In this document: positions 1 to 37,125 of the stretch, in pieces
Numbering within the stretch: position 1 is the stretch's first letter
Layout of the letters: the number at the start of each line of letters is the position of its first letter
Source: a virus
Virus record (IMG/VR): IMGVR_UViG_3300037246_000553
Location: 1 to 37,125 of that record
Length of the DNA: 37,125 nucleotides
Reading direction: 5' to 3' (one strand)
Notes under the pieces: generated by a model
Seen by the model: only the letters and a program-made list of their open reading frames with translations
Told to the model about the DNA's origin: nothing
Databases searched by the model: none
Program-made: the position numbers and the translations under genes

Positions 1-88
1 AGGATCTTTAGTCAGATCGCTGAGAGCGTTCAAGGCTTCTAACTCGGATCTTAGTTCGCATAGCCACTACTTACAACCGAACGAATAA

Positions 89-130
89 GGAGCTCCGGAT
101 CTCGACAGGTTCGGAGCTCCCGTCTTATTT
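89..130 (+). terminator. Rho-independent terminator after pilin gene (left copy)
   Basis: The nine-base stem GGAGCTCCG (89-97) pairs with CGGAGCTCC (112-120) across a 14-base loop and is followed by CGTCTTATTT. It lies about 47 bases after the pilin stop codon. It probably ends the rightward accessory operon before the late promoter. Confidence 0.8.
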
Positions 131-296
131 ATCTCCTTCTCTTCCGCTCTTCCCGGCCGTCGATCGGGATCCCCGAGCGGCCGAATCAGGCGAAGGACCC
201 GGCTCCGCCGGCCGGAATAGGGGAGCCTGTAAATCGAGGGTACTCACTTACCATAAATACGCTCAAAGTCGCTTAGATCGACGCTGTGGCAGTCTC

Positions 297-347
297 GTCC
301 GACGTCCCACTGCAGTGGATTACCGCTTCCCGGTATGACGGTATAAC
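297..347. promoter_or_regulatory. Palindromic operator region upstream of late promoter
   Basis: A GTCCGAC heptamer (297-303) is followed by the perfect 12-bp palindrome CCACTGCAGTGG (307-318). A weak promoter-like pair follows: TTACCG at 320-325 and TATAAC at 342-347, with a 16-base spacer. The heptamer next to CACTGCAGTG also occurs at 25799-25819 in the leftward control region. A protein that acts at both places is likely, but its identity is not visible. A second copy lies at 35872-35922. Confidence 0.5.
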
Positions 348-372
348 GGGGAGTGTAAAAATGGGATCCCGA

Positions 373-401
373 TTGACCAGTCTCAAAAATGAGACTAGGA
401 T
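373..401 (+). promoter_or_regulatory. Late-operon promoter with an operator filling its spacer
   Basis: The -35 box TTGACC (373-378) and -10 box TAGGAT (396-401) are separated by exactly 17 bases (379-395). The spacer is taken up by the palindrome GTCTCAAAAATGAGAC (380-395). That palindrome and its flanks match the iteron at 28452-28467 in the replication gene, in reverse orientation, over about 21 bases. The layout implies that a protein bound to the palindrome blocks or remodels RNA polymerase binding. The next coding start is at 518 and the plus-strand genes run to 23942. Confidence 0.7.
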
Positions 402-402
402 A

Positions 403-464
403 AGGAGGAGCTCCTCCTCCAGTGGAGCTCGGGAGACGCCGAGACGGGAACGCCGCCGGCGTCT
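403..464 (+). other. Leader hairpins of the late operon
   Basis: Directly after the late -10 box lies the perfect 16-bp palindrome AGGAGGAGCTCCTCCT (403-418). It looks like a ribosome binding site folded against its complement, but no start codon follows at proper spacing. A second hairpin pairs AGACGCCG (434-441) with CGGCGTCT (457-464). No U-run follows, so a plain terminator is unlikely. A 5' stabilising structure or a processing site is possible. The region also contains two extra GAGAC half-sites, at 434-446. Confidence 0.35.
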
Positions 465-517
465 TCTACTTTGAAAGGGAGCCGAGATATGATAGGATCG
501 AGAACGGAGGAGGAGCG

Positions 518-1768
518 ATGGCAAAGAAAGCCGAACGACTTCGGATCGATTACTTACCTCTTACGGATCTCCTCACTCGCAAGTCTCCGGATAACGCTAA
601 ACTTCACGATCTAATTCAGATGGCCTACTCCTTCGGGAAGTTCGGCTTCGTCGCTCCGGCTGGGATCGATGAGACGACCGGGCTTCTCCTCTGGGGGCAC
701 GGCAGGCTCGACGAGCTCTACGAGCTCAAGGAGAGCGGAGCGAAGCCTCCCGGACGGATCGAGATTGAGGGAGACGAGTGGCTCGTCCCGACGGTCCGGG
801 GGATCCGGCTCGGGAAGAAGCTCGGACCGCTTTACAGGATGGCCGATAATGCGATCGGCGAAGGTCTCTGGGATAAGGACAAGCTCGCTCAGACGATTAT
901 CGCCGCCGTCGGAGATCAACTCGAGGAGCTTCAAGGGACCGGGATCGAACCGGATTACGCTTCCGCATTAATCGAGGCCTATCAAAAGAATGGGAAGGAA
1001 GACAAGCCGCCGCCGAATACCGAAGACGTTAAGCGTCTCCGTCGAAAGTGGAAGACGAAGCTCGGCGACTTTTACGATATCGGATCTCATCGGCTTATCG
1101 TCGGAGACGCTACGGACGGAGAGATAGTTACGAGGCTCTTCGCTGGCGAGAAGGCTTCCGCTGTTCTTACGGATCCGCCTTACGGAATGATGAAGGACGG
1201 GATCCTGAATGACGATCCCCGAGGGCTCTCCTTGCTATACGGAGAGGCGATCGCTAACCTTCCGATGGATAAGGGGGTCGTCGTCGCCTTCCAGTCGCCG
1301 AGGCTCAATCTCCTTACGATCTGGCTCGATCGAATGACAGAGAACAAGTACAAGCTTGAGCGACTTCTCTGGGTCTACTTTACGAATACGACGAACTCGT
1401 TCCCTTGGCGAGGATGGATCCTTACGGGACAGGCGATCGTTATCTCATCGAAGGGACGTCCTCGATGGCCAAGGAAGAAGCTCGACTATCAGCACGATAC
1501 CTATACTCGGATCGGGAAGGAGGACGAGGAGCTCGACGGGAAACATCCAACGGTTAAGCCGGCTTGGATCTTCTCGGATCTCCTCAAGCGACTTCCTTAC
1601 GGGATCGTCTATGATCCCTTCTTAGGATCCGGGACAACGATGGCCGTCGCCGAGGGGATGGGGAGGGCTTGCTACGGACTCGAGATCGATCCGGGATACG
1701 CCGCCGTTACGCTCGAGCGAATGTCGAAGATCGGCGTTAAGATAAGTAAGAAGGAGAAGACAAAATGA
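518..1768 (+). CDS. ParB-like nuclease/DNA adenine or cytosine-N4 methyltransferase fusion
   Basis: This 416-residue protein is predicted to methylate phage DNA at an exocyclic amino group. The N-terminal 110 residues are ParB-like, with the GHGRLDEL motif. The C-terminal half has TDPPYG (motif IV) before DPFLGSGTT (motif I, the S-adenosylmethionine-binding loop), the order of beta-class N6-adenine/N4-cytosine methyltransferases. DPPY, rather than SPPY, favours N6-adenine. The start at 518 follows GGAGGAGGAGCG, a very strong ribosome binding site; an upstream in-frame GTG/ATG-less extension is less credible. It is the first gene after the late promoter. Fusions of ParB and methyltransferase domains are frequent in phages. 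The target site is unknown, although the excess of GATC/GGATCC in this genome makes such a site an attractive candidate. Confidence 0.85.
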   Translation: MAKKAERLRIDYLPLTDLLTRKSPDNAKLHDLIQMAYSFGKFGFVAPAGIDETTGLLLWGHGRLDELYELKESGAKPPGRIEIEGDEWLVPTVRGIRLGKKLGPLYRMADNAIGEGLWDKDKLAQTIIAAVGDQLEELQGTGIEPDYASALIEAYQKNGKEDKPPPNTEDVKRLRRKWKTKLGDFYDIGSHRLIVGDATDGEIVTRLFAGEKASAVLTDPPYGMMKDGILNDDPRGLSLLYGEAIANLPMDKGVVVAFQSPRLNLLTIWLDRMTENKYKLERLLWVYFTNTTNSFPWRGWILTGQAIVISSKGRPRWPRKKLDYQHDTYTRIGKEDEELDGKHPTVKPAWIFSDLLKRLPYGIVYDPFLGSGTTMAVAEGMGRACYGLEIDPGYAAVTLERMSKIGVKISKKEKTK

Positions 1769-1926
1769 GAGTAACGATAGGGGATTACGTCTACGATTCG
1801 GACGATGTCCAAATAACCTTAACTCTCTCGAGAGATGAGGTGAAGAGGATCGCAAGTATAAATCTCGACGAAAACACATACACGCTTACCTATGAGCTGG
1901 CGGATACCGATGAAGGAGAAGACTAA
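1765..1926 (+). CDS. Small hypothetical protein (53 aa)
   Basis: This short acidic protein begins MRVTIGDYVYDSDDVQITLT. Its ATG overlaps the TGA of the methyltransferase (ATGA), and AAGGAGAAGACAAA provides the ribosome binding site. The stop codon touches the next ATG. The alternating hydrophobic pattern suggests a small beta-rich fold. I do not recognise a family. The tight coupling on both sides and the phage-typical codon use support a real gene. Confidence 0.65.
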   Translation: MRVTIGDYVYDSDDVQITLTLSRDEVKRIASINLDENTYTLTYELADTDEGED

Positions 1927-2268
1927 ATGAAAGCGCAACTGATAACCGATGTTAAGGGGATCCGGATCGAGCTCTCGATTAAGGAAGCTACCGAAGCGGT
2001 CGAGAAGCCGAAGAAGCTTCAGGATTATATCGCCTCTATGTTACAAGGGGCAGGATGCGACGTCGACGCCGGGACCGAAGACTCTTGGTTCCGGTGTATA
2101 TGCGGGAAGAAGTGTAAGACACTTCGAGGACTCGGCGTCCATAAGAAGGCTTGTGATATTTGGAAGGAGCATAAGAAGACGAAGAAAAGTATCCGGGTCG
2201 GATCCGATGCCGAAGACAAGATCGGGACCGCCGCTCTCGACGCTTACATAGAAGAAGAGGAAGCCTAA
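1927..2268 (+). CDS. Small zinc-finger protein (113 aa)
   Basis: The middle of the protein has CICGKKCKTLRGLGVHKKAC, a C-x-C-x3-C...H-x3-C arrangement like a C2HC zinc finger (around residues 57-76). The N-terminal 45 residues resemble a short alpha/beta segment and the C terminus is acidic. The gene starts immediately after the stop codon of the 53-residue gene, with GAAGGAGAAG upstream. Its position just before the terminase genes suggests a DNA-binding helper in packaging or late regulation. That role is inferred from context only. Confidence 0.6.
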   Translation: MKAQLITDVKGIRIELSIKEATEAVEKPKKLQDYIASMLQGAGCDVDAGTEDSWFRCICGKKCKTLRGLGVHKKACDIWKEHKKTKKSIRVGSDAEDKIGTAALDAYIEEEEA

Positions 2269-2292
2269 TACCTATGAACTCGAGGATACCTA

Positions 2293-3090
2293 TTGACTAA
2301 GAAGAAGGCGAAGCCGGCTCCGAAGAAGAAGAAGAAGAGGAAGCCGAGACCGAAGAACTTCAAGCCGAGATCTCTCTTCGCTCGGAACTTCCGGGAGAAG
2401 AGGAAGAGGCTTCGTCCTCGGTGTCAGGCTTGGAATGGGAACGCCGGCCGACAGTGTATAAACCTCCCGGTTAAAGGCCGGGGCCATCCCGCCGCTAAAG
2501 AGAGCTTTAAGACCGTATGCGGATCTCACGGCGGGAGATCTCCTTCAGGTCCCGATCACCCTCGATTTAAACACGGCCGATATTCGAAGGATCTCCCGGC
2601 TAATCTCGCCGCCGATTATCAGCGATCGCTCGGGGATCCGGATCTCGTCTCCCTCCGTCAGGAGCTCGCTCTCGTCGACCTCTTCAATACGCAGGACGTA
2701 AGGAAGCTCTATAAGCTCGAGGATCCCGCCGCTTGGGGTCTAGCCAGTGAACTCTTCCGGGAGCTCGAGTCCGCCTCGCAGAGAGGAGAACTCGAGGCCG
2801 TTACCTTCTACATGGATCGGCTCAGAGGGGTCCTCCGGAAAGGGCTCCGAGCGGAGAACTTAAAAGATCGGATCGTCGCAAGGTTCGATGTTCGGAGGAA
2901 GCTATCCGATTCGGAGCGAAGAACTCTTATCGATCTTAAGCTTGTCTTAACTGTAGAGCGTCAGATGGCTCTCCTCGGAGCCGTCGCCGCTCTTATCGCC
3001 GAGAACGTAAAGGATCCGGATGAGCGGAAAGCGATCGCAGGTGGGCTCAGAAATATTGTTAGACGACGAGCTCTTACAGACGGCCAATAA
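2293..3090 (+). CDS. Putative small terminase subunit with zinc-binding motif
   Basis: This 265-residue protein precedes and overlaps the large terminase gene, the usual place for the small subunit, which recognises phage DNA. The first 43 residues are a Lys/Arg-rich tail. Next come C44, C55, C76 and H79 in a C-x10-C...C-x2-H pattern followed by GGRSPSGPDHPRFKHGRYS, seen in many phage terminase-region proteins. The remainder is predicted helical, consistent with oligomerisation. The start is TTG at 2293, preceded by GAGGA. The only nearby ATG (2274) opens an eight-codon reading frame in another frame (MNSRIPID) that ends at 2300. The assignment to the small terminase family rests mostly on position. 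Confidence 0.65.
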   Translation: MTKKKAKPAPKKKKKRKPRPKNFKPRSLFARNFREKRKRLRPRCQAWNGNAGRQCINLPVKGRGHPAAKESFKTVCGSHGGRSPSGPDHPRFKHGRYSKDLPANLAADYQRSLGDPDLVSLRQELALVDLFNTQDVRKLYKLEDPAAWGLASELFRELESASQRGELEAVTFYMDRLRGVLRKGLRAENLKDRIVARFDVRRKLSDSERRTLIDLKLVLTVERQMALLGAVAALIAENVKDPDERKAIAGGLRNIVRRRALTDGQ

Positions 3091-4537
3091 CTTCCTCGAA
3101 TACCAGTGGGTCGTCGCCGAGGAAGGCTCCGATGAGCTATCCTCCGAAGACCGGTTCCTCCTCGGTCTCGCCGAGAAGATTGAGCCGATCGAATATACGC
3201 CGATCCTCGATCTCGCCGGCTTCTTCCCTAAACAAGAAGAGGCTCGGGAGAAGGCCGACGCCAATCTCTTCACATTATTCGGAGGTACTCGAGGACCGGG
3301 GAAGTCTTACTTCCTCCGATGGTACGGGCTCTACCTTCTCGAAAAGGTTTATAAGGAGTTCGGGATCTCCGGGGCTCGGATTATGCTCGCTTGCGAGACC
3401 TATCCGACGCTCTATGAACGTCACCTCGTAAAAGTCGAGCGGGAGTTCTTCGGCCTTGGAAATTATCAGAAGGTCCTCCGAGAGTTTCAACTCTCCCCGG
3501 AATATGGATCCGGGGTCCTCGCCTTCCGGAACCTCGACGACGTCGAGAAGTACGCTGGATCCGAATATCTCACTATCCTTGTCGACGAGTTAACTCGCAA
3601 TAGGAAGAAGGTCTTCGACGTTCTCCGGGGATCTATACGATGGCCGGGAGTAACGGATGAGTGGCTTCGCTTCGTCTCCGCCTCGATGCCGACGGGGATC
3701 GGTAAGGTCTGGGTCCGTGAGATGTTTCTCGAGAAGAAGCTCCCTGAAGAGATGCTCGGGCTCGAGGATAAGATCGTTTACGTTTTCGGAAGTCCTACAG
3801 ATAATCCCCATCTTCCCGCCGGCTATTGGGCCATGCTAAAGACGCTCCCGACGCCGCTCCGCAAGGCTTGGCTCGAGGGTGACTGGTACGTCTCATTCGA
3901 AGGTCTCGTATATTCAGAGTTCTCCGGCGAGAACTTGCTCGAGCCCGAATGGGAGCCAGCGCTTGACGAGGAAGGGCTCCCGATCTACGAGGTCGAGCTC
4001 GGTTACGACGACGGTTATATCGATCCTCGGGCGATCCTCTTTATCCAAAAGACCGGTACTGAGATTTTCGTCTTCGATGAGATCTATATCCGCCGAGAGC
4101 TCCCGGAGAGATCGATCCGGAGGATCCTTGATAGGATGATTTCTCACTTCGGATCCGAAGCCGACGACGATGGAGAGCCGGCACTTGACGAGCATGGAGA
4201 GGAGATCCCGATCGTAATGCCGGCGATCGCCGTCGGATCCCCGGAAGCGGCGGTATTGAAAAAACGCTTCCGATCTGCTAATATCCCAATAAGAAGGCCG
4301 GGAATAAAGAACGTCGTCGAGGGGATCTCTCATGTAAGGGAGCTCATTATCGACGGCCAAGGAGTTCGAACTATCAAGATCCATCCTCGATGTTCGAATC
4401 TAATATCCGAATTAACTGAAGGCTACATATATCCCGAGGAGGGAACGAGGAGAGACGACGAGAAGCCACTCGACGGGAACGATCACGCTTGCGAAGCCTT
4501 ACGCTATTGGGCGACCGCAAGGATTAAGAAGAGGTAA
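3020..4537 (+). CDS. terL: Terminase large subunit
   Basis: This 505-residue DNA-packaging motor ATPase and nuclease has Walker A GGTRGPGKS (about residues 88-96) and Walker B LTILVDE (about 184-190). The C-terminal nuclease domain has acidic residues in VELGYDDGYIDPRAILFI (around 320) and NDHACEALRYW near the end. These are hallmarks of phage TerL. The chosen ATG lies 71 bases inside the small-subunit gene and has AAGGATCC upstream. A GTG at 3041 or a TTG at 3056 is possible, but all overlap the preceding gene. Its length is typical for the family. It acts at the portal vertex during head filling. Confidence 0.93.
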   Translation: MSGKRSQVGSEILLDDELLQTANNFLEYQWVVAEEGSDELSSEDRFLLGLAEKIEPIEYTPILDLAGFFPKQEEAREKADANLFTLFGGTRGPGKSYFLRWYGLYLLEKVYKEFGISGARIMLACETYPTLYERHLVKVEREFFGLGNYQKVLREFQLSPEYGSGVLAFRNLDDVEKYAGSEYLTILVDELTRNRKKVFDVLRGSIRWPGVTDEWLRFVSASMPTGIGKVWVREMFLEKKLPEEMLGLEDKIVYVFGSPTDNPHLPAGYWAMLKTLPTPLRKAWLEGDWYVSFEGLVYSEFSGENLLEPEWEPALDEEGLPIYEVELGYDDGYIDPRAILFIQKTGTEIFVFDEIYIRRELPERSIRRILDRMISHFGSEADDDGEPALDEHGEEIPIVMPAIAVGSPEAAVLKKRFRSANIPIRRPGIKNVVEGISHVRELIIDGQGVRTIKIHPRCSNLISELTEGYIYPEEGTRRDDEKPLDGNDHACEALRYWATARIKKR

Positions 4538-4695
4538 TGAGGATCTCGTCTTCGGACTTTAAGCGATATGCCGCTCTCGCCGCCGCTATTCCCTTCGTTG
4601 GTCTCGGATGGATCTTAGGACTTATCTTCCGGATCTCCGACATGATCCGGGCCGCCGTCCGGGAAGGCTTCGAAACGGGGAGTAAAATCGAATGA
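4537..4695 (+). CDS. Small single-span membrane protein (52 aa)
   Basis: The ATG overlaps the terminase stop (TAATG) and the TGA overlaps the portal ATG (ATGA), so it is translationally coupled on both sides. Residues 11-32 (YAALAAAIPFVGLGWILGLI) form one hydrophobic segment flanked by charged residues. The protein is 52 residues long. A membrane protein between terminase and portal is seen in some phages without known role. I cannot assign a function. Confidence 0.65.
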   Translation: MRISSSDFKRYAALAAAIPFVGLGWILGLIFRISDMIRAAVREGFETGSKIE

Positions 4696-6842
4696 CCGAT
4701 CTCTTAACGAGAATAGCCGATCGAGCAAGGAAGAATTATTCTCCTCTTTACGACCAACATCCCGAGCTTGCGGAACGGATGCCGATTATGCGGGTCTACT
4801 CCGATCAGCAGGGAGCCGAAGGAGCCGTTAACTTCCCGGCGAATTCGGTCGAGTACGGCCGATCGACTTGGGTCCACAAGGCGATTAAAGTAATTGCCGA
4901 TAACGTCTCTCCTCATCCCCTCGAGGTTGTTACGGGATCCGGAGACGAGAGAGAAGTCCTCGATAATCATCCTCTCCGGGAGATTCTCGAGACGCCTAAT
5001 GATTCTATGTCTTCCTCGGATGTTTGGCGTCAGTGGACGACCGACATGATGCTCGGCGGAGAAGAGGGCTTCGAGATAGTTCGAGGGGATACGACCGACC
5101 GAATAATGGAGATATGGCCTCGTCAGCCTCACGTCTTTACAGTCAAGCCGGGGAAGGGGGGGGCTCGATATCGGAGGGTAGCGAAGTATTATATCGACGA
5201 TGGCCAAGGGGCTCCTTACTCGCTCCGTCCCGAAGAGTTCCTACACATTAAATTTTACAATCCAGTGAACGTCTGGAGGGGGATCGCTCCGATTACTGCG
5301 ATTCGAATGGGCCTCGTTATCGATCAAATGGCTCAGGCTTGGAGCCGCTACTTCTTCCGGAATTCGGCTCGTCCGGATTATGCAATTCTAACCGATGAGG
5401 GAATGACCTCTAAGGAAGCTCAGGAGCTCGAGGTCCGGCTATCGACCGATTACGGCCGGCCGGAAGGATGGCATAAACCGATTGTCCTCGATCAAGCGGT
5501 AAAGGATGTCAAGGTACTCTCCTTCGCTCCGAAGGATCTTGAATGGATCGAGCAGAGAAAGCTATCGAGAGATGAGGTCGGAGGGATCTTCGGAGTTCCC
5601 GACGAGATAATGGGCTACGGCAAGGATACTTACGAGAACTTTCCGACGGCCTTCCGGGTTATGTGGATCGTTACGATCGATCCTCTTCTACACTTCCGGG
5701 ACGTCCAGCTCACTACTTGGCTCCGACGCTACGGCTTCCTTGCTTTTAACGAGCGGATCGAGACGAACCGATCTCACATTCCGGAGCTCCCCGAAGACCT
5801 CGCCAAGAAGATCACTATGGTCGAGCAGTTATTCCGATCGTCCATCCCTATAAATGCAATTAACGACCGGCTTCACTTAGGTCTTCCGGATCTTGTGAAC
5901 GGAGACGTCGGATACGTTCCTATCGGAATGATGCCGGCGACTTCGCTCGAAGGGAGGGGGAGCCTCTCCTTCTCGGATCCCGATAACGGAGACAAGGGAG
6001 AATTGATCGAATGGTCTTACGGCCGAGGAGCTCCTCCTTACGGATCCGTACAGCACAAGGAGCTTCTGAAGAGAAGAGAAGTTCCCATGTCTCCCTTAAA
6101 GGACGAGATGAGAAGGAAGCTCCGGAAGTTCTTCCAGTCGCAACAGACGAGACTCTTGAGAGCTCTAAGAGCCTCGAGGGAACTCGGGAGAGGAAAGTTC
6201 CGGGAGGGCAAGGACGAAGATCTCCTTCCTCCTTTAAATGATATCTTCGATCTCGACGATGAGATCGCTCGCTTCGAAGAGCAGTTCGGGCCGATCATAA
6301 CGGAAGCCGTAAGGCTCTCTGGGATAACGGAGATCGAATTCCTTGGGCTCGATATTGCCTTCGACATAACTCGGCCGGAAGTTCAGGGAGAGATCGCCGG
6401 GATCCTCGGGACGGTCGCTAATAAGACCGGGAACCGGATCTGGGATGATCTTATCGATCTCTTCGAGGAAGCCGAGGCCGAGGGTGAAGGAATTATCGCT
6501 ATACAGGAACGGCTTAACGTCTTCTACGACGGAGTGAAGTCGTTCTATCAGACCGAGCGAATCGCTCGGACGACGATGGTCGGAGCTACGAACGCCGGAG
6601 CGACCGAGGCATGGGATCAATCGGGAGTAGTAAAAGGGCGAGAATGGGTCTCGGCTCTTATCCCCGGTCGAACTCGGATCGAGCATGAACTCGCTCACGG
6701 CCAGCCTCGAGGTCTCCGGGAAGCCTTCGAGGTCGGTTCCGATCTGCTAATGTATCCCGGAGATCCGAACGGATCCGTCGGGAATATAGTCAACTGCTTA
6801 TGTACCACGGCTCCGGTTCTAATGACGGAAGAGGAGGAATAA
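4692..6842 (+). CDS. Portal protein fused to a MuF-like minor head domain
   Basis: The protein is 716 residues. Residues 1 to about 430 resemble the HK97-type portal: HPLREILETPND, a central region with PEEFLHIKFYNP and RGIAPITAI, and the clip/stem region with GVPDEIMGYG and ENFPTAFRVMW. Residues about 500-716 match the Mu F-like/SPP1 gp7 fold: ERIARTTMVGATNAGATEAW, EWVSALIPGRTRIEH, LMYPGDPNGSVGNIVNCLC. Portal and MuF are usually separate genes, and I see no frameshift or stop between them. The portal ring sits at the unique vertex and the MuF domain is probably packaged inside the head. The ATG overlaps the preceding TGA. Confidence 0.88.
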   Translation: MTDLLTRIADRARKNYSPLYDQHPELAERMPIMRVYSDQQGAEGAVNFPANSVEYGRSTWVHKAIKVIADNVSPHPLEVVTGSGDEREVLDNHPLREILETPNDSMSSSDVWRQWTTDMMLGGEEGFEIVRGDTTDRIMEIWPRQPHVFTVKPGKGGARYRRVAKYYIDDGQGAPYSLRPEEFLHIKFYNPVNVWRGIAPITAIRMGLVIDQMAQAWSRYFFRNSARPDYAILTDEGMTSKEAQELEVRLSTDYGRPEGWHKPIVLDQAVKDVKVLSFAPKDLEWIEQRKLSRDEVGGIFGVPDEIMGYGKDTYENFPTAFRVMWIVTIDPLLHFRDVQLTTWLRRYGFLAFNERIETNRSHIPELPEDLAKKITMVEQLFRSSIPINAINDRLHLGLPDLVNGDVGYVPIGMMPATSLEGRGSLSFSDPDNGDKGELIEWSYGRGAPPYGSVQHKELLKRREVPMSPLKDEMRRKLRKFFQSQQTRLLRALRASRELGRGKFREGKDEDLLPPLNDIFDLDDEIARFEEQFGPIITEAVRLSGITEIEFLGLDIAFDITRPEVQGEIAGILGTVANKTGNRIWDDLIDLFEEAEAEGEGIIAIQERLNVFYDGVKSFYQTERIARTTMVGATNAGATEAWDQSGVVKGREWVSALIPGRTRIEHELAHGQPRGLREAFEVGSDLLMYPGDPNGSVGNIVNCLCTTAPVLMTEEEE

Positions 6843-6843
6843 G

Positions 6844-7830
6844 ATGAACGATCGATATAGAAAACTCCGAGCGGATCAACTCTCTCGGCTCGAGGCCGGG
6901 GAACGAGTTCGCTTCGATAAGGTTATTACGACGCTCGATCGTAAATCGGTCGACGTCGAGGACGGGATTAACGAGGTGACAATTACGAACGAAGCGACCG
7001 ATCGGGATGGCGATATCGTTCGGGCCGGTGGTGCGAATGTCGATAACTATTTGAATAATCCGATCGTTCTCTTCGGACATAACTATCGAGATCCCGAGGC
7101 CGTCGTCGCTAAGACGCTCGAGCTTAAAACTAAGAAGAAGGCGATCAGGGCTCGGTTCCAGTTCGCTCCTTGGGAGACGTCCATCGGAGCCGATACTACT
7201 CGTCGACTTTGGGATGGTGGTTTCCTCAACGCCGCTTCGATCGGGTTCATTCCGACCGAGTGGGAGGAGATTATTCCGGAAGGAGCCGATCCGAACGACT
7301 CGCCTTTTTGGGGTTGGCCTCTCGACTTCCTAGAATGGGAGCTTCTCGAATGGTCGATCGTTCCCGTTCCTGCTAATCAGGAAGCTCTCCGATCAGCGGC
7401 GATCGTTATGGGGAAGGAGTTCCCATCTCTTCGATCGAACTTCGAGGCCTTCGTTAATCTCTTAGATATAAAACCTATCACGAGGGAGCTCGAGGAAGAC
7501 GGGGTAGGATGGAAGCCCGGAGATCCTCTTCCGGGGATAAGGGGCGAGCACGTAAGAGAACGAATGAAAGAACTTATGGAGGAGGACGGGGTCGAATGGA
7601 AGAACAGAGAAGCTCCTCCGCCGGGAGTAATGCGAAGAGAAGTCGGAGCACTAATTCAACCGAAGATAATTCACTCAGAAGATCCCGGTCTCGATCCTGA
7701 GACCGTTATCGAGACGATAGCCGGAGCGGATCTAAACACTGATGATCTCACCGAAGAAGAAGAAGCCGCTCTCGCCGAATTCGCCGAACGTTTGAACGAA
7801 ACAATTAAAAGAATACGGGAGGTATTTTAA
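6844..7830 (+). CDS. Prohead maturation protease (U35-like)
   Basis: Residues 46-180 match the HK97 prohead protease. EATDRDGDIV leads to NNPIVLFGHN with H79, NAASIGF carries S132, and ELLEWSIVPVPAN carries E169, the expected catalytic set. The protein cleaves scaffold or capsid N-terminal regions during head maturation. At 328 residues it is longer than the usual 200 or so. The acidic, helical C-terminal 130 residues could be a scaffolding segment. GAGGAGGAATAAG precedes the ATG. Confidence 0.88.
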   Translation: MNDRYRKLRADQLSRLEAGERVRFDKVITTLDRKSVDVEDGINEVTITNEATDRDGDIVRAGGANVDNYLNNPIVLFGHNYRDPEAVVAKTLELKTKKKAIRARFQFAPWETSIGADTTRRLWDGGFLNAASIGFIPTEWEEIIPEGADPNDSPFWGWPLDFLEWELLEWSIVPVPANQEALRSAAIVMGKEFPSLRSNFEAFVNLLDIKPITRELEEDGVGWKPGDPLPGIRGEHVRERMKELMEEDGVEWKNREAPPPGVMRREVGALIQPKIIHSEDPGLDPETVIETIAGADLNTDDLTEEEEAALAEFAERLNETIKRIREVF

Positions 7831-9239
7831 TGCCAACAACTAAGGACATACTCGAAGAGTCGAATCAGAATCTCGCCGAGTTAAACGAGACTGTTCGATC
7901 TCACGCAGATGATCCCGTTACGGTCGACATCGATGCACTGACGCCGATCGTAATGGCGATCCTCGATATCCGGGATAGTGCTCTCGCCGATGAGCAAAGA
8001 GCGGCCGACGCTCCGGTAAGAAGGGGAGATCCCATCGGACCGGAGACGGATCCCGAGGCGATCCTCGCCGCCGTGATGCAAGGCGATTATGCTCTCGCCA
8101 AGTGGCTCAAGGCTCGGCCGACTTTCGAAGGTCGAGCACAGCATGGAAAGTTCGCTGGTCAGAAGATCTCCGATCTTCAGTTCACCAAGAACTTCCTACA
8201 GGCGGCCGCTCACCTCGATCCGCAAGGAGTACGGGCGGGACCGAGTGATGGTCTCACTAAGCTCCTCGACTCTACCGGGACCGGGACCGGAGACGAGTTC
8301 GTTCCGACCGGGATGGCGGCCGAACTCTGGGCCGATTCATTCCTCGCAAGTAAAGTCGTCGGAGCTCTCGGCGTTGTTCCGATGCCGACGGATCCGTTCG
8401 ATATGCCTCTCTCTTGGGGCGGGATCACTTGGAGGAAGGGTGGGGTCGGAGAGGCGACCGCCTCTCAAGATCCGACGACCGCTAAGTCGACCTTTACGGC
8501 GACTGAGCAGATCGCCGAGGTTAACTGGGCTTACGATCTCGATGAGGATGGAATCATCGCAGTTCTCCCGACGCTCCGATCCGAGCTCACTCGCTCGGGA
8601 TCCGAGCAGATGGATGCCTTCGCTTTGAACGCCGACGCTACGGCGACGTCGACCGGGAACATCAACCTCGACGACGACACTCCTCCGACCGATGCTTACT
8701 ATCTATCCAATGGTCAGGACGGGATCCGTCACTTTTACCTCGTCGATGTAGCGGCTCAATCGGCCAATATCTCGACGACCTTAACCGATGCTTTGTGGAG
8801 AACAGGTCTCGGAAAACTCGGGAAGTACGGAGTAAGTCCGGCCGAGATCTTGGCGATCACGAACGTTAAAACTTACCTGATTTCAATGCTCTCCTTAACG
8901 AACGTGAGGACCGTCGACAAGTACGGGCCGCAAGCCGTTATTATGACCGGGGAATTGGCAAAGATGGACGGGGTCCCGATCATCGTCTCGGAGTCGATCT
9001 TGCTCGCCGAGGATGACGGGAAGCTTTGTAAGACCTCCGGAAGTAACGACGAGGGCCAGATCGCTCTCGTTAATCGAAACGCTTGGAAGGTCGGATTTCG
9101 CCGACAGCTTCTAATTGAGATCGATCGGGATATCCGAAAGAGGATCTACATAATGGTGGTGTCCTTCCGAATCGCCGTCGCCTCTCGGGACCGGACCGGT
9201 ACTCATACAGCCGGAATTCATGGGATCACCTACGCCTAA
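7830..9239 (+). CDS. Major capsid protein (HK97 fold)
   Basis: This 469-residue protein lies directly after the protease (TAATG overlap), in the standard capsid position. The first 110 residues are helical and charged, like the HK97 delta domain removed by the protease. The core includes DEFVPTGMAAELWADSF, a long E-loop-like part with WRKGGVGEATASQDPTTAKS, and the P-domain stretch LTRSGSEQMDAFALNAD. The C-terminal end VNRNAWKVGFRRQLLIEIDR is typical of this family. It should form the icosahedral shell. No cross-linking Lys/Asn pair can be assigned by eye. Confidence 0.9.
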   Translation: MPTTKDILEESNQNLAELNETVRSHADDPVTVDIDALTPIVMAILDIRDSALADEQRAADAPVRRGDPIGPETDPEAILAAVMQGDYALAKWLKARPTFEGRAQHGKFAGQKISDLQFTKNFLQAAAHLDPQGVRAGPSDGLTKLLDSTGTGTGDEFVPTGMAAELWADSFLASKVVGALGVVPMPTDPFDMPLSWGGITWRKGGVGEATASQDPTTAKSTFTATEQIAEVNWAYDLDEDGIIAVLPTLRSELTRSGSEQMDAFALNADATATSTGNINLDDDTPPTDAYYLSNGQDGIRHFYLVDVAAQSANISTTLTDALWRTGLGKLGKYGVSPAEILAITNVKTYLISMLSLTNVRTVDKYGPQAVIMTGELAKMDGVPIIVSESILLAEDDGKLCKTSGSNDEGQIALVNRNAWKVGFRRQLLIEIDRDIRKRIYIMVVSFRIAVASRDRTGTHTAGIHGITYA

Positions 9240-9251
9240 TCTGCGCGAGGA

Positions 9252-9297
9252 TAAGGATCCTTAACCTTAAATAATTCGGGGAGCTCCTCGGAGCTCC
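9252..9297. other. Palindromes in the capsid-decoration gap
   Basis: The 75-base gap after the capsid gene holds the perfect palindrome TAAGGATCCTTA (9252-9263) and two tandem self-complementary GGAGCTCC units (9280-9287 and 9290-9297). Together with GGAAGGAG they precede the next ATG. They could form an mRNA hairpin that tunes capsid and decoration expression. No U-run follows, so I do not call a terminator. Confidence 0.35.
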
Positions 9298-9314
9298 TCG
9301 GAAGGAGTTCTACA

Positions 9315-9746
9315 ATGGTGGGTGATATGTATAACGCCGGGAAGTACGGAGCGATTGTCGCCTTTCAATTTGCGAAGGCGGACATTGTCGCCAGTCAGAC
9401 GAATGTCGATCTCGTACTCGTCGGGGGCGGGACGCTTGTAGTTCCGCCGAAGTCGGGATCCGTAGTTGGGATCTCATGTCGATCTACGGCGGCGGTTACG
9501 GCCGGGACCTTCTCGGTCCGGGCTCACAAGGATTCGTCCGAGTTCGCTCAATCGGGCTATCCTAATCCGAGTTTCGATTCGATCGCCGGGACGTCTCAAG
9601 AGAGCCATGCTTCTATCAGGCCGGGAGTTCTTGTCTTCTCGGCCGATGAGGGAGTCGGTATCAGCTATTCGAGTGATGCTACGATGGCTCCGACGAATAC
9701 GAACGATATCGACGCCGTTCTCTTCGTCCAACTGGATCCGAACTAA
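9315..9746 (+). CDS. Putative head decoration or head-fibre protein (143 aa)
   Basis: This is a short, beta-rich protein of low charge immediately after the capsid gene and before a hairpin, a location typical for head decoration proteins. It contains GGGTLVVPPKSGSVVGISC and many Ser/Thr/Gly residues, as in trimeric jelly-roll-like decoration proteins. The ATG follows GGAAGGAGTTCTACA; an in-frame ATG four codons later is an alternative start. The Ser/Thr-rich surface makes it a possible substrate of the sugar-transfer enzyme encoded next. Both the decoration role and this link are inferred. Confidence 0.55.
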   Translation: MVGDMYNAGKYGAIVAFQFAKADIVASQTNVDLVLVGGGTLVVPPKSGSVVGISCRSTAAVTAGTFSVRAHKDSSEFAQSGYPNPSFDSIAGTSQESHASIRPGVLVFSADEGVGISYSSDATMAPTNTNDIDAVLFVQLDPN

Positions 9747-9756
9747 CCGATCCGAG

Positions 9757-9803
9757 GAGGGAAGGATCCCGTCTACGAGGAATACGAGTCGGGATCTTCC
9801 CTC
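9757..9803 (+). terminator. Strong hairpin after the decoration gene
   Basis: GAGGGAAGGATCCCG (9757-9771) pairs with CGGGATCTTCCCTC (9790-9803) with one bulged G, giving a 14-bp stem. It is followed by TCTTAG rather than a clean U-run. It probably works as a partial terminator or 3' stabiliser that keeps capsid and decoration transcripts more abundant than downstream tail genes. Confidence 0.6.
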
Positions 9804-9830
9804 TCTTAGAAGCTCAAGGAGAAGCCACCA

Positions 9831-11273
9831 ATGGTTAAGGGATCTTGGGGAAGTATTGTCGCCGGAACTCGGCTCGAGAAGATGGTCGATTCGAAGTTCG
9901 TCAGTGCTTGGAGCCACTTGATAGCGAAGGGGCTCCGTCCGGGAGATGGCTTCCTTATCTCGAGGGATCGGATCGCTCATAAGTCAGCGAATAAGCTCTT
10001 CCACGATTTCTTATTCACGGCCGAGCAGGACTCATTATTGCTTATTGATTCAGATGCCGACTTCGGTCCGGAGATCCTCGAGGAGTTCCGGACCTTAACG
10101 GACGGATGGGAATACGATATCTTTCAAGCCTTCTACACTCGTCGAGGATGGCCGCCGGAAGCGATCTGGTTTAAGGAAGACGCTCTCGGTAATTCGATGC
10201 AAGCCTTCGTCCTCGGAGAAGGAACCGAGCCTACTACGATGGTCGGATTTCACTTCACTCTAATTCGTAGGGAGGTTATCAAGAGGATATGGAAGGAGCA
10301 GGGGGAAGGGAAGATCGATCCGGACGAATTCGATTGGGCGTGGTATCCGAGACATTCGAGCTACGTCGAAGATGCGGCCTTCTGTAAAGAAGCTCAGAAG
10401 TACGGCTTCAGGATAGGATCTACGTCGGTAGTAAAGACCGGGCATAATGTCCGGGTTACAACCGGATGGGAGACTTATCTTCAATTCCTCGAGATCTCCG
10501 GACAACTCGATCGGCTCGATCGCTATAACGAGGGGATTGAGCTCGTCGCTGAGTTCCTCGGAGAGGAGCCGGGAATGGTCCGGGCTCTCTCTATGAGGGG
10601 ATCCGAGAACATAAGGAAGGGGCTCGAAGGCTATTTATTCGGGAAGGAGATCGAGAGCTTCGAAGATCTCTCGGCCGAGGATCTGAGGGAGTTTTACGGA
10701 TGGGAATCGGCGGGTTATTTCTATGACCTTCTAGGATGGAACTCCACTCCGCTCTACGACTTGAGTCTGGATCCGCTTCGAGGGATCGAGGGAGAGATAA
10801 TCCTCGTCGTCGGAGCAGGTCTCGGAGGAGAGGTCGAGGCGGCGAGGGAAAAGAACGCCGTCGTTGTCTTCGAACTTCCGGGGAAGCTCCGGGAGTTCCT
10901 CCAATGGAGGTATGAAGAGATTGACGCCGTTCAGGTCTACACTCAGCCGAGCGATCTTCGAGAGATAATCGCTCCGGAGGAAGGGCTCCGATACGGAGTA
11001 GTGGTCGCAGTAGATACGGTCGAACATTTCCATCCTGACGACTTCGAGCCGACGCTCGATAAGATGCTCGAGCTCACTAAGCCGGGAGGTCTTCTATACT
11101 TCCGGAGCAACTTCGGAGATCCAGATCTATATCCGGTCCACTTCGATCACTCCGAAGCATTCGAAAAGTGGACTGAGAAGAATGATCTTGAACTCTATGC
11201 AGGATATGAGAAGAGCGGGGTCGAGATCTATCGAAGGAGAATAGTCGATGAAGAGATTAAAAGTAATAAGTGA
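9831..11273 (+). CDS. Glycosyltransferase-methyltransferase fusion in the head module
   Basis: The N-terminal 240 residues resemble a GT-A glycosyltransferase: SLLLIDSDADFGPEIL has the metal- and sugar-nucleotide-binding D-x-D (D73, D75, D77), VEDAAFCKEAQKYGF has an acidic pair at 180-181, and TGHNVRV has H205. The C-terminal part from about residue 310 resembles a class I S-adenosylmethionine methyltransferase: EIILVVGAGLGGE, VAVDTVEHFHPDDF, LTKPGGLLYFRSN. A protein that adds a sugar and then methylates it is suggested. It sits between the decoration and connector genes, so virion proteins are the likely substrates. Some phages do glycosylate capsids and tails. The start follows CAAGGAGAAGCCACCA. 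Host surface polysaccharide is an alternative substrate. Confidence 0.72.
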   Translation: MVKGSWGSIVAGTRLEKMVDSKFVSAWSHLIAKGLRPGDGFLISRDRIAHKSANKLFHDFLFTAEQDSLLLIDSDADFGPEILEEFRTLTDGWEYDIFQAFYTRRGWPPEAIWFKEDALGNSMQAFVLGEGTEPTTMVGFHFTLIRREVIKRIWKEQGEGKIDPDEFDWAWYPRHSSYVEDAAFCKEAQKYGFRIGSTSVVKTGHNVRVTTGWETYLQFLEISGQLDRLDRYNEGIELVAEFLGEEPGMVRALSMRGSENIRKGLEGYLFGKEIESFEDLSAEDLREFYGWESAGYFYDLLGWNSTPLYDLSLDPLRGIEGEIILVVGAGLGGEVEAAREKNAVVVFELPGKLREFLQWRYEEIDAVQVYTQPSDLREIIAPEEGLRYGVVVAVDTVEHFHPDDFEPTLDKMLELTKPGGLLYFRSNFGDPDLYPVHFDHSEAFEKWTEKNDLELYAGYEKSGVEIYRRRIVDEEIKSNK

Positions 11274-11544
11274 GTATCTGAGCCGGAACGTCCATTATCT
11301 GAAGGGATCGGTTATCGAGGTCGACGAAGCTCAAGCTGAGTTCCTTATGAGAGACGCTCCGGGATGCTTCGAGATCCCCGGAAAAGGGAAGGCTCCTCGA
11401 GGACCGGCCGCTGATAAGATGATCGATGAGGGCGACGGGCTCGATAAGCTCGGGGTCCGGGAGCTCCGGAAGCGATTGAAGAAAGCCAAGTTAAAGGTAG
11501 CGGGGAGGAAGCCGGAGCTCATAAGCCGTCTCCGAGGAGGATAA
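11248..11544 (+). CDS. Small protein with C-terminal SAP-like motif (98 aa)
   Basis: It overlaps the preceding gene by 26 bases, with GGAGAATAGTCG before its ATG. The N-terminal part (VISEYLSRNVHYLKGSVIEV) matches a small beta domain often found in phage head-tail genes. The C-terminal 35 residues (LDKLGVRELRKRLKKAKL then GRKPELISRL) have the helix-turn-helix pattern of a SAP domain, a DNA-binding fold. The location suggests a minor structural or connector accessory protein. Confidence 0.6.
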   Translation: MKRLKVISEYLSRNVHYLKGSVIEVDEAQAEFLMRDAPGCFEIPGKGKAPRGPAADKMIDEGDGLDKLGVRELRKRLKKAKLKVAGRKPELISRLRGG

Positions 11545-12561
11545 ATGAGCGATCAAGTCTATTGCTCGATAGCCGAGCTCTGGGCCGATCTAGAGGTTCA
11601 AGGCTTCGAGGATGTCCCGAATACGCTCCGTAAGATCCGTTCCGCTTCAGAATGGATCCAGCGCAAGCTAGGGACCTTTATCCCGGTTACTAAGACGGTC
11701 TGGTACGACGGGAACGGAGCCGGGGATCTATTTATCGAGCCGATTCTCTCGACGCCTACGATCGTACATGATGGGAAGACGCTCGAGACTACGGACTATA
11801 TTCTCTACCCTCGAGACAAGCATTGGGAGGACGGACCGTATACGAGGCTCGGCGTCGATCCCGATTCGACCGCTCTCTCCGTCTGGAAGCGGGAAAGGGA
11901 CGTCGTCTCCGTTCTCTCTTCTCATGGGAAGTACATTAAGACGGTAGTGACAGGAGCGACGGTTCAGGACGATCCGCTTGCTTCCGGTGGGGTTACGCTT
12001 GTCGTCGATAACGGAGGGCTTGTCTCTCCGGGCGATTCGCTTCTCATCGAGACCGAGCAGATCCTTGTTCTCGATTACTCCGGATCCGGATCCGATACGA
12101 CGAAGAACTTGGCCGCCGCCGCCGCCGCTAATGACACTGTCTTAACCCTGGAATCGGGACATGCCTTAAACGCCGGCGAGATCATCCGGATCGATAACGA
12201 GATAATGGGCGTCGTTCGGACCGAGGGAGCTACTAAAGTCTACGTCGAACGCCAGTGGGCCGGGACCTTACGGGCCTCTCATTCGAATGCCGCCGACGTC
12301 TACGTCTATCGGACCTTCTCGATCGAGAGAGCGATTAACGGGACGACCGCCGCCGCTCATGTTAAGACTACTGCGATCTCGAAGTATCGAGCTCCTTATC
12401 CCGTACATTATCTCGCCGTTCAGATCGCCGCTCTAATGATTAAGAAGGCGAAGACGGGCTTCGTCGGGAAGACGATGGATATCGAGGAAGGGGCGATGTT
12501 CTATCACAATGAATTCCCGAAGTCGGTCTATAAAGAAGTTATGAACGCTTATCGATGCTAA
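11545..12561 (+). CDS. Head-tail connector (adaptor) protein with inserted beta domain
   Basis: The N-terminal 45 residues (YCSIAELWADL...RKIRSASEWIQRKLGT) and the C-terminal helix (HYLAVQIAALMIKKAKTG) fit the helical adaptor proteins, such as HK97 gp6 and SPP1 gp15, that dock under the portal. Between them lies a long beta-rich insertion with two similar segments, LVSPGDSLLIETEQILV and ALNAGEIIRIDNEIMGV, resembling a duplicated beta unit. At 338 residues it is about three times the usual adaptor length. Gene order (capsid, connector, gp10-like, tail terminator, tube) supports the call. Confidence 0.65.
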   Translation: MSDQVYCSIAELWADLEVQGFEDVPNTLRKIRSASEWIQRKLGTFIPVTKTVWYDGNGAGDLFIEPILSTPTIVHDGKTLETTDYILYPRDKHWEDGPYTRLGVDPDSTALSVWKRERDVVSVLSSHGKYIKTVVTGATVQDDPLASGGVTLVVDNGGLVSPGDSLLIETEQILVLDYSGSGSDTTKNLAAAAAANDTVLTLESGHALNAGEIIRIDNEIMGVVRTEGATKVYVERQWAGTLRASHSNAADVYVYRTFSIERAINGTTAAAHVKTTAISKYRAPYPVHYLAVQIAALMIKKAKTGFVGKTMDIEEGAMFYHNEFPKSVYKEVMNAYRC

Positions 12562-13070
12562 CCTTCGAGATTGTTCCGCCGAAGGAACTCGATCCGCTTA
12601 TGGCTCGGCTCCGGGATTACGGGAAGATCGCTAACAAGCACAATAGGAAGGCGATGAAAGGAAGCGTAATCTCGATCGAGCGGGGAGCTCGTAAGACCGC
12701 TCCTGTTGGTGTAGCGGGAAGGCTCCGGAACTCGATGGCTTCGGAGGTAAGAGAGAAGAAGGACGTCATTATCGGCCGGGTCGGATCTACAATGAAGAAG
12801 GAGATCTACCCGATCGTAATGGAGCTCGGAAGGAAAGCGGGAAAGGCTCCTCCGCCGGGAGCTCTCGATCGGTGGGTCCGGATCGTTCTCGGAGTCTCGC
12901 CGAAGAAGGTTCGATCGGTCTCCTTCCTTATCGGGCGAAGGATGAAGAGGAAGAAGATGAAAGGTCGTCGCTTCTTAACCAAGGCTTATCGCAAGGAGAG
13001 ACCGAAGATCCACAAGCGATTCGGGAAGGCTCTAAAGGACATTACGAAGGAATTGGCGCATGGTAAGTGA
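12555..13070 (+). CDS. HK97 gp10-like neck/tail-completion protein
   Basis: This is a 171-residue basic protein with the pattern of the gp10 family: VISIERGARKTAPVGVAGRL then RNSMASEV, which resembles the conserved A-P-x-x-T/G-x-L-R-x-S core. It is predicted to help join the head to the tail. The ATG overlaps the preceding stop (ATGCTAA). The C terminus is very Lys/Arg-rich, longer than usual, with MKRKKMKGRRF. Confidence 0.75.
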   Translation: MLTFEIVPPKELDPLMARLRDYGKIANKHNRKAMKGSVISIERGARKTAPVGVAGRLRNSMASEVREKKDVIIGRVGSTMKKEIYPIVMELGRKAGKAPPPGALDRWVRIVLGVSPKKVRSVSFLIGRRMKRKKMKGRRFLTKAYRKERPKIHKRFGKALKDITKELAHGK

Positions 13071-13533
13071 TTGGATCGACTATATCCCGGAGAAGATCTC
13101 CGAGCTCTCCTATCGGGGGAAGAGTATCCGCTCATTCCTCGTCTATAAGAAGACGGAGATCCCTGACAAGCTCGAGCCGGAGGATATCCCGGCGGCGGTT
13201 ACTTACTTGATAGGGTCCTCCGGAGATTATTCCGCCGGCGGAGCTTGGGAGTATTGGACCGGCCAGACGGACTTCTATCTCGAGAACTCGACGGCGAAGG
13301 AGCTCTATAATCAGGTCCTCGACTTCCATCCTCTTATCCGGAATAAGCTCCTCGAGAATATACAGTTCGCCGGTCTCGTCGACGAATTCAGGCTCATTGA
13401 AGGCGAGACCGAATCATCGATCCGAGGGCCGGTCGAATTGCAGTATAACGAGGAGGCTCCGTTCCGATGGGGCTACACAGTCAGGTGGAGAGTTAAAGAG
13501 AACGTGTCGACCGAAGTAACGATCGCCGCTTGA
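13060..13533 (+). CDS. Putative tail terminator protein
   Basis: It is 157 residues and lies between the gp10-like and tail tube genes, the place of the lambda gpU-type tail terminator that caps the tube. The alternating beta and helix pattern (IRSFLVYKKTEIPDKLEPED...AAVTYLIGS) is consistent with that fold. The assignment rests on order and length. The ATG overlaps the end of the previous gene by 11 bases. Confidence 0.55.
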   Translation: MVSDWIDYIPEKISELSYRGKSIRSFLVYKKTEIPDKLEPEDIPAAVTYLIGSSGDYSAGGAWEYWTGQTDFYLENSTAKELYNQVLDFHPLIRNKLLENIQFAGLVDEFRLIEGETESSIRGPVELQYNEEAPFRWGYTVRWRVKENVSTEVTIAA

Positions 13534-13584
13534 CGTCGGACGAGATGGCCACATATCGACGAGCGTCTATATAAGGAGTTCAGA

Positions 13585-13755
13585 ATGGCCGAGAAGAAGT
13601 ACAAGCTACAAGGATCCGGCTTCGTTCCGGGTCTCCGGGAGGAGCTCTCCAAGAGCGAAGCGGAAGCTCTCGGCGTCCTCGAGCTCCTCGAAGAATGTAT
13701 ATCAGCCGGCCTCTATAAAGAGGTGAAACCGCCGGCGAAAAAGAAGGAGGCTTAA
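13585..13755 (+). CDS. Small hypothetical protein (56 aa)
   Basis: The ATG at 13585 has ATAAGGAGTTCAGA upstream, and its TAA directly abuts the tail tube ATG. It begins MAEKKYKLQGSGFVPGLREE and has a Lys-rich tail. A short beta strand followed by an amphipathic helix (SKSEAEALGVLELLEECI) is plausible. The ribosome binding site and coupling to the tube gene support expression. Function unknown; its place suggests a minor tail component. Confidence 0.65.
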   Translation: MAEKKYKLQGSGFVPGLREELSKSEAEALGVLELLEECISAGLYKEVKPPAKKKEA

Positions 13756-14766
13756 ATGGCCGAGCGAGCATTATCTAAGTTGCAATTTGGGATGGAGGGG
13801 AGCGCAGGATCGCCGGTCGCCGCCGATACTCTTCTCCTCGGAGGAGAGATCGGGCCGATCCCGGTCGACCGAGTTCCCGCCTTTCCGGAAGACGCTCTCG
13901 GAGTACGAGCGAAGAGCTCGAGGGTCGTCTTCTACCAGTACCTTGCCGAGAATACGCTCCGGATCCCTCACGGCTATTTCAACATTCTCCCGATGATTCT
14001 ATCGTGCGGAGTTAAGGGAAATATAACCGCCGTCGAGCAGAACGGATCTGAGTCGGATTATCTCTGGACCTTCAATCCGTCGATGACCGCCGCCAACACT
14101 GTAGATACGATAACGCTCGAGGCCGGAGACGAGACCGACGCTTACGAGATGGAATATCTTCTCTTCAGTCGAATAAAGTTCTCCGGGGTCGTCGCTCAAG
14201 GGACCGACGAGGCTCCCGTCGCAATCGAGGGAGACTACTTCGCTCGTCAGGTTACGAAGACGTCTTTCACCGGAGCGATAACGGCTCCGACGGTCGACAC
14301 TATGAACGCCGGTCTCTCCCGGCTTTATATCGATGCGCTGTGGGCGAATCGAGGGACTAACGAAGTGACGAGTATTCTCCGGGCTTGGGAAGTCGAGATA
14401 ATCACCGGGCTTCATCCGAAGTTTTTCGGATCCGCTAACCGGTACTTTGACTCTCATGGTCAGGGCTTTATCGAGGTTGTTCTTACGCTAACCCTCGAGG
14501 GCGGAGCCGACGCCGATACGGAGTATGATAAATATATTCTCGGAACTCAACAGGCGATCTCCTTACAGATCCTCGGAGCTCAGATCGGAGCCGGAGACGT
14601 TGCACAGTTAACCGTCAATGTGTGGGGAGCCTACGAGAACGTAATCCCGCTCGGAGCCGAGGAGCAGGGGAACAACTTGCACACGGCAATCTTCCGGGAC
14701 AAGTACGGGATAACGGGAGCGACGAACATCGAGATCACGGCTACGACGAATACAAATTCGTTCTAA
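13756..14766 (+). CDS. Major tail tube protein
   Basis: This 336-residue, beta-rich, weakly charged protein is placed between the tail terminator region and the frameshifting chaperone, the invariant position of the tube protein. Features such as MAERALSKLQFGMEGSAGSP and the C-terminal Ig-like stretch (AQLTVNVWGAYENV) fit other siphovirus tube proteins of this size. It should stack as hexameric rings around the tape measure. AAGAAGGAGGCTTAA forms the ribosome binding site. Confidence 0.75.
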   Translation: MAERALSKLQFGMEGSAGSPVAADTLLLGGEIGPIPVDRVPAFPEDALGVRAKSSRVVFYQYLAENTLRIPHGYFNILPMILSCGVKGNITAVEQNGSESDYLWTFNPSMTAANTVDTITLEAGDETDAYEMEYLLFSRIKFSGVVAQGTDEAPVAIEGDYFARQVTKTSFTGAITAPTVDTMNAGLSRLYIDALWANRGTNEVTSILRAWEVEIITGLHPKFFGSANRYFDSHGQGFIEVVLTLTLEGGADADTEYDKYILGTQQAISLQILGAQIGAGDVAQLTVNVWGAYENVIPLGAEEQGNNLHTAIFRDKYGITGATNIEITATTNTNSF

Positions 14767-14785
14767 TCTTCTTAAGGAGAAGAGC

Positions 14786-15214
14786 ATGAAAATAAAATAT
14801 CGGAAGGTCTATCGTAAGATTCGTCTCGCCGAATACTTCGAGGATTCGGAGGATGATTATATCGAGATCTGGGTTAACCCTCATCGGGAGATAACTCGCA
14901 AGTGGGCCGAGTCGAGGCTAGAGAATCAGAAGGTCTTGGCTACGCTCTCTGAACTTGCTTCTTCAGAAGATCCTCTAAAGGAATCGACCGACGAGGAGCG
15001 AACGGCTCTCGCTCGACGCCTCGAGGATGCCGGGGATTACATATACGAGTTCTTCTCTATCGTCTGGAAGTTCGATGGCAAGCCGGTAGAGATCGAAGAG
15101 GTAAAGACCTTCTTGGATGAGTGTAGCGAGAATGACGAGTCTCTCTGGGCTTGGCTCGTAATGCGATCTTGGGAAGAGATAAATAGCTTCCGGGATCTTC
15201 GAAAAAAAGGTTAA
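14786..15214 (+). CDS. Tail assembly chaperone, short (G-like) form
   Basis: This acidic, helical, 142-residue protein lies between tube and tape measure. This is the position of lambda gpG, which coats the tape measure during tail assembly. Its last codons run CGA AAA AAA GGT TAA, a slippery A run at which some ribosomes move to the -1 frame and make the long form described at 14786-15495. AAGGAGAAGAGC precedes the ATG. Confidence 0.8.
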   Translation: MKIKYRKVYRKIRLAEYFEDSEDDYIEIWVNPHREITRKWAESRLENQKVLATLSELASSEDPLKESTDEERTALARRLEDAGDYIYEFFSIVWKFDGKPVEIEEVKTFLDECSENDESLWAWLVMRSWEEINSFRDLRKKG

Positions 15215-15495
15215 GGGAGGAGCTTCTCCTCCTTACTCTCGGACGAGGGACGAGATGGGATCCGCTTGCTAATATCCTCGTCGCTCAGAGAATTAATGCG
15301 GCTCTCGGCGGAGCGATTGTCGGGCCTTGGGACATAGAATATCTCGACGATTCGACGATCGATCTTTTCGTCGGAGTGATCGACGACTTCCCCGGAATGC
15401 AAAGAGGCCGGAAGAAGGTCGAAGAATACCTCGAGAATTGGCGAATGAAGAATGCTTATTATCGAGAGAGACAAGCGAGACTAAAGGGTAAGTAA
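14786..15495 (+). CDS. Tail assembly chaperone, -1 frameshift (GT-like) form
   Basis: After the zero-frame AAA AAA codons (15203-15208) a -1 slip makes the next codon AGG at 15208. The new frame is open for 95 codons to TAA at 15493-15495, giving a fusion of about 236 residues. The extension begins RLREELLLLTLGRGTRWDPL and ends RQARLKGK, basic and helical like lambda T domains. There is no other gene in this 280-base interval, and the stop overlaps the tape-measure ATG (TAATG). All of this fits the conserved G/GT frameshift of long-tailed phages. The long form should bridge tape measure and tube subunits. Confidence 0.85.
15202..15232 (+). other. Programmed -1 ribosomal frameshift site with stimulatory hairpin
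   Basis: Seven A (15202-15208) are read as A AAA AAA, a classical slippery heptamer. Seven bases later GGAGGAG (15216-15222) pairs with CTCCTCC (15226-15232) across a three-base loop, placing a hairpin at the normal distance for stimulation. The zero-frame stop TAA (15212-15214) lies between them. GGGAGGAG could also act as an internal Shine-Dalgarno-like stimulator. Confidence 0.8.
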
Positions 15496-17078
15496 TGGCT
15501 CAGAGATCTATCCTCGAGCTCCTCCTGAGATCGAAGAAGGAAGGGACCGCCGCCAAGGAAGTCGCCGGCGATCTCAAGGAATTAAAGACCGCCTCGGGCG
15601 ATGCAGGGAAGGCGGCCGAGAAGCTCAATCTCGGGATGCTCGCCGTAAAGGGAGCGGCGATAACCGCCGGGATAGCCTTCCTTAAAGGGATCCCGGCTCT
15701 AATCGATCTTGGCTTCGCCGCTACGAGAGCAGAGGTCGCTCTAATTGGTCTCGCCGGCGGAGAACATGAAGCCGCCGAAGCTCTCGAGGGAGTAATAAGG
15801 GGAGCCGGCGGAGCGATCGATAAGATGACGGCGGCGACGTCCGCCGCCAAGCTCTTCTCTATGGGGCTCGCTTCGAACGCCGAAGAAGCCGAGAAGCTAA
15901 CGAAGATTGCTATTACTCTCGGAGCGGCGATGGGGAGAGGGCCTCAAGAAGCCTTCGAGAACTTCACTCTCCTACTTGCTAACCAGTCGATCCTTCGCCT
16001 CGATACCTTCGGGATCTCGGCCGGAGCGGTCCGGGAACGAATGAACGAGCTTAAGGTCGTTATGCCGGAGCTCGATCAAACGACTCGCTTTATGACGGCT
16101 ACAATGGAGCAGGCTGAAGGAGCGATGAAGAAGCTCGACGATGCCGGCTTCGTAGCCGCTTCTTCTTACGATCGCTTTAAGACGAAGATCGATGACGCTA
16201 AAATAAGCGTCGCTCAGTTCTTCTCCGAAGGTCTTCTCCCTTGGCTCGACGGGATCGAGATGATCTCCAACGCTCTCGACGAGCGAAACGCCTCGCTTAC
16301 TGATTCTTCGGATAAGATCGCCGCTCTCCGAGAGCAGATGGAAGGACTACCACCTCGTTATCGGCGGTGGTCGGAAGCGGAATTAGACGCCGCCGAAGCG
16401 TCCATCAAGCTCGAGAATGCGCTATCGCAAGGTGTCGGATCTTGGGATGAATGGACCTCCGCCGCCGATGGTGCTCGAGAAGTAACGGAAGATGTCGCCG
16501 AATCTACGAGGGACGTCGCTCTCGCTCTCGGGGAGGTTTCTCGGGCGAAGGTTGCCGCCGAAGCTTTGAAGGGACTTAACGAGGCTTGGAAGAGTGGGTT
16601 AATCGATCAGGATCAATACGAAGAAGCATTCACCAGAATAGCCGTTACTATGACCGACATGGGGCCGGCGCAGATCGATGCGTCTCTTTCACTGTTTAAC
16701 ATGAAGCGAGATTTCGCCGACGGGAAGACGGATATCGACGCTTACATCGAGTCCCTAGTCGATTTTAGTAGGGAGATCCGGCATATCCCAGACGGAAAGA
16801 AAATAACGATTGGAATCGATTATGTTTATGAGGGTGGAGCTCCGGAATTTCAACACGGCGGGAGCTTTACGGTCGGAGGTCCTCAGGGGATCGATCGAAC
16901 GCCGGTCTTCTTTATGGCAAGTCGGGGAGAGCAGGTGACAGTAACGCCGAAGACCGGGAGAGGCTCCGGAGGAGACGGGAGACCGGGAGCCAAGCTAAGT
17001 ATCGGGAACGTAACGATCAATCGAGATCTCGATCTCCGGGCCTTCGGGTCCCTAATGAACCGATGGGCGGGAATATAA
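15495..17078 (+). CDS. Tape measure protein
   Basis: This 527-residue helical protein has a hydrophobic stretch near residues 47-75 (LAVKGAAITAGIAFLKGIPAL) and Ala-rich helices. It follows the frameshifted chaperone, as tape measures do. It sets tail length; at about 0.15 nm per residue the tail would be near 80 nm, rather short for a siphovirus. The C-terminal part (FQHGGSFTVGGPQGIDRTPV) matches a conserved end motif of many tape-measure proteins. The ATG overlaps the preceding TAA. Confidence 0.85.
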   Translation: MAQRSILELLLRSKKEGTAAKEVAGDLKELKTASGDAGKAAEKLNLGMLAVKGAAITAGIAFLKGIPALIDLGFAATRAEVALIGLAGGEHEAAEALEGVIRGAGGAIDKMTAATSAAKLFSMGLASNAEEAEKLTKIAITLGAAMGRGPQEAFENFTLLLANQSILRLDTFGISAGAVRERMNELKVVMPELDQTTRFMTATMEQAEGAMKKLDDAGFVAASSYDRFKTKIDDAKISVAQFFSEGLLPWLDGIEMISNALDERNASLTDSSDKIAALREQMEGLPPRYRRWSEAELDAAEASIKLENALSQGVGSWDEWTSAADGAREVTEDVAESTRDVALALGEVSRAKVAAEALKGLNEAWKSGLIDQDQYEEAFTRIAVTMTDMGPAQIDASLSLFNMKRDFADGKTDIDAYIESLVDFSREIRHIPDGKKITIGIDYVYEGGAPEFQHGGSFTVGGPQGIDRTPVFFMASRGEQVTVTPKTGRGSGGDGRPGAKLSIGNVTINRDLDLRAFGSLMNRWAGI

Positions 17079-20000
17079 ATGACGAGAATTAAAACAATAA
17101 CCGACGGGGTCGACACTGTCGACATATTGAATACGGGAGAGACCGGGATAATCGCAACTCGAGGAGGCTTCGGGAGCCGGAGCTTCGGGCCTCATCAGTA
17201 CGACGATGCTCTCGGCGTCGAGGATTTCGCCTTCGTCGAGCGATGGGAGCTTGTCTACAAGGGATCGTCTCACGATAATCTCGCTACTCAATCGAGAACA
17301 CTAATTAAAATCCTTCGGAACGCTTGGCGATATCATCGGGCTCCGAAGGCAAATAATCCGGTCTACATAACGGAGAGAACGAAGGACGAGACGAACACTC
17401 GATACGCTCTCGTTTATCAATCTCCGGAGGTCTCCAATCCGGATCTCTTCGATATCGATTTCGAGCTCAATAATCTAATCGAGACTCAAGGGGTCTCGAT
17501 CGCTCGCTTTATGTGGCGGAACGTCGTTCCCGGAACATTGGGGAATCTGCTAGTTCTCGATCCGACAGACGGGCCTGACTACACTCCCGAAGAAGTCGAT
17601 TATGAGATCGATCTACTCGATCACTTGGGAAGAGCTCCGACAACACAGACCGGCGGGATCCTCGGGAGACCGGGGAAGTTCGGGCGGGGGGTGCAACTCG
17701 CCGAGGCGACAACCAACCTAATTACTAACCCGAGTTTTGAGACTAACGTGGGAGGGTGGACTGCAGCGGGAACGAATACTATTGCTATTAGCTCTGACCA
17801 AGCAAAATTTGGTACTAGGTCAATGAAGGTTACTTATGGGGACACTCTGTCTTTTGTCTATTTTTCACCGCTAAACATTGCGGCAGGGGCCCATCAAATT
17901 TCAGGGTGGTTCTATATCCCTAGTAGTTGGGATGGCGGGGCTATCCAGATGCACGAAGGTGGTTCGTACGATGGTGCTACGGGTTCGCAATTAGCAGTTG
18001 TTGATATGGACATTAGGGACGAATGGCAATTCGTAACTTTTGACATGGTTGTAGACGCAGGAGATGTAGAGGGGTATATCATGATAGATGGAAGCGCTCC
18101 TACCGTTGGAAGGTTTTTCTACGTCGACGCCTTTCAGGCAGAAGCTAAAGCATATCCCACTCCCTACTGCGATGGCTCCCTTGGTCTCGGCCACGCGTGG
18201 ACCGATGGGGCGCATGCGAGTACGAGTACGAGGGTTGCGGCTGAACTCAATTATGATGACGATGTTACTACCCTAATTCAATCTACTGGATCATTTTTTG
18301 GGTGGTGGCATCTCGCTCCGTCTACATCAATCGCAAAATGGCATAACTTAATGGATGCTAGAGGAGCAGATAATAATAATAGAATCCTCTTTTATCAGGA
18401 TAATGACACTGGTAAATTAGCTCTTTATCTCAATGGGGGAAATAGGATAACTACCGTTGGTGCTGGATCGATGGTACTGGGTGATTTGATATTTTTCTGT
18501 TTAACATGGGACTTTGACAATGATGATTACAACATCTTCATGTATGAGAATGATGGGACTAAGTACACTGGAAACGCTACGACATCTCTGTCTTTTCCTA
18601 CACTAACAGAGTTAGGCATTGGGAATAGTTATGCCGGTTCTGATCAAATAAATGGTGTATTAGACGATGTTGTTATTCTTGGTCGAGTTCTTACGGAGGC
18701 TGAGTTTGATACGCTTTATAACTCTGGTAAAGCATTTGCCGGAGATCCAGACCTTCTCCTCTATCTAAACTTCGACGGTCCCAAGCGGGTACACGTCTCC
18801 AACTTCCGGGACCAAGTGAACCTCACCCATGTCAAGGTTGTAAACGCAGACGGCGGTCCGGGGTATACCGACGTTCATGGTACGACTGAGTGGACCATGT
18901 TCCCGGATCCCATCGGGACGAACGATGAACTATTGTTTGGCTCGACCGACCAGTTCCCCAAGATGATCGTTATCCCGAGGCTCAGTGTCGCTGGGGATTT
19001 TACTGACTCAACTTTTATTCTAAACTACCGCAATGGTGGATGGACTGCATTGGTCCTTGGTACCGACTATACTTGTTTCCCGGGCCCGACACTTGAGGAT
19101 TGTTTCGAGCAAACTGACCACGATATTGTGATCAGTATCAACCCCCCGAACAACGCCACCAAGGTTGTGATCGATGGCGATAATTGTCACTGGGTACAAC
19201 TTATCGAGAGTCATGCCGACCCCGACTACGCGACGCACCCGGTTTCTGGATACGAGCCTTACGTTCAGGGAACGCCGGAGATCCGGATCCCCTCGACGCT
19301 AATGAAGGGAGACGTCCCTCCTTATATTTGTGCTCGGATCTCTACGCCGGCCGGCGGAGACGAGAACGAGGGATTCTCGTCGCTCTCTAAAATCATTCTA
19401 GGGGCGAAGAGCAATCCGGGAATCTTCGCTTCTCATCTGAACGCCGGCGGCCAAGATACTCCGGCTAACTGGATTGTTTCCGCCGGGACGGACGCTACTT
19501 CTACCGCTCGTAATAGGGCTCCCGGAGGTTTTATGATGGAGGTCGATTTCGCCGGCGACGAGACGCTTGTCTCTCGGGTTCGGATGAAGGGACCTTCGAA
19601 ACTCTCCGCTTGGATCGGCTCTTATCGGGCCTATGTCCGGGTCGAACAGAAGGGAGGATCCGCTGGGGATCTCAAGTTAATGCTCCGGACGTATATTCAC
19701 GAGACGAACGTCTACTCCCCGAAGTACGATCTTCCGGTCGGAGGAATTGCAACGGCCGGAGCCGATCAAGAGATGGAGGTTATCGATCTCGGAAACTTGC
19801 ATATTCCATTCGGTATTATTGCCGATGCCGACGAGTGGGACACGGCCGATATAATCTTCGAGATCCATGCAACCAGAACGACGGGAAACGCTACCCTCGA
19901 GATTTACGATCTTATTCTTATTCCGACCGATGAGTGGACCGTCGGGCTCGAGGATCCGCTCTCGGATAGCGTGAATGGATCCTCGGCTCTACGAGGAGGA

Positions 20001-20273
20001 AACGTCCTTGATATGGACGGCGGAGTAATCCGGAACCGGACCGTTAAGTACATCGTCGAGGGAACGAAGAAGTATCTCGCTTCTAATTGGCTCCGGGAGG
20101 GAAAGCCGATGACGGTCGAACCGGAGACCGAAGTCTATATTTATTCTCTCGCTTTACACTTCCCGAGCGGAGGAATTTGGGGAACGGCTCCCTTTATTGG
20201 ATCCAGTCCCTGTCACTACGTCGTCGAGCTTTACGCTCATTTTCTATATTACGAATTGCAGGGAGGAGGATAA
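17079..20273 (+). CDS. Distal tail/tail-tip protein with CBM4/9-like and LamG-like domains
   Basis: This is a 1,064-residue protein. Residues 1 to about 205 fit a distal-tail-like beta domain that would dock on the tube. From residue about 211, NLITNPSFETNVGGWTAAG is the signature of a CBM4/9-type carbohydrate-binding module. Residues about 380-555 end in NGVLDDVVILGRVLTEAEF, the signature of LamG/concanavalin-like domains. The C-terminal half returns to phage-style beta domains. It probably binds host surface glycans. The DNA for the two binding domains (about 17710-18760) has a different base style from the rest, consistent with recent acquisition. The gene follows the tape measure without a gap. 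Confidence 0.75.
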   Translation: MTRIKTITDGVDTVDILNTGETGIIATRGGFGSRSFGPHQYDDALGVEDFAFVERWELVYKGSSHDNLATQSRTLIKILRNAWRYHRAPKANNPVYITERTKDETNTRYALVYQSPEVSNPDLFDIDFELNNLIETQGVSIARFMWRNVVPGTLGNLLVLDPTDGPDYTPEEVDYEIDLLDHLGRAPTTQTGGILGRPGKFGRGVQLAEATTNLITNPSFETNVGGWTAAGTNTIAISSDQAKFGTRSMKVTYGDTLSFVYFSPLNIAAGAHQISGWFYIPSSWDGGAIQMHEGGSYDGATGSQLAVVDMDIRDEWQFVTFDMVVDAGDVEGYIMIDGSAPTVGRFFYVDAFQAEAKAYPTPYCDGSLGLGHAWTDGAHASTSTRVAAELNYDDDVTTLIQSTGSFFGWWHLAPSTSIAKWHNLMDARGADNNNRILFYQDNDTGKLALYLNGGNRITTVGAGSMVLGDLIFFCLTWDFDNDDYNIFMYENDGTKYTGNATTSLSFPTLTELGIGNSYAGSDQINGVLDDVVILGRVLTEAEFDTLYNSGKAFAGDPDLLLYLNFDGPKRVHVSNFRDQVNLTHVKVVNADGGPGYTDVHGTTEWTMFPDPIGTNDELLFGSTDQFPKMIVIPRLSVAGDFTDSTFILNYRNGGWTALVLGTDYTCFPGPTLEDCFEQTDHDIVISINPPNNATKVVIDGDNCHWVQLIESHADPDYATHPVSGYEPYVQGTPEIRIPSTLMKGDVPPYICARISTPAGGDENEGFSSLSKIILGAKSNPGIFASHLNAGGQDTPANWIVSAGTDATSTARNRAPGGFMMEVDFAGDETLVSRVRMKGPSKLSAWIGSYRAYVRVEQKGGSAGDLKLMLRTYIHETNVYSPKYDLPVGGIATAGADQEMEVIDLGNLHIPFGIIADADEWDTADIIFEIHATRTTGNATLEIYDLILIPTDEWTVGLEDPLSDSVNGSSALRGGNVLDMDGGVIRNRTVKYIVEGTKKYLASNWLREGKPMTVEPETEVYIYSLALHFPSGGIWGTAPFIGSSPCHYVVELYAHFLYYELQGGG
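17710..18760 (+). other. Compositionally foreign insert encoding carbohydrate-binding domains
   Basis: Within the tail-tip gene this kilobase abruptly loses the GATC, GAGCTC and CTCGAG-rich style of its flanks. I find no GGATCC here and only about three GATC. It uses codons such as ATT, GGT, GTT and TTA that are rare elsewhere in the late operon. The boundaries match the start of the CBM4/9-like and the end of the LamG-like domain. The change fades gradually up to about 19240. Confidence 0.7.
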
Positions 20274-20479
20274 TGGGCTCTCAACAGATCTACGGGCTCG
20301 ATCTATCTCGTCTCGATCCGGAGACTTATAAGAAGGTCAAGGAACGCTTAGACCTCGTCTCCTCGGCTCGAGCAGACGAGGGAGAATTACGAGCTCTCAA
20401 GCTCTCTCATCGAATAAAGAACCGGAGAATTAAAGAGCTCGAGGCCGAAGCCGAAAGTAAGAAGAACGAGGTCGAATGA
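20273..20479 (+). CDS. Small charged coiled-coil protein (68 aa)
   Basis: The ATG overlaps the tail-tip stop (TAATG) and its TGA overlaps the next ATG (ATGA). It begins MGSQQIYGLDLSRLDPETYK and the rest is a highly charged helix with heptad-like spacing (ELRALKLSHRIKNRRIKELE). Small coupled helical proteins among tail genes can be assembly helpers. Function unknown. Confidence 0.65.
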   Translation: MGSQQIYGLDLSRLDPETYKKVKERLDLVSSARADEGELRALKLSHRIKNRRIKELEAEAESKKNEVE

Positions 20480-21342
20480 TTTCATCGGTCATAATAAAGG
20501 CGAGTCCTATCCTCGCTTGGGAACAGTTCGAATTGACCCTCGATCGATCCGAGATCGAGAGGCCGGTCGTTGAACATAGGGACATAGGGGGATTCTGGAG
20601 CTTCACTTTTCAGGTCTCCCGATCGATCACTAATCAATACTTTACGAGCGACTTCCTGACAAAGGGAGGGATGAGGGAGGTCGTCGCTAATGACGAGAGG
20701 GGTCAACCGGTATTCGAAGGATTTATTAAGGGCGTCGTCGAGAGGACCGGAACGACGACGACCGTCCTCAATCTCGCCGACGTCTACAATCGTCAATGGA
20801 CGAGGTATAACGACGGAGGATCGGTCGTCCGATCGACGAAGATTAACGATACTGATTCGCAATCTCGAATGGGGATCCGAGAGAAGGTACATATCGCCGG
20901 CGAGGTCTCGCTCCCGATCGCAGATCAATACATTCAGGGAGTAATGAATTGGACATCCTTCCCCGGTCCGGTTACTCGTCAGATCGATTTCGCCGAGGAT
21001 GTTATCGGAGGATCTTCACCCACTCCGGACCTCGAGATCCTATGTCGAGGATATTGGGATACGCTCTTCTGGAGGACTTACAATCAGACGGGATCCTCCG
21101 GAGACGCCGCCGCCTCGACCGTTGTCTCGGCGATCATCACGGATACCGGAGAGTTCGTCTCCTCGACCGATATTCAGGACAACGTCTCGCCGATCGAGCA
21201 AGAGACCGATAATGATCGAATGGCCGGGGAACTAATTGAGAGCATATTATCCGTAGGTGATAGTGGATTTAATCATTGGGTCGCTGGCTTCGAAGCCGGT
21301 CGTAAATTCTACTATCGCCAAGCGGCGAAGCCAGTGAGGTAG
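20476..21342 (+). CDS. Tail hub-like protein, N-terminal half of a split module
   Basis: This 288-residue protein begins MISSVIIKASPILAWEQFEL and has the beta-strand-rich opening of tail-associated hub proteins (LDRSEIERPVVEHRDIGGFW, then GQPVFEGFIKGVVERTGT), like the first domain of gp27/siphovirus Tal proteins. It ends GFNHWVAGFEAGRKFYYRQA, a segment that in hub proteins precedes a further domain. The next genes probably supply that domain. It should sit at the tail tip below the distal tail ring. Confidence 0.6.
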   Translation: MISSVIIKASPILAWEQFELTLDRSEIERPVVEHRDIGGFWSFTFQVSRSITNQYFTSDFLTKGGMREVVANDERGQPVFEGFIKGVVERTGTTTTVLNLADVYNRQWTRYNDGGSVVRSTKINDTDSQSRMGIREKVHIAGEVSLPIADQYIQGVMNWTSFPGPVTRQIDFAEDVIGGSSPTPDLEILCRGYWDTLFWRTYNQTGSSGDAAASTVVSAIITDTGEFVSSTDIQDNVSPIEQETDNDRMAGELIESILSVGDSGFNHWVAGFEAGRKFYYRQAAKPVR

Positions 21343-21344
21343 GA

Positions 21345-22226
21345 ATGCCAGAGATAAGTCTTCAACCGGCGGCCGCCGCCTCTCCCGATACTTACCTCGA
21401 TGAATCAAATCCCGGTACTTCTCGAGGAGCAGATGCGACGTCGAGATGGGGCCGGAATAACAACGCCAATAATGACGCTATGTTTAAGTTCGATCTCTCG
21501 GCGATCGCCAAGGGCTCGAAGATCTTGGAAGCGGTTCTCTCTCTCTATCTCACCGGGAATAACGGGAGTCCTACCAATACAGTTATGTGGAGGATCCTCG
21601 AGGGGAACTCTGCATGGGTCGAGGCCGCCGATTGGAATACGATCGACGGAGCGGCCGCTCCTTGGGCCGGATCCGCCGGGGCCGAGACCGTCGGGACGGA
21701 TATCGCCGCCGGCTATCTCTTCGGTCCTTCTACGATCGATTTAACCGGTCTCCCCAAGTGGGTCGATTTCATTATGAACGCTTCGGAGTTTCAGGCATTA
21801 ATCGACGTCGGAAACTACGGGTTTAAACTAGGGCTTACTACTAGGGCGGGAGGAGATTGGCTCGTCGGAATTTTCTCGAGCTCCGATCACGCTACGGCCG
21901 GCCAACATCCGAAGCTATACGTCCAATGGATCGAGCCGAGCGGGATCCTCTATGAATACCGTTTTAATAAGTACGATCCGCTGAAGCGGGTCTTCGATGC
22001 GAAGGGGGAGCAAGTACAACTAAGCGAAGTCCGGCCGAATAACTGGATCTTTACGGAGGGCTTCGACCTTCCCTCGAGCAAGGTCTTCTCCTCTCTCGTC
22101 GTCGATCCTCGGGTCAGTTATATTAAAGGGACGAGCTACGATGAGGACGGGAGATCTCTCGGGATCGAGACAGATCGGAACCAATTCGCCGCCGCTATTA
22201 TCGAGCGAATGGCAAGGGGAATCTAA
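21345..22226 (+). CDS. DNRLRE-domain tail protein with hub-like C terminus
   Basis: Residues 1-200 fit the DNRLRE domain, a beta-sandwich of surface proteins: SPDTYLDESNPGTSRGADAT, then AMFKFDLSAIAKGSKILEAV and LSLYLTGN. Residues 200-293 (LYEYRFNKYDPLKRVFDAKG, SLGIETDRNQFAAAIIERM) resemble the C-terminal end of a tail hub protein, as if the DNRLRE domain interrupted that module. The start lies two bases after the previous stop, with a short GAGGTAGGA before ATG. It likely contributes to host recognition. Confidence 0.65.
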   Translation: MPEISLQPAAAASPDTYLDESNPGTSRGADATSRWGRNNNANNDAMFKFDLSAIAKGSKILEAVLSLYLTGNNGSPTNTVMWRILEGNSAWVEAADWNTIDGAAAPWAGSAGAETVGTDIAAGYLFGPSTIDLTGLPKWVDFIMNASEFQALIDVGNYGFKLGLTTRAGGDWLVGIFSSSDHATAGQHPKLYVQWIEPSGILYEYRFNKYDPLKRVFDAKGEQVQLSEVRPNNWIFTEGFDLPSSKVFSSLVVDPRVSYIKGTSYDEDGRSLGIETDRNQFAAAIIERMARGI

Positions 22227-22447
22227 TGCTAGTAATCGACGGAGGAGGGGGAGGGGGATCTCACGATCCGATCATTATCTCGAGCTCGAATGAAGGAGCC
22301 ACTTCGAATACGAGCGTTATAATCGGATCCTATTCGGGATTTCAGGCGAAGATCGTCGGAACTCACGCCGCTCTCGTTACGAAGGTCGGACCGATCTTCC
22401 GGCCTTACGATCCACTAATTACTTCGCTCTTAGCGATGGAATTCTAA
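22226..22447 (+). CDS. Small Gly/Ser-rich tail-region protein (73 aa)
   Basis: It starts MLVIDGGGGGGSHDPIIISS and is rich in Ser, Gly and Ile with little charge. The ATG overlaps the preceding TAA (TAATG). It lies between tail-tip and lysozyme genes, so a minor tail-fibre or tail-tip component is likely. No family recognised. Confidence 0.6.
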   Translation: MLVIDGGGGGGSHDPIIISSSNEGATSNTSVIIGSYSGFQAKIVGTHAALVTKVGPIFRPYDPLITSLLAMEF

Positions 22448-22456
22448 GGAGGAGAT

Positions 22457-23299
22457 ATGCAGGGCTTACACTGGTGGGATTTCTCAAGGTGGAACGGAAG
22501 AATAAACGGAGCGGCGATAAAGGCTCGAGGGGTCGACGGGATAATGTCTCGATCGACGATCGGGACCTCCGGGGTCCGGGATATACAATACGAAAATAAC
22601 TCCCGCCAAGCCGACGAGAACGGGCTTCTCTTCGGAGCTTACGGAGTTAATTGGCCTATCAATCGTAATCCCGAACTTGAGGCCGAGGTCTTCGTCGAAC
22701 AAGCTTACGATCCGAGGCTCCCGAAGCTCCCGGATGTACTCGCCGGCGACTTCGAGCTCGGAGCGAGAACGCATAAGGCCGGCCATCACAAGATCTCGGG
22801 GGAGGAGCTCGTCGAGCAAGCCGTCCGATACATGCGGAAACTCAGAGAACTTCTTCCGGAGATCCTTCTCATCCTTTATACGGGGCATTGGTTCTGGAAC
22901 GACGAGAAGCTCCTCCCGCACGTGGGGAAGGGGGAAGATGAGTTCCCCGGATGGTTCGCTTCTTATCCTATCGATCCGAAGCAAATTAAATACTTGCCGC
23001 CTCGATATTCGGCCGACGTCTTAGATCCGAGGGAAGTCAATCCGGATCTCGAAGTTAAAATTCCGATACCTTGGACAAAGGCGAATACAATGGCTTGGCA
23101 GTGGTCGTCTAAGGGCAGGGGGAAGGTCGACGGCTATCAAGAGTCGACCTTTATCGATCGGAATGTTCTCTTCGCTCCGATCGGGCCGCCGCCGCCGAAC
23201 GGAGGGCCTACTCCCTCAGAGCGGATCCGGGAAGCCGGAGCTATAATCGATGAGCAGACCGCCGAGCTCGATCGAATAGCCAATGAGCTCGAGAGGTAA
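22457..23299 (+). CDS. GH25 lysozyme (endolysin)
   Basis: This 280-residue enzyme is predicted to hydrolyse the peptidoglycan N-acetylmuramic acid to N-acetylglucosamine bond. LHWWDFSRWNGRI places the first acidic residue (D8) as in GH25 proteins, and LAGDFELGA supplies D98 and E100 of the catalytic D-x-E. ILYTGHWFWN and MAWQWSSKGR are further family features. The C-terminal 35 residues are helical and charged. There is no signal peptide, so release depends on a holin. AAGGAGGAGAT precedes the ATG. It stands before the two holin candidates. Confidence 0.88.
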   Translation: MQGLHWWDFSRWNGRINGAAIKARGVDGIMSRSTIGTSGVRDIQYENNSRQADENGLLFGAYGVNWPINRNPELEAEVFVEQAYDPRLPKLPDVLAGDFELGARTHKAGHHKISGEELVEQAVRYMRKLRELLPEILLILYTGHWFWNDEKLLPHVGKGEDEFPGWFASYPIDPKQIKYLPPRYSADVLDPREVNPDLEVKIPIPWTKANTMAWQWSSKGRGKVDGYQESTFIDRNVLFAPIGPPPPNGGPTPSERIREAGAIIDEQTAELDRIANELER

Positions 23300-23302
23300 C
23301 GG

Positions 23303-23590
23303 ATGGCCGAGCTAACTGCTAAAGACTTCTATGAGACGATGAGCAAAGTCGAGGGACGGATTTTCAGTAAGATCGACGAAGTAAAGAAAGACGTCGGAGA
23401 TCTATCCCGAGAAGTCGGAGAGGTGAAGACCGTCGTCGAGAATAACGCTACGAAGATCCAGACGAACTCCGAAGATATCGAATATCTCGAGCGAAGGGAC
23501 AAGGGAATTATGGCTCTCGCTTCCGGGATCGGCGGAGCTATCGGGACCGTCGGGACGATCTTGGTAAATGCTCTAAAGGGCGGAGGGTAA
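23303..23590 (+). CDS. XhlA-like or holin-accessory membrane protein (95 aa)
   Basis: The first 65 residues are a charged helix with heptad repeats (coiled coil; EVKKDVGDLSREVGEVKTVV). They are followed by one hydrophobic segment (GIMALASGIGGAIGTVGTIL) and a short tail. This is the layout of XhlA-type lysis proteins and other phage membrane anchors. It lies directly after the endolysin gene. Confidence 0.7.
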   Translation: MAELTAKDFYETMSKVEGRIFSKIDEVKKDVGDLSREVGEVKTVVENNATKIQTNSEDIEYLERRDKGIMALASGIGGAIGTVGTILVNALKGGG

Positions 23591-23621
23591 GGAGAAGACT
23601 AAAAAACATAGGAGGAATTCA

Positions 23622-23942
23622 ATGAAGATCGACCTTGTATCTATCGTATTAATCGCCTTGCTTGTTGAGGCTGTTGTCGAGACCGTAAAGCCTTTATGGG
23701 ATCCGGAGAAGCGGAAGGAGCTCCCGGATCGTCTCGCCGCTCTCGCCGGCGGAGAGCTCGTCGCTATCTTCGGGGGATTCGATATCTTCGAGATGGCCGG
23801 GTTGCCGCTCGAGAATATCGCCGTCGTCGGAGAATGGCCGGGGATCGTTCTTACGGGGATCCTATTATCTCGGGGAGCGAACTTTGTCCACTCCTTGCTC
23901 GGCTCAGTCGCCGAGCTTCCCGGTCGAATACGACCGGCTTAA
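23622..23942 (+). CDS. Putative holin (106 aa)
   Basis: It begins MKIDLVSIVLIALLVEAVVE, a first hydrophobic stretch. A middle hydrophobic/amphipathic part (LAALAGGELVAIFGGFDIFE) and a third stretch (WPGIVLTGILLSRGANFVHS) follow. The size, membrane character and position after the endolysin and XhlA-like genes suggest a pore-forming holin. ATAGGAGGAATTCA precedes ATG. It is the last gene of the late operon. Confidence 0.65.
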   Translation: MKIDLVSIVLIALLVEAVVETVKPLWDPEKRKELPDRLAALAGGELVAIFGGFDIFEMAGLPLENIAVVGEWPGIVLTGILLSRGANFVHSLLGSVAELPGRIRPA

Positions 23943-23994
23943 CTTGTGGGATCCGGGTCCTTCGGGATCCGCTTCTCGTCTTCTCCTTGAAGAG

Positions 23995-24030
23995 GGAGCC
24001 GGAGGGGATCTTTCTCCGGCTCCTAATCTT
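23995..24030. terminator. Terminator between convergent operons
   Basis: GGAGCCGGAG (23995-24004) pairs perfectly with CTCCGGCTCC (24014-24023) across a nine-base loop, followed by TAATCTTTTAA. It sits between the end of the plus-strand late operon (23942) and the end of the minus-strand operon (24031). On the minus strand the stem is followed by CTCTTC, so termination is clearest for the rightward transcript. Confidence 0.8.
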
Positions 24031-24813
24031 TTAATCGGCTTCATCATAAAGGACGACGAGAGAATCCAGATCGTCAGCTAGTAGTAACAATTTCCTTGCT
24101 AGTTCTCTGAGGTTCGGACTATAACTTATCCGCTTTTTGAGGCCGCCGGTCATTACTAATTTAACAGCTTCTCCGACTCTCTCTCCTCCCCATTCCGCTA
24201 TACTCACGCCGCTGGCTCTCTCGAATTCTTTAACATTCCGGAGAACAGTCTCCGTCTTCATCCGAGCTCGCTTGGTCTCTCGCTCGACGTTCTTCTCCCC
24301 GTTCTCGTATCCTCGAGCGTATTCGGCTTCTCGGGCTTCGCTCGATAACGATCGGCTCACAAGGGCTCTTACGAAGGCGGCGGCGATCGAGCGAGAGATC
24401 GTCTTCCTCTTCCCTTCATCGTGCAACATAAGGGGCTTACGGCGAGCTCTCAGGGATCCGTTCTCAGTCGGGGAGTATAATCCCCATTTTGCAGGGAGAA
24501 GCGTTATATCGACGACCCCCTTCGGAGCGACGATCGAGAAGAGATCGAGATGAGGAGCGAACTCTGCGAACTTCTGAGTATCCTGAAGCTCTCGGCGAAG
24601 ATCGGCCTTCGTCGTCTTTATCTCGAGACCGTGTAAATGCAGTCCTCCGCTCGGCCAAGTGTCGAAGACGATAGCGTCGATCGTTCTCCCGTAAGCGAAG
24701 CCGGCTCCGTTATTCACTTGTATCGCCGTAATGTATCGAGGCCTCATTGTCTCCGACGGCCAAGTCAAAAAGATAGCCTTGGTTAAAGTGGCTTCGGAAT
24801 GCTTCTCTCTCAT
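24031..24813 (-). CDS. MmcB-like DNA repair nuclease (PD-D/ExK type)
   Basis: This predicted PD-(D/E)xK enzyme contains RTIDAIVFD with D46 and LEIKTTKADLRRELQD with E64 and K66, then LFSIVAPKGVVDITLLPAKW. This is the pattern of the MmcB putative endonuclease family involved in DNA repair. The chosen ATG at 24813 overlaps the TGA of the upstream gene (ATGA) and gives 260 residues. An upstream ATG at 24891 would add 26 residues and overlap the neighbour by 82 bases. The C-terminal half is helical with a charged segment. It probably works with the RecU-like and annealing proteins in phage recombination. Confidence 0.72.
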   Translation of the reverse strand: MREKHSEATLTKAIFLTWPSETMRPRYITAIQVNNGAGFAYGRTIDAIVFDTWPSGGLHLHGLEIKTTKADLRRELQDTQKFAEFAPHLDLFSIVAPKGVVDITLLPAKWGLYSPTENGSLRARRKPLMLHDEGKRKTISRSIAAAFVRALVSRSLSSEAREAEYARGYENGEKNVERETKRARMKTETVLRNVKEFERASGVSIAEWGGERVGEAVKLVMTGGLKKRISYSPNLRELARKLLLLADDLDSLVVLYDEAD

Positions 24814-25322
24814 TGAATCAGGCCGTCGTCGAGCCTTGCCACTCCTCCGGATAATTGAGCGGCCGCCGGCGTCGAGTTTCTTACGTGCCATTGGCCGACT
24901 TCGATCTCGAGGATTGTATTAAGCATTCGTCGGAGCATGGCGAGATATTCCTTCCGGAGACCGGAGAGCTTGTACTGATAATTAACCGATCTTTCATAAG
25001 CGAAGTCGATATAGAAGTACGGGATTTTTAAACTGTCGATTGTCGCTATTTGGGTATTCATAGCCTTGTCTCTCGGATCGATCTTCTCCTTCGGTGCTTC
25101 TTCGTCCCGGATCCGATTGATCAGATCGAAAGCGATCTCGAGCGACCAGATCAGGAGACCTTGTCTCGCATAACGGAAGCCGATCGAGTCCTTCTCGAAG
25201 CCGATAAAAAAGAATATATCAGTCTTCGTCTCAAGATATTCGATCGCCGCCGCTATCTTCTCCTTCGAGGTCAGGGCCTTACCCTTCGATTTCTTCTTCT
25301 CCGGACTCTTCGGTTCGTTCAT
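24810..25322 (-). CDS. Hypothetical protein (170 aa)
   Basis: It begins MNEPKSPEKKKSKGKALTSK, a Lys-rich N terminus, then continues with a mixed alpha/beta sequence (DIFFFIGFEKDSIGFRYARQ) and helices. It overlaps the RHH gene by 44 bases at its start and the nuclease gene at its stop, so translation is coupled. Ribosome binding site GGAAAGGAGAGGAGA. No family recognised; the operon context suggests DNA replication or recombination. Confidence 0.6.
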   Translation of the reverse strand: MNEPKSPEKKKSKGKALTSKEKIAAAIEYLETKTDIFFFIGFEKDSIGFRYARQGLLIWSLEIAFDLINRIRDEEAPKEKIDPRDKAMNTQIATIDSLKIPYFYIDFAYERSVNYQYKLSGLRKEYLAMLRRMLNTILEIEVGQWHVRNSTPAAAQLSGGVARLDDGLIQ

Positions 25323-25650
25323 TCTCCTCTCCTTTCCTTGGAATGATATCTTCGATCTCGAGTAGGTGATCCGGCCAATGAAGTACGACCGGGAGCTTCT
25401 CCTTCAGATCGGGATGGCCAAGGTCTAATTGAGTTCTTCGGCGGAGATATGCTCCTCTCTCCATTACGGGAGAATCTCCGAAGGCGGCGAGGACGATAAA
25501 GATCCCTTGTCTAACGAGATCCGACGGCGAGACTTTCTTCTCTCCCCATCGAAGCTTCCTCGTAAATTCTCGAGCGATGATCTCCTCGAGGAGCTCGTTC
25601 GTCCTCTTCGTAATCCGGACCGTCTTCTTTATAGTTGCTTCATCGTTCAT
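25279..25650 (-). CDS. Ribbon-helix-helix DNA-binding protein (123 aa)
   Basis: ATIKKTVRITKRTNELLEEI is a beta strand plus helix, and VSPSDLVRQGIFIVLAAFG is the second helix of a ribbon-helix-helix fold, as in Arc/CopG proteins. The rest is Glu-rich and probably flexible. The start follows AAAGGAGAAGAGT. It is the first gene after the heptamer array at 25651-25864. RHH proteins often bind arrays of short repeats next to their own gene, so autoregulation at GTCCGAC sites is a reasonable inference. Confidence 0.65.
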   Translation of the reverse strand: MNDEATIKKTVRITKRTNELLEEIIAREFTRKLRWGEKKVSPSDLVRQGIFIVLAAFGDSPVMERGAYLRRRTQLDLGHPDLKEKLPVVLHWPDHLLEIEDIIPRKGEENERTEESGEEEIEG

Positions 25651-25864
25651 ACTCTTCTCCTTTCTTGATTGGCCAGAGCTCGTCCGACGTCGAGCGATCG
25701 ACGGGTGTCCGACGGCTTACCAGGTAACGTGTCGGACATTATAACAGGATCCGGATTAAACGTCCGACGCCAGATCGATCTCGTTATCCGGAGTATTTGT
25801 CCGACGCTCCACTGCAGTGAGACGTCAGACGGGTTGCCGGCAAGGTGTCGGACTTACGATCGTG
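25651..25864 (-). promoter_or_regulatory. Non-coding operator array with promoter
   Basis: Within 214 bases the heptamer GTCCGAC occurs at 25682, 25707, 25762 and 25799. It occurs inverted (GTCGGAC) at 25731 and 25847, with one variant (GTCAGAC) at 25824. Several are spaced 23-25 bases apart. Between pairs lie palindromes: TTACCAGGTAA (25717-25727), CACTGCAGTG (25810-25819) and TTGCCGGCAA (25834-25843). A minus-strand -10 box TATAAT lies at 25743-25738 for the RHH gene, with no good -35. The region has no credible gene. It looks like a multi-site control region, or possibly a second replication or partition site. Confidence 0.65.
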
Positions 25865-26074
25865 TTATTCGTTCTTCTTCAGGGTCTCGTAGGCTTGTAG
25901 TATCTTGATTACGTCTCCGCTTGCCAGAGCGTCGACCGCATTCTTTATATCGATAGAGATCGTCGTCGCTCCGAAGGCTCCCGTCGGAAGACTTCGATAA
26001 ACCTCGAGGAGCTCCCGGTTACGATGGATCTCGAGAGCTATCGCCTCGGCTATGTTCTTCGGTTCTTCACTCAC
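25865..26074 (-). CDS. Small hypothetical protein (69 aa)
   Basis: The protein begins with GTG at 26074, overlapping the preceding TGA, with AAGGAGAAGCGAA upstream. It starts MSEEPKNIAEAIALEIHRNR and is predicted helical, with one mixed segment (TISIDIKNAVDALASGD). The GTG start is supported by spacing. It is the last gene before the operator array. No function recognised. Confidence 0.6.
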   Translation of the reverse strand: MSEEPKNIAEAIALEIHRNRELLEVYRSLPTGAFGATTISIDIKNAVDALASGDVIKILQAYETLKKNE

Positions 26075-26516
26075 TTCGCTTCTCCTTGTAACTTCGGAGC
26101 CTACAAAGCTCCGAGCAGTAGACTTGGTTCCCGACGACGGGAACGAACGGAACTTGACAGCAGGGACACCGGACTGATTCTCGTAGGATAAGAGATCCCG
26201 ATTCCACGTTCCCCAAGCTCTTCGTCTCGACCGGCGAATATGCTCCGGCGATCGGACATCGACCGTCTCTCGAAAGTACCTCGGCCATAAGGGCTCGTCG
26301 GAGGGGCTCTCCTATTTGTTGACGGGGATTCTTAGCGAGGACATTCTCGAGATACTCAATCGTAAAAGGGCCTCTCTTCCTTTTAATGAGTTCGGCGAGA
26401 TCCTTCCCGAGCTTCTCCATTCGCCGGCGACGGGGTCCCGACCTCAATTCGTAAAGAGGAGCTACGAGCTCCTTAAGGGCTTCTAGGGGATCGAACCGTT
26501 TTACGGTCTGAGACAC
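26067..26516 (-). CDS. Zinc-ribbon protein (149 aa)
   Basis: The C-terminal part holds CPCCQVPFVPVVGNQVYCSE with a further Cys (ELCRLR), a C-x2-C...C-x3-C zinc-binding pattern resembling small phage or tRNA-gene-like zinc ribbons. The N-terminal 70 residues are basic and helical (RRRRMEKLGKDLAELIKRKR). GTG start at 26516, preceded by AAGGCGGATAA. It could bind nucleic acid; function unknown. Confidence 0.6.
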   Translation of the reverse strand: MSQTVKRFDPLEALKELVAPLYELRSGPRRRRMEKLGKDLAELIKRKRGPFTIEYLENVLAKNPRQQIGEPLRRALMAEVLSRDGRCPIAGAYSPVETKSLGNVESGSLILRESVRCPCCQVPFVPVVGNQVYCSELCRLRSYKEKRSE

Positions 26517-26570
26517 TTATCCGCCTTTTTAAACCATTCTAGGTACGTCTAGGTGTGCTTCTTAGACGCT

Positions 26571-27056
26571 CTAGGGGGATATCACTATACTAAGTAAATC
26601 CGAGAGATAATCCGGGGCTCTTCCGGGCTCGATCGGGATCCGGATAGCTCCGAATTCGTCGTAAAGATCGAAGATAAGGAAGGGTCGATGATCCCGGATG
26701 ACGGGCTCGGATCTGACAGGAAGAACGAATAAGGCTTCCCTCTTCCTAGCTTCGATAAGGAAGAAGGCGATCGCTCCGAATCGGTCGAAGTCGCAGAGAT
26801 CCCGGTACTGGTGAACCGCTCGAGATCGGAGCTTCCACTTATTCAGGTTCCCGGTCGACTTGGCGTCGAAGGCGAAGAAGCGACCTCCCGGCGGAAGGAT
26901 CCCCATATAGTCCGGGAGAGACTTCTCGGCGACGAACTTGTCCTTCCCTATCCATCGGCCGGCGACCTTTGTCCGGAATACGATCGCTCGGCCGCTCGCT
27001 TTATATCGATTATGTATCCAGTCGAGACCGTCTTCGAACGCTATTCCGAAACTCAT
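26571..27056 (-). CDS. RecU-like Holliday junction resolvase
   Basis: This 161-residue protein has the RecU pattern: AFEDGLDWIHNRYK near the start (E8), LPDYMGILPPGG with D49, then FAFDAKSTG with D64 and K66, and VHQYRDLCDFDRFGAIAFFL. RecU-family enzymes cut four-way junctions made by recombination and replication. It should resolve branched phage DNA before packaging. The ATG overlaps the previous TGA (ATGA). It appears to lack the long N-terminal arm of bacterial RecU. Confidence 0.8.
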   Translation of the reverse strand: MSFGIAFEDGLDWIHNRYKASGRAIVFRTKVAGRWIGKDKFVAEKSLPDYMGILPPGGRFFAFDAKSTGNLNKWKLRSRAVHQYRDLCDFDRFGAIAFFLIEARKREALFVLPVRSEPVIRDHRPFLIFDLYDEFGAIRIPIEPGRAPDYLSDLLSIVISP

Positions 27057-27352
27057 CTTGTCCTCTTAAGCATGTATGTTCTAAACTCGGAGAGAGCGTT
27101 AATAAGAAGAGTAAATATAGAATTCGTTTTCTCATTGGATTTCCTTGTCGACATATGATTCCGTCTCCGGCATAATATAACCCTCTCGCAACTTAGACAT
27201 ACTCTCCATAGCAAACAATCGGCTTGCTCGATAGTCATTACTGTATAGCCTCGGCCGATTAAGTCGATGCCACACTCCAACTTATGGGCGAGCTCCGAAT
27301 GCGGCTTGTGAACAACGTTCCCATAAGGAAGTGCTATGAGATTTTGGCTCAT
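27053..27352 (-). CDS. Small Cys-containing protein (99 aa)
   Basis: It begins MSQNLIALPYGNVVHKPHSE and contains a Cys-rich segment (CLLWRVCLSCERVILCRRRN), possibly a zinc-binding C-x5-C-x2-C...C site, and a basic C terminus. The stop overlaps the RecU-like ATG. GGGAGATATTCT precedes its ATG. Function unknown. Confidence 0.6.
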   Translation of the reverse strand: MSQNLIALPYGNVVHKPHSELAHKLECGIDLIGRGYTVMTIEQADCLLWRVCLSCERVILCRRRNHMSTRKSNEKTNSIFTLLINALSEFRTYMLKRTR

Positions 27353-27368
27353 AGAATATCTCCCTTCT

Positions 27369-27722
27369 TTATCGAATAACGGTGCTCGGCTCCGGCGGAT
27401 CCGGAAGATCTCCGAGCGAAAGGAAGCCCGGATCCTCGAGGATCTCGGGAGTCAATTCGAATATCTTCTTCCCCCATAATCTCCCGAACTCCTTCGGATC
27501 CAGATCGGGATTAACCTTAACGTTCATTCTTATCTCGCCGGCTTCTCTCTTCTTCGAAACGAAGAGCTCGAGAGCCGCTCCACATCCCGGACAGGCCGAG
27601 CGATCGGGCTCGGGATATCGACCGCAATAATCGCACTTGACGAAGAAGGGGGATCCCGGCGAATAACCGGGAGGGGGCTTGTCGGGCTTCCGAGGTTGGA
27701 AGGGAGGAGGATTATATCCCAT
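27369..27722 (-). CDS. Zinc-ribbon protein (117 aa)
   Basis: The ATG at 27722 lies within the end of the upstream gene (ATGGGATATAA), with GAAGAGGATCTCG upstream. An earlier start at 27755 is possible but would deepen the overlap. After a Pro-rich N terminus (GYNPPPFQPRKPDKPPPGYS) comes CDYCGRYPEPDRSACPGCG, a C-x2-C-x10-C-x2-C zinc ribbon. The remainder is acidic. Function unknown. Confidence 0.6.
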   Translation of the reverse strand: MGYNPPPFQPRKPDKPPPGYSPGSPFFVKCDYCGRYPEPDRSACPGCGAALELFVSKKREAGEIRMNVKVNPDLDPKEFGRLWGKKIFELTPEILEDPGFLSLGDLPDPPEPSTVIR

Positions 27723-28077
27723 CGAGATCCTCTTCCGTGATTTCATGACAACCAAGGCATTTCATAAGACCATCGACGCTAACGGTCCCGCACTTCGGAC
27801 AGAAGAAGCCGGTCCGTTCCGGGACCGGGGTCAAGCCTAAAGATAATTGTCTCCCGTCCGACTTCGATTTTACTTGAGTCTCGAACGGGGGATCGACGCC
27901 GAGATTAGCGAGCGACCATTTACGGGCGTCGAATATGCCTTCATGCTCGATCCGGTCTCCGGTCTCGTCGTAGTAGGCTTCCCCGCCTCGCTCTACGATG
28001 TACGTCCCGGTCCGGAGGTCTCGAGCGATGATAACCGGCTTCCCTAAGATCTTAGGTGGAATACGGACTCTTCCCAT
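27712..28077 (-). CDS. Zinc-ribbon protein (121 aa)
   Basis: The N-terminal 70 residues are beta-rich and begin MGRVRIPPKILGKPVIIARD. The C terminus has CPKCGTVSVDGLMKCLGCHE, a C-x2-C-x11-C-x2-C zinc ribbon. The ribosome binding site is AGAAGGAGGAGAGCGA. It is followed by another zinc-ribbon gene, and the two may be distant paralogues, since each has an 18-20-residue ribbon though placed in different halves of the protein. Function unknown. Confidence 0.6.
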   Translation of the reverse strand: MGRVRIPPKILGKPVIIARDLRTGTYIVERGGEAYYDETGDRIEHEGIFDARKWSLANLGVDPPFETQVKSKSDGRQLSLGLTPVPERTGFFCPKCGTVSVDGLMKCLGCHEITEEDLDGI

Positions 28078-28094
28078 TCGCTCTCCTCCTTCTC

Positions 28095-28190
28095 TTAGAT
28101 TCCCGGATAGAACATGATTAAAAGAACGATAAAACCTACGATTACAATCCCGGCAAATAAGCCGATAAGGAATACGCCGACGTTCTTCAT
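28095..28190 (-). CDS. Tiny membrane protein (31 aa)
   Basis: The protein starts MKNVGVFLIGLFAGIVIVGF and is nearly all one hydrophobic span. The ATG at 28190 overlaps the stop of the replication initiator (TAATG), with AAAGGATGGGATTA upstream. An in-frame ATG at 28199 would add three residues. Its function is unknown; tiny membrane proteins in phage early operons often alter host membranes or exclude other phages. Confidence 0.6.
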   Translation of the reverse strand: MKNVGVFLIGLFAGIVIVGFIVLLIMFYPGI

Positions 28191-28873
28191 TAATCCCATC
28201 CTTTCAAATAACGGGCTCGAGCTTCCGGGCCTTCCGGATCCGCTTCTATTAATTCGGCTTCGCCGGGGAGCGGATCCCGGACTTTCAGGCGATGAGCGAG
28301 GAGCCGCTTCGAGTCTCCTCGGAGCTCGGCATAACGCACGTGGGCCGAGATCCAATCGACAACGACGTCCGGATCTTCGACGAGATCCCGGCGGAGAGGA
28401 TTTCCGATCCCGAGTTCCTTAAGGAAGAGCTCCTTCGCTGTTTTAATTCTAGTCTCATTTTTGAGACTGCGAGACTTGCTACTGCTACTAGAATCTTTAA
28501 CTTCTTTATTTATAGAATTCTCTTTAATACCAGTAGTAGTAGGTCTCAAATTTGAGACTACCGAGTATCCGGTCTCATCTGTGAGACTGGTCTCAAATCT
28601 GGGACCGGGTCGATAAACGGGAGAGCCGAAGGATCCGGACGGAGAGCTCTCGATCCATCCCGTTATTCTCAATACCCTTACAGAGCGGAAGTAGGTCGCC
28701 TTCGATAGTCCGAACTTGCGGCAAGCGTCGGACCAATGGAGCGGTGAGGTCTCCGGGGATGAAGGGGCGTTCTCCCACATTAGTTCTAAGAGCTTCCCGA
28801 GAAGGCGGAGCTCTCCGTCGGATAGATTTTTATCGTATAAAGCAGGGACTGGAATATGCGAATACTTACTCAT
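28190..28873 (-). CDS. Replication initiator (lambda O-like organisation)
   Basis: The 227-residue protein has a winged-helix N-terminal domain: LSDGELRLLGKLLELMWE, then SDACRKFGLSKATYFRSVRV and LRITGWIESSP. A Ser/Lys/Asn-rich linker (about residues 95-150) is encoded by the iteron and AT-rich DNA. The C-terminal 75 residues (RDLVEDPDVVVDWISAHVRY) would recruit host replication helicase, as in DnaD/O-type initiators. The chosen ATG at 28873 overlaps the upstream stop (ATGAGTAA); a TTG at 28894 would add seven residues. No phage helicase or polymerase is seen, so the host replisome is probably used. Confidence 0.75.
   Translation of the reverse strand: MSKYSHIPVPALYDKNLSDGELRLLGKLLELMWENAPSSPETSPLHWSDACRKFGLSKATYFRSVRVLRITGWIESSPSGSFGSPVYRPGPRFETSLTDETGYSVVSNLRPTTTGIKENSINKEVKDSSSSSKSRSLKNETRIKTAKELFLKELGIGNPLRRDLVEDPDVVVDWISAHVRYAELRGDSKRLLAHRLKVRDPLPGEAELIEADPEGPEARARYLKGWD
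28452..28605. other. Putative replication origin: iterons and AT-rich segment
   Basis: Four copies of GTCTCA-N4-TGAGAC lie inside the initiator gene: 28452-28467 (TTTT spacer), 28543-28558, 28572-28587 and 28590-28605 (last copy imperfect, GTCTCAAATCTGGGAC). A half-site GAGAC is at 28471. The 28476-28540 interval is markedly AT-rich (CTTTAACTTCTTTATTTATA), a likely unwinding element. Lambda also has four inverted-repeat iterons and an AT-rich region within gene O. Confidence 0.75.
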
Positions 28874-29189
28874 CGAGCTCTTCGAGGAGCTCAATCTCTA
28901 ATTGAACGAGATGGGGATGAGAGAGCCGGAGATCGATCAGGCCGTCGATAAGATCCTTGATCCGGCCGTCGACTTCCTTCGTGTATTCGATCGAATTAAA
29001 GAGACCGTTCTCGCCGTTATCGTTACGACGGGCCGGTCGGAATTCAAAGAGATTGATCTCGAGGCCGAGAGTGGCGGGGAGGGTTTTACATCCGAAGAGA
29101 TCGAAGCCGATAAAAATTCGACCGGTCTCGGATACGATCCATCCGATCTCCCGGTCGCTTGTCTTATACGCAGGGTAGAAAATATTCAC
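28866..29189 (-). CDS. First gene of leftward operon, hypothetical (107 aa)
   Basis: It begins MNIFYPAYKTSDREIGWIVS, a beta-rich start, and ends in acidic helices (LVQLEIELLEELDE). Its stop codon overlaps the initiator ATG, so it is the leader of the replication operon. CTAGGAGAAGGCCGTGA precedes the ATG. I do not recognise a family. A regulator or loader partner for the initiator is possible. Confidence 0.6.
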   Translation of the reverse strand: MNIFYPAYKTSDREIGWIVSETGRIFIGFDLFGCKTLPATLGLEINLFEFRPARRNDNGENGLFNSIEYTKEVDGRIKDLIDGLIDLRLSHPHLVQLEIELLEELDE

Positions 29190-29538
29190 GGCCTTCTCCT
29201 AGATATGGAGCTCCTCTTCATCGAGGATCCCTCAGGATGTCGGTCCGATCTCCTCCGGAGAAAAGCCATTGCCGGACTTTAAGAGGAGGAGGGAACCTCG
29301 AGGGAGAGGAGCTCTCCGGCGTCTCTATTATAAGCGAGGATCGGGAGATCTTCCGATTCAATTTGTCGCCTAAAAGGGTGGATTTACGATATCGTTCCGA
29401 GCTCGTAAATCATCCCATATATGCAGGGGAGAGAGTCTTCGAAGCTTCTATATGTAGGGGGTGTTTTCACTTGCTATGTAGTCCTTAATAGTGTATTCTG
29501 TGTATGTCGGGCCGATCAAATACTAAGGAGAAAAGCAA
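29190..29538. promoter_or_regulatory. Divergent control region between leftward and rightward operons
   Basis: No gene is supported here. For rightward transcription the best promoter is TTGCTA at 29471-29476, 17 bases, then TATTCT at 29494-29499, ahead of the ATG at 29539. A minus-strand TATAAT (29332-29327) could serve leftward genes but has no good -35 at 17 bases. An inverted repeat GGGTGGATTTACGA (29376-29389) and TCGTAAATCATCCC (29403-29416) matches at 12 of 14 positions. Two direct repeats of the form TATATGNAGGGG (from 29419 and 29451) follow. These look like operators. Confidence 0.55.
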
Positions 29539-30081
29539 ATGAAGGATAATAATTACCCCACGAAAGACGATCTACGCAACTCCGATATATCTGCTATCAA
29601 TGCAATGATAAAGCCTTCTGAAGATCCCGCCGACGCCGGAGCTCCTCGAGAGTTTCCTCCGGAGCCGGCTTATAAGACCGGGATTAAGGTCCGGGTCGTC
29701 CGGATCTCCGATGGTCTTCGTAAAGATCTCGTAGGTAAAGAAGGAGAGATCGGAGAGCAGATCGCCAAGCCGTTCTTCGGCTCTCGGGTCTATCGGGTCA
29801 TCTTTACGAACGGCTACTCCTCGATTGTCTTCCACGACGAGCTCGAGCTCATCCCGGTCTTCGAGATCGAGGTTACTCAATTTCTCGGGACCGTAAAGAT
29901 TGAAGTCTCAGGGATCGAAGAAGACGGCTTCGACTATTGTCTTCTCGATGAGTTCGGGAACGGGATCGGCGGTCAGATGCACTATTCGACTTCCGATAAC
30001 GCTATTCATGCCGCTCAGACGGAGGCGAGGAGATATCTCGCTCGGACCTTCTCAGAGAGACGGAAGGAACTCGAAAGCTAA
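29539..30081 (+). CDS. Hypothetical early protein (180 aa)
   Basis: After a 45-residue low-complexity start (DPADAGAPREFPPEPAYKTG), the middle has a beta-barrel-like pattern (VRVVRISDGLRKDLVGKEGE, then YRVIFTNGYSSIVFHDELEL) that resembles a KOW/SH3-like fold. The second half (FEIEVTQFLGTVKIEVSGIE) is again beta then helix. AAGGAGAAAAGCAA precedes the ATG. It is the first rightward gene after the control region. No firm family. Confidence 0.6.
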   Translation: MKDNNYPTKDDLRNSDISAINAMIKPSEDPADAGAPREFPPEPAYKTGIKVRVVRISDGLRKDLVGKEGEIGEQIAKPFFGSRVYRVIFTNGYSSIVFHDELELIPVFEIEVTQFLGTVKIEVSGIEEDGFDYCLLDEFGNGIGGQMHYSTSDNAIHAAQTEARRYLARTFSERRKELES

Positions 30082-30171
30082 TTGCCGGACTTTCACCTTC
30101 CGGGCTTGAGCTCTACTGTGAAGGCTCGAGCTCGGAGCGAGGTATGCCGGCCTCTACAAGGAGAAAAGCTA

Positions 30172-30366
30172 ATGACACATTACGGACTAGATTCGGATCT
30201 AAGGATCTCCTATCTATTGAAGGACTTAAAGACTGGAGAGATTCTAGACATGCGGTTAATGTCTCCATCGGAGGCGGAGGAAACCAATCGCCAAGCCGTC
30301 GAATATAACGACGATAATCCGAACGCCGATAACATTCGTTGGATAAAAGATCCGGCCGGACCTTAA
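30172..30366 (+). CDS. Hypothetical protein (64 aa)
   Basis: It begins MTHYGLDSDLRISYLLKDLK, an acidic alpha/beta sequence. The ribosome binding site AAGGAGAAAAGCTA is nearly identical to those of the genes at 29539 and 30378, suggesting high, matched expression. The 90 bases before it (30082-30171) show nothing coding. No family recognised. Confidence 0.6.
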   Translation: MTHYGLDSDLRISYLLKDLKTGEILDMRLMSPSEAEETNRQAVEYNDDNPNADNIRWIKDPAGP

Positions 30367-30377
30367 GGAGAAAAGCT

Positions 30378-30596
30378 ATGAGCCATCCGAGATATTACGA
30401 CGACGGACGACTTGCGACGACGATTTTTGGATCGAAGATCCTATACGACGCCGAGGGCCGTCCACATCTTGTCGGAGGGGAAGCTCGAGCTCTCCTCGAA
30501 TCGATAGCCTTCCAGATCGGGAAAGATGAAGGTCTCTCCCGAGCCGAGGCTCTCCGGGAAGCGAAGCGACGCTCCGACGAAGGAAAATTCGAATGA
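30378..30596 (+). CDS. Hypothetical protein (72 aa)
   Basis: It begins MSHPRYYDDGRLATTIFGSK and ends with a charged helix (SRAEALREAKRRSDEG). The ATG at 30378 has the same AAGGAGAAAAGCT leader as neighbouring genes. Its TGA overlaps the next ATG. No family recognised. Confidence 0.6.
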   Translation: MSHPRYYDDGRLATTIFGSKILYDAEGRPHLVGGEARALLESIAFQIGKDEGLSRAEALREAKRRSDEGKFE

Positions 30597-30697
30597 AGAA
30601 AAAATATCCAGCTCGTAGGGAATATGTCTTCCTCTATGTTTTCGTTCCTATAACGATAGGGATAATTGCCAGTATCTTATATGAGCTTTTAAGATGA
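30593..30697 (+). CDS. Tiny membrane protein (34 aa)
   Basis: It begins MKKKYPARREYVFLYVFVPI, a positive N terminus followed by one hydrophobic span (FLYVFVPITIGIIASILYEL). Both ends overlap neighbours (ATGA at each side), so it is translated by coupling. The positive-inside rule predicts a cytoplasmic N terminus. Function unknown. Confidence 0.6.
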   Translation: MKKKYPARREYVFLYVFVPITIGIIASILYELLR

Positions 30698-31068
30698 GCA
30701 AGCTAATCTATCCTGTCTTCGGCCATCTAAAGAAGAAGGCCGGGACGACTCTTATTCACGCTACAAGCGACGAGGTCCGGACCTTATGTGGTCGGAATTG
30801 CGAAGAGTATTACGGAGACGACGAGCTCGGGATCTCCGATATCGAATGTAAGAATTGTCGGAAGCTTCTCCCTCGAGGATCCTTCGTCGAGACCGAGAAG
30901 GATTGTCCTAAGTGCGGGAAGCCGACGCTCGAGATCTCGAGATATAAAAAGTGGGGGAAGCCGCCGGTCCCGGCTCGTTCCTTCATTCATAAGAAGGAGC
31001 TCCGGCAGGGTCCCATCCCGCATTATCTGATAACCGAATCTTGTCTCGTTAAAGGAGAGTTCGAATGA
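30694..31068 (+). CDS. Protein with two zinc-binding knuckle pairs (124 aa)
   Basis: IECKNCRKLLPRGSF and KDCPKCGKPTLEISRY give two C-x2-C knuckles that could share one zinc, and LCGRNC adds two more Cys. It starts MSKLIYPVFGHLKKKAGTTL. Similar proteins with a TLCGR-type motif occur in actinophages and other phages with unknown role. Coupled to both neighbours by ATGA overlaps. Confidence 0.6.
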   Translation: MSKLIYPVFGHLKKKAGTTLIHATSDEVRTLCGRNCEEYYGDDELGISDIECKNCRKLLPRGSFVETEKDCPKCGKPTLEISRYKKWGKPPVPARSFIHKKELRQGPIPHYLITESCLVKGEFE

Positions 31069-31550
31069 AAAAAATACTTGCTCTAGGTCTCTTGATCGTG
31101 TTCTTCATGCTACCTTCTCCCGCTCCCGTTCTATGTGCCACTTGTTGCCAAGGAGTAACATGGATCCGAGGCGGAGATTGTAATAATTATTGGCATAAAT
31201 TCTCCGCTCCATCCTATTGTCGAGTCGCAAAGTCGATCGGTGACGGGACATGGCCTTGGGGGGATAAGACTCGAGTTGAATTACCGAAGGTGACTATCTA
31301 TTTTGATCCTAGTGGCTTCTGTCAGAGTTGGGGAACGGGCAATCACACGGTCATCAAGCCAAGTAATTGCGGCACTAATTCCGGGTCGTCGTCTCCAAGG
31401 TCCGGAAGCTCTTCGAAACCTAAGAGCCCGATGGATACATATATATGGACAGAATCCCAACTGATGGGGATCGATATTTTGATCCGCATAATTAACGATC
31501 CGACGATCCCGGATAACATCGGTGAAATTTGGGCCGCTCAATACCCATAG
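31065..31550 (+). CDS. Secreted Cys-rich protein (161 aa)
   Basis: A clear signal peptide, MKKILALGLLIVFFMLPSPA, is followed by PVLCA and a mature part with many Cys (TCCQGV, GGDCNNYW, YCRVA, GFCQSW, NCGTN), so it is probably disulphide-bonded outside the cell. A Ser/Pro-rich linker (residues about 107-122) leads to a short helical C terminus. The base style is more AT-rich than its left neighbours. It may modify the host surface, for example to exclude other phages. It is not a clear lipoprotein, since the region before C24 does not match a lipobox well. Confidence 0.6.
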   Translation: MKKILALGLLIVFFMLPSPAPVLCATCCQGVTWIRGGDCNNYWHKFSAPSYCRVAKSIGDGTWPWGDKTRVELPKVTIYFDPSGFCQSWGTGNHTVIKPSNCGTNSGSSSPRSGSSSKPKSPMDTYIWTESQLMGIDILIRIINDPTIPDNIGEIWAAQYP

Positions 31551-31575
31551 AAGGAGAGTTCGGAGGAGGGGAAAC

Positions 31576-31995
31576 ATGCCAGCAATAGGATTTAAGCGAG
31601 AACTCAAAGACGATATTTATTGGGGGATAAAGAGACAGACCATCCGACGAGCTAGAAAAGTGCGACGAATTAAAGTCGGTGATAGTCTCAATCTTTATAT
31701 CGGAATGCGAACCTCAAAATGCAAGCTAGTTCGCAAGGCGATTTGTACCGCATTAAAATCGATAACCATATTTTGGGATGGTGTAGTAGTCCTCGAAGGA
31801 AAGAAGCTAACCAATAAAGAGATTAAAATACTTGCGCTCGCCGATGGGTTTCTTAGTACGAGGGACTTCATAGCTTTCTTTAAAAATAACTATGCACATT
31901 TTGCAGATTGCCAGAACGGTTTCGAGGGCGAGCTAATCGAATGGGAGTTATTTAAATCATTGCGATCAAAGGAGAAGCTGAATGATCCGAATTAG
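31576..31995 (+). CDS. ASCH-domain-like protein (139 aa)
   Basis: The chosen ATG follows CGGAGGAGGGGAAAC. The sequence MPAIGFKRELKDDIYWGIKR, then TIRRARKVRRIKVGDSLNLY and a later ADGF/FIAFF pattern fit the ASCH fold, a small RNA- or nucleotide-binding domain related to PUA. Phage ASCH proteins are thought to act on RNA or modified nucleosides, but the specific activity here is unknown. The AT-rich base style suggests acquisition together with the secreted protein gene. Confidence 0.65.
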   Translation: MPAIGFKRELKDDIYWGIKRQTIRRARKVRRIKVGDSLNLYIGMRTSKCKLVRKAICTALKSITIFWDGVVVLEGKKLTNKEIKILALADGFLSTRDFIAFFKNNYAHFADCQNGFEGELIEWELFKSLRSKEKLNDPN

Positions 31996-32215
31996 ACTCG
32001 GGGCTCGCTACGCCGGGGAGCTCGAGAAGTACGTCGACCGATACGATGCGATCTCGCTCTTGGATAAGGGAGAGATGAGCGGAGTTATCCTCGAGCTCTC
32101 GGGAGAACTCACGCTCTCAAATCTCGAGGTCTTCCTCGATCAAGTTAAATTACTTATCTCTAACCAGCTATACGAGCGGATCGTCGAGGAGGTAAGGCGT
32201 TGGATAGCAGGATGA
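31982..32215 (+). CDS. Hypothetical protein (77 aa)
   Basis: It begins MIRIRLGARYAGELEKYVDR and is alpha/beta with Leu-rich helices. It overlaps the ASCH gene by 14 bases and returns to the GATC/CTCGAG-rich style of the core phage genome. AAAGGAGAAGCTGA lies in front of the ATG. No family recognised. Confidence 0.6.
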   Translation: MIRIRLGARYAGELEKYVDRYDAISLLDKGEMSGVILELSGELTLSNLEVFLDQVKLLISNQLYERIVEEVRRWIAG

Positions 32216-32427
32216 TAATGATGAAGCTGACAAATAATTATACTGAAGTCGTTGGCGTAACTCATAGAAATGGCGAAGAGGAGTGCCACGATTTGTTGCC
32301 GCAACTAACCCAACTCGAAGCCGACAATGCCGCACTCCAGAAGCAGGTGAAGGAGTTGCGGGGTTTGTTGGTAAGAATTACAAAGGCTCACGGTCTTTCA
32401 GATCCTGGGACTGACTTGGGCAATTAG
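32212..32427 (+). CDS. Small coiled-coil protein (71 aa)
   Basis: Starting at the ATGA overlap (32212) it begins MIMMKLTNNYTEVVGVTHRN. The second half is a Leu-heptad helix (LLPQLTQLEADNAALQKQVK, then ELRGLLVRI), likely a dimerising coiled coil. ATG codons at 32218 and 32221 are alternative starts. The base style lacks the GATC-rich signature, so it looks acquired. Function unknown. Confidence 0.55.
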   Translation: MIMMKLTNNYTEVVGVTHRNGEEECHDLLPQLTQLEADNAALQKQVKELRGLLVRITKAHGLSDPGTDLGN

Positions 32428-32448
32428 CGTAAGGATCAGGAGGAAATT

Positions 32449-32631
32449 ATGATAGACCTACTTTTGATAGGAGTCAATATCGGATGCACCATTTCAACCG
32501 CCTACTATTTTTTGCCCCTACGTGGCAGTGACTCGCTCATGAAAACGGCCGTCAAGATCGGTCTGTGTTCAGCGATAGCACAACTCATAATGGGCATGTT
32601 CATAGGAATATTCCTTGGACCGTTGCTCTAA
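32449..32631 (+). CDS. Small two-span membrane protein (60 aa)
   Basis: Two hydrophobic segments (LLLIGVNIGCTISTAYYFLP and CSAIAQLIMGMFIGIFLGPL) flank a charged loop (RGSDSLMKTAVK). CAGGAGGAAATT is the ribosome binding site. The hairpin topology resembles phage membrane toxins or exclusion proteins, but nothing specific is recognised. Foreign-looking base style. Confidence 0.6.
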   Translation: MIDLLLIGVNIGCTISTAYYFLPLRGSDSLMKTAVKIGLCSAIAQLIMGMFIGIFLGPLL

Positions 32632-32650
32632 GGACCGTAGCAGGAGGCGA

Positions 32651-32899
32651 ATGATGAAGGCACTAGGCCATATCGGGATGTCACCGGCCGATAGGGTAGC
32701 GGCCGATCGTAAGGCGGGTCGCCGGGGCGGGGTCAATAATGCTAGGTTAACCCGTAAATTGACGGACGACCAAGTGCGGGTAATCCGTGCTAGGTGGGCC
32801 GCCGGCGAGGGCTGTAGGTCAATCGCAGGGGATTACCCCGTCAGTCCAGGTGCGATTTATTCGGTCGGCCTTCGCAGGACTTATAAAGGGGTTGAGTGA
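32651..32899 (+). CDS. Helix-turn-helix protein (82 aa)
   Basis: LTDDQVRVIRARWAAGEGCR then SIAGDYPVSPGAIYSVGLRR is a typical small HTH (resolvase/sigma-like), of the kind that often accompanies HNH or is found alone in phages. It begins at ATG 32651 (or 32654) after CAGGAGGCGA. The N-terminal half is basic and may bind DNA. A regulatory role is inferred. Confidence 0.65.
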   Translation: MMKALGHIGMSPADRVAADRKAGRRGGVNNARLTRKLTDDQVRVIRARWAAGEGCRSIAGDYPVSPGAIYSVGLRRTYKGVE

Positions 32900-32909
32900 C
32901 GAGATAGCT

Positions 32910-32937
32910 GGATGCGTTCGGAGGGCCGAGGTATAAT
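32910..32937 (+). promoter_or_regulatory. Possible promoter before annealing gene
   Basis: A perfect -10 TATAAT lies at 32932-32937, but the hexamer 17 bases upstream (TGGATG) is a poor -35. A small hairpin, GCGAGG with CCTCGC, follows near 32944-32966. It may start a transcript for the annealing gene at 32991 with activator help. Confidence 0.4.
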
Positions 32938-32990
32938 ACAGGAGCGAGGGCAGGCCGGCTCCTCGCAGTAAAAAACAAGGAGAAGAGCCA

Positions 32991-33782
32991 ATGAAGCCAT
33001 TTCCTATTATGACGCTTACCGGAATGACGACCGAGCAGGTCGTCGAGCTATTTAAAGAGAAGCTCGAGCCGGAAGCATACTCCGAAGTCGCTCACATGAG
33101 CTACCTAACCGAGATCGATCCCGCTTACCTCCGGGAGGCTCTTACTACAGCCTTCGGGTTATGCGGATTCGGATGGTTCTATGAATACGAGACTGAGGAT
33201 CTCGACATTCGTCCGGCCGCCAAGGAGGGCCGCTGGATAGCGACAATGAAGAAATTCGCCCTACACTTCCGATATGTCGAGGGAGATCCTTCGAACGGAG
33301 GGGTCGAGGTGAAGATCTCCGATCCAATCCTGTCCGCCGGATCCTCGACGAATAACGATCCCGGTAACGCTATCAAGGGAGCGATTACGAACTCGCTCTC
33401 GAAGGCCGGGGCGATGCTTCTCTGGCAATTAGATGTCTACAAGGGGAAGCTAACTCATAAGACCGCCGGACTTCGAACCGAGATAAAGAAGAAGGGGAAC
33501 GGGAACGATGCGAAGAAGAAGGATTATGAAGCCTCTCTCCTTCAGATACGATCCAATGCGATAACCTCTCCGGAGGAATTCGGATCCCGAGAGTTCTGGA
33601 AGATCACTAATTCGCTCGGTGTCGATGGACCGACCGGGACCGCTATTCTCAAGGAGTGCTCGGACTCTTGGGCCGATGCCGCCGTCTCGGTTATCGATAG
33701 CTACGGAGGGATCGAGATCGAGAAGAATGAGAACGAGAAGAGACAGAACGAGAGGAGGGTCGTCGATGAGGTGCCGTTCTAA
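32991..33782 (+). CDS. Rad52/Sak-like single-strand annealing protein
   Basis: This 263-residue protein has the Rad52-superfamily pattern: YLTEIDPAYLREALTTAFGL, GFGWFYEYE, and DPGNAIKGAITNSLSKAGAM ahead of LLWQLDVYKG. Such proteins form rings that anneal complementary strands during phage recombination. The C-terminal 45 residues are disordered and charged and end VVDEVPF, similar to the acidic DDDIPF-type tip with which single-strand-binding proteins attract partners. CAAGGAGAAGAGCCA precedes the ATG. It probably cooperates with the RecU-like and MmcB-like enzymes encoded on the other strand. Confidence 0.78.
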   Translation: MKPFPIMTLTGMTTEQVVELFKEKLEPEAYSEVAHMSYLTEIDPAYLREALTTAFGLCGFGWFYEYETEDLDIRPAAKEGRWIATMKKFALHFRYVEGDPSNGGVEVKISDPILSAGSSTNNDPGNAIKGAITNSLSKAGAMLLWQLDVYKGKLTHKTAGLRTEIKKKGNGNDAKKKDYEASLLQIRSNAITSPEEFGSREFWKITNSLGVDGPTGTAILKECSDSWADAAVSVIDSYGGIEIEKNENEKRQNERRVVDEVPF

Positions 33783-33809
33783 AGATCTACGGATCCGGGG
33801 AAGGCTCCG

Positions 33810-34160
33810 ATGAGTAACATCAATCGCTTCTTAAAGGAACCGAGGGAAACCCTCGCCCTAAAGCTTGCTACGATCGAGGAGGTCCTAATGGAACCATTTG
33901 CAGGACACGACCTTACGCCTCGTCAATCCGAGATCGCCTACTTGCTTGCTCGAGGTTTTACGACGTCGGAAATTGCAAAGAATCTTGATATCGCTAATTC
34001 GACCGTAAAGACAACGATCGGGAGGATAGGAAAGAAGATAAAGCTCCGGCCTCGAGAGTTCCCTCGGGCGATGGCTCGATCGATCGAAGCCGTCCTCGAG
34101 ACTAGGCTCTCCCGACCGATTATTGAGATCGTGAAGTCGCCTCGTCCGGAGGAGTGGTAG
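33810..34160 (+). CDS. LuxR/GerE-type transcriptional regulator (116 aa)
   Basis: DLTPRQSEIAYLLARGFTTS then EIAKNLDIANSTVKTTIGRI forms a complete LuxR-type HTH (residues about 34-78). The sensing domain of typical LuxR regulators is absent; only a short helical N terminus is present. Such single-domain proteins are found in phages as activators of late or early genes. It may bind one of the palindromes described at 307-318 or 25717-25843. That is an inference. GGGGAAGGCTCCG precedes ATG. Confidence 0.75.
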   Translation: MSNINRFLKEPRETLALKLATIEEVLMEPFAGHDLTPRQSEIAYLLARGFTTSEIAKNLDIANSTVKTTIGRIGKKIKLRPREFPRAMARSIEAVLETRLSRPIIEIVKSPRPEEW

Positions 34161-34162
34161 CG

Positions 34163-34417
34163 ATGTATAAAGGAGACCTCTACGATATCAGGCATAGGTT
34201 TAAAATCGAGACGAGGAACGGTCTACGACAGTCGAAAATAGTTTTCGCTCTCTGCGAGGCGGGGATCCCCTTTATCGAATTCGTCGAGATCGAGACGGAG
34301 GATGAAGCCGATTATATCGCCGAGTACCTCGAGGGCCGATGGATTGTCCCGACAGACCTCGACGACGAGATGATTGAGCTCGCTCGAGAGCTCTATAAGG
34401 AGTCGGTCAATGTCTAA
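34163..34417 (+). CDS. Small acidic hypothetical protein (84 aa)
   Basis: The ATG at 34163 follows GGAGGAGTGGTAGCG; an in-frame start nine bases earlier is less well spaced. It begins MYKGDLYDIRHRFKIETRNG and ends in acidic helices (DLDDEMIELARELYKESVNV). The end overlaps the next gene. No family recognised. Confidence 0.6.
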   Translation: MYKGDLYDIRHRFKIETRNGLRQSKIVFALCEAGIPFIEFVEIETEDEADYIAEYLEGRWIVPTDLDDEMIELARELYKESVNV

Positions 34418-34871
34418 GATATACAGAGGAGTTCGGATCTCCGGCTCCGGAATGGCGGAGATTAAAGTCGTTCAACTTATACGCTTCAAGAACAGATCGA
34501 ATCTCGTTCCGTCCGGAGCTCCGCTCCGACATTGTATCCTTCACTCTCCGACCGGGATGGAGTGGGGATACGGCGGATCCGGGCCGGCCGATCTCGCTCT
34601 CTCGATTCTCTGCGATTACTTCGAGGAGAAGCCGTCGCCGGCGGATCTCCGGACCGGGAACTTCTCGGCCTTCCCCTTCTACCAAGATTTTAAGTGGTCG
34701 TATATCGCTTCGATCCCGGAGAATGAGTCTTGGGAGATAACGGAAGCCGAGATCGATCAATGGATAACGGTCTACGACGCTCGGAGGGCGATCGTAAAAT
34801 TCGCTGAGGCCGGTCGGGTAGAGTGGAGAGGAGAGAAGATAGCGAGCGGAAGACAAGGAAGCTCAAAATGA
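34410..34871 (+). CDS. DUF6166-like protein (153 aa)
   Basis: The start at 34410 (MSKIYRGVRISGSGMAEIKV) overlaps the previous stop. The core HCILHSPTGMEWGYGGSGPA then DLALSILCDY is the signature of the DUF6166 family, common in phages and mobile elements, of unknown function. A C-terminal helical extension follows. The TGA overlaps the ATG of the next membrane protein. Confidence 0.65.
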   Translation: MSKIYRGVRISGSGMAEIKVVQLIRFKNRSNLVPSGAPLRHCILHSPTGMEWGYGGSGPADLALSILCDYFEEKPSPADLRTGNFSAFPFYQDFKWSYIASIPENESWEITEAEIDQWITVYDARRAIVKFAEAGRVEWRGEKIASGRQGSSK

Positions 34872-35164
34872 AGTACCTAACATTCCTCGCCCTAACTCTC
34901 ACCGACTGGGTTTTGACTAAGCTCGCTCTGTTTGCTGGGATGACAGAAGGTAACCCACTTGTGTCATTGGTGGGCGGTATTGACAATGCTCTTATAACCA
35001 AGATTGTGGCTTGGGCGGCTATCGTGGTACTTGTACCAGCACTCAACAACTGCTGGCCGAAGAAGGGCGATCAGGTTCTTACCGGGGCGATTTTGCTTTA
35101 TGCGGGTCTCGTGCTATGGAATGCCTGTATGATCGCATGGCCGATTTTAACTATACCAATGTAG
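34868..35164 (+). CDS. DUF5658-like membrane protein (98 aa)
   Basis: It begins MKYLTFLALTLTDWVLTKLA and has three hydrophobic segments. The pattern DWVLTKLAL...GMTEGNPLV resembles DUF5658-type membrane proteins. ATGA overlaps the DUF6166 gene. From this gene on, the DNA lacks the GATC/GGATCC style of the core genome. It stands first in the three-gene cassette that ends with the pilin and could be a membrane partner. Confidence 0.6.
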   Translation: MKYLTFLALTLTDWVLTKLALFAGMTEGNPLVSLVGGIDNALITKIVAWAAIVVLVPALNNCWPKKGDQVLTGAILLYAGLVLWNACMIAWPILTIPM

Positions 35165-35173
35165 GAGGATATT

Positions 35174-35395
35174 ATGGGTGGTTGGATACCGAAGAATTGC
35201 CCTCAGTGCAGGTCCAAAAAGATTAGGAAGTCACCAACAGCCGGAACAGCGGTTGGATCACTCTTTGATCTTGTTGCGGGAGTTGCAACGCTAGGAATGT
35301 ATCTTGCTCTGCGTGGGAAACGAACGACAACCTGGAATTACGAATGTAAGAAGTGCGGATTTGAGTGGCAAGCGCAGTTTGAGGACTTTATCTAA
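35174..35395 (+). CDS. Membrane-spanning zinc-ribbon protein (73 aa)
   Basis: An N-terminal CPQC knuckle and a C-terminal CKKC knuckle flank a hydrophobic stretch (AVGSLFDLVAGVATLGMYLA). The two ends could meet to form one zinc ribbon across a membrane loop. TAGGAGGATATT is the ribosome binding site. It lies between the DUF5658-like and pilin genes. Function unknown. Confidence 0.6.
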   Translation: MGGWIPKNCPQCRSKKIRKSPTAGTAVGSLFDLVAGVATLGMYLALRGKRTTTWNYECKKCGFEWQAQFEDFI

Positions 35396-35464
35396 ATGAG
35401 CCGGGAATACAAGCTCAGTGGCCCGTCACGTGCGGTTGCATGGATTTGGCCGAGCAGAGAGTAG
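35396..35464 (+). CDS. Possible leader peptide before pilin (22 aa)
   Basis: ATG at 35396 opens a 22-codon frame starting MSREYKLSGPSRAVAWIWPS. The TAG stop at 35462-35464 forms part of the pilin ribosome binding site TAGGAGG. It directly follows the previous stop. There is no separate ribosome binding site, so translation would depend on re-initiation. It could couple pilin translation or be a chance frame. Confidence 0.3.
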   Translation: MSREYKLSGPSRAVAWIWPSRE

Positions 35465-35473
35465 GAGGATAAC

Positions 35474-35617
35474 ATGTTTCAAAAAGGACAAAGCTTTCTC
35501 GAATATGCGTTAATCTTGATTCTTGTGGCAGTCATTGTAGTCGTCATTCTGACTCTACTCGGACCAGAGCTCGTTAGGATCTTTAGTCAGATCGCTGAGA
35601 GCGTTCAAGGCTTCTAA
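35474..35617 (+). CDS. Flp/type IVb pilin-like protein (47 aa)
   Basis: The protein starts MFQKGQSFLEYALILILVAV. A five-residue leader ends in Gly, and mature numbering gives E5 and Y6 (GQSFLEY), the Flp pilin prepilin-peptidase signature. A 22-residue hydrophobic helix follows, ending LTLLGPELVRIFSQI. Length (47) and the short tail match Flp pilins of Tad systems, many of which have the GxxxxEYxLIxxLxA pattern. GTAGGAGGATAAC precedes ATG. It is the last gene before the terminator at 35664. No prepilin peptidase, ATPase or secretin is encoded, so host machinery would be needed. Confidence 0.82.
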   Translation: MFQKGQSFLEYALILILVAVIVVVILTLLGPELVRIFSQIAESVQGF

Positions 35618-35663
35618 CTCGGATCTTAGTTCGCATAGCCACTACTTACAACCGAACGAATAA

Positions 35664-35706
35664 GGAGCTCCGGATCTCGACAGGTTCGGAGCTCCCGTCT
35701 TTTTTA
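35664..35706 (+). terminator. Rho-independent terminator after pilin gene (right copy)
   Basis: The stem is the same as at 89-120, here followed by CGTCTTTTTTA, a canonical U-tract. It lies 47 bases after the pilin stop codon. The copies differ only after the stem, so this may be the functional form and the left copy a variant or a read error. Confidence 0.85.
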
Positions 35707-35947
35707 TTACTCTCTCTTCCGCTCTTCCCGGCCGTCGATCGGGATCCCCGAGCGGCCGAATCAGGCGAAGGACCCGGCTCCGCCGGCCGGAATAGGGGAG
35801 CCTGTAAATCGAGGGTACTCACTTACCATAAATACGCTCAAAGTCGCTTAGATCGACGCTGTGGCAGTCTCGTCCGACGTCCCACTGCAGTGGATTACCG
35901 CTTCCCGGTATGACGGTATAACGGGGAGTGTAAAAATGGGATCCCGA

Positions 35948-35976
35948 TTGACCAGTCTCAAAAATGAGACTAGGAT
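35948..35976 (+). promoter_or_regulatory. Late promoter and operator, right copy
   Basis: This is the exact repeat of the promoter at 373-401, with the palindromic operator at 35955-35970. In a circular or permuted genome the two are the same site. Confidence 0.65.
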
Positions 35977-36092
35977 AAGGAGGAGCTCCTCCTCCAGTGG
36001 AGCTCGGGAGACGCCGAGACGGGAACGCCGCCGGCGTCTTCTACTTTGAAAGGGAGCCGAGATATGATAGGATCGAGAACGGAGGAGGAGCG

Positions 36093-37125
36093 ATGGCAAA
36101 GAAAGCCGAACGACTTCGGATCGATTACTTACCTCTTACGGATCTCCTCACTCGCAAGTCTCCGGATAACGCTAAACTTCACGATCTAATTCAGATGGCC
36201 TACTCCTTCGGGAAGTTCGGCTTCGTCGCTCCGGCTGGGATCGATGAGACGACCGGGCTTCTCCTCTGGGGGCACGGCAGGCTCGACGAGCTCTACGAGC
36301 TCAAGGAGAGCGGAGCGAAGCCTCCCGGACGGATCGAGATTGAGGGAGACGAGTGGCTCGTCCCGACGGTCCGGGGGATCCGGCTCGGGAAGAAGCTCGG
36401 ACCGCTTTACAGGATGGCCGATAATGCGATCGGCGAAGGTCTCTGGGATAAGGACAAGCTCGCTCAGACGATTATCGCCGCCGTCGGAGATCAACTCGAG
36501 GAGCTTCAAGGGACCGGGATCGAACCGGATTACGCTTCCGCATTAATCGAGGCCTATCAAAAGAATGGGAAGGAAGACAAGCCGCCGCCGAATACCGAAG
36601 ACGTTAAGCGTCTCCGTCGAAAGTGGAAGACGAAGCTCGGCGACTTTTACGATATCGGATCTCATCGGCTTATCGTCGGAGACGCTACGGACGGAGAGAT
36701 AGTTACGAGGCTCTTCGCTGGCGAGAAGGCTTCCGCTGTTCTTACGGATCCGCCTTACGGAATGATGAAGGACGGGATCCTGAATGACGATCCCCGAGGG
36801 CTCTCCTTGCTATACGGAGAGGCGATCGCTAACCTTCCGATGGATAAGGGGGTCGTCGTCGCCTTCCAGTCGCCGAGGCTCAATCTCCTTACGATCTGGC
36901 TCGATCGAATGACAGAGAACAAGTACAAGCTTGAGCGACTTCTCTGGGTCTACTTTACGAATACGACGAACTCGTTCCCTTGGCGAGGATGGATCCTTAC
37001 GGGACAGGCGATCGTTATCTCATCGAAGGGACGTCCTCGATGGCCAAGGAAGAAGCTCGACTATCAGCACGATACCTATACTCGGATCGGGAAGGAGGAC
37101 GAGGAGCTCGACGGGAAACATCCGA
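36093..37125 (+). CDS. ParB-methyltransferase, partial right copy cut by the window end
   Basis: This is the first 344 codons of the gene at 518-1768, repeated because of the terminal redundancy. It includes the ParB-like domain and TDPPYG. It stops before the DPFLGSGTT motif because the sequence ends, not because the gene is broken. Confidence 0.9.
   Translation, partial: MAKKAERLRIDYLPLTDLLTRKSPDNAKLHDLIQMAYSFGKFGFVAPAGIDETTGLLLWGHGRLDELYELKESGAKPPGRIEIEGDEWLVPTVRGIRLGKKLGPLYRMADNAIGEGLWDKDKLAQTIIAAVGDQLEELQGTGIEPDYASALIEAYQKNGKEDKPPPNTEDVKRLRRKWKTKLGDFYDIGSHRLIVGDATDGEIVTRLFAGEKASAVLTDPPYGMMKDGILNDDPRGLSLLYGEAIANLPMDKGVVVAFQSPRLNLLTIWLDRMTENKYKLERLLWVYFTNTTNSFPWRGWILTGQAIVISSKGRPRWPRKKLDYQHDTYTRIGKEDEELDGKHP

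What the first reader, a model, noticed from the sequence alone, without database searches (positions are those of the whole stretch)
9831..11273. Glycosyltransferase-methyltransferase fusion inside the head module
A GT-A-like domain with a D-x-D motif fused to a class I methyltransferase is encoded between the decoration and connector genes. Sugar addition followed by methyl capping of virion proteins would give the capsid a modified glycan coat. Capsid glycosylation is known in some phages, but a single bifunctional enzyme in this place is unusual.
Basis: partly seen in the sequence, partly recalled or inferred. Interest (0 to 1): 0.75.

Follow-up and report, generated by a model that had tools for sequence, protein, structure and literature searches.

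The report
Sugar-and-methyl enzyme in phage head genes
An uncultured tailed phage carries, among its head-building genes, one protein that joins a sugar-attaching enzyme to a methyl-attaching enzyme; it probably puts a methylated sugar on a small shell protein encoded next door, a variant of capsid glycosylation already known in some other viruses.

Summary
ORF 9831-11273 (480 aa) joins an N-terminal GT-A glycosyltransferase domain to a C-terminal class I SAM methyltransferase. An AlphaFold2 model (mean pLDDT 91.6) matches STIV A197, a viral GT-A enzyme, at Z 19.4 over aa 7-218, and class I methyltransferases at Z about 16 over aa 255-471. All aligned relatives keep D-S-D and a later His; an acidic ED/DE pair lies between. 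In 80 viral contigs found through the capsid protein (plus the window), 32 carry this GT in the same slot between a small MCP-adjacent protein ('dec') and the connector genes; at least 27 are fused to the methyltransferase, two stand alone. Eight others have a different GT-like gene there, one with a separate methyltransferase. Presence of the GT follows the dec tree (2 changes), not the capsid (8-10), protease (12) or downstream-gene (11) trees, making dec the leading acceptor; no activity is shown. GT-plus-methyltransferase sets, fused (Che8 gp108) or inside head modules (YungJamal, Courthouse), are already annotated in mycobacteriophages, and capsid glycosylation is reported for Che8 and Corndog. 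Chlorovirus A064R is a proven capsid-glycan GT/methyltransferase fusion. This is a new variant of a known kind.

The parts
9831..11273 (+). GT-methyltransferase fusion ORF, 480 aa (P0001)
   Evidence: relatives; start preceded by AAGGAG 9816-9821
9846..10496 (+). GT-A domain, aa 6-222
   Evidence: phrog_1574, GT2-type Pfam hits in relatives, STIV A197 Z 19.4 rmsd 2.5 over 173 residues
10047..10055 (+). D73-S74-D75, the DxD motif
   Evidence: invariant in 27 of 27 aligned relatives
10368..10373 (+). E180-D181, xED-type acidic pair (putative catalytic base)
   Evidence: ED in 23 and DE in 4 of 27 relatives
10443..10445 (+). H205, invariant late His of the GT-A domain
   Evidence: 27 of 27
10497..10703 (+). 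helical linker, aa about 223-291
   Evidence: secondary structure of the model
10704..11195 (+). class I SAM methyltransferase domain, aa about 292-455
   Evidence: Pfam Methyltransf_23/12/25; Z about 16 to class I methyltransferases
10803..10832 (+). SAM motif I, LVVGAGLGGE (aa 325-334)
   Evidence: L325, G328, G330, G332, E334 invariant in the 10 aligned domains
10872..10874 (+). E348, acidic residue after strand 2 (FELPG), putative SAM ribose contact
   Evidence: invariant in the 10 aligned domains; role inferred from class I fold
9315..9746 (+). small MCP-adjacent protein 'dec', 143 aa; favoured acceptor
   Evidence: GT presence follows its tree (2 changes) and not the MCP, protease or SAP trees
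7830..9239 (+). probable major capsid protein; alternative acceptor
   Evidence: phrog_1623 virion structural protein; position after protease
6844..7830 (+). prohead protease
   Evidence: PF04586 Peptidase_S78, 6.7e-7
4692..6842 (+). portal protein with a Mu F-like C-terminal part
   Evidence: PF04860, 2.3e-49; phrog_2662
11248..11544 (+). small SAP-domain protein, overlaps the end of the fusion ORF by 26 bases
   Evidence: PF02037, 1.3e-6
11545..12561 (+). neck/connector-region protein
   Evidence: conserved position in relatives
12555..13070 (+). HK97-gp10-like, tail completion or Neck1 protein
   Evidence: PF04883; phrog_5

Best explanation
The gene makes a two-step virion-glycosylation enzyme. 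Step 1 (inferred from fold and motifs): the GT-A domain, with D73-S74-D75 holding a metal and a host-made nucleotide sugar and the E180-D181 pair acting as or near the base, transfers one sugar to a virion protein in the cytoplasm during head assembly. Step 2 (inferred): the C-terminal class I methyltransferase, held close by the helical linker, O-methylates that sugar and so caps it. The most likely acceptor is the small protein encoded just upstream (9315-9746), which probably sits on the outside of the head; the major capsid protein is the second candidate. The fold, the motifs, the fusion, its conserved place and its co-inheritance with the small protein are shown by computation. Donor, acceptor, linkage, methyl position and benefit are not shown.
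For: GT-A fold: best match STIV A197 (2c0n), Z 19.4, rmsd 2.5, 173 residues. GT-type Pfam and PHROG hits in relatives. Invariant DSD and His, ED/DE in 27 of 27. Methyltransferase domain. Fixed place: in MCP-anchored contigs the GT lies between the small protein and the SAP/neck genes. Purifying selection. Co-inheritance: GT against other on the dec tree 2 changes, MCP tree 10 (at least 5 forced by starred branches), shuffled mean 16.2; on common subsets SAP tree 11, protease tree 12, MCP 8, dec 2. Distances GT-dec r 0.83-0.84 against MCP-dec 0.52-0.60. Pairing of GT and methyltransferase recurs unfused: L043 has a GT-like gene followed by a Methyltransf_24 gene in the same slot. Precedents: Che8 and Corndog capsid glycosylation by phage GTs (PMC12363180), with GT plus O-methyltransferase genes in Che8 and relatives; STIV A197 is essential and the STIV capsid protein is glycosylated (PMC10551542); chlorovirus A064R (PMC9614988). 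Nucleotide-sugar genes of the families PF00483 and PF01370 were not found in the phage, so a host donor is expected.
Against: No biochemical or mass data exist for this phage or its relatives. The window protein itself has no Pfam GT hit, only phrog_1574 of unknown function, and its methyltransferase score is just under the Pfam cut-off. phrog_1574-like genes also occur away from head genes (cyanophage S-TIM5), so place is not a fixed property of the GT family. Co-inheritance with dec could be simple cassette exchange of two adjacent genes; within the first subfamily alone the GT-dec distance correlation is only 0.52, against 0.67 for GT-MCP. The dec-like protein has no assigned function. The methyltransferase target could be a protein side chain rather than the sugar. 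Active-site geometry was not measured on coordinates.
Confidence: 0.6

Rival explanations
1. Same chemistry, but the acceptor is the major capsid protein (as at the capsid C-termini of mycobacteriophages), and the small protein only travels with the enzyme because the two genes are adjacent and exchanged together.
For: Glycans on capsid and tail tube C-termini reported for mycobacteriophages (cited in PMC12619734); dec and the fusion gene are 84 bases apart.
Against: The MCP is inherited independently of the GT: 8-10 changes on its tree against 2 on the dec tree. The gene adjacent on the other side (SAP) does not track the GT either (11 changes), so adjacency alone does not give tracking; but SAP is short and its tree weak.
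Confidence: 0.22
2. The enzyme modifies the phage or host DNA: the GT glycosylates a modified base and the methyltransferase acts on base or sugar.
For: Phage GTs that hypermodify DNA are known (reference 46 cited in PMC12619734); the genome has a ParB-DNA methyltransferase gene at 422-1768.
Against: No thymidylate synthase/hydroxymethylase homologue in a near-complete genome (controls ring); the gene is always within the head genes in the relatives examined. The Tet_JBP search is uninformative because no control rang.
Confidence: 0.06
3. The enzyme changes a host surface glycan (receptor masking or serotype conversion) rather than a virion part.
For: Phage GTs with such roles are known (cited in PMC12619734); phrog_12406 is filed under moron/host takeover genes.
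Against: The model is a soluble two-domain protein without a membrane part; head-gene location; co-inheritance with a head-region protein.
Confidence: 0.07
4. The methyltransferase domain is not a sugar-capping enzyme: it methylates a side chain of the same virion protein, or has lost catalysis and serves as a binding module.
For: Its closest solved folds are small-molecule and protein N- and O-methyltransferases of many kinds; two relatives lack the domain altogether (L013, L042).
Against: SAM motif I and the acidic ribose residue are invariant and selection is purifying, dN/dS 0.09-0.16; the characterised or annotated parallels pair GTs with sugar O-methyltransferases or TylF-type enzymes.
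Confidence: 0.15

Closest known systems
Mycobacteriophage virion-glycosylation genes (Che8 gp108-gp110; Corndog-type gp36-gp39; Courthouse gp15-gp17)
   Same: Phage-encoded GTs paired with an O-methyltransferase, fused in Che8 gp108; in YungJamal and Courthouse the set lies inside the head module; capsid glycosylation is reported for Che8 and Corndog (PMC12363180).
   Different: The enzymes are not detectably homologous: GT profile against Che8 gp108 E 0.53 and methyltransferase profile against the TylF-type enzymes E about 0.6-1.7. Those sets have two or three GTs; this one usually has one. Che8's set is at the genome's right end.
Chlorovirus PBCV-1 A064R
   Same: One polypeptide with a GT-A DxD domain at the N-terminus and a class I methyltransferase at the C-terminus that builds and caps the capsid glycan (PMC9614988).
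   Different: A064R has a second GT domain, acts on an existing N-glycan of an algal virus, and is unrelated in gene context.
STIV A197 (PDB 2c0n)
   Same: Best fold match of the GT domain (Z 19.4); viral GT-A enzyme with DxD and Asp base, thought to glycosylate the capsid protein (PMC10551542, PMC4187194).
   Different: Single domain, archaeal virus with an unrelated capsid; no methyltransferase.
phrog_1574 proteins (vir323 gp11, MW202711 GT, S-TIM5 gp211)
   Same: Detectably homologous GT domain (E 1.8e-16 to 2e-10); in MW202711 and vir323 the gene lies between the capsid-region and tail genes.
   Different: Stand-alone, no methyltransferase; in the cyanophage the gene is not with head genes.

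Membership tests
GT-A fold glycosyltransferase | GT-A fold | tested here: met
   Model aa 7-218 to STIV A197 Z 19.4, rmsd 2.5, 173 residues; LH3 GT domain Z about 16
GT-A fold glycosyltransferase | DxD metal/nucleotide-sugar motif | tested here: met
   D73-S74-D75, 27 of 27
GT-A fold glycosyltransferase | xED catalytic-base region and late His | tested here: met
   E180-D181 as ED in 23 and DE in 4 of 27, H205 in 27 of 27; geometry not measured
GT-A fold glycosyltransferase | transfer of a sugar from a nucleotide donor | not testable with these tools
   needs an enzyme assay
Glycosyltransferase family 2 (PF00535) | match to the family profile | tested here: inconclusive
   7 of 22 relatives match, best 2.2e-5; the window protein does not
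phrog_1574 | match to the family profile | tested here: met
   E 2.3e-9, aa 64-210; 16 of 22 relatives
Class I SAM-dependent methyltransferase | fold | tested here: met
   aa 255-471, Z about 16 to many class I enzymes
Class I SAM-dependent methyltransferase | glycine-rich SAM motif I and acidic residue after strand 2 | tested here: met
   GAGLGGE and E348; G328, G330, G332, E334, E348 invariant in 10 domains
Class I SAM-dependent methyltransferase | acts on a sugar hydroxyl | not testable with these tools
   needs an assay
Mycobacteriophage-type virion glycosylation set | GT plus O-methyltransferase encoded by the phage, in or near the head module | tested here: met
   this window and relatives compared
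Mycobacteriophage-type virion glycosylation set | homologous enzymes (gp108/gp109/gp110 types, TylF methyltransferase) | tested here: not met
   no significant profile match
Mycobacteriophage-type virion glycosylation set | glycosylated capsid or tail protein | not testable with these tools
   no virions available
Chlorovirus A064R type | GT, GT, methyltransferase in one chain | tested here: not met
   only one GT domain and one methyltransferase domain in 480 aa

The most novel reading that the evidence does not exclude
In this uncultured phage lineage the small MCP-adjacent protein and the enzyme slot behind it form one exchangeable 'coat' cassette. The small protein is the glycan carrier. 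The slot is swapped between a GT-methyltransferase fusion, a GT alone, a second GT-like family (with or without a separate methyltransferase), both in tandem, or nothing, independently of the capsid protein, so that phages change a methylated glycan coat without changing the head shell.
Probability: 0.4. Interest if true: 0.68.

Novelty: new variant of a known kind. Interest (0 to 1): 0.5.

Why it matters
Phage virion glycosylation has been shown for only a few phages, mostly of mycobacteria. Here a different pair of enzyme families does apparently the same job in one chain, within the head genes of an uncultured lineage. Comparison of about 50 loci names a specific likely acceptor (the 143-aa protein) that can be tested with two genes in E. 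coli. If right, it would give a simple protein glycosylation and methyl-capping tool, and show that phages exchange surface coats as cassettes.

Tried and rejected
Search for relatives in 50,697 phage records with the whole protein: none at 1e-3; in GTDB genome contigs: none; L013's stand-alone GT domain was needed to reach annotated phages. First AlphaFold2 run on a two-sequence alignment was poor (pLDDT 49.3) and was not used. Sequence profile of the GT domain against PDB chains: no match up to E 10, so the A197 link rests on fold only. The second GT-like family (GTB) has no Pfam match, no PHROG match apart from one weak hit, no meaningful PDB match and no phage-record match; its GT-A assignment rests on a profile-profile match (probability 82.8, aligning DSD with HSD, ED with ED, His with His) and is tentative. 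The small 'dec' protein has no significant match in Pfam, PHROGs or PDB. DNA hypermodification was looked for and not supported (uninformative). Corndog's own record was not held under the accessions tried, so YungJamal, filed as the same species, was used. The primary papers on mycobacteriophage glycosylation and on A197 were not held; their results are quoted from papers that cite them. The frequencies among MCP-anchored contigs are not population rates, because the capsid profile was seeded from GT-bearing loci.

Full report
What is there. The window is an IMG/VR virus record. ORF 9831-11273 on the + strand encodes 480 aa. Its left part matches phrog_1574 (E 2.3e-9) and its right part Pfam methyltransferase models (PF13489, E 5.2e-6). 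Upstream are terminase, portal (PF04860, 2.3e-49), prohead protease (PF04586), a probable major capsid protein and a 143-aa protein. Downstream are a small SAP-domain protein, a neck-region protein and an HK97-gp10-like protein. So the enzyme does lie within the head genes. The label 'decoration protein' for the 143-aa neighbour is positional only.

Fold. A first model from two sequences was poor. With 22 relatives (alignment A5) the model reached mean pLDDT 91.6, pTM 0.86. Compared with solved structures, aa 7-218 match STIV A197, a viral GT-A glycosyltransferase, at Z 19.4, rmsd 2.5 over 173 residues; next come the GT domains of lysyl hydroxylase LH3 (Z about 16). Residues 255-471 match many class I SAM methyltransferases at Z 15-16. 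Among predicted viral proteins there are GT-A proteins of uncultured tailed phages, the Che8 glycosyltransferase Q855A2 and a Catovirus GT-methyltransferase protein.

Motifs. In 27 aligned GT domains D73-S74-D75 and H205 are invariant, and position 180-181 is ED in 23 and DE in 4. STIV A197 has a DxD motif and an Asp base, D151, and its D151E mutant replicates with delay (PMC4187194, PMC10551542). That our D181 is the counterpart is my inference from the aligned range, not a measured superposition. The methyltransferase keeps G328, G330, G332, E334 and E348 in all ten domains compared. Close pairs show dN/dS of 0.06-0.16 over both domains.

Relatives and place. Four scans of viral contigs gave 21 further loci with the enzyme at 38-53% identity, all with the same neighbours wherever the contig reaches. 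L013 carries the GT domain alone in the same place. An independent set was then drawn by the capsid protein (80 loci) and scored with profiles (numbers include the window). 27 have the fusion, 2 the GT alone (L042 and L048, the latter the same contig as L013), and 3 the GT with the contig ending too early. 8 have a different GT-like family ('GTB') in the slot, 23 have no GT there and 18 cannot be judged. L043 has GTB followed by a separate Methyltransf_24 gene (PF13578, 2.8e-17) in the same slot. L010 has GTB and the fusion in tandem, and L061 has both, with GTB behind the SAP-like gene. GTB is linked to the GT family only by a profile-profile match that aligns the acidic motifs and the His (probability 82.8), so it is tentative. 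Of 8 whole records without the fusion, 7 have no match to the GT profile anywhere and one has only a weak partial match (E 1.1e-4).

Which neighbour goes with it. On 52 loci with MCP, dec and a judged slot, presence of the GT needs 10 changes on the MCP tree (at least 5 forced by well-supported branches; shuffled mean 16.2) but 2 on the dec tree. On common subsets the counts are: dec 2, MCP 8, protease 12, SAP 11. GT and dec distances correlate at 0.83-0.84, MCP and dec at 0.52-0.60, over all loci; within the first subfamily alone GT-dec falls to 0.52 and GT-MCP is 0.67, so the coupling is mainly between dec types. All 32 GT loci have one dec type; GTB and most empty slots have another, although their capsid proteins are as alike as within the GT group. 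This points to the dec-like protein as the enzyme's partner. Exchange of the two adjacent genes as one cassette would give the same pattern, but the other adjacent gene (SAP, with a short and weak tree) shows no tracking.

How it probably works. The model shows a soluble two-domain protein, encoded with the head genes. NTP-transferase and epimerase families for nucleotide sugars were not found in the phage, so a host sugar nucleotide is the likely donor. The GT domain would glycosylate a head protein, most likely the dec-like protein, and the tethered methyltransferase would O-methylate the sugar. The fold and co-inheritance are computed results; donor, acceptor, bond and methyl position are inferred.

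What is known. Chlorovirus A064R (GT, GT, methyltransferase in one chain) builds and O-methylates the end of the capsid glycan (PMC9614988). Mycobacteriophages Che8 and Corndog glycosylate capsid proteins with their own GTs, Che8 gp110 and Corndog gp38 being called essential for it (PMC12363180); glycans at capsid and tail-tube C-termini are cited in PMC12619734. I find that Che8 gp108, two genes before gp110, is itself a Glycos_transf_2 plus Methyltransf_24/TylF protein, annotated as glycosyltransferase/methyltransferase in two related phages. In YungJamal (same species as Corndog) the order is portal, O-methyltransferase, gp37, GT, GT, protease, capsid, and in Courthouse capsid, TylF methyltransferase, GT, GT. 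None of those enzymes is detectably homologous to this one. The finding is therefore a new variant of a known kind.

Rivals. DNA modification is disfavoured by place and by absence of a thymidylate-synthase homologue (the Tet/JBP search had no ringing control). Host-surface modification is disfavoured by the head-gene location and co-inheritance. The capsid protein as acceptor remains open. A protein-methylating or inactive second domain cannot be excluded, though selection and motifs argue against inactivity.

Verdict. Observation confirmed; interpretation plausible and partly supported; not as unusual as thought, but with a new and testable pointer to the acceptor.

Noticed in passing
1-1548 and 35576-37123: The two ends are 99.7% identical in direct orientation over 1548 bases, so the record, classed as linear without end repeats, is probably a near-complete genome of about 35.6 kb; the ORF at 35997-37124 is the same ParB-DNA methyltransferase as at 422-1768.
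   Followed up: partly
L106-L147, L149-L153: Relatives of the capsid protein (32-44% identity) lie in 47 Chloroflexota (Dehalococcoidia, SAR202) genome contigs, some in megabase-long chromosome contigs, with a similar protease and neck order but none of the GT genes; prophages or domesticated elements, and a hint at the host phylum.
   Followed up: partly
L010:2853-5082, L061:4940-7404: Both the second GT-like family and the GT-methyltransferase fusion are present (in tandem in L010), as if for a longer glycan.
   Followed up: no
L050:1951-4172, L051:1690-2772, L055, L058, L088, L148: Lipoprotein-like or secreted-looking repeat ORFs sit between the capsid gene and the dec/SAP genes; L050 also has an HslV-like peptidase (phrog_1040, 5e-23) and a 194-aa protein of unknown kind there.
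   Followed up: no
L015:4620-5042, L017:3199-3738, L021:11201-11626, L072:7912-8355, L084:8072-8680: Weaker second matches to the GT profile further downstream, towards the tail genes.
   Followed up: no
L041:4256-5106, L044:5381-6204: The dec-like gene is present as two tandem diverged copies.
   Followed up: no
21345-22226: Tail-region ORF with a carbohydrate-binding module CBM96 hit (1.4e-6), followed after a small ORF by a GH25 endolysin at 22457-23299.
   Followed up: no

Follow-up and report, generated by a model that had tools for sequence, protein, structure and literature searches.

Tad pili are attachment organelles and also serve phages as receptors, the latter as described in one study (PMC11067988). 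A virus that encodes a pilin of its own, with the residues required for pilus assembly retained, raises the question of whether it shuts out competing viruses by placing this subunit in the filament of the host. Here, we address this question for a short gene near the end of a 37,125-nucleotide stretch of viral DNA, hereafter called the window. We consider in turn the identity of the gene product, the genome that carries it, its probable origin, its occurrence in other viral records and the roles that it may play.

The pilin gene and the genome that carries it

The predicted product of the gene (MFQKGQSFLEYALILILVAVIVVVILTLLGPELVRIFSQIAESVQGF; Table 1) displays the layout of a prepilin, with the leader MFQKG, a mature part that starts with Q-S-F-L-E5-Y6, a single extended helix of hydrophobic character and a few polar residues at the end. 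The traits of Flp/Tad pilins are present in the form of a glycine at the end of the leader, a glutamate at mature position 5 and a tyrosine at mature position 6 (MFQKG / QSFLEY). Cleavage is presumably after Gly5, as deduced from the type IV prepilin rule. The mature pilin would consist of 42 residues and be small and single-helical, without a globular domain, and the AF2 model, built from an alignment of 71 rows, contains one helix that spans residues 8-45 (mean pLDDT 91.9). The pilin gene is the last one ahead of a terminator hairpin (35664-35695) with 14 pairs and a T6 run, for which the folding energy is -24.7 kcal/mol (z -4.75) and to which none of 200 shuffles was equal in stability.

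Table 1. Coordinates of the features discussed in the text, in the window unless a locus is named.
Feature	Position	Strand	Basis or context
Terminase large subunit and portal, tailed-phage markers	3020..6842	+	phrog_2 E 3.9e-19, phrog_2662 E 7e-66
DUF5658 membrane protein, 98 aa, foreign codon usage	34868..35164	+	PF18902 E 3.7e-8, above cut-off
Zinc-ribbon-like small protein, 73 aa, foreign codon usage	35174..35395	+	Weak zinc-ribbon matches below cut-off
22-codon mini-ORF between zinc-ribbon gene and pilin, start overlapping TAA region	35396..35464	+	Sequence
Ribosome-binding site AGGAGG, 5 nt 5' of ATG	35463..35468	+	Sequence reading
Flp/Tad prepilin gene, 47 aa	35474..35617	+	Intact ORF, PF04964, PilA in PDB, profile score
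Leader peptide MFQKG	35474..35488	+	Sequence; cleavage after Gly5 expected
Mature pilin, one predicted helix, E5-Y6 = E10-Y11 of ORF	35489..35614	+	AF2
Intrinsic terminator, 14-pair stem and T run	35664..35705	+	Sequence and folding energy
Terminal overlap, equal to window 1-1550 with 6 mismatches; begins within pilin gene	35576..37125	.	End comparison
Pilin-membrane protein fusions	L011:616 (=L014, L016), L012:1-549, L018:5532-6158, L020:10384-10989		Near terminase or tail genes

A profile search against Flp pilin families, as proposed in the preliminary description of this DNA, gave a match to PF04964 (E 2.1e-5, 24.7 bits) that falls below the curated Pfam cut-off of 32.2 bits. The same cut-off is also missed by five of eight cellular Chloroflexota pilins and passed by L030, L042 and L043; we treat it as a reporting threshold and not as a defining trait, and it is a strict one for the pilins of this phylum. 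In the PDB, phmmer matched the window protein to the PilA Tad pilins (E 0.002), and the profile of the pilin family retrieved two PilA sequences only (E 1e-9) at E <= 0.1. A model of cellular pilins from which the window protein was left out assigned it 66.6 bits, to be compared with 15.5 bits for the best of 5000 composition-preserving shuffles of it and 6.4 bits for the next best of the 556 frames in the window; the 41 rows of this model were recruited with the window pilin or with patterns derived from it and are thus not an independent sample. Since the shuffles control for composition, composition is not the cause of the high score. The lone helix gave no match in Foldseek, an outcome expected for a single helix, and the pilin had no match in PHROGs at E <= 0.1. 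Judged from its sequence, the reading frame is a complete Tad/Flp (type IVc) major-type prepilin. The preliminary description had recognized a Flp-type pilin with a leader glycine, E5-Y6 and one helix, located at the end of an operon with a strong ribosome-binding site and a terminator, and these features are all borne out by the intact frame, the family and PDB matches, the profile score relative to shuffles, the helix model, the AGGAGG motif and the hairpin.

The gene had also been described as phage-encoded, which agrees with the presence in the window of a terminase, a portal, a prohead protease and a GH25 endolysin. Because the ends of the window overlap by 1550 bp, we conclude that the genome is circular or permuted, with a length of about 35,575 bp, and the final 42 nucleotides of the pilin gene are found again at window positions 1-42. 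Five of the six mismatches in the overlap are clustered at overlap positions 127-137 (window 127-137 / 35702-35712), in and directly past the T run of the terminator, and represent either strain variation or assembly error.

Neither another Tad component (motor, platform, peptidase, secretin) nor an integrase was recognized among the window proteins scanned, and no tRNA was found in the window. The pilin thus has no recognized Tad machine encoded with it, unlike its nearest cellular relative, and this difference concerns gene context, not the protein as such. The likely lysis genes are located away from the pilin, at 22457 (GH25) and 23622 (a three-helix protein). A megablast search with window positions 30000-37125 against phages gave no match, and scans for relatives of the recombination-type protein at 32991 and of the methylase found none. 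A comparison of 18 window proteins with the other loci yielded matches for three of them only, with 77 for the pilin, 3 for the methylase and a single one, in L037, for the GerE protein.

Probable acquisition of the gene and its Chloroflexota affinity

The synonymous codon choice of the pilin gene differs from that in the rest of the phage (-0.097 versus 0.152 expected), with only 0.15% of 2000 simulations equally low, and for the DUF5658 and zinc-ribbon-like genes no simulation of 2000 was equally low. This deviating codon choice suggests that the three genes form an acquired segment. The mini-ORF ahead of the pilin gene could possibly provide translational coupling with it. A source for DUF5658 was identified in none of 400 Chloroflexota genomes, in a search that had no positive control. 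Foreign codon usage was also observed for the genes at 31065, 31573, 32200, 32449 and 32615, but not for the one at 31982, and the region 31065-32899 is possibly a second acquired segment. A gene with a GerE/LuxR-type helix-turn-helix domain (PF00196, E 1.7e-11) is located at 33810-34160; regulators of the LuxR type are also present near Chloroflexota pilins in L165 (6707-7477) and L037, and in L022 a LuxR-like frame continues into the pilin, both of which may be coincidences.

The survey of related phages for the same gene, proposed in the preliminary description, did not recover it. A search with the portal profile kept 80 loci, of which six (L003-L008) were tested first and then 48 of the other 74, and PF04964 was detected in none of these 54 portal-related records, many of which are fragments. 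Among 38 near relatives, 12 cover 5.3 kb or more on the upstream side of the portal, which is where the pilin is situated in the window, and a pilin-like frame was present in none of the 12. No close relative carries the pilin gene, and we therefore regard it as an accessory gene; taken together, the foreign codon usage and the absence from relatives make it look like an acquired one. In a tblastn search, the pilin matched no phage or plasmid record even at E 10, which we do not count as absence since low-complexity masking probably hides a hydrophobic query of this kind. Masking may also be the reason why none of the 228 pattern matches in another scan was confirmed.

The sequence of the window pilin is of the Chloroflexota type. 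With the pilin as query, HMMER retrieved matches at E <= 1e-7 in 139 of 400 Chloroflexota genomes and in none of 396 Actinomycetota genomes, and the pattern GQxF(VLI)EYALI recovered nine stretches from a collection of species genomes, seven from Chloroflexota and two from Actinobacteria. In a tree of 71 rows, in which there are few columns and the bootstrap values are unsettled, the window pilin is placed inside a group of Chloroflexota and viral pilins (97/88) and adjoins the pilin of genome G256 (96/70). The underlying alignment comprised the window pilin and 70 of 75 pilin rows, the five omitted ones being L015 and four near-duplicates from cells; L019 was not caught by the pattern used to pick rows and is not among the 75. 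The branch leading to the window pilin is long (1.19 versus a median of 0.17), which could reflect relaxed constraint.

The pilin of G256, the nearest cellular match, heads a tad operon, with genes downstream for CpaB/RcpC, a TadZ-type ATPase with receiver and ParA parts, a T2SSE motor and a pair of T2SSF platform proteins. Separate from this operon, five pilin matches are crowded within 2.3 kb on a single contig of the same genome (G256:C1:1715-3996), of which three frames are flagged with an internal stop and another has a TAA. Long C-terminal extensions were observed in the pilins of three Chloroflexota loci (L024:324-1046, L028:3327-4703, L029:1-451) and one viral contig (L019:2491).

A near-identical gene in a host chromosome, which the preliminary description had suggested as a point of comparison, was not found, the best identities being 57-60%, but the search did point to a host lineage, which is probably Chloroflexota. 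This assignment is deduced from the pilin itself and would be misleading if the gene had passed from one host to another. The portal adds weak host evidence, with matches at E <= 1e-20 in 4 of 400 Chloroflexota genomes at 23-36% identity, in a comparison without a control phylum. To our knowledge, the phages of the Chloroflexota are almost unstudied.

Pilin-like genes and fusions in other viral records

A degenerate DNA pattern applied to 2.9 million viral contigs identified 39 stretches, 34 of which have a pilin-like hydrophobic core upon translation; the remaining ones, without such a core, were set aside (L063, L065, L073, L075, L077). The pattern fixes G-Q and E-Y, and the conservation of these residues in the viral set is thus not independent evidence. 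A phrog_2-type terminase is present in 18 of the 34 records and a phrog_12 portal in five. The set includes identical sequences (L011=L014=L016; L062=L074) and three doubtful members, namely L015, in which PF04964 has no match at that position, L010, which resembles a host chromosome, and L019 with its long C-terminal extension. In two viral contigs, L064 (2581-3322) and L081 (7101-7862), the pilin is followed by a TadE-like gene (PF07811), which makes up a two-gene Tad minor module. Flp pilin genes have also been listed among those carried by prophages, in Vibrio harveyi (PMC12482185) as well as in Sinorhizobium meliloti (PMC12429752). Phage-borne Flp pilins are thus already in print, and the gene in the window adds one more.

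In six records, representing four distinct proteins, a small membrane protein ends in the pilin at its C-terminus. By BLASTP, the membrane portions of these fusions show no detectable likeness to one another, the best cross-match being E 0.4. We read all four as having three helices in an N-out/C-in arrangement, two of them behind a signal peptide, a reading that relies on hand-placed loops and charges and in which the helices are resolved less cleanly by a hydropathy scan. Such an arrangement would place the linker ahead of the pilin in the cytoplasm, where the leader of a prepilin belongs. We refer to the fusions as holin-like, a label that is our own reading. In the tree, the fusion pilin of L018 clusters with one from a cell (100/89) and those of the other three cluster with one another in a different place (99/94), for which reason two or more origins of the fusions are probable. 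When further relatives of the L016 fusion were sought, only its three known records were retrieved. We found no report of pilin-membrane protein fusions in the open-access literature searched, and they may be new.

One broader interpretation, to which we assign a modest chance, is that phages repeatedly capture the Tad major pilin as a weapon against the Tad machine. The pilin would then be deployed either free, as in the window, to enter the host filament, or as the C-terminus of a three-helix holin-like fusion in which the loop charges position the leader in the cytoplasm and a prepilin peptidase could cleave it; such fusions would link membrane opening or exclusion to the Tad apparatus or to its peptidase.

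Possible roles and comparison with known systems

What might a solitary pilin do for the phage? We prefer the explanation, although we rate it at somewhat below an even chance, that the phage pilin is processed by the host, enters the Tad pilus of the host and alters or blocks the filament, so that superinfection is excluded by pilin substitution. The pilin would be made during infection and inserted into the membrane, and the prepilin peptidase of the host would cut it after Gly5. It would then be passed on to the TadB/TadC platform and the TadA motor of the host, compete with the host pilin and join the pilus. The surface of the filament would thereby be changed or the filament stalled, and other phages as well as sister phages that use this pilus would be unable to attach. 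Beyond the presence of an intact Chloroflexota-type prepilin in a phage, we infer every step of this scheme.

Host machinery would be needed because no other Tad part was recognized in the phage proteins scanned. The Tad pilus of Caulobacter is held together by the Glu and Tyr residues at positions 5 and 6 of the mature pilin; assembly requires them, whereas expression and processing of the pilin do not (PMC11067988). Since both residues are kept in the window pilin, it should be capable of joining a filament, and incorporation is favored over a pure dead-end plug. Small phage proteins that disable type IV pili and thereby cause superinfection exclusion are described in two articles (PMC8764522, PMC11436027). 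It is because phages disable pili for this purpose and Tad pili are receptors that we prefer pilin substitution for exclusion. The identity of the pilin, its Chloroflexota type, the tad operon of its nearest cellular match, the recurrence of pilin-like genes in viral records, the foreign codon usage and the absence from relatives were also counted in its favor. Counted against it were the fusions in other phages, which hint at a role in the membrane or in lysis, the lack of a recognized integrase among the window proteins scanned, as exclusion is best known from temperate phages, the score below the Pfam cut-off, the long branch, and a host assignment that comes from the pilin itself, with little from the portal and no DUF5658 match in 400 Chloroflexota genomes.

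Alternatively, a phage pilin in the Tad pili of the host may change adhesion, biofilm formation or cell-cell contact and aid the spread of progeny without any exclusion. The intact assembly residues (PMC11067988) and the Chloroflexota type of the protein suit this explanation equally, and sequence alone cannot separate the two, but a lytic burst would give little time for such a payoff and we consider it unlikely. Next in probability, and likewise unlikely, is that the small hydrophobic helix acts in lysis as a holin-like protein or the partner of a holin. In favor of this, a pilin is fused in four distinct viral proteins to a small membrane protein that has several helices and a holin-like layout, and the phage contigs L064 and L081 contain a TadE-like gene along with the pilin. 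However, no family match stands behind the label of the fusions, the window pilin itself has no match to a holin family (PHROG at E <= 0.1, Pfam), the likely lysis genes of the window are found elsewhere, and the leader glycine, E5 and Y6 have been kept although they would be useless to a pore.

The foreign codon usage, the absence from relatives and the long branch could also mean that the pilin gene is a mere passenger, recently picked up from a host, without selected benefit and on its way out. We regard this as less probable again, since the frame, the ribosome-binding site, the leader, E5/Y6 and the terminator are all intact in spite of the long branch, and pilins recur in 34 viral records, 18 of them with a terminase. 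That host pilin DNA was joined to a phage contig during assembly, as a three-gene segment with foreign codon usage might suggest, is very improbable given that the segment lies inside the phage genome, that the stretch leading from the pilin-gene interior over the terminator into the methylase gene occurs at either end of the contig, the two copies of the overlap differing at 6 of 1550 positions, and that no tad genes adjoin it.

The closest counterparts of the window pilin are the Tad major pilins of the Chloroflexota (PF04964; G256), with which it has in common the leader glycine, Q1, E5, Y6, the helix and an LGP motif, at 57% identity. It differs from them in being phage-encoded without other recognized tad genes, at F3-L4 and in the C-terminal half, where PELVRIF replaces P-I-G-N-V-F. 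PilA of Caulobacter crescentus (8u1k, 8u2b) is likewise a single helix with E/Y at mature positions 5 and 6, but it is chromosomal, has a leader of 14 residues and is distant in sequence (E 0.002 one to one). PfsE of the Pseudomonas phage Pf4 and Aqs1 of DMS3 provide a precedent for phage proteins that disable the type IV pili of the host and exclude other phages; PfsE binds the platform protein PilC and is not described as a pilin in these accounts, so the likeness to the window pilin is one of description (PMC8764522, PMC11436027). The prophages of V. harveyi (PMC12482185) and S. meliloti (PMC12429752) carry a pilin of the Flp family, as does the window, but in proteobacterial hosts, and the articles list these pilins as virulence or accessory genes; here too, the comparison is by description. 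Finally, the fusions (L011=L014=L016, L012, L018, L020) contain a phage-borne pilin of the Chloroflexota type like that in the window, which stands alone, whereas theirs is placed behind a multi-helix membrane protein. With the pilin module recurring in many viral records, in part fused to membrane proteins, an answer to whether a virus can shut out others with a subunit of its own would apply widely.
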